Shown: positions 1 through 64,000 of the stretch, in pieces | How the letters are laid out: each line of letters begins with the position of its first letter | How positions within the stretch are numbered: the stretch's first letter is position 1 | NCBI GenBank assembly: GCA_902594255.1 | Contig: CACJLN010000005.1 | Coordinates: forward strand, 20,639-84,638 | DNA length: 64,000 nucleotides | From: an uncultured Pelagibacteraceae bacterium | GTDB taxonomy: Bacteria > Pseudomonadota > Alphaproteobacteria > Pelagibacterales > Pelagibacteraceae | Direction: 5' to 3' | Program-made: the position numbers and the translations under genes | Notes under the pieces: model-generated | The model's database searches: none | Told to the model about the DNA's origin: nothing | Seen by the model: only the letters and a program-made list of their open reading frames with translations

Positions 1-1
1 T

Positions 2-454
2 GAAGAAGAACCTGCAGAAATTGAAGCTAGCAAACATGATCTAGCATACATAAAATTAGATGGAAATATTGGATGTATGGTTAATGGTGCTGGTTTAGCT
101 ATGGCCACAATGGACATAATTAAACAATATGGAGAAGAGCCAGCAAATTTTTTAGATGTAGGAGGAGGAGCCTCTAAAGAAAAAGTTTCTGCTGCATTTA
201 AGATTATTTTGTCTGATAAAAATGTAAAAGGAATTTTGATTAATATTTTTGGTGGCATTATGAGATGTGATGTCCTCGCTCAAGGTGTAGTGGATGCAGC
301 AAAAGAAATTAATATTGAAGTTCCACTAGTTGTAAGATTAGCTGGTACAAATTTTAAAGAGGGTAAAGAAATTTTAGATAATTCAGGTTTAAAATTAATT
401 TCTGCTGAAAACCTTGACGATGCAGCAAAAAAGATTGTTGAGGCTATAAAATAA
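2..454 (+). CDS. sucC: succinyl-CoA synthetase (ADP-forming) beta subunit, C-terminal part (5' truncated by window)
   Basis: Open frame runs from base 2 ([38 protein letters not shown]...); [15 protein letters not shown] and VVRLAGTN motifs; followed by sucD. Confidence 0.96.
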
Positions 455-1330
455 ATGTCAGTTTTAGTAAATAAGAACACTAGACTAATTTGCCAAGGTT
501 TTACTGGTTCACACGGTACTTTTCATTCTGAACAAGCTATCAAATACGGAACAAAATTAGTTGGTGGCGTTACTCCTAAAAAAGGTGGTCAAAAACATTT
601 AGGATTACCTGTTTTTAATACGGTGAAAGAGGCAAAAGATGCTGAGAATGCTAATGCTTCTATGATTTATGTGCCAGCTAAATTTGCAGCTGAAGCAATT
701 ATTGAGTCAATTGATGCATCAATTGAACTGATTGTTTGTATAACTGAAGGAATTCCCATCCAAGATATGTTAAAAGTGAAACAAAGATTATCAAAATCAA
801 AAAGTAGATTAATAGGTCCAAATTGCCCAGGAATTATTACTCCAGAGGAATGTAAGATTGGAATAATGCCAGGTAATATTCATAAAAAAGGAAGTGTGGG
901 AATAGTATCAAGATCTGGTACTTTAACTTACGAAGCAGTTGCTCAAACCACTGAAAATGGTTTAGGCCAATCGACTTGTATTGGAATAGGTGGTGATCCT
1001 ATTAACGGTACAAATTTTATAGATTGTTTAGATTTATTTTTAAATGATGAGGAAACACAGTCTATACTAATGATTGGAGAAATTGGAGGAACTGCAGAAG
1101 AAGAAGCCGCAGACTTTATAAAGAATCATAAAATAAAAAAACCAATTGTTGGATTTATTGCTGGTATCACAGCTCCACCAGGAAGAAGAATGGGTCACGC
1201 TGGTGCAATAATTTCTGGAGGCAAGGGGGGTGCAGAGGAAAAGATGAAAAAGATGGAGGAATGTGGAATAACTATGGCAAACTCACCCTCAAAAATTGGA
1301 AAAACATTGTTCAATAAATTGTCTAATTGA
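455..1330 (+). CDS. sucD: succinyl-CoA synthetase alpha subunit
   Basis: [46 protein letters not shown] motifs. Confidence 0.97.
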
Positions 1331-1362
1331 AAAATTTTCCGCTAGGTTTATATTGATTACAA

Positions 1363-4236
1363 ATGTCTTCTTCTAAAAATTTCGAATTAAAGAAAACAGA
1401 TTTCTTAAGTAAATCAAATAGTACATTTATAGATGAGATGTACATGAAATTTGTAAATAATGACCCGTCATTACCTAACAGCTGGAGAAGCTATTTTAAT
1501 GAAATTGGAGATGAATTTGAAACCATTGTTGATGAGATTAATGGTCCATCTTGGAGTCCAGCTAAAAAATTTTCTGTAAGTCAATCTCAAGTTCAAAATA
1601 ATGAAAATAATTTTAAAGATAACCAAGACTCAGTTAAGTCAAATGCAAACTCAATAAAAGCTGTTGCCATGATTAGATCGTATAGGCAACGAGGGCATTT
1701 AATTGCTAAATTAGATCCTTTGGGCATGTTAAAGTCTGAGTATTTAGACGAACTTCACCCGGAATCTTATGGATTTAAAAAAGAGGACTATAACAAAAAA
1801 ATTTTTTTAGACGGTGTAATAAATAAAGAGTATTCAAATATAAATGAAATATTGGCTTTTTTAAGAGAAAAATATTGTGGTTCGCTTGGTTATGAATACA
1901 TGCATATCTCTAATCCTACAGAAAGAAAATGGTTTAGAGACAGAGTTGAAAAAAATGATGACTTTAAATTTACTCAAAATGGGAAGGAAGCAATCCTAAA
2001 TAAATTAATACAAGCAGAGGGTTTTGAAAAGTTTTTACATACTAAATATGTGGGAACAAAAAGATTTGGTCTTGATGGAGGCGAAAGTTTGATACCCGCA
2101 CTTGAACAAATAATTAAGATTGGGGGACAATCAAATATCAAAGAAGTTAAAATTGGAATGTCACACAGAGGTAGATTGAATGTATTAGCTAATGTTTTAC
2201 AAAAATCTTATAAAAGAATATTTAATGAATTTGCAGGTGAAATAAGCTCAAAATCAGAGGATGATACTGGAGATGTAAAATATCACTTAGGAGCTTCTTC
2301 AAATAGAGAGTTTGATGGAAATTCAGTTCATGTAAGTTTAACTGATAACCCTTCACATTTAGAGGCAGTAAATCCAGTTGTTTTAGGCCAGACAAGGGCT
2401 AAGCAATTTTTTCATAAAGACAAAGAGAGAAAAAAAGTAATTCCAATTTTAATTCATGGAGACGCTGCTTTTGCTGGACAAGGAGTTGTAGCAGAGTGTT
2501 TTGCAATGTCAGGACTACCAGGACACAATACAGGTGGAACCATTCATATTATAATTAATAATCAAATTGGTTTCACCACAAGCCCAAGATTTGCTAGATC
2601 ATCCCCGTATCCCTCAGATATTGCTAAAATGGTTGAAGCTCCAATTATTCATGTTAATGGTGATGACCCAGAGGCTGTGGTTTATGCAGCAAGAATCGCT
2701 ACTGACTTTAGGTTAAAATTTAACCGAGATGTTGTTATTGATTTGATTTGTTATAGGAGATTTGGACACAATGAGGGTGACGAACCATCATTTACTCAAC
2801 CATTAATGTATAAAAAAATACGCTCTCATCCATCCGCAATAAGAGTTTACGGTGAAAAATTGGTTAATGAAAATTCAATTTCTAAAGAATTTTTAGACGC
2901 TTCAATTAAAAAATTCAAAGATTTGTTGGATGAGCAATTTAAAAATGCAAAAAATTATAAACCAAAAATTGAGTGGTTTGAGGGAACCTGGTCTAGATAT
3001 AAACCTGATGAAGGAAAAGATAAAAGGGGGGTTACAGGGTCAGATTTAAAAAAGCTGATAGAGATTTCAGAAAAAATTAATTCAATTCCAAAAGAGATTA
3101 ATATACACAAAACTATATCAAAAATTCTAGATATTAGAAAAAATAACGTTTTAAAAGGAGCAGAAATCGACTGGTCCACAGCAGAGTCCTTAGCCTTTGG
3201 TTCACTTTTAGAGGAAGGCTATCCTGTTAGATTAGTTGGCCAAGACACTGGTAGAGGAACATTTAGTCAAAGACATTCTGTTTTAAGAAATCAATTGGAT
3301 AATTCAAGATATATACCTTTAAATAATATTTCAGAAAGACAAAAAAAATTTGAGGTTGTTGACAGTTTTTTATCTGAACTAGCAGTTTTAGGTTTCGAGT
3401 ATGGTTACAGTTTAGTAGAGCCAAATACACTTACAATTTGGGAGGCTCAATTTGGTGACTTTGCAAATGGTGCACAAGTAGTAATTGATCAATTTATCGC
3501 CTCTGGAGAAAGAAAGTGGTCAAGAGCATCTGGCTTAGTTATGCTACTGCCTCATGGATATGAAGGTCAAGGACCTGAACATTCTTCTGCAAGACTAGAA
3601 AGATTTTTACAACTGTGTTCAAATGATAACATGCAGGTTATGAACTGTACAACTCCTGCAAATTATTTTCATGCATTACGAAGACAAATGCACAGAGATT
3701 TTAGAAAACCATTAATTATAATGACACCAAAATCACTATTACGACACAAACACTGTACATCAAACTTAGAGGATTTTAGTAAAAAAAATTCATTTCATAG
3801 AATTTTATGGGATCATGCTATGGATCCAAAACTAAAGGGTTTCATAAAGCTGAAAAAAACAAAAAAAATAAATAAGGTAATTCTTTGCTCAGGAAAGATT
3901 TATTTCGATCTATTAGAGGAACGAGAAAAATTAAAAAGAAATGATGTGGTGTTTTTTAGAATTGAACAACTCTACCCATTTCCTGCAAAAACGCTAGCTG
4001 AAGAGCTTAAACCCTACTCAAAAAATGCTAATTTTTATTGGTGTCAAGAAGAGCCTAAAAATATGGGTGCATGGTTTTCTGTTAGAGATTATATACAATG
4101 GACATTAGATAATATTAAGGCTAGTAATAATATGATTTCTTATATTGGAAGAAGTCCTGATGCATCACCAGCAACAGGATATTTAAAGAGACATATGTCA
4201 CAACAGCAAGAAATTCTGAAGAAAGTTTTTGAGTAA
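1363..4236 (+). CDS. sucA: 2-oxoglutarate dehydrogenase E1 component
   Basis: 957 aa; [42 protein letters not shown] motifs. Confidence 0.97.
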
Positions 4237-4237
4237 A

Positions 4238-5506
4238 ATGAGTGAAAAAATTTTGGTTCCAGTACTTGGCGAAAGCATTGTAGAGGCAACAGTCTCTAAA
4301 TGGTTAAAAAGCGAAGGCGATGCAGTTGAAGCAGATGAGCCTATTGTAGAATTGGAAACAGATAAAGTAAATTTAGAAGTCCCCTCTCCCGCCTCAGGTG
4401 TTTTAGATAAGATAATTTCCAAAGATGGTTCTGTTGTTGAAGTTGGTGCTACTTTAGGTTCAATATCTACAAATGGCGAAATAATAAAAAAGGACGATGT
4501 TAAAGAGACAAAATCTATAGAACCTAATGTTGAAGAAAAAAAAGAGGAGTTATTTATCTCCCCAGTCATAGAAGATAAAAAAGAACAAGATAATCAAAAT
4601 TTAGATGAGCCCCTAATATTAACGAAACAAATTGAAGAACCTAAAAAAAATTTAAATTTATCTCCAGCAGTTAGAAAAATTGTAAGTGAGAATAAAATTG
4701 ATATTAAAAATATAAAAGGCTCAGGAAAAGATGGCAGAGTTTTGAAAGGTGATTTGATTGATTTAATGGGAGTCAATCCACCTCCGTCAGAGAGAAAAAT
4801 TAAATATGGTCAAGAAGAGAGAATCAAAATGACCAGGCTGAGACAAACCATAGCAAAGAGATTAAAACAGGCACAAGAAAATGCAGCTTTATTAACTACT
4901 TTTAATGAGGTCGATATGACTAATATAATGGATATAAGAAAAGAAAATCAGGAAGATTTTCAAAGTCGTTATGGGATTAAACTTGGGTTTATGTCCTTTT
5001 TTGTTAAAGCGTGTGTCGTTGCGCTGAAGAATTTTCCAGCGGTAAATGCTGAGATAGAGGGTGATGAAATTATTTACAAAAATTATTACAATATAAGTTT
5101 TGCAGTAGGAACTGATAAAGGATTAGTCGTCCCAGTTTTGAAAAATGCTGATGAATTATCTTTTGCAGATATTGAAAAAAATATTAAAGATATTTCAGAA
5201 AAAGCAAGAGAGGGAAAACTGACTATAGAAGACCTCCAAGGGGGGACTTTTACCATAAGCAATGGAGGTGTTTATGGCTCGATGTTGTCTACCCCAATAT
5301 TAAACTTACCTCAGTCCGGGGTATTAGGTATGCACAATATAGTCGACAGACCAACAGCAATTGATGGAGAGATAAAAATTAGACCAATTATGTATTTAGC
5401 TTTGTCATATGATCACAGAATTATAGATGGAAAAGAGTCAGTCTCTTTTTTAAAAATGATAAAAGAAAATTTAGAGGATCCAAGGAGATTATTTTTAGAT
5501 ATTTAA
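4238..5506 (+). CDS. sucB: dihydrolipoamide succinyltransferase (E2)
   Basis: N-terminal lipoyl domain ([13 protein letters not shown]), C-terminal catalytic DHRIIDG. Start taken at ATG 4238 ([12 protein letters not shown]), just after the sucA stop, rather than the TTG at 4229. Confidence 0.96.
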
Positions 5507-6907
5507 ATGGCAGAAAAATTTCAAGCAGTTGTTATAGGAGGTGGCCCTGGAGGTTATGTTTGTGCAATTAGACTTGCACAGTTAGGTCTGAAAACCGCAT
5601 GTATAGAGTCTAGAGGTTCATTAGGTGGAACTTGTTTGAATATAGGCTGTATACCATCTAAGAGTTTGCTTAATTTATCTGAAGAATTTCATAAAGTTAA
5701 AGATTTATCAAATAAAGGGATTGAGGTTGGACAGGTAAAATTAAATTTACCAAAAATGATGAAGAGCAAAGATAAAGCGGTTACAGTTTTGACCAAAGGT
5801 GTGGAATTTTTACTTAAAAAAAATAAAGTTACTTACTTTAAAGGTACTGGAAGTTTCAAATCAAAAAATGAAATTCTGATTAAAGATAGTGAGAATAAAG
5901 AAACACATGTAGAAGCAGATAAAATTATAATTGCAACAGGTTCCTTACCTGTATCTTTGCCAGGCGTAAAATTTGATGAAAAAGTTATTGTATCCTCAAC
6001 TGGTGCATTAAAATTAGAGCAAGTTCCAAAAAAAATGGTTGTAGTTGGAGGAGGATATATTGGTCTTGAGATGGGATCAGTCTGGTCCAGACTTGGAACT
6101 GAGGTTCATGTGGTTGAGTATTTAGATCATATTACACCTGGTATGGATAAAGAAATTTCAACGGAGTTTATGAAAATTCTTAAAAAACAAAAAATAAATT
6201 TTCATTTGCAGCACAAAGTAGAACAAATTAAAAATAATAGCATAAATGCAATAGTTTCCACATCAGATAAAGAGGGTAAAAAAAAGGATTTTGACTGTGA
6301 CGTTGTTTTAGTTTCAGTTGGCAGGAAACCAAATACAATTGGATTAAATTTAGATAAAGTAAATATTGATTTAGATAAAAAAAATAGAATTAAAACAGAT
6401 AAAAACTTTAAAACAAATCAAGATAACATTTATGCGATAGGAGATGTAATAGCTGGACCTATGCTAGCGCATAAAGCAGAAGATGAAGGTATTGCTGTTG
6501 CAGAAAATATAGCAGGTCAATCAGGACACGTAAATTACGATACTATTCCAGGAGTAATCTACACCACCCCAGAAGTTGCTTCTATTGGAAAAACAGAAGA
6601 ACAACTTAAAGAATTAAATATAAAATATAAAATTGGTAAATTTTCATTTATGGCTAATTCCAGAGCAAAAGCGATTGATGATGCAGAGGGATTTGTAAAA
6701 ATTCTAGCAGATGAAAAAACTGATAAAGTATTGGGTGCACACTTAATTGGTCCACATGCAGGAGAATTGATCGCTGAAATTGGTGTTGCAATGGAATTTG
6801 GTGCTAGCTCAGAGGATATTGCTAGAACTTGCCATGCACATCCTACTTTCTCTGAAGCGGTAAAAGAAGCAGCATTATCTGTAGATAAAAGGGCAATACA
6901 CTCTTAA
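5507..6907 (+). CDS. lpdA: dihydrolipoamide dehydrogenase (E3)
   Basis: GGGPGGYVCAIRLAQLG, GGTCLNIGCIPSK redox motif, HAHPTFSEA C-terminus. Confidence 0.97.
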   Translation: MAEKFQAVVIGGGPGGYVCAIRLAQLGLKTACIESRGSLGGTCLNIGCIPSKSLLNLSEEFHKVKDLSNKGIEVGQVKLNLPKMMKSKDKAVTVLTKGVEFLLKKNKVTYFKGTGSFKSKNEILIKDSENKETHVEADKIIIATGSLPVSLPGVKFDEKVIVSSTGALKLEQVPKKMVVVGGGYIGLEMGSVWSRLGTEVHVVEYLDHITPGMDKEISTEFMKILKKQKINFHLQHKVEQIKNNSINAIVSTSDKEGKKKDFDCDVVLVSVGRKPNTIGLNLDKVNIDLDKKNRIKTDKNFKTNQDNIYAIGDVIAGPMLAHKAEDEGIAVAENIAGQSGHVNYDTIPGVIYTTPEVASIGKTEEQLKELNIKYKIGKFSFMANSRAKAIDDAEGFVKILADEKTDKVLGAHLIGPHAGELIAEIGVAMEFGASSEDIARTCHAHPTFSEAVKEAALSVDKRAIHS

Positions 6908-6929
6908 AATTTTTTCATATTATTCGTAT

Positions 6930-8885
6930 ATGAAGTTTCCGATTCTTTTACCAAATATTTTTAATTATCCATTTACTTATGAAAGTGATTTAAAATTAAA
7001 TATTGGAGACTTTGTAGAAGTACCTTTTGGGAAATCAAAAAAAACAGGTGTGGTTTGGGATAATTTCGAAGAAAAGAAAAATAAAGATTTTAAAATTAAA
7101 AGAGTAATAAAAAAACTTGATGTTCCAAGACTGAATGAAAATATTGTAAAATTTTTAAATTGGTTTTCAGAGTATAATATTGTGCCAAAAGGTATGGCGC
7201 TAAAACTTGCTTTATTGAGTGGCCAAACTGCACACAAGTTCGATATAAAGTTTTATAAAAATTTCGACTCAAAGATAAAAGATTACCCTTTAAATTTAAC
7301 AAAAGAACAAGAGGACTCATTAAATCAAATAAATAAATATAATCAAAAATTTAATGTCCACGTGTTACAGGGTGTGACAGGCTCAGGAAAAACGATCGTG
7401 TACTTCGAAGCATTGAAAAAAATTTTAAAACGGGGATATCAAGGTTTGATAATGCTACCAGAGATTGGTTTAACGAACCAATTTGAAAAAAAATTTCAAG
7501 AATTTTTTGGCTTTTCACCAGCGATTTGGCATTCGGGAATCACAAAAAAAAATAGAGAAATAATTTGGAGTGGGATTATTAATAATAAAATAAAAGTTGT
7601 TATAGGAGCAAGATCATCATTATTCTTACCATTTAAGAAGCTAGGACTAATTATAGTTGATGAGGAACACGACCAGTCTTATAAACAAGATGAGGGAATA
7701 ATATATAATGCTCGAGATATGGCTATTTCTAGGGCATTGTTTGAGAATATACCAATAAATTTAGTTACAGCAGTGCCATCAATTGAAACATATGAAAATA
7801 TAAAAAAAAAGAAATACACTTGTTCACAATTGAATCGCCGATATCAAAACGCTTCTTTGCCTAACTATGAAATAATTAATTTAAATAACGTAAAGTTAGG
7901 TAAACAGTCTTGGCTTTCTAAAAATATAATTGAAAAAGTTAATCATCATTTAAAAAAAAAAGATCAAGTTTTATTTTTTTTAAATCGAAGAGGCTTTTCA
8001 CCTAATGTTTTTTGTATCAAATGTTTAAGCAGTTATTCATGCCCAAATTGTTCTATTAATCTTGTATACCACAAAAATAAGAATAATCTCTTATGTCACT
8101 ACTGTGGTTTCAAGTCTTCTTTGATAAAAGATTGTTCAAAAGGTAAAAAATGTGATTTCAAATTTACAGGACCTGGTGTTGAAAGAATTTCTGAAGAAGT
8201 TAAAAAATACTTTCCATCAAAAAAAATTGAAATTTTTTCGAGCGACACAATGAATAAAAAAAGTTCGGGAAATATACTTGAAAAAATCGTAAATAAAGAA
8301 ATTGAAATTTTGGTTGGCACCCAATTGATTTCAAAAGGTTTCCATTTTCCAAATTTAAATTGTATTGTTGTGGTCGATATTGATTTATCATCACAAGGAC
8401 ACGATCTAAGAGTAGCAGAGAAAAATTTACAGTTATATCATCAATTATCTGGAAGAGCTGGGCGAGCAGGTAATTCTTCAACTGTTTATTTTCAAACTTA
8501 CAATACAAATAATAATATGATTTTAGACATAACAAGCAATAACCCTCATGTTTTTTTAAACAAGGAAATAGAAATTAGAAGAAAAAATAATCTACCTCCT
8601 TTTCAAAGATTTATTTCTTTAATCTTAACTGGTGAAAATAATATTAAATTAGAAAAAGAAGCTCTAAATTTTAAGAGTTTCATCGTGAATAAAATTAAAG
8701 GTAAAGTTTTAGGACCAGTCAGTGCTCCTATATTTAAAATTAAACGGAAATATAGAATTAGATTATTAATACGTGGCCAAAAATCTTTAAAATTGCAAAA
8801 TTCTCTAGCTTCAGTAATCTATAATTATAAATTTCCCTCAGGAATAAAACTTTCAGTTGATGTTGATCCAATTAGCTTCAATTAA
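6930..8885 (+). CDS. priA: primosomal protein N' (helicase PriA)
   Basis: Walker A GVTGSGKT, DEEHD, Cys-rich zinc region (CIKCLSSYSCPNC...CHYC), QLSGRAGRAG. Confidence 0.95.
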   Translation: MKFPILLPNIFNYPFTYESDLKLNIGDFVEVPFGKSKKTGVVWDNFEEKKNKDFKIKRVIKKLDVPRLNENIVKFLNWFSEYNIVPKGMALKLALLSGQTAHKFDIKFYKNFDSKIKDYPLNLTKEQEDSLNQINKYNQKFNVHVLQGVTGSGKTIVYFEALKKILKRGYQGLIMLPEIGLTNQFEKKFQEFFGFSPAIWHSGITKKNREIIWSGIINNKIKVVIGARSSLFLPFKKLGLIIVDEEHDQSYKQDEGIIYNARDMAISRALFENIPINLVTAVPSIETYENIKKKKYTCSQLNRRYQNASLPNYEIINLNNVKLGKQSWLSKNIIEKVNHHLKKKDQVLFFLNRRGFSPNVFCIKCLSSYSCPNCSINLVYHKNKNNLLCHYCGFKSSLIKDCSKGKKCDFKFTGPGVERISEEVKKYFPSKKIEIFSSDTMNKKSSGNILEKIVNKEIEILVGTQLISKGFHFPNLNCIVVVDIDLSSQGHDLRVAEKNLQLYHQLSGRAGRAGNSSTVYFQTYNTNNNMILDITSNNPHVFLNKEIEIRRKNNLPPFQRFISLILTGENNIKLEKEALNFKSFIVNKIKGKVLGPVSAPIFKIKRKYRIRLLIRGQKSLKLQNSLASVIYNYKFPSGIKLSVDVDPISFN

Positions 8886-8990
8886 ACTAAAAAAAAGTCA
8901 TTTTGGACGAATGTGTTGCTTGAACAGTATTTGGTCATATGCTAATTAAATCGTGTTTATATAATTAATAATCAAATCTTAGGCAACAAA

Positions 8991-9548
8991 TTGAGTAGTA
9001 ATAAAGGATTTTCTGACACATCAGCTAATAGATATTCTTTAGCTTTATATGAACTAGCTAGTGAGTCCGATTTACTCGAGAACATTGAGAAAAACTCATC
9101 TGAACTAATAAATTTGATTAATATTAATGATGAGTTCAATAAACTTATTAAAGACCCAACAGTAAGCCAAGATAATTTGACTAACATTATAAATAAAATA
9201 TCCGAAAACTTTAAATTAGAAAATTTATTTAAAAATTTTTTATGTTTTTTGGTTAAAAAGCGAAGATTTTTTTATATAGAACAAATTCTTAAAAGTTTTG
9301 AAGAAATATGTTCTGAAAAAAGAGGCGAGATTAAAGCAGAAATTAAATCCGCAAAACAACTATCTGAAACTGAGATTAACAAAATTACTGAAGAACTTTC
9401 AAATAATTTTAAATCAAAAATAAAATTAAACTATAAGTACGACCAAAGTTTGATTGGTGGCTTGATTGTGCAAGTAGGAAGTACAATGATCGACACTTCT
9501 ATAAAAAATAAATTACAACAAATAGAAAATAAGATGATAGAGGCATAA
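8991..9548 (+). CDS. atpH: F1F0 ATP synthase delta subunit
   Basis: TTG start; [13 protein letters not shown]-terminus and [21 protein letters not shown]-terminus; upstream of atpA. Confidence 0.93.
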
Positions 9549-9549
9549 T

Positions 9550-11085
9550 ATGGAAATTAATCCTTCAGAAGTAACAAAAATATTAAAAGAGCAAATTAAA
9601 AACTTTGGTGAAAAAGCAGAAATATCTGAAGTAGGTCAAGTTTTGTCTGTTGGTGATGGAATAGCAAGAATTTATGGTTTGGATAATGTTCAGGCAGGAG
9701 AAATGGTTGAATTTTCTGATAGCTCTAAAGGAATGGCTTTGAATTTAGAGAGCGAAAATGTAGGTGTTGTGATATTTGGTGACGATCGAAATATTAAAGA
9801 GGGAGATGTTGTTAAAAGGACAGGAAGTATTGTGGACACTCCAGTTGGAAAAGAGCTACTGGGTAGAGTAGTCGATGGCCTTGGAAATCCTATTGATGGA
9901 AAAGGAGCTCTTGATAAATCTGTAAAAAAAAGCAGAGTAGAAGTTAAAGCGCCAGGAATTATACCAAGACAATCGGTAAGTGAGCCAATGCAAACAGGCT
10001 TAAAATCAATAGATAGTCTAGTACCAATTGGAAGAGGACAACGTGAACTAATCATCGGAGATAGACAAACAGGAAAAACGGCTGTTGCTGTTGATACAAT
10101 TATAAACCAAAAAAAAATAAACGAGTCTGGTGATGAGAAACAAAAACTTTATTGTATTTATGTCGCTATAGGACAAAAAAGATCAACCGTTAGACAAATA
10201 CAGAAAACTTTAGAAGAAGCAGGCGCAATGGAATATACAACAATTGTTGCTGCAACAGCTTCAGATTCAGCGCCACTACAATTTTTAGCCCCATATACAG
10301 GTTGTGCAATGGGTGAATACTTTAGAGATAATGGAATGCATGCCTTAATAATTTATGATGATCTATCAAAACAAGCTGTCGCTTATAGACAAATGTCATT
10401 AATTTTAAGAAGACCTCCGGGAAGAGAGGCTTACCCAGGTGATGTATTCTATTTACATAGTAGACTACTTGAAAGGGCTGCTAAGTTAAGCGATGAACAT
10501 GGCGGTGGGTCCCTAACAGCTTTACCTATTATTGAAACGCAAGGGGGTGATGTCTCCGCATATATACCAACTAATGTAATATCGATTACAGACGGGCAAA
10601 TTTTTTTGGAAACAGAATTATTTAATCAGGGTATTAGACCTGCAATCAATGTTGGTTTGTCAGTTTCTAGGGTTGGGTCTGCTGCCCAAACTAAAGCAAT
10701 GAAAAAAGTTTCTGGATCTATGAAACTAGAATTAGCTCAATACAGAGAAATGGCAGCATTTGCACAATTTGGTTCCGATTTAGATGCTTCAACACAGCAA
10801 CTTTTGAATAGAGGCTCTAAATTAACAGAGCTTTTAAAACAAAATCAATTTTCTCCTATGACAGTTGCAGAACAGGTAATTTCGATATTTTGTGGAGTAA
10901 AAGGTTATTTAGACGATTTAGATTTAAAAGAAATTGTAGACTTTGAGAATAAAATAATTGAAAGCTGTAAAGCTGATCAACCTGAAATCATAGAGGCAAT
11001 TTTAGGTTCTGGGAAATTAGATGATGATACTGAAAAAAAATTAATCGATATAATAACTAAATTAAAGAAAAATTTTAAGTCTTAA
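9550..11085 (+). CDS. atpA: ATP synthase alpha subunit
   Basis: [15 protein letters not shown], full-length 511 aa. Confidence 0.98.
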
Positions 11086-11091
11086 TAATTT

Positions 11092-13387
<2,296 letters not shown>

Positions 13388-13388
<1 letters not shown>

Positions 13389-13780
13389 TGAGTGAGGAAT
13401 TCAAAGTAGAAATAGTCAATCCCGAGGCGTCTTTTTTATCAAAAGAGGATGTTACGGAAGTAATAGTTCCTGCATTTGAGGGTGAAATGGGAATACTTAA
13501 AGATCATATTTCTATAATTTCTTTTTTAAAACCAGGTATATTAATAATTTATACTAAGTCTGGTGAGCATAAATTCTACGTAGAGGATGGAATATTTGAA
13601 TTTAAGAACAACAACTTATCCGTATTAACAAGCTCAATTTTTGATTTAAAAAAAATAGAAAAAAGCATGTTAATGAATTTGATTAAATTAGCAGAGGAAG
13701 AGGCTAGTAAAGAGGATATTGACGATCAATCGAGATTTTTAATTGATCAAAAAATTGAAGTTTTGAAATCGCTTAATTAA
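13388..13780 (+). CDS. atpC: ATP synthase epsilon subunit
   Basis: Short protein after atpD; VPAFEGEMGILKDH motif. Confidence 0.93.
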
Positions 13781-14249
13781 TTATTTTCTTAACTTTATCT
13801 TTAATTTCCGCATATACGTGACTTTTAAAGTCTACTGCTACATCGGTTATCATATCAAGATCAATCCATTTCCATTCTAAAAATTCAGGTTTTTTTGTTT
13901 TAATATTTATATCTTTGTCATCACCTAAATATCTCATTAAAAACCATTTTTGTTTTTGACCTTTATATCTTCCTTTCCAAATTATACCCAGTAAATGATC
14001 AGGGAGTTCATATGTCATTGTGCCATCAATTTCTTTAATGAGTTTTACATTTTTTATACTTGTTTCTTCTTCAAGTTCTCTATATGCAGCGGTTAAAAAA
14101 TCCTCACCCTTATCGACTCCACCCTGAGGCATTTGCCAATAATTTTTAGGATTATCTATTCTTTTTGCTACAAAAACTTTGTTCTTATTATTTAAAACAA
14201 CAATACCTACTCCATTTCTTAAAGGTAAATTTTTAAATTTTTCTTTCAC
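13773..14249 (-). CDS. rppH: RNA pyrophosphohydrolase, Nudix family
   Basis: Nudix box GGVDKGEDFLTAAYRELEEETSI; NYWQMPQGG. Confidence 0.92.
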   Translation of the reverse strand: MKEKFKNLPLRNGVGIVVLNNKNKVFVAKRIDNPKNYWQMPQGGVDKGEDFLTAAYRELEEETSIKNVKLIKEIDGTMTYELPDHLLGIIWKGRYKGQKQKWFLMRYLGDDKDINIKTKKPEFLEWKWIDLDMITDVAVDFKSHVYAEIKDKVKKIIN

Positions 14250-14250
14250 C

Positions 14251-15387
14251 TTAACCGTTGAGTAGTTTAATGGCGTAGTTTAATTGGTTATCTGTTTCTG
14301 TTTTAATTCTAAATTCATCAGTTTCTTCTGCAATTTCAATATCTGGAGAAACACCTACTTCTGAAATGGATTTCCCTGAGGGAAGATAATATTTAGCTAT
14401 CGTTAACCTAATAGCTCCATCATTTTTTAAAGGTATTATTGATTGCACCGATCCTTTTCCAAAACTGTTTTCACCTAAAAGAATTGCTCTTTTATGATCC
14501 TTTAAAGCACCTGCTACAATTTCAGAAGCTGAGGCCGAACCATAATTTATTAATACAATTAATATTTTTCCATTTGTTAAATCACCTTTTTTAGCAAACC
14601 ATTTTCTATTTTCAGAGGCTTTTCTACTTTTTGTTGATACTATTTCTCCATTATCTAAAAAAAAGTCAGAAATTCTAATTGCTTGAGATAGAAGACCACC
14701 CGGGTTGTTTCTTAAATCTAAAATATATCCTTTTACATTTTTATTTTTTTCTAAATTTTTGATTTGTTTTTCTACTTGGTCATCACTATTTTCATTAAAA
14801 GAAGTTAATCTTATATATCCAATATTTTTTTCTAACAAGTCTGCTTTTACAGATTGGATTTGTATTATTTCTCTCACAATTTTAAATGTAAGAGCTTTTC
14901 TCTCACCTCTTCTCCTAATTGTTAGTTCAATTGCTGAACCAACTGGACCCCTCATTAAATCTACTGCCTCACTCAAAGATTTTCCTTGAACTTGGATTTC
15001 ATTTATTTTGACAATATAGTCTCCTGCTTTAATACCAGCTTTAGAGGCTGGTGTATCGTCAATAGGTGATATAACTTTTACAACACCAGACTCCATAGTT
15101 ACTTCGATACCAAGTCCACCAAATTTTCCACTTGTTTCAGTTTGCATTTCATTAAAAACTTCAGGCGACATATAAGCCGAATATGGATCTAAAGACTGGA
15201 GGAGTCCGTTTATAGCAGAGTCCATACTTTCGGACTGATCAATTTCATCAACATATTCTTTATTAATTTTTTCAAGAACTTCACCAAACAAGTCAATTTT
15301 TTTATAAATGTTTTGTTCAGATGAATTTACAAGTGGAAAAAAAAATAAATTTAACAGAATGATTATTATAAAAAATTCTTTTTTCAT
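14251..15387 (-). CDS. ctpA: carboxy-terminal processing protease, S41 family with PDZ domain
   Basis: Signal peptide MKKEFFIIIILLNLFFFPLVNS; PDZ domain; YGSASASEIVAGAL, GENSFGKGSVQ. Start set at ATG 15387, overlapping the rsfS stop as TAATG, instead of ORF-track 15426. Confidence 0.93.
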   Translation of the reverse strand: MKKEFFIIIILLNLFFFPLVNSSEQNIYKKIDLFGEVLEKINKEYVDEIDQSESMDSAINGLLQSLDPYSAYMSPEVFNEMQTETSGKFGGLGIEVTMESGVVKVISPIDDTPASKAGIKAGDYIVKINEIQVQGKSLSEAVDLMRGPVGSAIELTIRRRGERKALTFKIVREIIQIQSVKADLLEKNIGYIRLTSFNENSDDQVEKQIKNLEKNKNVKGYILDLRNNPGGLLSQAIRISDFFLDNGEIVSTKSRKASENRKWFAKKGDLTNGKILIVLINYGSASASEIVAGALKDHKRAILLGENSFGKGSVQSIIPLKNDGAIRLTIAKYYLPSGKSISEVGVSPDIEIAEETDEFRIKTETDNQLNYAIKLLNG

Positions 15388-15737
15388 TATATTATCAATT
15401 TTTCTTTCGGGATTAATTCTGCCCACATTTTTTCTAACTCATAAAATTTTCTTTTTTCAGGATGAAAAATATGAATTACTATATCAATACCATCTACTAA
15501 TTTCCATTCGTTACTATCTTTACCCTCAATTTTGGAGTCTTTAATACCATTGTCTTTTAGTTTATCTAAAACTTGCTCTGACAAAGATTGAATATGTCTA
15601 GATGAGGTGCCACTGGCTATTATCATATAATCAGCCATAGAACTTTTATGTTTTAAATCAATACTGACTATATCCAATGCTTTATTGATATCTAAGATTT
15701 GTATTATGATTTCTTTGAGCTCTGATATTTTATCCAT
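15387..15737 (-). CDS. rsfS: ribosomal silencing factor RsfS
   Basis: SSMADYMIIASGTSSRHIQSL motif; next to nadD. Start could also be 15758. Confidence 0.9.
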   Translation of the reverse strand: MDKISELKEIIIQILDINKALDIVSIDLKHKSSMADYMIIASGTSSRHIQSLSEQVLDKLKDNGIKDSKIEGKDSNEWKLVDGIDIVIHIFHPEKRKFYELEKMWAELIPKEKLII

Positions 15738-15754
15738 TAAACACTTAAACTTTA

Positions 15755-16273
15755 TCAAATTTTTCTTAATTTAGAAGATGAAATATTGACTTTATTAAAT
15801 TCGATAAATTTAAGATTATTCTTTAACCTTCTAAATGTCATAGAATTTAAAGATTTTTTTTTATATCCATGGCGGTCAAAAACTAAAATATTACATTTTT
15901 GTAAAATTGATTTCCATTTGTACCATTTATGAAAATTAATTAAATTATCTGCACCCATTATAAAGTAGATATCATATTTTGGTTTCTTAGTTAGGTAATT
16001 AATTAAGTCGAAAGTTTTATTTGATTTAATTCTGTCTTCGTAAAACTGTACCTTAATAGATTTATTTTTTCCTATTAATTTTTTACAAAATTTAATTCTA
16101 TCTAAAACTTTTATTTTGCTTTGTTTTTTAAAAGGGTTTTTTTTTGTAATTGCCCATATAATTTTTTTAAGTCTAAATCTTTTTACTGCTTCTTTAGATA
16201 TAGCTAGATGGCCTTTGTGGGCAGGATCAAATGAACCACCTAAAATTCCGATTCTTTTTTTTTTTGAATTCAA
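15755..16273 (-). CDS. nadD: nicotinate-nucleotide adenylyltransferase
   Basis: GILGGSFDPAHKGHLAIS; SSSKLRKI C-terminus; next to rsfS and proA. Confidence 0.92.
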   Translation of the reverse strand: MNSKKKRIGILGGSFDPAHKGHLAISKEAVKRFRLKKIIWAITKKNPFKKQSKIKVLDRIKFCKKLIGKNKSIKVQFYEDRIKSNKTFDLINYLTKKPKYDIYFIMGADNLINFHKWYKWKSILQKCNILVFDRHGYKKKSLNSMTFRRLKNNLKFIEFNKVNISSSKLRKI

Positions 16274-16274
16274 A

Positions 16275-17524
16275 TTATTTCCTTATTTGACCTTTACTAG
16301 TGACTTGATATTTGTGGGAAATAAGTTGATTAAGTCCAACTGGTCCCCTTGGTGGAAGCGTGCTAGTTGAGATTCCCACCTCACCACCAAATCCAAACTC
16401 ACCTCCATCTGCAAATTGCGTTGAAGTATTGTGCATAGCTATTGAGCTTTTTACTTCATTTAAAAATTTTTTTGCTGATTTTCTGTTTTGAGTAATAATA
16501 CAATCTGTATGCATGGTTCCGTATTTGTTAATGTGCACTATAGCTTCATCTATATTTTTTACTGACTTCACAGATACAACAGGTGATAAATATTCTTTTG
16601 ACCAATCTTTTATAGAAGCCCTCTGAATTTTTTTATCATAAAGTTTTCTGATCTTATTATCACCAATAATTTTACATCCGTTTTCTTCTAAATTTTTTAA
16701 AATTTTGTTTCCAAATTTCTTAATTATTTTTTCATGTAAAAGAATTGTCTCAGTTGCTCCACATATTGCGGTGTTTCTCATTTTAGCATTTTGAACTATT
16801 TTATTTGCAATTTTTGGATTTGCATTTTTATCTACATAAGAATGACAAATACCTTCCAAATGACCAATTGTTGGAACAGATGACAAATTCTGCACTTTTT
16901 TAACTAAACCTTTCCCACCTCTTGGAATTATTACATCAATAAATTTACTCATTTTTTGTAGAAGGAAATCAACAACACTTCTTTTTTTTAGTGTTAAAAA
17001 CTGAACAAAATTCTCATCTACGTTATTTTTCTTTAGTGATTTTCTAAAGAATTTTGTCAGAATAAGATTAGAATAGTATGCTTCAGATCCACCTTTTAAA
17101 ATTACAGCATTTCCAGACTTAAAACACAATGATGCAACATCTGCTGTAACATTAGGTCTACTTTCGTATATGACACCAATTACACCAATAGGTATAGATA
17201 CTTTTGATATCACCAAACCATTAGGTCTTTTCCACTTTTCTAAAACAACATTTGTAGGATCCTTTAAACTAATAATTTTTTTTATAGAATTGGTTATCGC
17301 AATTATTTTTTTATCATTTAATACCAATCTTTGGATTAAATTATCTTTAATACCTTTTTTATAGGCATTCTTAACATCTTTTTTATTTTCATTAATTATC
17401 AATTTTTTGTTTTTTATGATTAGAAGTCGATAATCTTTCAAAACTTTGTCTTTTTTTTTTGTACTTAACCTTTTATTAACTGCTTTTTTTGATTTTTTTC
17501 CGATATTAGTTAGTAGCTTTTTCA

Positions 17525-17525
<1 letters not shown>
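16275..17525 (-). CDS. proA: glutamate-5-semialdehyde dehydrogenase
   Basis: YESRPNVTADVASLCFKSGNAVILKGG; FGFGGEVGISTSTLPPRGPVGL. Confidence 0.96.
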
Positions 17526-19613
<2,088 letters not shown>

Positions 19614-19631
19614 CTATTTTGAGTTGTAATA

Positions 19632-19886
19632 TTAATTGGGTTTTACTGAAACAAAAGTTCTATCGGATTTTGTTTTTTTAAAAACAACTTTACCTTTTAT
19701 TACTGAAAAAATTGAGTGATCTTTTCCCATACCCACATTTTTTCCTGGAAATATTTTTGTACCTCTTTGTCTTACAATTATGTTGCCGGGAATAACGTTT
19801 TGACCACCATATTTTTTTACACCAAGTCTTCTGCCGGCACTATCTCTACCATTCCTTGATGATCCACCAGCTTTTTTTGTAGCCAT
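19632..19886 (-). CDS. rpmA: 50S ribosomal protein L27
   Basis: [29 protein letters not shown]. Confidence 0.98.
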
Positions 19887-19897
19887 ATTTTATTCCT

Positions 19898-20296
19898 TTA
19901 TTTCTTCAATTCCTTTTTCGCAGGATCTTTTTTTGTTGGTTTAGAAATTTTCTCAGCTTCAGATAAAATTTTACCATCTTTTGAAAAAATTTTATTTATT
20001 CTAATCATAGAATATTCTTGTCTGTGACCATTTTTTCTTCTTGAATTTTGTCTTCTTCTTTTTTTGAAAATAAGTACTGTTCTATTTTTACTATTTTTTA
20101 TTAAGTTTGCCTCTACTTTGGCACCTTGAATTGTTGGTGAACCTATTTCTATAATTTTATTATCACCATATGCTAATATATCATTAAATTCAATTTTAGT
20201 GTCAGATTTCGAACCTGGTAACTTTTCAATTTTTAAAATTTCGCCAGACTTCACTTTGTATTGTTTTCCACCTGTTTGTATAACTGCGTATGACAT
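19898..20296 (-). CDS. rplU: 50S ribosomal protein L21
   Basis: YAVIQTGGKQYKV; KRRRQNSRRKNGHRQ. Confidence 0.97.
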   Translation of the reverse strand: MSYAVIQTGGKQYKVKSGEILKIEKLPGSKSDTKIEFNDILAYGDNKIIEIGSPTIQGAKVEANLIKNSKNRTVLIFKKRRRQNSRRKNGHRQEYSMIRINKIFSKDGKILSEAEKISKPTKKDPAKKELKK

Positions 20297-20317
20297 AAAT
20301 TTGATTTTTTATGTGGC

Positions 20318-20345
20318 AATATAGTCGGGGCATTTCTTTAGTCAA
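20318..20345 (-). promoter_or_regulatory. putative sigma70-type promoter for rplU-rpmA-obgE
   Basis: Minus strand TTGACT (20345-20340), 16-nt spacer, TATATT (20323-20318), upstream of rplU. Confidence 0.6.
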
Positions 20346-20354
20346 GCTTATTAA

Positions 20355-21074
20355 CTAAAAATTATCCTTTAAATCTCTTAATTTTGAAAAACTCTCTAAA
20401 TCTTTTGCTTTAAGAAATATATTACATTCTAACTCATCAGCTAAGGTACTCGGTATAGTTGGCAATGCATTTTTAAGTTTTCTATTAATTTCTAGGATTT
20501 TATTTTTTAATTTTAAATTACTAGAGTCATTGGCAATACAAAAATTTGAGTTTTGTAAAGTATATTCATGGCCACAATATATTTCTGTATCATTTGGTAA
20601 TGACTTAATTTTTTTAAGTGAATTAAACATCTGTTCATAGGTTCCTTCAAAAATTCTTCCACACCCTAAAGAAAATAGAGTATCACCTGTGAAAATTTTT
20701 TTTTCTTTAAAAAAATGAAAAGCGATATGTCCAGATGTATGACCTGGAACATGATAAATTTTTGCTTCAAAATTATCTTGTTTCCAAATTTGGTTGTCCT
20801 CTAGAGATATATCAATCTTGGGTATACGATTTTTATCTCCAATAAATCCAACTACTTCACAATTATACTTTTTTTTTAATTCAAGATTTCCACCTACATG
20901 ATCATAATGATGGTGTGTATTAAGAATAAATTTTAAATTTATTTTTGACTTATCAAGATAATTGATTATTGGTGTAGACTCGCCAGGGTCAACAACACAA
21001 GCAGTTTGATTTTCATCATCAATAATTAAGTAGCTATAATTATCCTGCAGACATTTAATAATTTCAATTTTCAT
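20355..21074 (-). CDS. gloB: hydroxyacylglutathione hydrolase (glyoxalase II)
   Basis: THHHYDHVGGN metallo-beta-lactamase motif; VPGHTSGH; CGHEYT. Confidence 0.93.
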   Translation of the reverse strand: MKIEIIKCLQDNYSYLIIDDENQTACVVDPGESTPIINYLDKSKINLKFILNTHHHYDHVGGNLELKKKYNCEVVGFIGDKNRIPKIDISLEDNQIWKQDNFEAKIYHVPGHTSGHIAFHFFKEKKIFTGDTLFSLGCGRIFEGTYEQMFNSLKKIKSLPNDTEIYCGHEYTLQNSNFCIANDSSNLKLKNKILEINRKLKNALPTIPSTLADELECNIFLKAKDLESFSKLRDLKDNF

Positions 21075-21671
21075 TTATTTTTCTATTAAAAATATCCCAA
21101 GTTCTCCAAATAAATTTTTAAAAATAAGATTTAAGTTATTAATATCAGAAACGTTCCCATTAATTAACGCTAAAGATTTAAAAATTTTAAAGTTAATAAT
21201 CTTAGAAAATTTAACAAAATCTTTTATAGTACACATGTGAATGTTTGGTGTGTTATACCAATCATGAGGCAAAGAGTTTGTAATTGGCATTGTTCCTTTA
21301 AATAATAAATTTAATCTTACTTTCCAATGTCCGAAATTTGGAATAGTTACTATAGCTCTGTTGCCAACTCGTAAAAGTTCTTTAATTACTATCTCAGGAT
21401 TTATAAAAGCTTGTAAAGTTTGTCCAAGAACAACATACTCAAAAGAGTCATTTGGAAATTGCTTTAAATCAAGTTCTGCATTCCCCTCGATAACTGTAAG
21501 CCCCTTAGCAATACAAGTTTGTACTTTTTCTTTTGAAATTTCAATTCCCCTGATGTTGACATTTTTATTTGTCTTTAAAAATTCCATTAAAGTTCCATCA
21601 TCACATCCTACGTCAAGAACTTTTGCATTTTTTTCAATTAGATCTGAAATAATTTTATATTCTGGTTTCAT
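21075..21671 (-). CDS. metW: methionine biosynthesis protein MetW
   Basis: VLDVGCDDGTLMEFL; YVVLGQTLQA; coupled to metX. Confidence 0.94.
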   Translation of the reverse strand: MKPEYKIISDLIEKNAKVLDVGCDDGTLMEFLKTNKNVNIRGIEISKEKVQTCIAKGLTVIEGNAELDLKQFPNDSFEYVVLGQTLQAFINPEIVIKELLRVGNRAIVTIPNFGHWKVRLNLLFKGTMPITNSLPHDWYNTPNIHMCTIKDFVKFSKIINFKIFKSLALINGNVSDINNLNLIFKNLFGELGIFLIEK

Positions 21672-22792
21672 GAGAGCTTTTCTGCATAAGATTTATCTAA
21701 AAAATTTTTAAGAGTTTTTAAGAAATCTGGGACATTAAGCAAAAAAGAATCGTGGCCTTTATCAGACTCAATTTCAACAAAACCTACATTTGCGCCAATT
21801 GCGTTTAAGGCAATTACAATGTCTTTATTTTCTTGTGTTGGATAAAGCCAATCTGAGGTAAAAGATATTATGAAAAATTTTGCTTTAGTATCTTTAAAAG
21901 CGTCTGATAGATTGCCATTAAATTGTTTTACTAAATCAAAATAATCCATGGCTCTGGTAATATATAAATAGCTATTTGCATCGAACCGGTCTACAAATAC
22001 TGAACCTTGGTATCTAAGGTAGCTTTCAATTTGAAAGTCAGCGTCAAAACCAAATTTTAAATCATCTCTTTCTTGAAGTTTTCTGCCAAATTTTTCCTGA
22101 AGCCCTTTTTTTGAGAGATAAGTGATATGTGCAGCCATTCTAGCAACCGCTAATCCTTTATCAGGTGCAACGTTTTTTGAATTATAATTTCCATCTGACC
22201 AATTATGATCTGCTGCAATGGCTTGTCTGCCAAGTTCATTAAAAGCAATATTTTGAGCTGAATGACTTGAAGTACAAGCAATTGGTATTGCTGTTTTCGT
22301 TTTATCAGGATAATTACTAATAAATTGTAGGACTTGCATTCCACCCATTGAACCACCTACAATTGAAAAAAGTTTTTTTATTCCAAAAAAATCTAACAAA
22401 TTAATTTGTGCATTTACCATGTCATTAATTGTGATAACTGGGAAATCTGTCCCATAAATTTTTTTTGTCTTGGGATTTTCATGGCTAGGCCCAAAAGACC
22501 CCATACATCCACCTATTACATTTGCACAGATTACAAAATATTTATCTGTATCTATCGACTTACCCGAACCTACTGCGTAAGACCACCAACCATCCTTTTT
22601 GGTCACTGGATTTATACCTGTTACAAATTGATCACCAGTTAAAGCATGAAATACCAAAATCGCATTATCTTTTTCATTATTTAGTGAACCATAAGTTTCA
22701 TATGCTAACGGAAAATTATTAATAGTCTGACCACAATCTAATTTGAGTGGTTTTTCAACGATCAACGTTTTTATATTTTGTTTAATATCCAT
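21668..22792 (-). CDS. metX: homoserine O-acetyltransferase
   Basis: alpha/beta hydrolase; VGGSMGGMQVLQ; ESDKGHDSFLL; coupled to metW. Confidence 0.94.
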   Translation of the reverse strand: MDIKQNIKTLIVEKPLKLDCGQTINNFPLAYETYGSLNNEKDNAILVFHALTGDQFVTGINPVTKKDGWWSYAVGSGKSIDTDKYFVICANVIGGCMGSFGPSHENPKTKKIYGTDFPVITINDMVNAQINLLDFFGIKKLFSIVGGSMGGMQVLQFISNYPDKTKTAIPIACTSSHSAQNIAFNELGRQAIAADHNWSDGNYNSKNVAPDKGLAVARMAAHITYLSKKGLQEKFGRKLQERDDLKFGFDADFQIESYLRYQGSVFVDRFDANSYLYITRAMDYFDLVKQFNGNLSDAFKDTKAKFFIISFTSDWLYPTQENKDIVIALNAIGANVGFVEIESDKGHDSFLLNVPDFLKTLKNFLDKSYAEKLS

Positions 22793-22825
22793 AATAAAAG
22801 CTGAAAATTGAATTGTGAGAAAAAA

Positions 22826-22878
22826 ACTTTTTTAGCGGTTTTTTTAAAGCGCTCGCAATTCAGGTAAATCAGCGCGGG
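22826..22878 (-). ncRNA. SAM-II riboswitch on metX leader
   Basis: Minus-strand RNA CCCGCGCUGAUUUACCUGAAUUGCGAGCGCUUUAAAAAAACCGCUAAAAAAG: P1 GCGCU/AGCGC, conserved GCGCUGAUUUA, UUGC(N)AGCGC and GCUAAAAA blocks (UUGC can pair with GC-U-AA as a pseudoknot); located in the metX 5'UTR. Confidence 0.92.
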
Positions 22879-22881
22879 TTT

Positions 22882-22910
22882 TTTGTACAAGAACTTAATT
22901 AGTATGTCAA
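22882..22910 (-). promoter_or_regulatory. metX promoter (sigma70-type)
   Basis: Minus strand TTGACA (22910-22905), 17-nt spacer, TACAAA (22887-22882); predicted +1 falls at the 5' end of the SAM-II aptamer. Confidence 0.75.
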
Positions 22911-22984
22911 TTTTAAAAAAATATTTTAACTAATACTATGTAAAAAATTGTTATTTTATTTATAAAGGGGCTTAAATTTAAAAC

Positions 22985-24070
22985 ATGACAATTATAAAAT
23001 TTAAAAAATTCAATATTGAAGCTTATGAGCCTGGTAAATCAAGTATCAGAAATTTTAAAGAAATTATAAAACTTTCTGCTAATGAGTCTGCACTTGGTGT
23101 GAGTGCTAGAGTAAAAAAGATTCTATCACCAAAAAACCTAAAACTATTTAGGTACCCAGATGGTAAGTCTGACATATTAAGGAATCAAATTTCCAAAAAA
23201 TTTAATTGTGATAAAGAAAAAATTATTTGTGGAGCAGGTTCTGATGAAGTAATTCAAATGCTATGTCAGCTTATTTTAAACCCTAAAGATGAGGTAATTG
23301 TTCCAAAATTTAGTTTTTTGATGTACAGAATTTATGCAAAAATAGTCGGTGCCAATGTTATTTTTTCAAAAGAAAAAAACTTCAAAGTTTCTGTTCCAGA
23401 AATAATTAAAAAAGTTACTAAAAAAACAAAAATTGTTTTTTTAGCTAATCCAAATAATCCAACTGGCACTTATTTATCAAAGTTAGAATTAATTGAATTA
23501 AGAAAAAAACTAAGAAAAAATATTTTATTAGTCATTGATGATGCGTATGCTGAATATATGAAAAATAAAGATTATAAATCCGGCTTAGATTTATTTAAAA
23601 ACAAACAAAATGTTTTTATATTAAGGACGTTTTCAAAAATTTATGGGTTATCATCTTTAAGAATAGGTTGGGGTTACGGATCAAAAAAAATTATTAAAGC
23701 TTTAAATGACATAAAGCCTCCTTTTAATGTCAATGAGGTTGCTCAAAAAGCTGCTGTAGAGTCACTTAAAGACAATAAATTTATATCTCGATCAGTTAAT
23801 CATAATTTTTTTTATGCAACAAAACTAAAACATTTTTTAAATAAATACAAAATTAGCTCTAATAAAGTCTCTGCTAATTTTTTGTTATTGAATTTTGATA
23901 AATGTAAAATTAATGCTAAATATTTTTATGAAAAATTAAAAGACACTGGAATAATATTAAGATCTACAGAGAATAGCTATAAGATAAAAAATATGTTGAG
24001 ATTAACTGTTGGTTCAAAAAAAGAAAATTTAAAATTCATGAAAACAACTGAAAGTATATTTAAGAAATGA
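22985..24070 (+). CDS. hisC: histidinol-phosphate/aromatic aminotransferase
   Basis: Class I/II aminotransferase: SANESALG, NPNNPTGTYL, RTFSKIYGLSSLRIGWGYG. Confidence 0.88.
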   Translation: MTIIKFKKFNIEAYEPGKSSIRNFKEIIKLSANESALGVSARVKKILSPKNLKLFRYPDGKSDILRNQISKKFNCDKEKIICGAGSDEVIQMLCQLILNPKDEVIVPKFSFLMYRIYAKIVGANVIFSKEKNFKVSVPEIIKKVTKKTKIVFLANPNNPTGTYLSKLELIELRKKLRKNILLVIDDAYAEYMKNKDYKSGLDLFKNKQNVFILRTFSKIYGLSSLRIGWGYGSKKIIKALNDIKPPFNVNEVAQKAAVESLKDNKFISRSVNHNFFYATKLKHFLNKYKISSNKVSANFLLLNFDKCKINAKYFYEKLKDTGIILRSTENSYKIKNMLRLTVGSKKENLKFMKTTESIFKK

Positions 24071-24966
24071 AAAAGATATTTATTATAGGCTGTGGTCTGT
24101 TAGGCTCTTCTTTGGTTAGAAGAATTGCAAAAAAAAAATTAGCAAAAAAAATTTCTATTTATGAAAAATCTAAATCAAATATTATTAAAATTAAAAAATT
24201 AAAATTACCGGTTAAATTTGCTAAAACACTAAAAGATGGTGTATCAAACTCAGATTTAATAATTTTTTGCACTCCTATGAGTGAATATAAAAAACTTATT
24301 TTAAAAATTAATAACTTCATATCACCAAACACAATTATAACTGATATTGGTTCTGCAAAAATGAATTCATCAAAAATAATTAAGAAATTTTTAAAGAATG
24401 GAATTAATTGGATTCAAAGTCATCCTATAGCAGGATCTGAAGTGAGTGGACCAGAACATGGCAAAGAGAATATGTTTGTTGATAAATGGTGTGTTTTGAT
24501 TAAAGACAAAAAAACAAATCCTAAACATCTAAGATTTTTAAACTCTTTTTGGAGAAAAGTTGGCTCAAAAACTGTTTTAATGAGTTCTGAAAAACATGAT
24601 CAGATTTTTTCAATTACAAGCCATTTACCTCATTTGATAGCTTATAATCTAGTTAAATCTGCAAAAGATTATGAAAAAAAAATAAAATTAGATCTTATCA
24701 AATATAGCGCTGGGGGTTTAAGAGATTTTTCAAGAATCGCAGCATCTAATGAAATTATGTGGAGAGATATTTTTTTTGATAATAGTTATAATATATCAAA
24801 AACAATCGATATTTTTGTAAAGAATCTAAAAGATTTTAAAAAGGATATTCAATTAAAAAAAAATAAATCAATTATCAATAAACTCATTAAAGCAAAAAAA
24901 GTTAGATCCCAAATAATAAAATTAAAACAAGATATTAATAAACCTGATTTTGGTCGGTCTAATTAG
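24067..24966 (+). CDS. tyrA: prephenate/arogenate dehydrogenase
   Basis: GCGLLGSSLVRRI Rossmann motif; SHPIAGSEVSGPEHG; ATGA overlap with hisC. Confidence 0.9.
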   Translation: MKKIFIIGCGLLGSSLVRRIAKKKLAKKISIYEKSKSNIIKIKKLKLPVKFAKTLKDGVSNSDLIIFCTPMSEYKKLILKINNFISPNTIITDIGSAKMNSSKIIKKFLKNGINWIQSHPIAGSEVSGPEHGKENMFVDKWCVLIKDKKTNPKHLRFLNSFWRKVGSKTVLMSSEKHDQIFSITSHLPHLIAYNLVKSAKDYEKKIKLDLIKYSAGGLRDFSRIAASNEIMWRDIFFDNSYNISKTIDIFVKNLKDFKKDIQLKKNKSIINKLIKAKKVRSQIIKLKQDINKPDFGRSN

Positions 24967-26506
24967 ACTCAATTATTGATTTTATATTTTTAAGATAATC
25001 TTTGTACCGGTCAGAGGATTTTACAGCTGTTTTATAAATTGGCTTTCTTGCTTGTATAGAACTTGCTGTTTTGATAGCTCTTTCATTTTTATGATGGTTT
25101 AAACAATTATCATCCCATTTTAACTCACAAAAATTTAATAATTTTCTTATTTCAATTTCACTATTTTCAACAAGTTTCGAATATTCAATATCGTAAATAA
25201 TTTCAGGAAATTTTTTTTGGAAAAAAGTCATAAGGTCTTCGTATAATTTGTAAAATTGAGCGATATCCTCAAGGTCATTAGTAAATGGCATAGCATTTGA
25301 AAAATAATTTTTAAAATTTGACCAAATAATATCCATAGGATCTCTTTTACAATTTATTATTTTCGCATTAGGAAAAATATATTTAATAAAACCAATAAAT
25401 CTAAAATTAAGTGGAGCTTTATCAGTAAATATCTTGGATGAGTTATTGTAATTTGAAATTCTCTCTAGATACTTTTTTTTACAATCTATAATTAAATTAT
25501 GAATTTCTTCGATATTTAATTGATTATTTTTTTCAAATTTTTGAAAAAATTTCCTTACTTCTTTTTCTAAAAACGGCAATTCGCCTCCTCCAAATACCTC
25601 TTGATGAGAAGACAAAATTTGCTCAACTAATGAAGTTCCAGATCTGGGCATCCCAACTATAAAAATTAATTTTCTAGAGTTTTCTATATTTGGAATATTT
25701 AAATTTTTGTAATTAAAATCTTTAATATTGATAAAGTTATTTTTTTCCTCTTGAATTTTATAATTTGTCTTTTTTTTAATTATGTTGTTTCCATGTGAAT
25801 AATTTTCGAAAGATTTTTCGTAATCTTTAATATCTTCAAAATATTTTCCTAGAGAAAAATATAAATTAGATTTTTGTATTTCATTTAATTTAATATTTTC
25901 TAATTTATCTTTAATATTGAGATAATGTGGATGGTTATTTGTATATTTTGTCATGAGTGATAAAATTCGATCCGCGTCAGTAAATTTTGGATTTAATTCT
26001 AAAATTTTTTTTAGGCACTCTGAAGATTTTTCAAATTCCCCCAAGGCCTGATAATTAATTGCTAAATTGAAATATGGTTCGATTAATTTATCATTGATTT
26101 TTAAAATTTTATTAAAATACTCGACAGCTGACTTATTTAAATTAAGATAACCTTTAAGATTTCCTAAATTATTCAAAATACTTATATATTTTGGTGCTTC
26201 AGCTAAACCTCTCTTAAAATAAGTTTCTGCTTCCTTAAAATTACTTAGTTTAAAATGCGATAGGCCAATATTATTTAAAAAATGAGGATTTTTGGGATTG
26301 GCCTTTAAAGCTATCTCCATTATTTCTACAGATTTATCATTTTGACCTAAACTTTGATAAGAGAGGCTTAATAAATTGAACAGCACCTGATGTTTTCTTT
26401 TTTTAAGTAAAATTTTTGACTCATCTACAACTTCTTTAAACAAACCTAATTTTAGTTTGTTAGTTAAAATTTCAACTTTCTTTTGTAATTCTATATCATT
26501 AAGCAT
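24959..26506 (-). CDS. TPR-repeat protein with C-terminal sulfotransferase domain
   Basis: N-terminal TPR repeats (NPKNPHFLNNIGLSHFKLSNFKEAETYFKRGL), PAPS-binding-like FIVGMPRSGTSLVEQIL. Confidence 0.88.
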   Translation of the reverse strand: MLNDIELQKKVEILTNKLKLGLFKEVVDESKILLKKRKHQVLFNLLSLSYQSLGQNDKSVEIMEIALKANPKNPHFLNNIGLSHFKLSNFKEAETYFKRGLAEAPKYISILNNLGNLKGYLNLNKSAVEYFNKILKINDKLIEPYFNLAINYQALGEFEKSSECLKKILELNPKFTDADRILSLMTKYTNNHPHYLNIKDKLENIKLNEIQKSNLYFSLGKYFEDIKDYEKSFENYSHGNNIIKKKTNYKIQEEKNNFINIKDFNYKNLNIPNIENSRKLIFIVGMPRSGTSLVEQILSSHQEVFGGGELPFLEKEVRKFFQKFEKNNQLNIEEIHNLIIDCKKKYLERISNYNNSSKIFTDKAPLNFRFIGFIKYIFPNAKIINCKRDPMDIIWSNFKNYFSNAMPFTNDLEDIAQFYKLYEDLMTFFQKKFPEIIYDIEYSKLVENSEIEIRKLLNFCELKWDDNCLNHHKNERAIKTASSIQARKPIYKTAVKSSDRYKDYLKNIKSIIESN

Positions 26507-27243
26507 TATTCGATATGTATTGGTTTTAATTTTGTATCCTTAAATATTTTATTGATAGTTTTTTTTATGTTCATTATCAAAACCTTTTTTTTTGGGCCGT
26601 AGGCATGTATTAAGTTTTTTTTATTTAGACAATATGCGATGTGTCCTTTCCAAAAAATAATATTTTTTTTAAAATTCTTTCTATTAGAAATTTTTCTAAG
26701 ATATTTTAATTGGTCTTTTGTATCTCTAGGAAAAAAAATTCTATTATAATAAAAGAAGATTTGTATTAAAGCAGAACAATCAATACCCTCAGATGATTTT
26801 CCACCCCATAAATATTTGACATTTAAAAACAATTTTAGAATTTTTACTAAGTTATTTTCTGAATGATTAATTTTTTTGGTGTCAATAATTTTTACCCATT
26901 TATTTTTTTCGAATTCAAAAAATTCTTTCCTCTTATTAGTTACTGAAATTCCTGAGCCAAAATATAAAAAATTTTTTGTTTGAAAAAATTTATTACCCTT
27001 TTTTTTAAATATTCTTGACTTGAGTTTACAAATTTTATTCGTCGGTTTAAATTTTTTAAGAAATTTTTGACTCTTAATAAAACCAGTATAATTATCGTAT
27101 TTAGTTTTAATTTTTACCCAGCCTTTACTTTTTGATAAAATTTTGAATTTTTCGCCATACAGAATTTGAGATGTTACCTCTGATTTCAAAAAAGGTCGCG
27201 AATTTATATTCCCAATCGATTTATTAAAAAAATTATTTTTCAC
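26506..27243 (-). CDS. SH3-like plus NlpC/P60 family peptidase
   Basis: KYLWGGKSSEGIDCSALIQ catalytic Cys region, KGHIAYCL His region, N-terminal SH3-like region; no clear signal peptide. Confidence 0.85.
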   Translation of the reverse strand: MKNNFFNKSIGNINSRPFLKSEVTSQILYGEKFKILSKSKGWVKIKTKYDNYTGFIKSQKFLKKFKPTNKICKLKSRIFKKKGNKFFQTKNFLYFGSGISVTNKRKEFFEFEKNKWVKIIDTKKINHSENNLVKILKLFLNVKYLWGGKSSEGIDCSALIQIFFYYNRIFFPRDTKDQLKYLRKISNRKNFKKNIIFWKGHIAYCLNKKNLIHAYGPKKKVLIMNIKKTINKIFKDTKLKPIHIE

Positions 27244-28624
27244 TAAGTTTGAGTTTATTTTTCATTATCCACAATATAATAAGAGATGGAATTACCATTA
27301 ATGCCGTTAATATAAAAAATATACCCCAGTCACCATTTAACCAGTCTACAAGGGCTCCTGAAGATGAAGCAAGGGTTGTTCTTCCTGCAGTACCTATTGA
27401 TGCTAACAGTGCATATTGGGTTGCAGTATAAGTTCTGTCCACTAAAAGAGAAATAAAAGCAACAAAAGCAACAGTTGCAAACGCAGCAGCTATATCATCA
27501 AAAATGACAGCTAGGGCAAATAAGATTTCCGATTTTTCAGACCAGGCTAAAACACTAAATAAAAGGTTGGTACTTGCCATAATAATCCCAGCCATAAACA
27601 TTGCTTTTAAAACTCCTGATCTTATAACAAACAAACCTCCTAAAAGAGTGAATACTACCGTTGTTATCCATCCTAGAGTTTTAGAATAAATAGCGATATC
27701 AGATTTGCTGAAACCAATTTCTTTGTAAAAAATTATCGACATTCTTCCAAGAAAAGCCTCACCTACCTTGAATAGAAAAACAAAACCAAGAATTCCGATT
27801 GCAATAGAAAAACCATTTTTTTTAAAAAAACTAATTATAGGACCACTAATTGTTCCTCCAATCCATATCAAAAATTGTGAGAAAAGATTTTCATTTCCAA
27901 GTTGATTTGAGATTAATTTATCATTTTCTTTTTGTTTAGTTTGTCTTTCGTTACCACCTCTTTCATTTATGAACATCAAACCAATATTCATAAAAATAAT
28001 TAAGATACCTAAAATTAAAAATGTTAATTGCCAATAATTTTCAAATCCTCTGTTCTGTAAAAATTCAGCAGAAAATAAAGAGATTACACCTCCAAGCTTA
28101 TAACCACTCCACCAACCAACCACAGCCATTGCTGCACCAGCTGCCATTGATTTCCCCTCATTTTCTCCGATTTGTTCAATTCTTAAAGCATCTACAGTTA
28201 TGTCTTGCGTGGCGGATGCAACAGCAATAATTAATCCTATGGAAATTACAAAAGCTAGATCGAGTTTTGGATTAGAAATACTCCACAAGATAAGTGAAAA
28301 TAAAATAATAATTTGCATTAAAACTATCCACCCTCTTCTATGACCGACTTTTTTCGTTAAAAAAGGTATTTGTATTCTATCTACTAAGGGCGCCCACAAA
28401 TAATTAAAAGCATAAACTCCAAAAATTAAGCCTGCCCATCCTATTGTTGATCTACTAAGTCCATCTTCCTTTAACCACAAGCTAAGGCTGCTTCCAATTA
28501 ATACCCAAGGGAAACCTGAAATTGCGCCTAATAACAAAATCTTTAACATTCTTCGATCAAAGTAAATGGAGAAAGTTTTTGAAAAAGGCTGTTTTTTAAA
28601 TTCTATCATTATTAATTTCTCCAA
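27233..28624 (-). CDS. AmpG-like MFS permease
   Basis: About 12 hydrophobic segments; GFPWVLIGSSLSLWLKEDGLS, ATQDITVDALRIE typical of AmpG-type MFS. Confidence 0.8.
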   Translation of the reverse strand: MEKLIMIEFKKQPFSKTFSIYFDRRMLKILLLGAISGFPWVLIGSSLSLWLKEDGLSRSTIGWAGLIFGVYAFNYLWAPLVDRIQIPFLTKKVGHRRGWIVLMQIIILFSLILWSISNPKLDLAFVISIGLIIAVASATQDITVDALRIEQIGENEGKSMAAGAAMAVVGWWSGYKLGGVISLFSAEFLQNRGFENYWQLTFLILGILIIFMNIGLMFINERGGNERQTKQKENDKLISNQLGNENLFSQFLIWIGGTISGPIISFFKKNGFSIAIGILGFVFLFKVGEAFLGRMSIIFYKEIGFSKSDIAIYSKTLGWITTVVFTLLGGLFVIRSGVLKAMFMAGIIMASTNLLFSVLAWSEKSEILFALAVIFDDIAAAFATVAFVAFISLLVDRTYTATQYALLASIGTAGRTTLASSSGALVDWLNGDWGIFFILTALMVIPSLIILWIMKNKLKLSEK

Positions 28625-30051
28625 AAAGATGGTAAAAATAAAACTAATATTGCAAATAATTCTAATCTACCTAGGATCATGCCTAAAGATAGGATCCATT
28701 TAGATAGATCAGGTAAAGATGAAAAATTACCATTTGGACCTATCTCTGAACCAAGTCCTGGCCCAACATTAGAAATTGATGTTGCGGCCCCAGAAATTGC
28801 TGTAACAAAGTCTAGACCAGTTAAAGAGAGTAAAGCAGTTAAAATGAGGAAAATCACAAAGTAAAAAAATATAAAAGAAATTATAGATGAAATAAATTTT
28901 TCATCAATTGAACTTTGGTTATATTTTATAATGAATACTCCTTTAGGATAAATTATCTTTTTTAGTTGATTAGTTATAAATAAATATAATATTTGAAATC
29001 TGAAAATTTTTACACCACAAGTTGTTGATCCTGCACATCCACCAATAAACATTAAAGACAAGAATACCAATAAAGAAAAACCGCCCCAGTTATCAAATTG
29101 CGCATTGACGTAACCAGTTCCAGTAAGAATAGATATTACATTAAAGAATATTGAACGTATGTCATAAGAATCTGGATTATTGAAAATTAGATACAATGAT
29201 AAAATTATAATACTTATGAATATTACTTTAAAGAAAGTTTTTATTTGAGTATCTGAAAAAAAGATATCTTTGTTTCCATTAATAAATTTAATATACGAAA
29301 TAAATGGCAGACTGCCTAAAATTATAAAAATTATAGCTGAAATTTCAATTGCTAAACTATCAAAAAAACCGATTGACTCATTGTAATTCGAAAATCCGCC
29401 AGTGGCTAAAGTAGTCATTGAGTGGGTTATGCTGTCAAAAACACTCATCCCGAACCCATAATAAGTTAACGCACACATTGTTGTTAGAGCTGAATAGATA
29501 TAGATTAACCTAACAGCGATTTCTTTTGATTTAGGAAGCACTTTTTCAGAAGAGTCGTTACTTGAAATTTTAAACAATTGCATACCCCCCACATTCATTA
29601 TTGGCATAAGCGTTATTGCCATTATAATTATACCGATGCCCCCTAACCATTGAAGTATTGCTCTCCACAAAAGAATACTTTTTGGCATATTTTCTAAATT
29701 CGCAATGACAGTTGAACCAGTGGTAGTAATGCCAGACATACTTTCAAAAAAAGCATTGGTAAACGAGAAACCTAGATTTGAGAAAAAAAAAGGTAAAGAT
29801 CCAAAAACGGCTACACTTAGCCAAGATAAAGCAGTTAATAAAAAAGCTTGTTGTAAATTCAATTTATTTTCATGATCTAGATTTGATAAGAAAAACAATG
29901 TACCAAAAATAATTGTTACTATAGAGGCGCCAAAAAAAGACGAGTCAATCTCTTGATAAAAAAATTGAGCTATTATTGGAATGAACATAAAAATTCCAAG
30001 AATTATCTGTAATATTCCTAACGTAAAAAAAACTGTTTTATAATTAGACAT
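28612..30051 (-). CDS. trkH: TrkH-family potassium uptake protein
   Basis: Repeated selectivity-type segments (SGITTTGSTV, LATGGFSNYN, TGTGYVNAQ, AATSISNVGPGLG), CAGSTTCGVKIFR. Confidence 0.93.
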   Translation of the reverse strand: MSNYKTVFFTLGILQIILGIFMFIPIIAQFFYQEIDSSFFGASIVTIIFGTLFFLSNLDHENKLNLQQAFLLTALSWLSVAVFGSLPFFFSNLGFSFTNAFFESMSGITTTGSTVIANLENMPKSILLWRAILQWLGGIGIIIMAITLMPIMNVGGMQLFKISSNDSSEKVLPKSKEIAVRLIYIYSALTTMCALTYYGFGMSVFDSITHSMTTLATGGFSNYNESIGFFDSLAIEISAIIFIILGSLPFISYIKFINGNKDIFFSDTQIKTFFKVIFISIIILSLYLIFNNPDSYDIRSIFFNVISILTGTGYVNAQFDNWGGFSLLVFLSLMFIGGCAGSTTCGVKIFRFQILYLFITNQLKKIIYPKGVFIIKYNQSSIDEKFISSIISFIFFYFVIFLILTALLSLTGLDFVTAISGAATSISNVGPGLGSEIGPNGNFSSLPDLSKWILSLGMILGRLELFAILVLFLPSFWRN

Positions 30052-30139
30052 TTTGAAAAGAGATTATTTTATGGTAAATAAATTTCAACTCTATAAGAAT
30101 AAACTTAACCACTAATATTAGATTATATTTGAATTATTC

Positions 30140-31702
30140 ATGATTAAAAAAGAGAATTTAGACAAAACAAGTGCTTGGCCGTTTGTTGAAGCAAAAAAAA
30201 TACTTAGAGAGAGAAAGTCTATTATTGAAAAAAAAGGAAAAATTACTCTGCAAACAGGTTATGGACCTAGTGGTCTTCCACACATTGGAACTTTCGGTGA
30301 AGTTGCAAGAACATCAATGTTAGTTAATGCTTTAAAACATTTAACCGATTTTCCAACAGAGATAATTACATTTTCAGATGATATGGATGGTCTTAGAAAA
30401 ATACCGGACAATGTGCCAAATAAAGAAATTTTAGAAAAAAATCTTCATAAATCTCTGACACAAGTCCCAGACCCTTTTAACAAATATGGTAGTTTTGGTG
30501 AACACAATAATGAAAAACTAAAAACTTTTTTAGATAATTTCAATTTTAAATACGATTTTAAAAGCTCTACTAAACTCTATAAATCAGGTTTTTTTAATCC
30601 AACTCTAGAAATCATTTTAGAAAATTATGAGGGGATTATGAATATTATTTTACCTACACTTGGTAAGGAACGACAAAAAACTTATTGTCCATTTTTACCA
30701 ATTTGCCCAGATACGAATCACGTTTTAGAAATTCCCATGAAAGAAATTAATAAAAAAAAGTCAGAGATAATATTTGATAATAATGGAAAAGATTTAGTAT
30801 CTAGTATTTTAGATGGTCATTGTAAATTACAATGGAAAGTTGATTGGGCAATGAGGTGGTTTGCTCTCGATGTAGACTTTGAAATGTATGGAAAAGATTT
30901 AATAGAAAGTGCAATATTATCAACCAAGATAATTAAATTAATTGGAAAAAAAAACCCATCAGGTTTTGCTTATGAGCTTTTTTTGGATGAAAAAGGCGAG
31001 AAGATCTCTAAATCAAAGGGTAATGGAATAACAATAGAACAATGGTTAGATTACGCTTCTCCAGAGAGTTTATCACTTTATATGTACCAAAATCCAAAAA
31101 GAGCAAAAAAACTTTACAATAAGATAGTTCCAAAAGCTGTTGATGAATATCTTGAGTTTATAGAAAAAGCTAAAACTCAAGATGAACTTCGGTTATTGAT
31201 GAATCCAGTTTGGCATGTTCATAACGGAAAAGTTCCTAAAGAAAACATGATTATGTCTTTTTCAATGTTATTAAACCTCGTTGAAACAAGTAATGCTGAT
31301 AATAAAGACCTTTTGTGGAAGTTTGTTAAAAAATATAAAATAAATATCTCTGAAAGGGAACACCCTATATTTAATAATTTAGTCGGATATGCAATAAAAT
31401 ATTTTAACGATGTGATTAAAAGTAAAAAGAAATATAAAATACCTGATGAAAAAGAAAAAAAGGCATTAATGGCTTTAATTAAAACACTTGATGGATGTAA
31501 CGACAAAATGTCTCCAGAAGATATCCAAACGTTAATTTATTCAACTGGAAAAGATAACGGATACTCAGAAAATTTAAGAGATTGGTTTAGATTGATATAT
31601 GAAGTTGTTTTTGGAGACGAAAATGGTCCTCGAATGGGTTTTTTTATAAGTTTTTTTGGTGTTAAAGAAACAAAAGATCTTATAATAAATAGAATTAAAT
31701 AA
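30140..31702 (+). CDS. lysK: lysyl-tRNA synthetase, class I
   Basis: HIGH-like GLPHIGTFGEV and KISKSKGNG motifs; FSDDMDGLRKIP. Confidence 0.93.
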   Translation: MIKKENLDKTSAWPFVEAKKILRERKSIIEKKGKITLQTGYGPSGLPHIGTFGEVARTSMLVNALKHLTDFPTEIITFSDDMDGLRKIPDNVPNKEILEKNLHKSLTQVPDPFNKYGSFGEHNNEKLKTFLDNFNFKYDFKSSTKLYKSGFFNPTLEIILENYEGIMNIILPTLGKERQKTYCPFLPICPDTNHVLEIPMKEINKKKSEIIFDNNGKDLVSSILDGHCKLQWKVDWAMRWFALDVDFEMYGKDLIESAILSTKIIKLIGKKNPSGFAYELFLDEKGEKISKSKGNGITIEQWLDYASPESLSLYMYQNPKRAKKLYNKIVPKAVDEYLEFIEKAKTQDELRLLMNPVWHVHNGKVPKENMIMSFSMLLNLVETSNADNKDLLWKFVKKYKINISEREHPIFNNLVGYAIKYFNDVIKSKKKYKIPDEKEKKALMALIKTLDGCNDKMSPEDIQTLIYSTGKDNGYSENLRDWFRLIYEVVFGDENGPRMGFFISFFGVKETKDLIINRIK

Positions 31703-32754
31703 TGTTTTCAAATTTAAGATCTTTAATTTTTAAACTAGATCCAGAGATAGCGCATAGTTTAGCAATAAAATCATTAAAATTGAATTTTGTTCCAAATATT
31801 TTAGATTCGAATAAAGATAATGATTTATTTAAAACCAAATTATTCAATAAAGACATAGCTAATCCGATCGGAGTAGCAGCTGGATTTGATAAAAATGCTG
31901 AAGTTTATAATTCATTGTTCAAGCTTGGATTTGGTTTTGTAGAAGCTGGTACCGTTACCCCTCTAAGACAATACGGCAATCCTAAACCTAGAGTTTTTAG
32001 ACTAGTAGAGGATGAAGCCTTAATAAATAGATTAGGTTTTAATAACTTAGGTGCAAAAAATATTGCTGATAGGATTTTATCAAACAAACAGATCGGCTTA
32101 CTTGGAATTAATATTGGTCCTAATAAAGATACAAATGATAGACACAAAGACTATATCGAATGTTTAAAAGCTTTTCATAGAATTACTGATTATATTACAA
32201 TCAACATTTCATCTCCCAATACAGAAGAGCTTAGAAATTTTCATGACCAAAATAAATTGAATGAATTACTAAAAATTATTAATAATGAAAAAACAGTCCT
32301 TAATTCCAATATTCCAATTGTTGTTAAGATTTCGCCTGATATAAAGGATCAAGAAATACCCAAAATATCTGATGTTCTTTTAAAGAATAATATAGAAGCA
32401 GTAATTCTATCTAATACATCAGATTCGACTAGAGATGAACTAAATGATATTCAAAAACATCAAAAAGGTGGCCTTTCAGGAAAACCAATAGAGGAAAAAT
32501 CAACAAAATTGATTGAAAAATTTTATGAAATTATAGGTGAAAAAATTAAAATCATTGGTGTTGGGGGAGTAGACTCAGGAATAAGCGCTTATAAGAAGTT
32601 TTTGGCCGGAGCAAGTTACATCCAACTTTATACAGGGATGGTTTTCAGAGGACCTAATATTGTGAACTTAATTAAAAAAGAGCTAAAGGAATTGATGCTA
32701 AAAGATGGAGTTAAGCACTTTAGTGAAATAATAGGAAAAAAAACAATTTCTTAA
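31702..32754 (+). CDS. pyrD: dihydroorotate dehydrogenase (quinone)
   Basis: [43 protein letters not shown]. Confidence 0.95.
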
Positions 32755-32765
32755 AATATATAAAC

Positions 32766-32794
32766 TTGACGCCTTAGAAATCTCTCTTTATATA
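32766..32794 (+). promoter_or_regulatory. rpmB promoter (sigma70-type)
   Basis: TTGACG (32766-32771), 17-nt spacer, TATATA (32789-32794); 13 nt before the rpmB ATG. Confidence 0.65.
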
Positions 32795-32806
32795 CTCGTT
32801 GTAATC

Positions 32807-33121
32807 ATGTCAAAAAAATGTGAACTCACTGGTAAAATTCCTCTTAAAGGTCACAACGTAAGTCACGCAAATAATAAGACAAAAAGAAGATTTTTACCTA
32901 ATTTAAAAAAAGTTAAGTTTACTAGTGAACTTTTAAAAAGGAGCATGAAACTTACAGTCAGTAATGCAGGTGTAAGATCTGTTGACAAAAAAGGCAGTTT
33001 TGATGAGTTTCTTAAAACTGTTAAAAATAAAAACTTATCACCAAGATTAAAAAAATTGAAAAAAAATCTGCTTATAAAATCTCCATTTCAAAAAAAACAA
33101 GTTCAATCTAAAACAACTTAA
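32807..33121 (+). CDS. rpmB: 50S ribosomal protein L28
   Basis: [29 protein letters not shown]. Confidence 0.97.
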
Positions 33122-33669
33122 TGAAAAAGATATTTTTAATACTCTCATTTTTAATGGGAGTTGTTGTATTAGCTTCCAATTATCTGGTACAATTTCCCAT
33201 TAACCATTATGGCTTAAATGAAATTTTAACTTATGGAGCATTTAGCTATCCTATTGCTTTTTTGATAACAGATTTAGCCAATAGATCATTTGGTAAGGTA
33301 GTCGCTAGAAAAATAGTTTATATTGGTTTTGCAATTGGTATTAGTTTTACCCTTTTATTTTCAACAAATTTTGCAGATTTAATATCCATTAGGATTGCAA
33401 TTGGATCGGGTACGGCATTTTTAGTTGCCCAGTTATTAGATGTTCAAATTTTTGATAAATTAAGGCAAAAGAGATGGTTTGTTGCACCTCTAACTTCATC
33501 ATTGGTAGGCTCGACAGTTGATACATTTATATTTTTTTCAATTTCTTTTTATGGAACAGGTGTTCCCTGGGTCACCTTGTCTTTAGGAGATTTAAGTGTA
33601 AAAATTTTTGTAGCATTGGTAATGTTAATTCCATTCAGATTGTTATTAAAAACACTTAAGCCAGTTTAA
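33121..33669 (+). CDS. VUT/YhhQ family queuosine-precursor transporter
   Basis: Membrane protein with LITDLANRSFGKVVARKIVYIGF, VGSTVDTFIFFSISF. Confidence 0.85.
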   Translation: MKKIFLILSFLMGVVVLASNYLVQFPINHYGLNEILTYGAFSYPIAFLITDLANRSFGKVVARKIVYIGFAIGISFTLLFSTNFADLISIRIAIGSGTAFLVAQLLDVQIFDKLRQKRWFVAPLTSSLVGSTVDTFIFFSISFYGTGVPWVTLSLGDLSVKIFVALVMLIPFRLLLKTLKPV

Positions 33670-34547
33670 TTTTTTAACAGGAATTTCAAAGATAAAATTT
33701 TATAAACTAATTTAGCTACTAAAAAATTGTAGGAATTGAATCCTTTTATCGGCGCAAGTTCATTAACATCAGCTCCAACAATATTTGAATTTTTTGTGGC
33801 AATTTTTATAATGTTTAATGCTTCGTCCCATAATAAGCCACCAGGCTCAGGAGTTCCAGTTGCAGGCATAATACTTGAATCTAAACCATCAACATCGAAA
33901 GTTAGATAAACAGTTTTATTTTTTATAAGCCTTTTAAACTTTTTAAAATCCCACTTTGCCTTATCTTTTGCCCAAAAAATGTTAATCCTAGACTTGTTTT
34001 TTTTTAAAAATTGTATCTCTTCCTGAGATATATTTCTAATTCCAAATGAAATTATCGATACATTTTTATAATCTAAACATCTTCTCATAGCTGATGCATG
34101 TGAAAATTTCTCTCCGTTATAATTTTCTCTTAAATCGGCATGAGCATCAAAATGTAAAATACATATTTTTTTATATTTTTTTACAAATGGAACAATGCAC
34201 CCTGCGGTAATTGAGTGTTCTCCGCCAAGTGTCATGGGAAAAAGTTTTTTTGTTAACAATCTATTATTTATATCTGCTATTTTTTTTAAGGCTTTTTTAA
34301 TGTTTTTATCGATTTTAAAAAATTTTAAAGTTTTTATTCCAATTTTTCTATAAGGCTCACAATTTAATTCTTCATCGTATAATTCAACTTGATGTGAGGC
34401 TTTAATTATTTCTTTTGGACCATTTTTAGTTCCACCACCATAACTTACAGTTTTTTCTAAACCGAAAGGAACTATTACAACTTTTTCCTTTAAATTAAAT
34501 TTATTATCTATCCCTAGAAACCCTTTTTTATTTGAAAGATACTGCAA
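33666..34547 (-). CDS. speB: ureohydrolase (agmatinase/arginase family)
   Basis: SYGGGTKNGPKEIIKASHQVELYDEEL, LGGEHSITAG, HFDAHADLRE, TFDVDGLDSSIMPATGTPEPGG. Start proposed at TTG 34547, right after the upstream stop; ORF track gives ATG 34625. Confidence 0.88.
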   Translation of the reverse strand: MQYLSNKKGFLGIDNKFNLKEKVVIVPFGLEKTVSYGGGTKNGPKEIIKASHQVELYDEELNCEPYRKIGIKTLKFFKIDKNIKKALKKIADINNRLLTKKLFPMTLGGEHSITAGCIVPFVKKYKKICILHFDAHADLRENYNGEKFSHASAMRRCLDYKNVSIISFGIRNISQEEIQFLKKNKSRINIFWAKDKAKWDFKKFKRLIKNKTVYLTFDVDGLDSSIMPATGTPEPGGLLWDEALNIIKIATKNSNIVGADVNELAPIKGFNSYNFLVAKLVYKILSLKFLLKN

Positions 34548-34551
34548 GGTT

Positions 34552-35595
34552 TTATCCAAAAATTTTCGTAAAGTTTTTTCTGTCTCTATTTTTCCATGCG
34601 CCTTTGTGATAAGCATCACTTGCAATTAAAGGTAATACGCTGGTTGCCTCTGCAAAGACCATTTGCTCTTTTGTAATATCGACTTTACCCCAGGAACTAG
34701 CTTCTTTCAAAGTTGAACTACTACAAGCACCATCTCTTGAATCTGCAACAGTAATTTGGACTGCATATTTGTGCATTTCAACTTCTTTACCTAAAAGTTC
34801 TGCACATATAACTGTATCCTGAATAAAGTTTTTTGGCACACCACCACCAATCATAAATAAACCCGAACTTTTTGATTTAATCTTTATTTCAGTCAATTCT
34901 CTAAATTCCCTTATCGAGTCTATTGTAATATGTTTTTTAGGGTTTTTTTCTTGATGGATTACTAAACCAAAACCAGCACTAGAATCAGTAAAGGCTGGAC
35001 AAAATATTGGTACATTGTGATCAAAAGCAGTTTCAATCAATGAGTCTTTTTTGATAGAATTTTTTTTAAGATATTTACCCATTTCATGAATAAACTCTCT
35101 TGATGTATAATTTCTAGGATCTAATCCATCAGCAATTTCACAAATCTTTTTATCACAAATTTGTAATTCATCTTCATCAATGTATGTGTCATATATTCTA
35201 TCAATATAATTTTTTCTCAGTTCAGTGTCGTCTTGAAATTGGGAACCTTGATAATGTTTAAATCCTAATGCCTCAAAAAAATCCATATCAATTATTGATG
35301 CTCCAGTTGCAACAATTGCATCTACCATATTGTATTTCACCATATCTCTGTAGATATGCATGCATCCCGCTGCAGAGGTAGAGCCTGCTAATGTTAAAAA
35401 AATTGTACAATCTTTATCTTTTATCATTTGATTATATATTTTAGCGGCATTAGCGGTCTCTCTTGAAACAAAAGACATTTTTTCCATTGAGGCTATAATT
35501 TTTTGTGAGTCAAAGGAAGTTATATCAATGTGTTGGACAGGATTTTTTAAGAAATCTTTTTTACTGTTATGACCAAATTTTTTATCTTCTGACAT
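34552..35595 (-). CDS. deoxyhypusine synthase-like protein (possible polyamine synthase)
   Basis: LTLAGSTSAAGC, GASIIDMDFFEALG, GGGVPKNFIQD and SSWGKV containing the conserved catalytic Lys of the DHS family. Confidence 0.88.
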   Translation of the reverse strand: MSEDKKFGHNSKKDFLKNPVQHIDITSFDSQKIIASMEKMSFVSRETANAAKIYNQMIKDKDCTIFLTLAGSTSAAGCMHIYRDMVKYNMVDAIVATGASIIDMDFFEALGFKHYQGSQFQDDTELRKNYIDRIYDTYIDEDELQICDKKICEIADGLDPRNYTSREFIHEMGKYLKKNSIKKDSLIETAFDHNVPIFCPAFTDSSAGFGLVIHQEKNPKKHITIDSIREFRELTEIKIKSKSSGLFMIGGGVPKNFIQDTVICAELLGKEVEMHKYAVQITVADSRDGACSSSTLKEASSWGKVDITKEQMVFAEATSVLPLIASDAYHKGAWKNRDRKNFTKIFG

Positions 35596-36779
35596 TAAGC
35601 AACCAATGTAGCTTTATTAACATCTTTATCATAAAGCGTCATAATTGGTTGGTCCTCTACTTCATAAATTTCGTCTGAAAAGAATCCATTAAATTGTGTT
35701 CTAAAAGTTAATCCGTAAGCCCCTAGTTGCCCAAGCTCAATATAATCATTTTCTTTAATATTGTTTGGAAGTAAAAAAGGACCCTTCATATAATCCATAC
35801 TGTCACAAGTAGGACCATAAAAATCAAACGACGTCAATTTTTTGGAAATAATTTTGCTTGAGCTATCTTTAATCATTTTAGATGGAAAAACTATGTTTGG
35901 AGTTCCAGCATCAAAAAGTGTTCCATAGGTTCCATCATTTATATAAAGTTTTTGTTTCTTTTTTAGATTAACTCTCACTATGGTAGATCCACTTTCTGCT
36001 ACTAGGGCTCTTCCAGGCTCACAAATAATTTCTGTCTTATCATTTAATTTTAAATTTTCTAAACTTTTTTTAATTTCATTTAGATAATTATTTAAAGACT
36101 GTGGAATTAAGTCAGGGTATATCGTGGGAAAACCACCGCCAACATTGATATAATCAGGAATAATTTTAGTTTTTTTAATGATATTTCCAATTTCAGTGAT
36201 ACCTTTGTGATAAGAAATAGGATGCATGCACTGAGATCCAACATGGAAACTTAACCCTATTTTTTTCGCGTATTGTTTTACTAATCGTAATAATCCTACC
36301 GCTTCAGAATTTAAGGCTCCAAACTTTTTAGATAAATCTATTTCTGCGTGTTCATTCGATACAGCGACTCTCACAAATAATTCAAGATCTTTAGCGTTAT
36401 TTGTGTTTTTCATAATCTTAATAAGTTCATCTTTAGTATCTAAAGCAAATGTCTTTATCCCATATTTAAAGTATGCTTCGAATATACTGTTTTTACTTTT
36501 TATTGTGTGCATATAAGAACATTTAGCTGAGTGGCTAAATTCTCTTACAGCTTTTATTTCCTCTATTGAAGCTACATCAAATTGTTTTATTCCACTTTCA
36601 ATAAGAGTTTTAATTACTTCTTTATGAGGGTTTGTTTTTACAGCGTATAATATCTCACCTGGGAAATTTTTTTGAAAGTACTTAGAAGCGGAAAGAATAG
36701 AATTCTTTCTTATACAGTAGACTGGTTTGTCAGGTTTCAGTTGAGTTACTAATTCTTCAACCGACTTAAATTTTTGCAT
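35595..36779 (-). CDS. ornithine/lysine decarboxylase, alanine-racemase fold (group IV)
   Basis: YAVKTNPHKEV PLP-Lys motif, FHVGSQC, CEPGRALVAESG, GPTCDSMDYM. Confidence 0.92.
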   Translation of the reverse strand: MQKFKSVEELVTQLKPDKPVYCIRKNSILSASKYFQKNFPGEILYAVKTNPHKEVIKTLIESGIKQFDVASIEEIKAVREFSHSAKCSYMHTIKSKNSIFEAYFKYGIKTFALDTKDELIKIMKNTNNAKDLELFVRVAVSNEHAEIDLSKKFGALNSEAVGLLRLVKQYAKKIGLSFHVGSQCMHPISYHKGITEIGNIIKKTKIIPDYINVGGGFPTIYPDLIPQSLNNYLNEIKKSLENLKLNDKTEIICEPGRALVAESGSTIVRVNLKKKQKLYINDGTYGTLFDAGTPNIVFPSKMIKDSSSKIISKKLTSFDFYGPTCDSMDYMKGPFLLPNNIKENDYIELGQLGAYGLTFRTQFNGFFSDEIYEVEDQPIMTLYDKDVNKATLVA

Positions 36780-36848
36780 TTAAAATGCCCCCTAAAAAAA
36801 ATTTAATAAAAAAAGTCTTTTTATTTAAAAAACTTTAGTAATTTCAGC

Positions 36849-36872
36849 AGTTAATTCATTAGTTAATTAATG
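36849..36872 (+). repeat. imperfect tandem 12-bp repeat upstream of regA
   Basis: AGTTAATTCATT followed directly by AGTTAATTAATG. Confidence 0.5.
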
Positions 36873-36925
36873 TAAAGCAAATAATGGCCTATTGAATTGT
36901 GGAAAAAAATATCCATATATAATCC

Positions 36926-37489
36926 ATGAAAAATGAAGCACCATTACAAAACTTGGCTGATTTCGACAATAAATCCTTACTTATTGTTGATGACGATAAT
37001 CCTTTCAGAGAAAGGTTGGCACGAGCTATGGAAAAGAAGGGTTTTGAGGTTATTCAAGCTGAAGGTGTAAAAAAAGGCATAGATACAGTCAAATCTAAAA
37101 AACCAGGTTTCGCGGTGGTAGATCTTAGGTTGGGAGATGGAAATGGATTAGAGGTAGTTAAAGAAATCCAAAATACCAATTCATCTAGCAGAATTATAAT
37201 GTTAACTGGTTATGGAAATATTCCAACAGCAGTAGCTGCTATTAAAGAAGGGGCGATTGATTATTTAGCAAAACCAGCAGATGCCGACGATGTTGAAAAA
37301 GCTTTGTTAGCCGATCCGTTAAAAAAAGCGGCTCCACCAGAAAATCCAATGTCAGCAGACAGAGTAAAATGGGAGCATATTCACAGAGTGTTTGAATTGT
37401 GCAATAGAAACGTATCCGAAACAGCTAGAAGATTAAAAATGCATAGAAGAACTCTTCAAAGAATTCTTTCAAAAAGATCCCCTAAATAA
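36926..37489 (+). CDS. regA: RegA/PrrA/ActR-type redox response regulator
   Basis: Receiver LLIVDDDNPFRERLARAMEKKGF; C-terminal Fis-type HTH NRNVSETARRLKMHRRTLQRIL. Confidence 0.95.
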   Translation: MKNEAPLQNLADFDNKSLLIVDDDNPFRERLARAMEKKGFEVIQAEGVKKGIDTVKSKKPGFAVVDLRLGDGNGLEVVKEIQNTNSSSRIIMLTGYGNIPTAVAAIKEGAIDYLAKPADADDVEKALLADPLKKAAPPENPMSADRVKWEHIHRVFELCNRNVSETARRLKMHRRTLQRILSKRSPK

Positions 37490-38033
37490 ATTTTCTAAAT
37501 TTTAAAACATACTTGGAAATAACTGTAAGCAAAACAATCTTAAATAATTCTGCTAATAAGAATGGTGTTACTCCTAATTGAAAAATAGGTTTATCCCAAC
37601 CTATTAGAGTTCCTAGCCACAACACCCCTAAGATATAAATTATTGAAACTGCTACTACTAACTTAATAAAAATAATAAAATAATTATCTTTGATTTTAAC
37701 AAACGAAGCTAAAAAACTAGCAAAGATGAATCCTATAAGGTAGCCCATAGTAGGGCCAGTGAAATAAACTAAACCCACACCTCTTTCAGGAGAATTAGAA
37801 AAAACTGGCAATCCTAAAACACCCTCTATTAAATATAATCCAACTGTAGAAATTGCGATTTTGTATCCAAAGCAGACACCTAAAAATAAAACCATAAAGG
37901 TTTGCATTGTCATAGGCACTGGATAAAAAGGTATTTTAATTTTTGCAGAGATTGCGAGCATTACTGAACCAAAAAAAATTACAATTACTGATTTAATTAT
38001 TTGTGTGTGAGTATTTTGCTTTATAAGGTCCAT
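37482..38033 (-). CDS. bioY: biotin transporter BioY
   Basis: IPFYPVPMTMQTFMVLFLGVCFG, GPTMGYLIGF. Confidence 0.93.
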   Translation of the reverse strand: MDLIKQNTHTQIIKSVIVIFFGSVMLAISAKIKIPFYPVPMTMQTFMVLFLGVCFGYKIAISTVGLYLIEGVLGLPVFSNSPERGVGLVYFTGPTMGYLIGFIFASFLASFVKIKDNYFIIFIKLVVAVSIIYILGVLWLGTLIGWDKPIFQLGVTPFLLAELFKIVLLTVISKYVLKFRKFI

Positions 38034-38079
38034 AAAAAATAATACTCTTATTTCAATACATAATCTATATTTATTTATA

Positions 38080-40854
38080 ATGAGTAAAATTCAAAAATCT
38101 GATCATTTTTATCTGATTGATGGCTCAGGTTATATTTTTAGGGCTTATTATGCTTTACCACCTTTAACACGTAAAAGTGATGGACTGCCAACCGGTGCTG
38201 TAAGTGGATTTTGCAGTATGTTATTTAAATTATTAGAAGACTCTAAATCAAATCAAAATAAACAAAAGCCCACACACTTTGCAGTTATTTTTGACTCAGC
38301 AAGAAAAACTTTTAGAAATGAAATTTACCGTGACTATAAAGCGAACCGATCTGAAGCACCAGACGATTTAGCTCCACAATTTGAATACATTAGAAAATCT
38401 GTTTTGGCATTTAATCTACCTTCAGTTGAGCTCGCCAACTATGAAGCAGATGACCTTATTGCAACCTATGTAGACCAAATTTTAAAAAAAGGTGCAAATG
38501 TTACAATTGTATCTTCAGATAAGGATTTAATGCAATTATTCAAAAAAAATGTCCGAATTTATGATCCGATGAAAAATAGATTTATTTCTGATGAAGATGT
38601 ACAAAAAAAGTTTGGAGTAGACTCTTCAAAAGTAATTGATGTTCAGGCTTTAGCTGGAGACAGCAGTGATAATGTTCCCGGTGTGCCTGGTATAGGAGTA
38701 AAAACAGCAGCAGAATTGATAAATAAATATGGAAATTTAGAAACACTTTTAAAATCTGTTAATGAAATTAAGCAGAATAAAAGAAGAGAAACAATTATTG
38801 AGAATAAAGACAAAGCATTAATTAGTAAGAAATTAGTTACTTTAAAAAATGATGCTCCTGTAGACAGATCTTTAACAGAGTTTCAATTAAAGGAAATCGA
38901 TAAAGACAAACTTTATAAATTTTTAAGAGAAATGGAGTTTAATAGATTGTTAAGCTCAGCAATTTCAGCTTATGGTGAACCGAAACTTACCTCAGAAAAA
39001 GATATTGTTAAAACCGACGAAAAACAAAAAGCTATAGATAGAAAAAAATATTATTTAATAACAAATCTTGACGAAATCGACAGCTGGATTAAAGAGGCTG
39101 AGGAAGCAGGAGAAGTGGCTGTAGATACAGAAACCAATTCCCTTGATCCTCATCAAGCAGATCTTATTGGAATTTCACTTAGTTCTAAAATTGGTAAAGC
39201 TTGCTATATTCCTGTAGGGCATAAATCAAAAAAAAATATTGATAAAGATCAAACATTAAAAAAACTTAAACCTTTGCTCGAGGACCCGAGTATAAAAAAA
39301 ATAGGGCAAAATATTAAGTTTGATTTCATTGTGCTATTTAAACACGGTATTGAGATTACATCTATGGAAGATACCATGCTTATGTCGTACGTGTTAGACT
39401 CTGGTAAAAATAGACACAATATGGATACTTTATCCGAAATTCATTTAAATCATAAACCGATAGCATTTAAAGACTTAGTTGGTACTGGAAAAAAAGAAAT
39501 TAATTTTAGTTTTGTTGATTTAGAAAAGGCCAAAGATTATGCAGCAGAAGACGCTGATGTTACTTTTAGATTATATAAAAAATTTAATAAAAGTTTGAAA
39601 GACGAGAAAATGATCAATATTTACGAAACATTTGAAAAACCAATGATAAAAATTTTAGCTGATATGGAAATAGAAGGTATTAAAATTGATAATGATTTTC
39701 TTAAGACTCTGTCTTCGAAATTTGGGAAAAAAATTGAAAAAATTCAACGTGAAGTTTATAAAATATCAAAAAAAGAATTTAATATTGCATCTCCAAAACA
39801 GCTTGGTGAGGTTTTGTATAATGATCTTAAGATTTCAGACTTAAAAAAAACCAAAAAAGGAAGCTTTGCAACTAGTGCATCAGTATTAGAGGATTTAGCT
39901 TTTAAAGGCCATAAGTTTCCACAATTAGTTTTAGATTGGAGGCAAATCTCAAAATTAAAGAATACTTATTCGGACACTCTTCCAGAGCATATTAATCCAA
40001 AAACTAAAAGAATACATACCTCCTTTTTACTGGCAGCGACTACAACAGGAAGACTAGCTTCAAGTGATCCAAATTTACAGAATATTCCCATAAAGTCTGA
40101 GGACGGTAAGGATATTAGGAAAGCATTCATTGCAGAAAAAGGTCTCTCTTTAATTTCAGCAGATTATAATCAAATTGAAATGAGAATTTTAGCTGATTTA
40201 GCTGATGTTAAAGAGTTAAAAAAAGCTTTTAGAAATAACGAAGATATTCATTCTTTAACAGCTAGTCAGATATTTAATATTGGTATCAATAAAGTTAATG
40301 AAGATCAAAGAAGAAAAGCAAAAGCAATAAACTTTGGTATTATTTACGGTATCTCTCAATATGGGTTAGCTAAACAAATAAATGTATCTAACCAAGACGC
40401 TGAGGAATTTTTGAATGCATATTTTGCTAAGTTTCCAGAAATAAAATTATATATGGATAAAACAATCAAATTTTGTAGAAAAAGTGGTTATGTGAATAAT
40501 ATCTTCGGAAGAAAATCTCATTTCATAAATATTAATGACAAAAACTATAATGTTAGAAACTTCCAAGAACGTGCAGCCATAAATGCTCCAATTCAAGGAT
40601 CTGCGTCTGAAATTATGAGATTGGCGATGATCAGGCTTGACAAAAGACTTAAAGAGCAAAAAAATAAAAAAACGAAAATGTTACTTCAAATTCATGATGA
40701 GCTTATTTTTGAAACTTCTAAAGAAGAAGTGAAAAGAATCAGCAAAATTATAATAGAAGAAATGTCAAGCGTAGTTAAAAGCGAACAGCACTCATTTTCA
40801 ATACCATTAACTGTAGATTTGAATATAGGTGATAATTGGGGTGAACTTCATTAA
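38080..40854 (+). CDS. polA: DNA polymerase I
   Basis: 5' nuclease (GVPGIGVKTAAELI), 3'-5' exonuclease (AVDTETNSLD), polymerase (ADYNQIEMRILA, QIHDELIFE). Confidence 0.97.
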   Translation: MSKIQKSDHFYLIDGSGYIFRAYYALPPLTRKSDGLPTGAVSGFCSMLFKLLEDSKSNQNKQKPTHFAVIFDSARKTFRNEIYRDYKANRSEAPDDLAPQFEYIRKSVLAFNLPSVELANYEADDLIATYVDQILKKGANVTIVSSDKDLMQLFKKNVRIYDPMKNRFISDEDVQKKFGVDSSKVIDVQALAGDSSDNVPGVPGIGVKTAAELINKYGNLETLLKSVNEIKQNKRRETIIENKDKALISKKLVTLKNDAPVDRSLTEFQLKEIDKDKLYKFLREMEFNRLLSSAISAYGEPKLTSEKDIVKTDEKQKAIDRKKYYLITNLDEIDSWIKEAEEAGEVAVDTETNSLDPHQADLIGISLSSKIGKACYIPVGHKSKKNIDKDQTLKKLKPLLEDPSIKKIGQNIKFDFIVLFKHGIEITSMEDTMLMSYVLDSGKNRHNMDTLSEIHLNHKPIAFKDLVGTGKKEINFSFVDLEKAKDYAAEDADVTFRLYKKFNKSLKDEKMINIYETFEKPMIKILADMEIEGIKIDNDFLKTLSSKFGKKIEKIQREVYKISKKEFNIASPKQLGEVLYNDLKISDLKKTKKGSFATSASVLEDLAFKGHKFPQLVLDWRQISKLKNTYSDTLPEHINPKTKRIHTSFLLAATTTGRLASSDPNLQNIPIKSEDGKDIRKAFIAEKGLSLISADYNQIEMRILADLADVKELKKAFRNNEDIHSLTASQIFNIGINKVNEDQRRKAKAINFGIIYGISQYGLAKQINVSNQDAEEFLNAYFAKFPEIKLYMDKTIKFCRKSGYVNNIFGRKSHFININDKNYNVRNFQERAAINAPIQGSASEIMRLAMIRLDKRLKEQKNKKTKMLLQIHDELIFETSKEEVKRISKIIIEEMSSVVKSEQHSFSIPLTVDLNIGDNWGELH

Positions 40855-40904
40855 TTAAATTTGATTGCCCAAATTAGAACAATTTAGTATTTTTATAATG
40901 CGCT

Positions 40905-41612
40905 ATGCATAAACAAGTAATCGCATTAATAGATGATGATCGTAATATTTTGACAAGTTTAAGTATTGCGTTGGAGAAAGAAGGATTTAAAGTTCAGACA
41001 TATATCGATGGTGAAAGTGCGCTAATAGGTCTAACAAGAACACCCCCTGATCTTGCAATAGTCGATATTAAGATGCCTAAAATGGATGGTGAAGAGTTAC
41101 TAAAAAAATTAAGAAAAAAAACCTCTTTACCAGTAATTTTCCTAACATCCAAGGATGACGAAATTGATGAGTTGCTTGGATTAAAATTGGGTGCTGATGA
41201 TTTTGTAAAAAAATCAGGAGGTTTTTCTATTAAAGTGCTCATTGAGAGAATAAGAGTTCAACTTAGAAAAAAAGATTCTAAAGACTCTATTGAAGAAAAT
41301 AAAAGTATTATATCTCATGGAAAACTAAAGTTGGACCCATCCCAACTTGAATGTGAATGGGATGGTAAACAGTTACCAGATAAATTAACAACCACTGAAT
41401 TTTTGTTAGTTAAAGAATTGGCTAAAAGACCTGGAATTATCAAAGAGAGAGGACAATTGATGGACATAGCCTATAGGGAAGATACAGATATTGAAGATAG
41501 AACAATAGATAGTCACGTAAAAAGAATTAGAAAAAAATTTAAAAAGGTTGATCCTGAATTTTCAGCTATTGAAACAAGATATGGGAGTGGTTATAGGTGG
41601 AATGTTAGCTGA
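40905..41612 (+). CDS. chvI: OmpR-family response regulator, ChvI type
   Basis: IALIDDDRNILTSLSIALE; winged-helix C-terminus DRTIDSHVKRIRKKF; paired with ChvG-type kinase. Confidence 0.9.
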   Translation: MHKQVIALIDDDRNILTSLSIALEKEGFKVQTYIDGESALIGLTRTPPDLAIVDIKMPKMDGEELLKKLRKKTSLPVIFLTSKDDEIDELLGLKLGADDFVKKSGGFSIKVLIERIRVQLRKKDSKDSIEENKSIISHGKLKLDPSQLECEWDGKQLPDKLTTTEFLLVKELAKRPGIIKERGQLMDIAYREDTDIEDRTIDSHVKRIRKKFKKVDPEFSAIETRYGSGYRWNVS

Positions 41613-43153
41613 TGTTCAACAAAATACTTAAAGATTTATCTATTCTAAAAAAATTTCTATTTATTAATTTAATTTTTTTTACAATTATTGGATTATTTAC
41701 ATTTATTTATATAAAAAATGTGCAACCAAACCTGATAAAAAAAAAATCTTCTAATCACATTGAGGTGATTAATAATACAATTAGTAATTTAACAAGACTA
41801 AATGTTAACTTTGTTGAGGAGGATATTAGACGATTTTTATTGTCTACAAGATTTTTATTTCAGAATCTTGATAGAGTAATATTCTTTGATAATAATTTAA
41901 ATTTAGTCGGTGACACAGATACATTAGATCTGGATCCTAGATCATTTTCTTCAAGACTTGATATTATAGAATTAGAAACTTTAAACGAGAAGAAATCAAA
42001 AGAAATAGTAGAAAAGAAAAATATTGATATTGGAAAAAAAAAAACAGTTTCTTTAAATGAGGTATTGTTAAATTATTCTACTTCAAAGGATTTTGGGATT
42101 CCATTTACATTCACTCAAGAAGAATTTAATAAATTCAAATTAACTACCATCAAAAATGTAATGCAAAATGGTAAAAATATTGGTTATTTAGCTATAAGCG
42201 AAAATGCTAATGATATAAAAGCGGCGATTGATGAGAGAAAAACTTTTATCATTAGAACTGCAATTGCTGTAGGTATAGTGATATTAATTTTTTCTTTTGT
42301 TTTGAATAGATATTTTTTAAAACCAATTAAAAATCTAGTTAGTTATACAAAAACAATTAAAGATAAAAAACAAAAAACAACAAATATAGACAACTTAAAA
42401 CTGAGAAATGATGAGCTTGGTTTATTGTCTAGTTCTTTAGATGACATGACGCTTGAACTGCAAAAAAGAATAAGACATGCTGAAAATTTTTCTACTGATC
42501 TGGTCCATGAAATAAGAAATCCACTTGCTTCTTTAAAAAGTGCCTCAGAAATTCTACATGACACAAATGACATTACACAAAGGATTAAATTGATCGATAT
42601 ATTAAGTCATGACGTTCAAAGAATTGAAAGATTAATTACTGATTACTCTCAAATGCTAAAGGATGAAGTTGCCTTGAGTAAGGAGAATATTAAAAAAATA
42701 GATATTGAACCGATTATTAAATCTGTTGTTGATGATTTTAATAATCTTTACAAATTAAAGAGAGGAATAAAAATTTTTTATGAAAATGACCAAAAAAAAG
42801 AATATTTTATTAATGGAATTGAGAATAGAATTGAGCAAATGATAGCAAATCTTTTGGATAATGCAGTATCTTTTAGTGAGGATAACAAAGAAGTTTTGGT
42901 AAAAATATTTAAATCAGATAAAGATAATGTGATTGTAAATGTCCTAGATGAAGGTAAAGGTTTTATAGAAAAAGATACAAAAAAGATATTCAATAGATTT
43001 TATAGTAATAGGCCTGATAAATTTGGACAACACTCTGGATTAGGTTTGAATATAGTAAAAAATTTAGTGGATTTACATAATGCTACAATTAAAGCTTCCA
43101 ATAGAACTGACCAAAAAGGAGCTAAAATTGAAATAGAGTTCCCTCAAGTTTAA
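41612..43153 (+). CDS. chvG: sensor histidine kinase, ChvG type
   Basis: TM segments, HAMP, FSTDLVHEIRNPLASLKSA H-box, GLGLNIVKNLV G-box. Confidence 0.9.
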   Translation: MFNKILKDLSILKKFLFINLIFFTIIGLFTFIYIKNVQPNLIKKKSSNHIEVINNTISNLTRLNVNFVEEDIRRFLLSTRFLFQNLDRVIFFDNNLNLVGDTDTLDLDPRSFSSRLDIIELETLNEKKSKEIVEKKNIDIGKKKTVSLNEVLLNYSTSKDFGIPFTFTQEEFNKFKLTTIKNVMQNGKNIGYLAISENANDIKAAIDERKTFIIRTAIAVGIVILIFSFVLNRYFLKPIKNLVSYTKTIKDKKQKTTNIDNLKLRNDELGLLSSSLDDMTLELQKRIRHAENFSTDLVHEIRNPLASLKSASEILHDTNDITQRIKLIDILSHDVQRIERLITDYSQMLKDEVALSKENIKKIDIEPIIKSVVDDFNNLYKLKRGIKIFYENDQKKEYFINGIENRIEQMIANLLDNAVSFSEDNKEVLVKIFKSDKDNVIVNVLDEGKGFIEKDTKKIFNRFYSNRPDKFGQHSGLGLNIVKNLVDLHNATIKASNRTDQKGAKIEIEFPQV

Positions 43154-43198
43154 AGAGTTCTATTGATTAATTAATTCTTTATTGTTAGAAGAACGTTC

Positions 43199-44485
43199 AT
43201 GGAAGATTTCAAAGTAAAAGATTTATCTCAAGCAGAATTTGGACGTAAAGAAATTTCAATAGCTGAAAGTGAAATGCCTGGATTGATGGCTTTGAGGGAA
43301 GAGTATGTTGGAAAGCATCCTCTTAAAGGAGCAAAAATTGTTGGCTGTCTACACATGACAATACAAACAGCAGTGTTAATCGAAACATTAGTTTATCTTG
43401 GAGCTGAAGTGAGATGGTCATCTTGTAATATTTTCTCAACCCAAGACCACGCAGCAGCAGCAATAGCAAAAGCTGGAATACCAGTATATGCATGGAAAGG
43501 CGAAACAGAGGACGAATATTGGTGGTGCGTTAAACAAACTATCGAAGGTAAAAAAGATTGGAAACCAAACATGATTCTGGATGATGGAGGAGATTTAACA
43601 GCTTTAATGCATAAAGAATATAAAGATTTAATGAAAGATGTGAAAGGTTTATCTGAGGAGACCACCACTGGTGTATTAGCGCTAAAAAAAATGGAAAAGG
43701 AGAAAACTTTGTTAGTGCCTGCAATTAATGTTAATGACTCTGTTACAAAATCAAAATTTGATAATTTATACGGTTGTAGAGAGAGTTTAGTTGATGGAAT
43801 TAAACGAGCTACAGATGTAATGATGTCTGGAAAAGTAGCAATTGTAGCAGGCTTTGGAGATGTTGGAAAAGGTAGTGCAGCATCTTTAAGACAATCAGGT
43901 GCAAGAGTAATGATTACAGAAACAGATCCAATATGTGCATTACAAGCAGCTATGGAAGGATATGAAGTAGTAACGATGGACGATATGATAAGTGAAGCAG
44001 ATATTGTTGTTACTGCAACTGGCAATAAAGATATCGTTACAGCTGATCACATGAGAGAAATGAAAGATCGGGCTATTTTATGTAATATTGGACATTTTGA
44101 TAATGAGATACAGGTTGATGCACTTAAAAACTATAAATGGGATGAAATTAAACCTCAAGTACACGAAATAACTTTACCAAGCAAAAAAAGAATAATTTTA
44201 CTTGCAGAGGGCAGGTTAGTAAATTTAGGTTGTGCAACAGGACACCCTAGCTTTGTTATGAGCGCTTCATTTACAAATCAAGTTATTGCACAAATCGAAT
44301 TATGGAATAATTCTAAAAATTACGAAAAAAAAGTTTATGTATTGCCAAAACACTTGGATGAGAAAGTTGCCACATTACATCTTAAAAAGGTAGGTGCAAA
44401 GTTGACTAAATTATCAAAGGATCAGGCAGATTATATTAGTGTTAAAGTTGAAGGCCCTTATAAACCAGATGCTTACCGCTACTAA
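43199..44485 (+). CDS. ahcY: S-adenosylhomocysteine hydrolase
   Basis: [36 protein letters not shown]-terminus. Confidence 0.97.
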
Positions 44486-44921
44486 GAGCACAAAAATAAA
44501 GTTAAACTCAGAAAATATAACAAAAGAATTTGCTGATACTCTTTCATCAAAAATTAAAGTTGGAGATATAATTTTCTTATACGGTGAGATAGGTGTAGGT
44601 AAGACCACATTTGTAAAATATTTAATCAACATTATTCAAAAGAAAAACAAATTAGAACCATCTGAGGTAACCAGTCCTACTTTTAATATATTGAACGAGT
44701 ATCAAATTAAGCAGATAAAAATAAATCATTATGATCTATTTAGACTTAAATCTGTAAATGAAGTTAAAAATTTAGGTTTATTTGATGATAGTTCTAAATC
44801 AATCACTTTAATCGAATGGCCACAATTAATTCAAGAAAAACCAAAAAATCTGATAGAATTGACTTTTACATATGAGAATGATTATCAAATAAGAACAGTT
44901 CAAGTTAAGGGTCTCAATTAG
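44469..44921 (+). CDS. tsaE: tRNA t6A biosynthesis ATPase TsaE
   Basis: Walker [29 protein letters not shown]; start taken at ATG 44469 (17-nt overlap with ahcY). Confidence 0.92.
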
Positions 44922-44932
44922 ATATAAATCGA

Positions 44933-45886
44933 ATGTATAAGTTTCAAAATTTAAAACTAATTGAAGGAGACGCATCTTTTAGAAAGTTTTTTCGAAATAA
45001 AATTAAAAATAAAAGTTCTATCGTAGTTTTTGCAAAGAGAGAAAAATCCAAAAATTTGGTTGTGTATGACGCAATTAATAAAATTTTAAATAAAAATAAA
45101 ATACTAGCTCCAAATTTATATAAGGAAAACTATAAAAAGGGCTATATAGAAATTCAAGATTTCGGTGATAATACAATTTTTAAAATTTTATTAAAAAAAA
45201 AAAATAATAAAATCAAATATTTTAAGAAAATATTAAAAACTTTGATGCAAATACAATCTATAAAAAATAAAGGTATTAAAGATTTTAAAAAGAAAAAATA
45301 TACAATACCAAAATATGATAAATTAATTCTTTTAAGAGAAGCTCAGTTATTTTGTGACTGGTATGCTAAAAAAAAACTAATAAAAAAAAACAGAGATGAA
45401 TTTAATAAGAATTTTAAAAGAATAACTAAAAAATTAATCTCCAACCTCCAATTAAAAAATAACGTTTTTGTTCATAGAGATTTTCATATATCCAATTTAA
45501 TGTTAGTAAATAATCGAATTGGAGTAATAGATAGCCAGGACGCTTTGATTGGAAATAAAGCATATGATTTAGCTTCTTTAGTAGATGATGTAAGATTTAA
45601 AACTCCAATTACATTCAAAAACAAAATTTACAAATATTATATTGATAAACAACATAATTTGAATAAATCAAAATTTAAAAACGATTTCGATATTTTATCA
45701 GTTATGAGAAATCTCAAAATTATTGGAATATTTACTCGTCTTGCAATAAGAGATGGTAAAAAGAGTTATATAAAATTAATTCCTAGAGCTTGGGAACTAA
45801 TTCGTATTAGAATTGATAATCAAATTTTTTCAGAATTAAAAAAACTTTTAAATCAAAATTTTAAAAAAGAATTAAATGCAAATTAG
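44933..45886 (+). CDS. amgK: AmgK-like sugar kinase (aminoglycoside phosphotransferase fold)
   Basis: EGDASFRKFFR, VHRDFHISNLMLVNNRIGVIDSQDALIG; between tsaE and murU-like gene. Confidence 0.82.
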   Translation: MYKFQNLKLIEGDASFRKFFRNKIKNKSSIVVFAKREKSKNLVVYDAINKILNKNKILAPNLYKENYKKGYIEIQDFGDNTIFKILLKKKNNKIKYFKKILKTLMQIQSIKNKGIKDFKKKKYTIPKYDKLILLREAQLFCDWYAKKKLIKKNRDEFNKNFKRITKKLISNLQLKNNVFVHRDFHISNLMLVNNRIGVIDSQDALIGNKAYDLASLVDDVRFKTPITFKNKIYKYYIDKQHNLNKSKFKNDFDILSVMRNLKIIGIFTRLAIRDGKKSYIKLIPRAWELIRIRIDNQIFSELKKLLNQNFKKELNAN

Positions 45887-46565
45887 AACAGCTCTAATAC
45901 TGTGTGCAGGTTTTGGTAAGAGGTTAAATCCATTGACAGAAAAAATTCCAAAACCACTCCTTGAACTTAATAATGTCACATTATTGGAAAACTGTATTAA
46001 CTTAGTTATTAAACTTGGTATTAAAAAAATTTTTTTAAATACATTTCATTTAAGTAAACAAATAATTAGTTTTATTAAAAAAAAAAATTTTCAAATCGAA
46101 ATTCAGATAGTTGAAGATGGTAAAGAAATTTTGGATACAGGTGGCGGGATTTTAAATATGATGAAAAAATCTTCTGATGAGGATTTCATCATTTTTAATC
46201 CTGACACGCTATGGAGTAACACCTATCATGAAGAAATTATTAAAATGCAGAATTTTTATTTTTCAAATAAACTTAACAACACCCTTCTACTTACCAATAA
46301 GATACTGAGTTTTGATAAAAATCTCTCAGGTGATTTTAATCTTAAAGATAATTTAATATATAGAGAAGATACAACAAATTTTATTTATATTGGCTGCCAA
46401 ATTTTAAATAAAAATTTATTTAATAAATATGAAGTTAAAAATTTCTCTGTCACTGAAATTTGGAATGAATTGCTGAAAAATAATGAATTAAATGGTTTTG
46501 AAAGTGTTCATCAATTTTATCATTTAACAAATTTAGAAACTTTTAGAAAATTAGAAGATTTTTAG
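45876..46565 (+). CDS. murU: nucleotidyltransferase, MurU-like
   Basis: ALILCAGFGKRLNPLTEKIPKPLLEL NTP transferase signature; downstream of amgK. Confidence 0.82.
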   Translation: MQIRTALILCAGFGKRLNPLTEKIPKPLLELNNVTLLENCINLVIKLGIKKIFLNTFHLSKQIISFIKKKNFQIEIQIVEDGKEILDTGGGILNMMKKSSDEDFIIFNPDTLWSNTYHEEIIKMQNFYFSNKLNNTLLLTNKILSFDKNLSGDFNLKDNLIYREDTTNFIYIGCQILNKNLFNKYEVKNFSVTEIWNELLKNNELNGFESVHQFYHLTNLETFRKLEDF

Positions 46566-47256
46566 ATCTTTCTTTATCTAAGTACTCACAATTTTTTATT
46601 TTGAATTTATCATCGAACTCTATTATGAGAGGATTTCCTGTTGGTATTTCTAACTTAGAGATTTGAGAACTATCTAGTTTAAATAAATACTTACATAATG
46701 CTCTTATTGAATTGCCATGAGCTGAAACTAATATATTTTTATTCAAAAGTTTTTTTTCAATTTCATCGTGAAAGTATTTGAGAACCCTTTCATATGTATC
46801 TTTCAATGATTCAGTGTCTGGAATTATTTCTTTTGGTATATTTTTGTAAGTTCCAATATTAAAAGGATGATAAGGGCTTTTTTTATCTAGTGGCTCAGGT
46901 TTTGTGTCCCAGGATCTTCGAAACTCAAATATTTTATCTTCACCAATTTTTTGAGCCATTTCTATTTTATTGAGACCAGTTAAGGCTCCATAGTGTCTTT
47001 CATTTAGTTGCCACGCTCTAGGGAAATCATCCTCATCATTTAAAATTTTTTGTATTATTTTTAAAGTATTATTTGCTCTTAACTGTAGAGATGAAAAATA
47101 TTTATCAATTTTAATATTTTTATTTTTGATTAAAAAACCTGCTTTTTCAGCCTCTAACATCCCTTTTTTAGTAAGGTCAACATCTACCCAGCCAGTAAAT
47201 CTATTTTCAAGATTCCAAACACTTTGACCATGTCTTACTAGTATTAAAAAACTCAT
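46543..47256 (-). CDS. gpmA: 2,3-bisphosphoglycerate-dependent phosphoglycerate mutase
   Basis: LVRHGQSVWNLENRFTGWVDVDLT; LNERHYGALTGLNK; SAHGNSIRAL. Confidence 0.95.
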   Translation of the reverse strand: MSFLILVRHGQSVWNLENRFTGWVDVDLTKKGMLEAEKAGFLIKNKNIKIDKYFSSLQLRANNTLKIIQKILNDEDDFPRAWQLNERHYGALTGLNKIEMAQKIGEDKIFEFRRSWDTKPEPLDKKSPYHPFNIGTYKNIPKEIIPDTESLKDTYERVLKYFHDEIEKKLLNKNILVSAHGNSIRALCKYLFKLDSSQISKLEIPTGNPLIIEFDDKFKIKNCEYLDKERSKNLLIF

Positions 47257-47301
47257 GTTGTTATTTTTAAGATATATTTATAAATAAAACTATATAATTA
47301 A

Positions 47302-47697
47302 ATGACTAATTTTTTTTCCAAATTTAAAATAATTTTTTATTTTTTAAACATTATTTTGATATTTTTGTATCTTTTTCCTGGAAGTTTATTAGGGGCAGTT
47401 ATATATAATAATAAAAATATCCAACCACAGCTAACACCAGATTTTTTTATATCTTCGAATCACTTTTATGTTTTTACTTTAATTTCAGTAACGGGTTATT
47501 TAAGTTTTATAAAAAAAAAACATATTAGTTTATTAGCAATTTATCTAATTTTTCTTTCGATTACCTTGGAAACATTTCATCTAATTATTCCAGCGAGAAG
47601 CTTTGAGTGGTCAGATTTATTAGGAAATTTATTAGGTGTCTTTATTGTAATTATTATTAATATTCTTATAAAGAAATATGGTTATTTTAAAAAATAA
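47302..47697 (+). CDS. VanZ-like small membrane protein
   Basis: 4 hydrophobic segments; R-S-F-E-W-S-D-L-L-G-N-L-L-G near C-terminus, typical of VanZ-like proteins. Confidence 0.65.
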   Translation: MTNFFSKFKIIFYFLNIILIFLYLFPGSLLGAVIYNNKNIQPQLTPDFFISSNHFYVFTLISVTGYLSFIKKKHISLLAIYLIFLSITLETFHLIIPARSFEWSDLLGNLLGVFIVIIINILIKKYGYFKK

Positions 47698-48277
47698 ATT
47701 AATAATCTTAATTATATTTATACTAACCGGATGCTCGTCAATACCAAATAATACAGCTAATAGCTGTTCTATTTTTAATGAAAGATATCTTTGGTATAAA
47801 CATACCAAAAAAGTAGAGAGAGAATGGGGGACACCAATATATATTCAATTAGCAATTATTAAAATGGAGTCTGATTTTGACTGGTTAGCTAAGCCACCAA
47901 GACAAAAAATTTTCAAAGTAATACCTTTTAAAAGACCCTCAAGCTCATTTGGATATTCACAGGCAGTTAGAGGGACATGGGAACAGTATAAAAAAGAAAC
48001 AGGAAATAAATTTGCAACAAGAGCGAGATTTAAGGACAGTGTTGATTTTATTGGATGGTATACAAGTAAAACTGAAAATATTCTCAAAATTTCAAAAAAA
48101 GACGCATTTAGACAGTATCTTGCTTATCATGAGGGATGGGGAAATTATAAATATTATAAAAAAAATAAAAAAGTGATTAGATTGGCAAAAAAAGTAGAGA
48201 AACAATCTAATATTTATAAAAAACAACTTTCAGGGTGCAAAAATACTCTTAATAAAAATAAATATATTATTTTTTAA
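47678..48277 (+). CDS. lipoprotein with lytic-transglycosylase (SLT)-like domain
   Basis: Lipobox IFILTGC; IIKMESDFDW, SFGYSQAVRGTWEQY, YLAYHEGWGNYKYY. Confidence 0.78.
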   Translation: MVILKNKLIILIIFILTGCSSIPNNTANSCSIFNERYLWYKHTKKVEREWGTPIYIQLAIIKMESDFDWLAKPPRQKIFKVIPFKRPSSSFGYSQAVRGTWEQYKKETGNKFATRARFKDSVDFIGWYTSKTENILKISKKDAFRQYLAYHEGWGNYKYYKKNKKVIRLAKKVEKQSNIYKKQLSGCKNTLNKNKYIIF

Positions 48278-51200
48278 ATAATTCTTTCTTTAGCTCTAAA
48301 TCAACTGAGTCAATTCTTTTGGTATTTTTAGCTAATGCCAAATACATTGTTGGTGTCACGTACAAGGTAAAAAATGTTGAAATTATCATTCCTCCCAAAA
48401 TTGTTGAACCTACTGCTAATCTCGAGCCTTCACCAGCACCTGGGCCAATATTTCCTATAACTAAAGGTAACATCGCGATCATTGTACTTAATGATGTCAT
48501 TATTATAGGTCTAAATCTTATTAAACACGCTTCTTTAACTGCTGAAATAATATTTTTTCCTGTAGCTCTTATTTGATTAGCATAATCTACAATTAAAATA
48601 CTATTTTTTGTTGAAATGCCAATTAGTATGATCAAAGCGATTTGAGAAAAAATATTCACTGAACTATTTAAAAAAAGAATAAATACTAATCCTCCAAAAA
48701 TAGCCAATGGGACTGTCAATATTATTATAAATGGGTGTATAAAAGAGTTGAATGTTGCAGCCATTACTAAATAAGCGGTCAGTAAGGCTAAAGCAAATAT
48801 CATAAATAATTCATTACTCGTTTCCTTAATTTCCTCAGATTTTCCCTTCCAGGTAATTTGATTTTTTGGGGCTATATCGGACATTACATTTTCAAAGAAC
48901 TTTATTGCTTCAGTTAAAGTATAGCCTTCATTTATGTTTGCCGAGATAGTCACTGCTCTTTGTCGGTTATATCGAGCCAGTTGTTTAGCAGTTCCTTCAT
49001 TCTTAAAACTTATAAGATTTGCCATGGAAATCAGTTTTGCGTTTGTTTCAGAACGAACAAATATTTTAGAAATTCCATCTTTGTTTCTTCTATCAGATAT
49101 ATATTGCTGAACAATTATTGGGTATTCTTTGCCTAATTTATTAAAGGTTGTGATCTTTTTACCACCATATAAAGTCTCAAGCGTTTCACCTATTGTTTTA
49201 GTTGAAACTCCCAAATCTTTAGCTTTATTTTTGTTTACAATTAATTTTACTTCAGGTTTATTCCGATTGTAATCTGACTCAATTCTTGATAAATTTTTAT
49301 TAGATCTGAGTGCTCTAATTACTTTTTTTTGTATTAACTCTAATTCATCATAAGTATTTCCATAGATTACCATCTGAACAGGTTTGTTGTAGTTGGATAC
49401 TCTTATTGATTGAGGTGATATAGGGAATGCTAAAGCCTGTGGTAAAGTTACAATTTTTCCAATTGCTTCTCTAAGGACAACTTGCTGACCTTTTTCTCTT
49501 TTTTTCCAGTCATCGAGGAGAGCAATAATTATAAAGCTATTGTATGAATTCGCAGAATTTCCAAAACCTGGAACTCTCATTATAAATCTTGAATATGGAC
49601 TATTCTCAGCTTGGAGAAGTGGAAGCAATCTTGCCTCAACCTTTTGAGCTTGCTCTTGAGTATATTCAAATGAACTTCCTTCATCTGTTGCCCCAATAAT
49701 CAAGTAAGCCCCACGGTCTTCCATAGGCAGTAATTCTTTCTTTGAAAAACTAAATAAAAACACTGATGTGACCATTATGAATATTATAAAAACAACAACT
49801 GATTTAGCTTTATTTACAACAACCTCTAATGAATCCTCATAAAAATTGGAAAAACTAGAAAAAATTTTATCAAATTTTTGGACAAAAACTTTCTTTGATT
49901 TTTTCTTGTATAAAAATTTACTTGCAAGCATTGGTGATAAGGTCAGTGCTACGAAAGAGGATATAATAATTGAAAAAGACAATGCGATAGCAGTTTCTTT
50001 AAACAACGTTCCTGTTATACCCTCTATAAAAATCAATGGTAGAAAAACAGCTACCAAAATTAAAGTTGTGGCTACTATCGCAAATGAAATTTGTTTAGAA
50101 CCTCTATATGCTGCCACTAAAGGTGTTTCTCCGTTTTCTATCCTTCTGTATATTGCATCTGTCATAATTACCGAGTCATCAGTAATAATGCCTATTGCTA
50201 AAATAAAACTTAAGAGAACAAAAATATTTATTGATAATCCAAATATATAAAGTCCCAAAAATGAGGCTATTAAACTAACAGGTAAAGCGATAGCAGGTAC
50301 CACTACTGCTTTTAGGTTTCCTAAGAATAAGTAAATAATTAATACAACTAAAACAAAAGCAATTATTAAGGTTTTATAAACCTCTTCAATAGCCGCCTCA
50401 ACATAATTTGCCCTATTAAAAGAAACTCTTAAATCTAGTTCTTCAGGCAAAGACTTTTTAACCTCAATAATTTTTTTTTTAACATTTTTTGAAAGTTCAA
50501 CTGTGGAAGCCCCACTTTTTGCATAAATACCTATTCCAACAGTCTTTAAATTTATTTGATCTCTTGTTTGAGCTTTAAAAAGAGTTTTTTCTGAAACTGG
50601 GCCGAATTCTATTTTTGCAACATCTGATAATAAAATAACCTTGTTGTCATTTTTTTTTATAGGCAATTGTTTAATGGACTCAATATCGTTGTAAGATTTA
50701 TCTAAATTTAAAGTAAGGTCGATGTTATCTGCTTCTAGCGTTCCGGCTGGTAGACTTATATTTTCCCCACGTAATGCAATTTCAACTTCTTGTATTGTGA
50801 GGTCATTTGCTGCTAATTTAATTGGATCAACCCATACTCTGATACTCAGCTCTCTTAATCCTCCAATTCTTATTCTACCAACATTTTTTACACTGGAAAA
50901 TTGGTCGATTAAAAAACGCTCAGCATAATCTCCTAATTCTAAATCGCTCCAAGTTGATGATGACAAAGATAACCACATTGTTGTTGTAAAACCTGCTGCT
51001 CTTTTCAATATTTGAGGAGGATTAGACTCAGAGGGAAGATTGTCAGCAATTCTTGCCACACGCTCTCTAATATCGTTTGCTGCGTTATCTAAATCTATGC
51101 TAGTATCAAACTCAATATTTATTGTGCTTCTGCCATTCTCTGATTTAGAATCTATATTTTTTATACCCTCTGCACCACCAATGACATCTTCTACTACTTG

Positions 51201-51395
51201 AGTTATTTCTTGATCAACAATAGAAGCTGAAGCAGATTTGTAATCAACTTGTACCTGAACAACAGGTGGCTGGATACCACTTGGTAGCTCTCTGACAGGC
51301 AATTTCCAAAAAACGAATAAACCAAAAACAATTAAAATTAGAGACATTACCCAGGATACGGTCGGTCTTTTAATGCTTAATTCAGTGATGAACAT
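48267..51395 (-). CDS. RND-family multidrug efflux permease
   Basis: 1042 aa; LPSGIQPPVVQVQVDYKSASA, GIITDDSVIMTDA, RFRPIIMTSLSTMIAMLPL. Confidence 0.95.
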   Translation of the reverse strand: MFITELSIKRPTVSWVMSLILIVFGLFVFWKLPVRELPSGIQPPVVQVQVDYKSASASIVDQEITQVVEDVIGGAEGIKNIDSKSENGRSTINIEFDTSIDLDNAANDIRERVARIADNLPSESNPPQILKRAAGFTTTMWLSLSSSTWSDLELGDYAERFLIDQFSSVKNVGRIRIGGLRELSIRVWVDPIKLAANDLTIQEVEIALRGENISLPAGTLEADNIDLTLNLDKSYNDIESIKQLPIKKNDNKVILLSDVAKIEFGPVSEKTLFKAQTRDQINLKTVGIGIYAKSGASTVELSKNVKKKIIEVKKSLPEELDLRVSFNRANYVEAAIEEVYKTLIIAFVLVVLIIYLFLGNLKAVVVPAIALPVSLIASFLGLYIFGLSINIFVLLSFILAIGIITDDSVIMTDAIYRRIENGETPLVAAYRGSKQISFAIVATTLILVAVFLPLIFIEGITGTLFKETAIALSFSIIISSFVALTLSPMLASKFLYKKKSKKVFVQKFDKIFSSFSNFYEDSLEVVVNKAKSVVVFIIFIMVTSVFLFSFSKKELLPMEDRGAYLIIGATDEGSSFEYTQEQAQKVEARLLPLLQAENSPYSRFIMRVPGFGNSANSYNSFIIIALLDDWKKREKGQQVVLREAIGKIVTLPQALAFPISPQSIRVSNYNKPVQMVIYGNTYDELELIQKKVIRALRSNKNLSRIESDYNRNKPEVKLIVNKNKAKDLGVSTKTIGETLETLYGGKKITTFNKLGKEYPIIVQQYISDRRNKDGISKIFVRSETNAKLISMANLISFKNEGTAKQLARYNRQRAVTISANINEGYTLTEAIKFFENVMSDIAPKNQITWKGKSEEIKETSNELFMIFALALLTAYLVMAATFNSFIHPFIIILTVPLAIFGGLVFILFLNSSVNIFSQIALIILIGISTKNSILIVDYANQIRATGKNIISAVKEACLIRFRPIIMTSLSTMIAMLPLVIGNIGPGAGEGSRLAVGSTILGGMIISTFFTLYVTPTMYLALAKNTKRIDSVDLELKKELFKK

Positions 51396-52265
51396 TTATT
51401 TATTTATAGGTTTAATTTTCCCTTTAGGTCGGACTTTTTTTAGACCCTCTGCCACTATAATGTCTCCTTCATTTAATCCAGAGATAATTTCAATATTTTT
51501 ATTAGATCTTATTCCTGTAGCCACATTTATTTTATTTGCAATATTTTTGTCTGAAATTTTATAGACAAAAGATTTATCACCTTCTACCATAATACTCGTA
51601 TCTGGAACCCCAACAGAACTTCTTAAATTAAATTTAATACTTACTTCTAATAAAGATCCTGAAATTAATTCTAAATTTTCATTTTCTATTTTAATTCTAC
51701 ATAATAAGCTTCTTGTATCTGCATTTATTCTACTTGAGACAAAATCTATTTCACCTTGAAAAATTTTATCTTTATAACTTGAAATCTTCACTTCTACAGG
51801 CAACCCTCTTTGAATAGAAGCAGAGTAATTTTCAGGAATTTTTATATCTGAATAGATTGTTGAATTATCATCTAGCGTTATTATAAATATATTGTCAGAA
51901 ACAAGTATATCTTCAGTTAAGCCAGTATATCCCAGCACACCATCAAAAGGAGCTAAGATATTTCCACTTTTAAGTTTTATTAAAGTATCACCCTTTTTTA
52001 CAAAATCTTTGAATTTCAAATCCTCATATAGATCTTCTTTCTTGATTTTAAAAGTTTTAGATCTTTTTGAAACTGCGGTACCAAAAGTTTCTATTTTTTC
52101 AGAGAATTCATGTTTTTTTACCTCGGTAACTATTATTCCCGGGGGTGGTTGTTTACTGAATTTTTTTTTGAAGTGGTTACCAATCATTGCTCTCGCAATT
52201 ATTACAGTTGCTATAATCAAAAAGAATATTGATATAATAGAAATAATTTTTGTAGATCTTTTCAT
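51396..52265 (-). CDS. RND efflux periplasmic adaptor (membrane fusion protein)
   Basis: N-terminal anchor, barrel-sandwich lipoyl-like APFDGVLGYTGLTEDILVS, adjacent to RND permease. Confidence 0.9.
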   Translation of the reverse strand: MKRSTKIISIISIFFLIIATVIIARAMIGNHFKKKFSKQPPPGIIVTEVKKHEFSEKIETFGTAVSKRSKTFKIKKEDLYEDLKFKDFVKKGDTLIKLKSGNILAPFDGVLGYTGLTEDILVSDNIFIITLDDNSTIYSDIKIPENYSASIQRGLPVEVKISSYKDKIFQGEIDFVSSRINADTRSLLCRIKIENENLELISGSLLEVSIKFNLRSSVGVPDTSIMVEGDKSFVYKISDKNIANKINVATGIRSNKNIEIISGLNEGDIIVAEGLKKVRPKGKIKPINK

Positions 52266-52271
52266 ATTCGT

Positions 52272-53087
52272 TTAAATTTTCCCATACTCAGCCCAAGAAC
52301 CATCGTAAATACATGGACGATATTTATCATTTATTAAAGAATAAGCTAGTGCCAAAACACATGCAGTAACACCAGATCCACATGAGAAAACAATCTCTAT
52401 TTCTTGACTGTCTTTTATATAAGCATCAAAAATGACTTGAAGATCTTTTTTGTTTTTGAAAGTTTTGTCATCATTTAAACATTCATTAAAGGGTAAACAC
52501 CAAGAATTTTTTATGTTACCACTTCTTAAACCCTTTCTTGGCTCTGGTATTTTTCCTTCAAATCTTTCTCTGCTTCTTGCATCAATCACCTTGAATTCTT
52601 GCGTATCTATATTTTGATCAATCATTTTCATATTCTTTATCAATTCTTTGTTTTCTAATCCTTTGTATTCACTTATTTCAATATTCTTTAAATCCTTAGT
52701 GATTTTTCTTTTTTCTTTTATCCATTTTTTTAATCCCCCATTTAAAACATGGACCATTTCAGCGTTGTGTCCAAAATAAATAAAATTAAACCAACATCTA
52801 CAAGAGCTAATAACATCAGAGTTATCGTAAATGATGATTTCATCATCATTTTTAATTCCCATTTTAGATACTATTTTTTCCCATTCTGCTTTTTCTACTA
52901 TCATATGAGGTAAGTTAGTGTTTTTTTTTGAATTTTTATCTAAATCAAAAAAAACTGCATTTGGAATATGCATTTTTTTATATTCTTCAAAACCAACTCT
53001 TTTAGTTTGGGGCATATGCCACGAACAATCAATTATTTTGACGTCATTAAGGTTTTTATCTAGCCAGTCTGTTTCTACTAGAGACAT
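52272..53087 (-). CDS. sseA: 3-mercaptopyruvate/thiosulfate sulfurtransferase
   Basis: Two rhodanese domains; active-site CGSGVTACV; DARSRERFEG. Confidence 0.92.
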   Translation of the reverse strand: MSLVETDWLDKNLNDVKIIDCSWHMPQTKRVGFEEYKKMHIPNAVFFDLDKNSKKNTNLPHMIVEKAEWEKIVSKMGIKNDDEIIIYDNSDVISSCRCWFNFIYFGHNAEMVHVLNGGLKKWIKEKRKITKDLKNIEISEYKGLENKELIKNMKMIDQNIDTQEFKVIDARSRERFEGKIPEPRKGLRSGNIKNSWCLPFNECLNDDKTFKNKKDLQVIFDAYIKDSQEIEIVFSCGSGVTACVLALAYSLINDKYRPCIYDGSWAEYGKI

Positions 53088-53088
53088 T

Positions 53089-53532
53089 TTATCTTTTTTC
53101 TAAATATTTTTGATGGTATTCCTCGGCTGTACAGTAATTCTTAAGTAAAGAAATTTTTGTAACAACTTTTCCTGATAATCTTTCATTTGTATCTTTCAAC
53201 ACCTCTTCAGCAATAATTTTTTGTTTATCATTTAAGTAAAAAATCTCACTTCTGTATTGTGTACCAAAATCTGGTCCTTGAGAGTTCAAAGTAGTTGGAT
53301 CATGAATTTGAAAAAAAATTTTTAAAATCTTTTCATAGCTTATAATTTTTTCATCAAAATCAAGTTTGACAACTTCAGCATGGTTTGTTTTACCGGTACA
53401 TACTTCTTTATAAGTAGTTGTAGGGCTATCGCCACCACAATAACCAACCTCTGTTTTAATAATTCCCTCAATTTTACTAAATTTAATTTCTGGTCCCCAA
53501 AAACATCCAAGTGCTAAAACTGCTATTTCCAT
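53089..53532 (-). CDS. msrA: peptide methionine sulfoxide reductase A
   Basis: ALGCFWGPE catalytic Cys; GYCGGDSPTTTYKEVCTGKTNHAEVV. Confidence 0.94.
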   Translation of the reverse strand: MEIAVLALGCFWGPEIKFSKIEGIIKTEVGYCGGDSPTTTYKEVCTGKTNHAEVVKLDFDEKIISYEKILKIFFQIHDPTTLNSQGPDFGTQYRSEIFYLNDKQKIIAEEVLKDTNERLSGKVVTKISLLKNYCTAEEYHQKYLEKR

Positions 53533-53567
53533 TGATTATCAAATAAATTAATTTACAAATTATTCAT

Positions 53568-54452
53568 ATGCTTAGTAAAAATCAATTGGGTTTTTTGTAC
53601 ATGTTTATGTCCATTTGTGCCTTTTCTTTAATGGATATTATAGTCAAATGGTCTGTTGATTATCCAATTGGGCAAGTATTGTTTTTTAGAGGCTTTTTTG
53701 GAATAATTTTTTATTTTTTTATTATTCCAAAGGAAAGGCTCCATAATTTTTATCAGACTAAGAGACCAGGTTTACATTTGCTAAGATGCATTTCTGGATT
53801 AATTGCTCTAGTATCAATATTTATTGCATTGCGAGAATTACCTTTAGCAACAGTTGTAAGTATATCTTTTGCAGCACCGATATTTACTACAATCTTTTCA
53901 ATTTTTTTATTAAGTGAAAAAGTTGGTATTTTTAGATGGCTAGCAGTGATTATAGGTTTCATTGGAATTTTGATTATAACAGAACCGGGAATAAGTGAGT
54001 TAAATATCTATTATATCTTTCCAATAATTTTTTGTTTAGGACTTTCTTATGTAGCAATAACAATCAGACAACTCTCTTCAACTGAACCAGTATGGTTAAT
54101 TTCTTTTTATTTCTCTTTATCAATTATGATACTAAGTTTTTTCACAATTCCACAAGGGTGGGTGATGCCAAGTTTTAATCATTTGGTTTTATTATCTTTT
54201 GTTGGAATTTTTGGTGGAGTTGCTAATTTGTGGTTAAGTCAGTCCTATAAGTACTCAGAGGTCTCACTTGTTACTCCACTTAAATATTTGGCGTTAGTTT
54301 TTGCAATATTTTTTGGCTATTTAATTTGGGATGAAATTCCAACAATCAAAACACTTTTTGGAGCTTTCTTAGTAATAATTTCAACATTAATAATTTTTAG
54401 AAGAGAGATTTACAAAAAGAAAGTTGTTACCCCTGAGCCTTTAAATGACTAA
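53568..54452 (+). CDS. EamA/DMT-family transporter
   Basis: 10-TM drug/metabolite transporter pattern; two EamA repeats. Confidence 0.9.
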   Translation: MLSKNQLGFLYMFMSICAFSLMDIIVKWSVDYPIGQVLFFRGFFGIIFYFFIIPKERLHNFYQTKRPGLHLLRCISGLIALVSIFIALRELPLATVVSISFAAPIFTTIFSIFLLSEKVGIFRWLAVIIGFIGILIITEPGISELNIYYIFPIIFCLGLSYVAITIRQLSSTEPVWLISFYFSLSIMILSFFTIPQGWVMPSFNHLVLLSFVGIFGGVANLWLSQSYKYSEVSLVTPLKYLALVFAIFFGYLIWDEIPTIKTLFGAFLVIISTLIIFRREIYKKKVVTPEPLND

Positions 54453-55080
54453 TGTTCCTAAATATTGGAATAAAGCAAAAAAGTATTTATGCCAAAAAGA
54501 TAAAGTTATGGCAAAATTAATCAAAAGATATCAAAGTCCTACAGAGACAATATTAACGTCTAGAAGAGATATTTTCTTTTCATTATGTAAGAGTATAATT
54601 GGACAGCAAATAAGTGTAGCAGCCGCCAATTCAGTCTTTCTAAAATTTAAAAAAAAATGTAAGAACAAAATCAACGCAAAAACAGTAAAAAAGTTATCTT
54701 CAATTCAATTAAAAAGTTGTGGATTAAGTAAACAAAAAGTTAACGGAATAAAAAGCTTATCTAAACAAATATTAGATAAGAGCTTTGACCCAAAACTTAT
54801 TGCCAGCATGAATGATGAAGAGGCGATAATTTATCTTTCTAAATTAAGACAAATTGGAAGATGGTCTGCTGAGATGATATTATTATTTACTTACAACAGA
54901 CCAAACATTTGGCCAATTCAAGACATAGGCTTATTAAGAGCAATTTCAAAAAATTATAATAAAAATTATTTACCACCAGATACATTTATCAATTTATTGA
55001 ATAAAAGGTTTTCACCATATTGTTCAGTCGCAACCTGGTATCTTTGGCGTAGTATTGATCCAGAGCCGATACAGTATTAA
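54445..55080 (+). CDS. DNA-3-methyladenine glycosylase II (HhH-GPD)
   Basis: SIIGQQISVAAANSVF, LRQIGRWSAEMILLFTYNRPNIWPIQDIGL HhH-GPD. Confidence 0.88.
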   Translation: MTNVPKYWNKAKKYLCQKDKVMAKLIKRYQSPTETILTSRRDIFFSLCKSIIGQQISVAAANSVFLKFKKKCKNKINAKTVKKLSSIQLKSCGLSKQKVNGIKSLSKQILDKSFDPKLIASMNDEEAIIYLSKLRQIGRWSAEMILLFTYNRPNIWPIQDIGLLRAISKNYNKNYLPPDTFINLLNKRFSPYCSVATWYLWRSIDPEPIQY

Positions 55081-55364
55081 TTACCCTCGACAAGCTGATG
55101 ATGTCTTACAACATGACCTTTTAAAATATTATGAGCTTCTTGATAGTCTGTTGAATCGTAGCACTTTACGGCAGTATCATAATCAGGAAACTCAACTACA
55201 ACTGTTCTAGGCGACTCAACTCCATCATTAGTTCTGTTTTTTCCACCTCTAACTATGAATTTACCAGAAAATTTTTCTATAGCTGGCTTAGCTTTGCCCG
55301 CATACTCCTTAAGTTTTTCTAAATTATTGATTTTTTCATATATACAAACCCAATAACCTTTCAT
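55077..55364 (-). CDS. DUF1330 family protein
   Basis: GKFIVRGGKNRTNDGVESPRTVVVEFPDYDTAVKCYDSTDYQEA. Confidence 0.88.
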   Translation of the reverse strand: MKGYWVCIYEKINNLEKLKEYAGKAKPAIEKFSGKFIVRGGKNRTNDGVESPRTVVVEFPDYDTAVKCYDSTDYQEAHNILKGHVVRHHQLVEGN

Positions 55365-55406
55365 AATTCTCCTTTTTTAATTTTTTTTTTGTGATACCAA
55401 ATTTTA

Positions 55407-55934
55407 ATGACAAATAAATTAATAGTCACCTTTGAAGAATATAACAAGATTGTTGAAAAATTAGCAATACTTATACATCAAAATTATAAACCAACAGTGC
55501 TTGTTGGCATAATGAGAGGAGCCGCACCCATTATAGATATTTTGTCACGAATTCTTAAATTACCAATTGCTTATATAGTAATTCAAAGTTACTCTGGAAA
55601 AGGTACCGAAGATAAACAGGGAGAATTAATGTTTGCGAGGGAAATAAGTTCTTTAGCAAATAATGAGGATTTTAAACGAGTACTTTTAATTGATGATTTA
55701 TCTGACACAGGATTAACTCTTAATAAAAGTATTGAATGGTTAAAAAACTATGGCCCAACAAAAGACTTCATTAAAGAGGTAAAAACTGCATGTTTGTGGA
55801 AAAAAAAATCATCAACATTTGAACCAGATTTTTGTCCTATAAAATTGAACTCTGATCCCTGGATTGTTCAACCAACAGAGCACTATGAAGAAATATCTAT
55901 AAAAAAAATTATAGAAAAAAATAAAAAGGGCTAG
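55407..55934 (+). CDS. purine phosphoribosyltransferase (xanthine/hypoxanthine type)
   Basis: PRPP motif VLLIDDLSDTGLTL; VGIMRGAAPI. Confidence 0.88.
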   Translation: MTNKLIVTFEEYNKIVEKLAILIHQNYKPTVLVGIMRGAAPIIDILSRILKLPIAYIVIQSYSGKGTEDKQGELMFAREISSLANNEDFKRVLLIDDLSDTGLTLNKSIEWLKNYGPTKDFIKEVKTACLWKKKSSTFEPDFCPIKLNSDPWIVQPTEHYEEISIKKIIEKNKKG

Positions 55935-55952
55935 GTAAAACTAGCCCTTTTT
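55923..55952. terminator. bidirectional intrinsic terminator
   Basis: AAAAAGGGCTAG-GTAAAA-CTAGCCCTTTTT: perfect 12-bp inverted repeat giving U-tracts on both strands between convergent genes. Confidence 0.9.
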
Positions 55953-55961
55953 TTAAACTCT

Positions 55962-57272
55962 TTAAGCTACAATAAAACTTATGAAGCTTAAGATAGCAAT
56001 AACCCAAATTGCTGGTGAAGTTGTTGAAAATTTACCAGTAAATATTTTGATTAAAGCATAAGAAATAAATGCTAAAGCAATTCCATTACTTATACTATAT
56101 GTCAAAGGCATTGATATCATGGCTAAAACTGCTGGAGCTGACTCAGCAATATCGTCCCACTCTATGTCAGTGATATTTCTAACAAATAAAACAGCAACAT
56201 ATAGTAGAGCTGCGCCATCTATCTCTTTAGGAAGGCTTGTAGCTAAAGGAGAAAGAAATAAACAAGCTAAAAATAAAAGTCCTATGACCAAGGAAGTCAT
56301 TCCAGTTCTGCCACCAGCTTTTACTCCTGCTCCAGACTCTACATAACTTGTAACTGTGGTAGTACCCATCAATGCACCTGCTACAGTTCCAACACTATCT
56401 GACATCATCGCTTTTTCAATATCTTGGACCTTGCCTTTTTTATCAACTTTACCTGCAACATTGGCAACTGATGTTAAAGTTCCAGCCGTATCAAAAAAGT
56501 CTATAAATAATAAAGTAAATATAACCGTGGACATTCCAGCAGTAAATGCTGCAGTTAAATCAAAATCCATTAGGTAAGTCATTGGCGGTATGCTTCCAAC
56601 TACACCGTTGAATTTTGCAAGACCAGACGCCCAAGCAATAATGCTAAAGACTATGATACCAATAATAATATTTCCTTTAATATTTAGTTTTTCCATTACA
56701 ATCATTGATACAAAGGCAAGACAACCTAAAATGATGAGTGGATTTTTTATATCTCCTAAAGTGACTAATGTAACAGGATGGTCTGCAACTACTCCCATTA
56801 TTTCAAGACCAATAATTGCTAAAAACAAACCAATTCCAGCTCCAATTCCTAATTTTAAACTTCTTGGGATAGAATTAATTAACCATGCTCGTATTGGCGT
56901 TAAAGAAATAATCAAAAATAGAACACCTGCAACCAAAACAGCTCCTAAAGCTGCTTGAGGAGTGTAACCCATACCTGCAACTACACCAAATGCAACAAAA
57001 GCATTAATTCCCATTCCTGGGGCTAAACCAATTGGCCAAGTTTTACCGTAAAAGGCCATTATGAAACACGCGAGAGCAGTAGCCACAATAGTAGCAGTAA
57101 AAACTGCACCAAAATCAAAAAAACCCTTTTCTGGACCAGCAAACTCTCCTGATAGTATGAAAGGATTTAAAAACATTATGTATGCCATAGTTAAAAAAGT
57201 TGTAACTCCGGCAATTACTTCTGTTTTAAAATTTGTTTTATGTTTTTTGTAATTAAAATATTTATTTAACAT
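55962..57272 (-). CDS. NCS2 family purine permease (AzgA-like guanine/hypoxanthine)
   Basis: TEVIAGVTTFLTMAYIMFLNPFIL, GLAPGMGINAFVAF, DFFDTAGTLTSVA. Confidence 0.93.
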   Translation of the reverse strand: MLNKYFNYKKHKTNFKTEVIAGVTTFLTMAYIMFLNPFILSGEFAGPEKGFFDFGAVFTATIVATALACFIMAFYGKTWPIGLAPGMGINAFVAFGVVAGMGYTPQAALGAVLVAGVLFLIISLTPIRAWLINSIPRSLKLGIGAGIGLFLAIIGLEIMGVVADHPVTLVTLGDIKNPLIILGCLAFVSMIVMEKLNIKGNIIIGIIVFSIIAWASGLAKFNGVVGSIPPMTYLMDFDLTAAFTAGMSTVIFTLLFIDFFDTAGTLTSVANVAGKVDKKGKVQDIEKAMMSDSVGTVAGALMGTTTVTSYVESGAGVKAGGRTGMTSLVIGLLFLACLFLSPLATSLPKEIDGAALLYVAVLFVRNITDIEWDDIAESAPAVLAMISMPLTYSISNGIALAFISYALIKIFTGKFSTTSPAIWVIAILSFISFIVA

Positions 57273-57399
57273 TTTTCCTCCTATATTTGTTTTAGGTATT
57301 TGATTCTCGCTAAAAATTCCCGGTAAATTATTATCTTATTCACACAATACAACTAAGAAGTTTATATTTATAGTTTGTCCTACTTGTTATCATGTTTAA

Positions 57400-57705
57400 A
57401 TGAGAAATCTGAAACCTATAATTTTAATTTTAGTTTTGTCTTTTACTATCTCAGCCTGTCAGACTATTAAAAATAAAACTGATGAGATCGTTGAAAAAGA
57501 GAATCAAAAATTAACTAAATACATTGGTAAAACATCCAGTTTACTAAAAATGGAATTAGGTGCTCCTAGTGAAGATTTTAAAAACGAAAAAGGGAATTTA
57601 ATTTTAGTATATAATACTAAAAAGTACGGGATACCATGTGAGAGAAGATTTGAAATAAATTCTAATTCTATTGTAATTGGATTTATTTCTAATGGATGTT
57701 TTTAA
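57400..57705 (+). CDS. small predicted lipoprotein
   Basis: Signal peptide with lipobox FTISAC; conserved-looking region KLTKYIGKTSSLLKMELGAPSEDF. Confidence 0.7.
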   Translation: MRNLKPIILILVLSFTISACQTIKNKTDEIVEKENQKLTKYIGKTSSLLKMELGAPSEDFKNEKGNLILVYNTKKYGIPCERRFEINSNSIVIGFISNGCF

Positions 57706-57711
57706 AAATTA

Positions 57712-57736
57712 CTTGCGGAGAAGTTATCTCCGCAAG
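57712..57736. terminator. hairpin between small lipoprotein gene and hsp20 (likely hsp20 terminator, possibly bidirectional)
   Basis: CTTGCGGAGA-AGTTA-TCTCCGCAAG perfect 10-bp stem; minus strand followed by TAATTTTTAAAAA. Confidence 0.75.
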
Positions 57737-57746
57737 CAAGGTCTAT

Positions 57747-58193
57747 TTATTTGATATCAATAAGTTTTTTCTTCTTATGTTCTGGAACAATTCTTTCACA
57801 AGATATTGTCAAAAGACCATCTTTAAGTTCAGCACCATTAACTTTTACATCATCAGCAATAGTAAATGATCGCGCGAATTGTCTTTGAGAAATACCTTTA
57901 TGAATGATCTCACCATCTGTGTTATTGTCCTCAGATTTATTAACCTGTTTCGTTCTTACTGTTAATAAATTATCCTCAAACTCAACCTCAACATCTTTTT
58001 TGTTAAAACCAGCTAAAGCTAATTCTATAGCATAATTATCCTTTCCAGTTTTTCTGATGTTATATGGCGGGTAGTTTGACTGCATAGTCAAAGCACCATT
58101 CCCAAGCATATTTTCAAATTGATCAAACATATCATCAAAACCAATTGAAAATGGTCTTAGTGAGTTGAATATAGATAAATCCTTACTTGTCAT
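57747..58193 (-). CDS. Hsp20/IbpA small heat shock protein
   Basis: alpha-crystallin domain YNIRKTGKDNYAIELALAGFNKKDVEVEFEDNLLTV; RQFARSFTIADDVKV. Confidence 0.95.
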   Translation of the reverse strand: MTSKDLSIFNSLRPFSIGFDDMFDQFENMLGNGALTMQSNYPPYNIRKTGKDNYAIELALAGFNKKDVEVEFEDNLLTVRTKQVNKSEDNNTDGEIIHKGISQRQFARSFTIADDVKVNGAELKDGLLTISCERIVPEHKKKKLIDIK

Positions 58194-58250
58194 AATATCC
58201 TCCTTTGTTAAGCAAGTTTATTTATTGTTAGCCCCATTAGGCGACCAACA
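58194..58250 (-). promoter_or_regulatory. ROSE-like RNA thermometer in hsp20 5'UTR
   Basis: Hairpin I GUUGGUCGCCUAAUGGGGCUAAC (58249-58227); hairpin II CUUGCU-UAACAA-AGGAGG (58216-58199) masks the SD; UUGCU opposite AGGAG with a G-G mismatch is the ROSE signature. Confidence 0.75.
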
Positions 58251-58255
58251 TTATG

Positions 58256-58284
58256 TATATGGGAGTAATTTATTTTTTTTCAAG
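58256..58284 (-). promoter_or_regulatory. sigma32 (RpoH)-type promoter for hsp20
   Basis: CTTGAAA (58284-58278), 14-nt spacer, CCCATATA (58263-58256). Confidence 0.82.
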
Positions 58285-58287
58285 ATA

Positions 58288-60369
58288 TCAAAATTTAATT
58301 TTTTCAGAGATCTTTAAAATAAATGTGTAGTCAAAAGCTATTTCTTCGATGGCACCATCTCTACCTGACTTCCCCCCATGGCCTGCGTTCATTTCAGTTT
58401 TTAACAAAAGCAAGTTATTGTCTGTTTTTAGATCTCTAAGTTTGGCTGTAAATTTTGCTGGTTCATCAAATAATACCCTATTATCACTTAAGCTTGTTGT
58501 AATTAACATGTGAGGATAATCCATTTTTTTAATGTTGTTATATGGAGCATAAGAATAAATATAATCAAAATGCTCTTTTTTATCTTTTGCATTTCCGAAT
58601 TCATCAAATTCTCCAACAGTAAGAGGCAAAGAATGATCCAAGTTAGTTGTTAATGAGTCAACAAATGGTACAGCCATAACAATTCCAAGAAATAATTCTG
58701 GAGATTGATTAACTACTGCTCCCATTAATAAACCACCAGCCGATCCACCCATACCAATAATTTTTCCTTTCGACGAATATCTTTTTTCAATCAAAAACTT
58801 TGCTACGTGGATGTAATCTTCAAAAGTATTTTTTTTATTAAGAAGCTTTCCTTCTTTCCACCATTTCATTCCTTTTTCCATTCCCCCTCTAATATGTGCA
58901 GTTACCCAAATAACATCTCTGTCAATTAAACTCAATCTAGTTGAGGAAAAATCTGGAGTCATTGAACTTCCATATGACCCATAGCCATATAAAAGTAAAT
59001 TTGCTGTTCCATTAATTTTTGTTTTTTTGTGCCTGGTAATTGTAAGTGGAACCAATCTTCCATCATGAGAAGGGCACTCCAGTCTTTCGACTATATAGTC
59101 ATCCGGATTATGACCAGATGGGATTTCTTGTTCTTTTACTAATTTTTTTTCTTTTGTTTTTAAATTGTATAAATAAGTTTTGCCTGGTGTTTTCGGGGAC
59201 GAATATGACAAATAAACAAAGTCAGTATTTTTATTTCTTTGTATCAACGAGACATTAGGCACAATCACAGATTCGTCAGTAAATTTTAACTCTTCCTCAA
59301 TTCCTGTTTGTCTATTTCTTACAAATAACTTTCCTAATGCATTTGATTTTTCTTCCCTAATAATCCAATTATTTAAAAATATTAATCCTCCGATTAAAAC
59401 CTCTTCTTTACCAGCTATATAAATTTCCCACTTTTGATTTGATAAATCATCACATCTTTCAATTTTGAAATCCTCTGCATCATCATTAGTATGACAATAA
59501 AAATATCCACCCCAAGAATTGACTGAATAAATTACTCCCTTTCTTCTTTTTATAATTAATTTTGGTTTTGGGTTTTTTTCTGTTACCTCAAAGTAGTATT
59601 GTTCAGAAGTATTATGATCCGATGTTGTTATAAAAAAATATTTTTCGTCTGAACTCAAACTTATACCCACAGTAAATGCTTCACTTTTCTCTTCAAAAAT
59701 AAGCTCATCATCTTTAGCTGATGATCCAATTTTGTGTCTAAATATTTTTCTGGGTCTATGAAATTCATCAAGCTTTGAATAAAAAAAATATTGATCGTCC
59801 AAACTAAATGCAATACTTCCACTTGTTTCTTCTATTTTCTCAGTGACTAATTTTCCTGAGGTAATATTTCTTATGTAAATTGTATAATATTCAGATCCTT
59901 TTAAGTCTAAAGAATAACCTAAAAGTTTATCATTATAACTAACCTCTAAATCACCAACACCGAAATATTCAGTTTTTAATTTCCCTTTTTCGAGGTCACC
60001 ATTCCAAAATTCTTCAACAGTATCACTTCCAATTTTTTTTCTAAGTTTTATTGAATAATTTCCTACCGCAGTTGTTTTAGTCCAATATTCATATTCTTTG
60101 TCTTTAAATTTTAACGATTCATCATCTAATTTTATTCTACCTTTAATTTCATCAAATAAGATTTTCTGATATTTTTTTGTGTCTTTTAAATTATGTTCTG
60201 TAAAATTATTTTCTTCTTCAAGATATTTCCTAACATCTGGAAGTAGCTTGGAACTATCTTTTAAAACCTCAAGAATATTATCCTGATGGATCCAACTATA
60301 ATTATCTTCCCACGTGGTATTGTGACAAGATTTAAGCTCTGGTTTTTTTTTAAGTTGTGGTATTTTCAT
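58288..60369 (-). CDS. ptrB: oligopeptidase B (S9A prolyl oligopeptidase family)
   Basis: GMGGSAGGLLMGAVVNQSPELF nucleophile; AHIRGGMEKGMKWWKEGKLLNKKNTFEDY; C-terminal GHGGKSGR. Confidence 0.94.
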   Translation of the reverse strand: MKIPQLKKKPELKSCHNTTWEDNYSWIHQDNILEVLKDSSKLLPDVRKYLEEENNFTEHNLKDTKKYQKILFDEIKGRIKLDDESLKFKDKEYEYWTKTTAVGNYSIKLRKKIGSDTVEEFWNGDLEKGKLKTEYFGVGDLEVSYNDKLLGYSLDLKGSEYYTIYIRNITSGKLVTEKIEETSGSIAFSLDDQYFFYSKLDEFHRPRKIFRHKIGSSAKDDELIFEEKSEAFTVGISLSSDEKYFFITTSDHNTSEQYYFEVTEKNPKPKLIIKRRKGVIYSVNSWGGYFYCHTNDDAEDFKIERCDDLSNQKWEIYIAGKEEVLIGGLIFLNNWIIREEKSNALGKLFVRNRQTGIEEELKFTDESVIVPNVSLIQRNKNTDFVYLSYSSPKTPGKTYLYNLKTKEKKLVKEQEIPSGHNPDDYIVERLECPSHDGRLVPLTITRHKKTKINGTANLLLYGYGSYGSSMTPDFSSTRLSLIDRDVIWVTAHIRGGMEKGMKWWKEGKLLNKKNTFEDYIHVAKFLIEKRYSSKGKIIGMGGSAGGLLMGAVVNQSPELFLGIVMAVPFVDSLTTNLDHSLPLTVGEFDEFGNAKDKKEHFDYIYSYAPYNNIKKMDYPHMLITTSLSDNRVLFDEPAKFTAKLRDLKTDNNLLLLKTEMNAGHGGKSGRDGAIEEIAFDYTFILKISEKIKF

Positions 60370-60383
60370 TAGATCAAAAATAT

Positions 60384-60887
60384 ATGAATATAATAATTTA
60401 TACAGTGGTTATATTAACCATTTTTTATTTCTTATTACGTTTAATAACCAACATTTCATCTAGAAAAATTTCAAAAGGTCTAAGATTTTTAATCATATTA
60501 GGATTAATTGCTTTAGCAGTCTTGTTTGCTATTGGCGGCAAATTTTTATTAACCTTACCTCTTACTTTGGCAAGTCTAGCTTTATTAAAATTAAAAGGTT
60601 TATCTATTTTCCAATTAATTTCTCTTTTTAGACTTATTCAGACATTAAGAAGATCTGGTCGCTTTTCTTTTAACCAAGCAGGTACTAATAACGTTTCGTC
60701 TATATCAGTTTCAGAGGCATACAAAATTTTAAATTTAGATATGAATAAAAAAATTACAAAAGAAGATGTAAACAAAGCTTATGTTAAAATCCAAAAAAAA
60801 ATCCATCCTGACGTTTCACCAGAAACTTCTCGATTATCCTCAATAGTAAACGAGGCAAAAGATATTGTATTAAAAGATATTTCCTAA
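60384..60887 (+). CDS. membrane-anchored J-domain protein (TIM14/Pam18-like topology)
   Basis: N-terminal hydrophobic segments, C-terminal J-domain with KKIHPDVS (HPD) and SSIVNEAKDIVLKD. Start taken at ATG 60384 (MNIIIYTVV). Confidence 0.82.
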   Translation: MNIIIYTVVILTIFYFLLRLITNISSRKISKGLRFLIILGLIALAVLFAIGGKFLLTLPLTLASLALLKLKGLSIFQLISLFRLIQTLRRSGRFSFNQAGTNNVSSISVSEAYKILNLDMNKKITKEDVNKAYVKIQKKIHPDVSPETSRLSSIVNEAKDIVLKDIS

Positions 60888-61846
60888 TTGATAATTTCTA
60901 TAAATTTATCAAATATTTTTTGAGAACTAATTTTTTCTTTACCCAAAGTATTATGTGAGACTGTCTCTTCTCCATCAGGGATTATTGGAAACATCTTTGA
61001 ACTATAATTACCATAAATTAATGGTGTGTCTGCCATTAAAGTTATAGTCTTTACACCAAGTGCTGCAGATAAATGACTAAAACTAGTGTCATTGCAGATT
61101 GATAAGTTGCAATTTTTTATTAATGGCATTATTTCTCTGAGTGAAAAATCGTCTAATGGTTTACAAAGACCACTAAATTCTGAGCTTAAAATATCACGTA
61201 AAATAACTTGTTCTTCTTCGTTTTTTCCTGTTGCAAGAAAAAATTTACAATTTTTTATTTTTGATATTTTATCAATGACTTTAATAAAAGTATTAGCAGG
61301 AATTCTTTTAGTTGGACCAGAGCCCCCTATTCCTAAAAGGATATTAATTTCTTTTTTATCAATTTGAAATTTTTCAATCGTTTCTTGAGCTATCATATCA
61401 TCTATTTCTATCTCTGGATCATCTTTAACCGTTAACTCAAATTTTTCTTTTATAAATTTTTTCGGAGTTTCAGTTATGTGTTGTTGTTTTTTTTGGAATA
61501 AAGGATATTGAAACACTTCTTTAATCCCTGAAAATTTTGCAATTAAATTGTATCTTAGAGATGAATTAAAAATGATAATTTTATCAAAATTAAATTTTTT
61601 AATATCTTTAATTAAATTTAAACTTCCTAAAAGACCATCATGTCTATTTTTGATTTTATTATCCCTTTCTAAAAAGATTATTTTGTCAATATAACTTGTT
61701 TGATATAAATATTGATCAGCTTTAGAATTTTTTTTAACAAGTAAACTTATAGGCGAATTGAATTTGTTAGATAATGCCTTAATAAAGGGTAAAAAAATAA
61801 TATTATCACCAATACCCTTTCTACTTTGTACTGCTAATATTTTCAT
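60884..61846 (-). CDS. glycosyltransferase family 9 (heptosyltransferase-like)
   Basis: MKILAVQSRKGIGDNIIFLPFIKAL; LLGIGGSGPTKRIPANTF; CNDTSFSHLSAALGVKTITLM. Start at 61846 rather than ORF-track 61978. Confidence 0.87.
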   Translation of the reverse strand: MKILAVQSRKGIGDNIIFLPFIKALSNKFNSPISLLVKKNSKADQYLYQTSYIDKIIFLERDNKIKNRHDGLLGSLNLIKDIKKFNFDKIIIFNSSLRYNLIAKFSGIKEVFQYPLFQKKQQHITETPKKFIKEKFELTVKDDPEIEIDDMIAQETIEKFQIDKKEINILLGIGGSGPTKRIPANTFIKVIDKISKIKNCKFFLATGKNEEEQVILRDILSSEFSGLCKPLDDFSLREIMPLIKNCNLSICNDTSFSHLSAALGVKTITLMADTPLIYGNYSSKMFPIIPDGEETVSHNTLGKEKISSQKIFDKFIEIIN

Positions 61847-61895
61847 ATGGTATTTATAAACTTTTATAACTATACTTTTTACATAAAATTTTATT

Positions 61896-62780
61896 ATGAC
61901 AAAAATAAGTGGAATTTTTGCTGCTACAATGTCTGTTATCAATCCAGATTTAAGTCTTAATATCGAAAAAACAATCAATCATGCGGAAAGCCTTATTGAC
62001 CAAGGTTGTCATGGAACAGCAATATTTGGAAGTACCGGACAAGCACAATTAATTTCAATTTCAGAAAAAATCAACTTATTAAATAAACTCTCTGAGAGCA
62101 AATATAAAGACAAACACCTAATTGGTACTGGTTTAAATTCCCTTGGTGAAACTATTAACTTAATTAAAATTGCGAGCTCTTTAAATTTCAACAAATTTTT
62201 AATAATGCCACCAGCCTATTATAAATACGGTGATACTGAGGTCATGGAGTTTTACAAAAAAATTATAGAGGCCGTTCCTGAGTGTAAAATTATTCTTTAT
62301 AATTTTGAGAAATTATCTGGATACAAATTTAGCATTAAATGTGTCAATGAGCTTGTTAAAAGGTTTCCTGATCAAATCGTAGGAGTTAAAGACAGTTCAT
62401 ATAACTTATATGAAAATTTAAAATTAAAAAATTTTTCTATCTTTCCTGGTTCTGAACTTAAATTATTAAAAGGTTTAGAATTGGGATGTTCGGGTATAAT
62501 AACAGCCACGTGTAATGTAACAGCAGCGCTTTCAAGAAAAGTTTATGACGATTTTTTTTCAGGTGCAAAACAATTAAATAATAAAAAATTATGCGAGGTA
62601 AGGGCTATTTTTGATAAATATAATTTGATTTCAGGTTTACATACTTTTTGTTCTCAAGAAAATGAAATTTATAAAAATGTTATACCGCCCTTGAGTATCT
62701 TAAATCAAAGTGATCAAAAAAATTTAATTGAAGCTTTGAAAAATTTAAATTTTACAAATAAACCACCTCTCGCAGCATAA
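61896..62780 (+). CDS. dihydrodipicolinate synthase/N-acetylneuraminate lyase family aldolase
   Basis: GTAIFGSTGQAQLIS, Schiff-base Lys region QIVGVKDSSYNL. Confidence 0.85.
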   Translation: MTKISGIFAATMSVINPDLSLNIEKTINHAESLIDQGCHGTAIFGSTGQAQLISISEKINLLNKLSESKYKDKHLIGTGLNSLGETINLIKIASSLNFNKFLIMPPAYYKYGDTEVMEFYKKIIEAVPECKIILYNFEKLSGYKFSIKCVNELVKRFPDQIVGVKDSSYNLYENLKLKNFSIFPGSELKLLKGLELGCSGIITATCNVTAALSRKVYDDFFSGAKQLNNKKLCEVRAIFDKYNLISGLHTFCSQENEIYKNVIPPLSILNQSDQKNLIEALKNLNFTNKPPLAA

Positions 62781-62781
62781 G

Positions 62782-63969
62782 ATGTATCTTGCAAGTTTCT
62801 TAAATAAAATTTTTAAAAAGGGTGGTTTCATCTTAACTGATGCTTACTCGAAAGATTATGTAATAGGCAATCCTGGAGAACAGCCTATGAAAATAAAACT
62901 TTTGAATAAAAAGCTTCATTATAAACTTTTGTTACATCCCGACTTATATTTCGGTGAGGCATACACAGAGGGAGATTTGATTATAGAAAATGGAAACTTA
63001 AGTGATTTTTTAGATTTAGCATTAATGAATTTCGGAAGAGGGCCTTTGAATTTTTTTAGTTACATAATAAATAGACTTAGAGGATCTTACAGATACTTAA
63101 CAAATTTTAATTTTATTAAAAAATCTAAAATGAATGTTTCCCATCATTATGATATTTCTGATGATTTATATGATTTATTTCTAGATCCAAAGAGACAATA
63201 TTCATGTGCTTATTTCAAAAAAGAGACTGATAGTTTAGAAGTTGCTCAAAATAATAAAATTCAACATATTATAAAAAAATTAAATATTAAAAAAAATCAA
63301 AAAGTTCTAGACATAGGTTGTGGTTGGGGTTCATTAGCATTTGATATAGCAAAAAGTGCAAGTTGTGAGGTTACTGGAATTACTTTATCAGAAAATCAAT
63401 TTAATTTTTGTGAAAAAAAATCAAAAGAAATGAATTTAGAAAATCAAGTAAAATTTAGATTGATGGATTATAGAGAACTTAAAGAAAAATTTGATAGAAT
63501 AGTAAGTGTTGGAATGTTTGAGCATGTAGGAAGAAAATTTTATAAAAAGTTTTTTAATCAAATTGAAAATTTATTAAAAGATGATGGTGTTTCATTGATA
63601 CATACCATCGGATCTGTTGATCCTCCTCGAGACCCACATCCCTGGATAACAAAATATATTTTTCCTGGTGGGTATACACCGAGTTTAAGTGAAGTTACCA
63701 ACCCAATTGAAAAAGCGGGCCTTATCGTTACAGATATAGAGGTTTTAAGACTTCATTACTCTCACACATTAAGACATTGGAAAGAAAATTGTATTAAAAA
63801 CAAACAAAAGATTACACAAATGTTTGATGAAAAATTTTTTAGGATGTGGGAGTTTTACTTAACAGGTTGTGAAATGGCATTTAAATGGGGTGATCAAGTT
63901 GTATATCAATTTCAACTTACGAAAAATTATCAATCAACTCCTGTTACTAGAGACTATATTTATCAATAA
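62782..63969 (+). CDS. cfa: cyclopropane-fatty-acyl-phospholipid synthase family methyltransferase
   Basis: SHHYDISDDLYDLFLDPKRQYSCAYF, VLDIGCGWGSLAFDIA, GMFEHVGRKFYKKFF, FPGGYTPSL. Confidence 0.93.
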   Translation: MYLASFLNKIFKKGGFILTDAYSKDYVIGNPGEQPMKIKLLNKKLHYKLLLHPDLYFGEAYTEGDLIIENGNLSDFLDLALMNFGRGPLNFFSYIINRLRGSYRYLTNFNFIKKSKMNVSHHYDISDDLYDLFLDPKRQYSCAYFKKETDSLEVAQNNKIQHIIKKLNIKKNQKVLDIGCGWGSLAFDIAKSASCEVTGITLSENQFNFCEKKSKEMNLENQVKFRLMDYRELKEKFDRIVSVGMFEHVGRKFYKKFFNQIENLLKDDGVSLIHTIGSVDPPRDPHPWITKYIFPGGYTPSLSEVTNPIEKAGLIVTDIEVLRLHYSHTLRHWKENCIKNKQKITQMFDEKFFRMWEFYLTGCEMAFKWGDQVVYQFQLTKNYQSTPVTRDYIYQ

Positions 63970-64000
63970 ATTATTGATAGAATTAGCTTTCTCTAATAAT

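Follow-up and report, generated by a model that had tools for sequence, protein, structure and literature searches.

A short two-hairpin ROSE-type leader and an RpoH-type promoter as the probable heat control of hsp20 in Pelagibacteraceae (SAR11)

ROSE elements have been described as tied to small heat-shock genes. The closest tested analogue of the leader reported here precedes ibpA of Pseudomonas: this ROSE-like leader of 61-62 nt harbors two hairpins and a U(U/C)GCU motif and is transcribed from a sigma32 promoter (PMC3669281). Reporter, ribosome-binding and probing experiments showed that it is a thermometer, the second hairpin melting and the first one staying closed (PMC3669281). Two systems from E. 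coli can also be compared: the ROSE_2 element (RF01832) of ibpA and the thermometer of rpoH, where the heat control of a heat-shock gene is exerted by mRNA structure; the latter bears on the rpoH elements of relatives described below. SAR11 bacteria are among the most abundant marine organisms and have a strongly reduced genome. Structured RNAs of Candidatus Pelagibacter ubique were surveyed in 2009; the main text of that study has no mention of a thermometer, a ROSE element, hsp or heat shock.

The window, i.e. the whole stretch of 64,000 nucleotides that was analysed, carries an hsp20 gene downstream of ptrB. The features of this locus are as follows:
58290-58288, minus strand: stop codon of ptrB (sequence)
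58278..58284, minus strand: -35 box CTTGAAA of sigma32 (RpoH) type, kept in relatives and also found 5' of groES
58256..58263, minus strand: -10 box CCCATATA, separated from the -35 box by 14 bases
58227..58249, minus strand: hairpin I, GUUGGUC-(bulged G)-CC-UAAU-GG-GGCUAAC, with the loop UAAU (fold, covariation, RNAalifold)
58242, minus strand: bulged G of hairpin I
58199..58216, minus strand: hairpin II, the putative sensing hairpin (fold)
58216-58211, minus strand: anti-Shine-Dalgarno (anti-SD) CUUGCU, opposite the Shine-Dalgarno (SD), G facing G
58204-58199, minus strand: SD AGGAGG, five bases from the AUG (sequence)
58193-58191, minus strand: start codon AUG of hsp20 (sequence)
58182..58188, minus strand: AAGUAAG in codons 2-4 of hsp20, candidate second partner of the anti-SD (synonymous invariance, in silico competition)
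57747..58193, minus strand: hsp20, encoding an IbpA-kind small heat-shock protein of 148 aa (PF00011 over its cut-off)
57712..57736, minus strand: terminator-like hairpin CTTGCGGAG-ATAACTT-CTCCGCAAG, 3' of hsp20 (read from the sequence)

The terminator-like hairpin sits between hsp20 and a convergent small lipoprotein-like ORF (57400-57705, plus strand). The protein encoded by hsp20 is the single Hsp20 match of the source assembly (1.02 Mb, 36 contigs). It is 100% identical to Hsp20 of uncultured Pelagibacteraceae (SAR11) genomes and shares 41% identity with E. coli IbpA. Its best NCBIfam match is IbpA (E 6e-29), yet under the curated cut-off of that model.

Three bases separate the ptrB stop from the CTTGAAA box, which is followed by the 14-base spacer, CCCATATA, the 56-nt leader and hsp20. 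The preliminary description of this DNA had put the promoter 4 bp past the stop; both boxes and the spacer stand, the gap is one of 3 bases, and its estimate of about 56 nt for the leader agrees with what is seen. The transcription start is predicted near 58249, at the 5' end of hairpin I. The sigma32-type promoter that had been proposed is conserved: the strict pattern CTTGAA-N16-CYAYAT occurs in 59 of 90 leaders from the same family, with an identical spacer in 58 of the 59, and in 0 of 1800 shuffles. CTTGAAA-N10-18-CYATAT matches four sites genome-wide: hsp20, groES, one site inside an open frame and one without a gene start behind it, the last two being apparently due to chance. Judged by sequence only, hsp20 would belong to a sigma32 (RpoH) regulon, with a CTTGAA-N13-18-CNCCATAT-type promoter (consensus taken from PMC3669281) and an rpoH gene in the genome (361 bits). 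In the same genome, groES (L209, about 987-1040) carries CTTGAAA-N15-CTATAT 26 bases 5' of its start codon and is devoid of a ROSE-like leader. SAR11 rpoH (L092, about 1420-1460) shows an AT-rich sequence before the ATG, no obvious Shine-Dalgarno and almost no leader features.

The minimum free energy (MFE) of the 63-nt leader is -15.0 kcal/mol, against -8.1 +/- 2.3 for dinucleotide shuffles (z -3.0; 1 of 200 shuffles as good). The MFE fold contains the two hairpins already drawn in the preliminary description; the loop of hairpin II needs correction to AACA, owing to an additional U58210-A58205 pair. CUUGCU and AGGAGG are both present, the latter 5 nt before the AUG, and the fold pairs them in hairpin II, as had been claimed.

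The gene is present in 96 of the 147 genomes from the same family. The leader set comprised 91 hsp20 loci, including that of the window, and the start codon could be placed in 90 of them. The anti-SD and SD motifs are found in 89 of these 90 leaders, the exception being a diverged second hsp20 (L078). Another leader of the family (L067, genome G020) keeps anti-SD and SD and has its hairpin I swapped for one without the G-CC/GG tip. Among the 73 distinct leaders, 8 of the 10 pairs of hairpin I have changed on both sides and 96% of the cells are paired. RNAalifold recovers the same hairpin I when the structure is not supplied. Over these leaders the whole structure has a covariation score of 0.316; shuffles give 0.178 +/- 0.007, and slid partners do not exceed 0.119. 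At the tip of hairpin I (bulged G, CC/GG), the sequence itself is kept more strictly than base pairing would require.

Hairpin II behaves differently, with 95% of cells paired in the same 73 leaders, almost no covariation, and anti-SD columns that are invariant or nearly so. The covariation expected across related hsp20 leaders is therefore carried by hairpin I, and hairpin II, which hardly varies, is supported by the invariance of its non-coding anti-SD. Such a near-absence of covariation would follow from an SD that is held constant by the ribosome. The UUGCU/AGGAG pairing, named beforehand as one point on which the thermometer proposal could fall, is thus kept in relatives.

Comparison with the curated families places the leader close to ROSE elements. 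It lies in the 5' UTR directly before a small heat-shock gene. Its two hairpins, of which the 5' one is stable, fall within the range of the class (two to four stem-loops, the one at the 5' end being stable). In the 73 leaders, a U(U/C)GCU anti-SD faces the SD (CUUGCU over AGGAGG) with G opposite G, the G-G geometry being predicted. Assignment to the FourU thermometers was rejected: these have four consecutive U facing the SD, a place taken here by CUUGCU. In the window and in ten further SAR11 loci, all Rfam families stay under their gathering cut-offs. A permissive search of this stretch gave three matches, two of them on the correct strand and in register with both hairpins, at scores far below gathering: ROSE_3 (RF02523; 22.1 bits of 43, E 0.013) and ROSE (RF00435; 19.7 bits of 45, E 0.68). 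The third, ST7-OT4_3, was discarded as below threshold, like STnc250 and mir-3012. ROSE_2 gave no match in the window, and the E. coli ibpA leader used as positive control was recovered as ROSE_2 at 100 bits. Hence, of the ROSE and ROSE_2 searches proposed earlier, only the former finds the leader, in register and sub-threshold. Since the curated gathering scores are missed, the leader is not filed in ROSE, ROSE_2 or ROSE_3, though it is built like one.

With ROSE and ROSE_3 it shares the tip of hairpin I with the bulged G (ccGCCuuauGGggC in the ROSE consensus, GUCGCCUAAUGGGGC in the window) and UUGCU...GGAGG; the SAR11 leader lacks about 30 nt that separate the two hairpins in the ROSE model. 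With E. coli ibpA it shares the small heat-shock gene and the anti-SD principle. With the Pseudomonas ibpA leader it shares two hairpins, a stable and conserved hairpin I, U(U/C)GCU against the SD, a sigma32 promoter and a small heat-shock gene. The two differ in lineage, in stem sequences and in UTR length (56 nt in SAR11 hsp20), and a synonymous constraint on codons 2-4 was looked for, and seen, in SAR11. By anatomy, the SAR11 leader would work like that of Pseudomonas.

We therefore consider it very likely that hsp20 is under double heat control, by an RpoH-type promoter and by a short ROSE-type thermometer with two hairpins, of the sort found at Pseudomonas ibpA. An RpoH-type sigma factor would transcribe hsp20 from the promoter located between ptrB and hsp20, giving an mRNA whose 5' end would be the thermometer. 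The stable hairpin I probably holds the leader folded and protects the transcript. In hairpin II, UUGCU would cover the SD through weak U-G, U-A and G-G contacts and block the ribosome at normal sea temperature. Warming would open this hairpin and thereby induce translation. In silico, hairpin I remains about 97% paired up to 50 °C. With standard energies and the extended coding region excluded, the median unpaired fraction of the SD rises from 0.26 at 10 °C to 0.35 at 45 °C, which is weak melting. The computed SD opening with temperature varies with the length of coding sequence included.

Homologous hsp20 leaders also occur in other alphaproteobacterial families. A covariance model (R1) made of SAR11 hsp20 leaders only was run over 385 whole alphaproteobacterial genomes, and its nine best matches outside SAR11 are all located at hsp20 start codons. 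Five of its weaker matches coincide exactly with start codons of two other genes, rpoH (L114, L117, L121) and dnaK (L118, L120). A second model (R2), made of the R1 set plus the newly found elements, gave 34 matches at E <= 0.0012, a rough value as for all E-values of these home-made models; all lie at the starts of hsp20 (22), rpoH (6) or dnaK (6). Twelve of the 34 are outside SAR11 and were not used to train R2 (five hsp20, three rpoH and four dnaK). When weaker matches and family searches are included, rpoH elements are found in 7 genomes from three families and dnaK elements in 8 genomes from five families:
L114, L121, L211, L117, L213, L226, L233: two-hairpin ROSE-type leaders directly 5' of rpoH
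L118, L120, L215, L218, L220, L222, L224, L236: two-hairpin ROSE-type leaders directly 5' of dnaK

The genes behind these elements were identified as sigma-32 and DnaK by NCBIfam. Covariation over 31 alphaproteobacterial elements reaches 0.553, compared with 0.180 +/- 0.017 for shuffles. For the 15 rpoH and dnaK elements alone it is 0.655 (shuffles 0.241 +/- 0.032, slid partners no higher than 0.186), in an alignment that was fitted to the model and leans towards the structure. Most of the rpoH and dnaK elements that were folded singly again give two hairpins, hairpin I having a bulged G. Hairpin II is not formed as drawn in L117, L118 and L233, and L213, with a poor hairpin I, is the weakest of the rpoH set. 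Two genomes (G389, G381) harbor both a dnaK and an hsp20 element.

Matches at unrelated genes were taken as chance (L111, L113, L123-L126 and several R2 matches above E 0.0012). The same applies to the only further matches in the genome of the window, both weak (E 0.33 and 1.06); one of them has no clear gene and the other lies at an unrelated gene. R2 also matches the leader of E. coli ibpB (L245, 1899-1954, E 0.0075) and not that of ibpA. In the genome of the window, rpoH carries no such element and dnaK was not recognised in the 82%-complete assembly. In the class scan, matches of R2 in five SAR11 genomes are at hsp20 only; because strict filters were applied whenever more than 40 genomes were scanned, little weight can be given to a missing match. 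Searches of open-access papers yielded no report of ROSE at rpoH or dnaK, and a Caulobacter DnaK paper (PMC5760092) describes no dnaK leader element.

A constraint absent from the preliminary description affects the first codons of hsp20. Among 142 distinct Pelagibacteraceae hsp20 genes starting with MT, codons 2-4 (ACA, AGT, AAG; 58182-58190 in the window) show no synonymous change (142/142, 139/139 and 140/140, respectively). They are the sole synonymously invariant columns among 106 conserved ones, for which the median share of the top codon is 0.73. These codons are invariant although AGT and AAG represent only 9% of the serine and 20% of the lysine codons in the rest of hsp20, and four neighbouring genes have no comparable block. 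The AAGUAAG that they carry could pair over 7 bp with the anti-SD CUUGCUU (-10 to -12 kcal/mol), which suggests that the constraint comes from a second, competing partner of the anti-SD in the coding region. Under this refinement of the thermometer reading, the anti-SD would have two partners and work as a strand-exchange switch, not as a simple melting zipper, warming shifting it from the SD to the coding strand. Computation over 141 leaders is consistent with this: from 10 to 45 °C, median anti-SD:SD pairing falls from 0.44 to 0.25 and anti-SD:coding-strand pairing rises from 0.11 to 0.52. SD opening increases from 0.32 to 0.62 with the native codons; when common codons replace them, the SD remains closed (0.20 to 0.25).

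However, in the window sequence itself, pairing with the coding region is favoured over the SD hairpin at every temperature (0.81-0.88) and no switch appears. An alternative version would have the coding pairing act as an additional clamp on the start region. Moreover, complementarity between anti-SD and coding start is no general feature of other families (p 0.08 and 0.996) and is not significant outside the main SAR11 group. Within the window, 3 of 62 ORF starts score equally or better, the own one probably included. As both strands are invariant, there is no covariation with which the anti-SD/AAGUAAG pairing could be tested. We thus hold the two-partner switch as a tentative refinement, somewhat short of an even chance. 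Taken together with a wider proposal, it becomes doubtful: that short ROSE-type leaders form a small alphaproteobacterial regulon including rpoH and dnaK, which would place the heat-shock sigma factor of some lineages under a ROSE thermometer, and that the SAR11 hsp20 version is a two-partner switch with its second strand in codons 2-4.

The main function of the leader could also be to bind Hsp20, which would thereby repress its own synthesis like E. coli IbpA, heat titrating Hsp20 onto aggregates. To bind its mRNA and repress itself, IbpA requires Arg93 and Tyr34 (PMC10474464), which align with R104 and Y41 of the window Hsp20; with these residues, self-repression through the leader would be possible, and it may coexist with a thermometer. 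The conservation of the hairpin I tip beyond pairing needs also agrees with this reading. However, self-repression was demonstrated only in gammaproteobacteria in PMC10474464, and the two residues may be conserved for other causes. Furthermore, rpoH and dnaK are preceded by the same tip, and neither product is expected to repress its own synthesis. We consider self-repression as the main role unlikely.

Another possibility is that the leader keeps one fixed fold and serves only to stabilise the mRNA and hold translation low, heat acting purely on transcription via RpoH. For Pseudomonas, a stabilising effect of a 5'-terminal hairpin on the transcript has been suggested (PMC3669281), and the weak computed melting of the leader fits a fixed structure. 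However, a fixed structure would not account for the UUGCU anti-SD being invariant, for its position opposite the SD in every family or for the likeness to tested ROSE leaders; we regard it as very improbable. Lastly, a chance hairpin in AT-rich sequence, to which the scores under the Rfam cut-off and the z of only -3 for the window sequence alone might point, is ruled out by shuffles, by covariation (which refutes it for hairpin I), by family-wide conservation and by whole-genome searches that were specific for heat-shock genes.

Besides the thermometer that we favour for SAR11 hsp20, the invariant codons allow a sharp test of the idea that coding sequence can serve a thermometer as competing strand. 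The same covarying element 5' of rpoH and dnaK is the wider and more important result: that whole heat-shock regulons are under one short RNA becomes testable. For SAR11, temperature sensing by an RNA without any protein would be a cheap heat response, whose set-point is of interest in a warming ocean.
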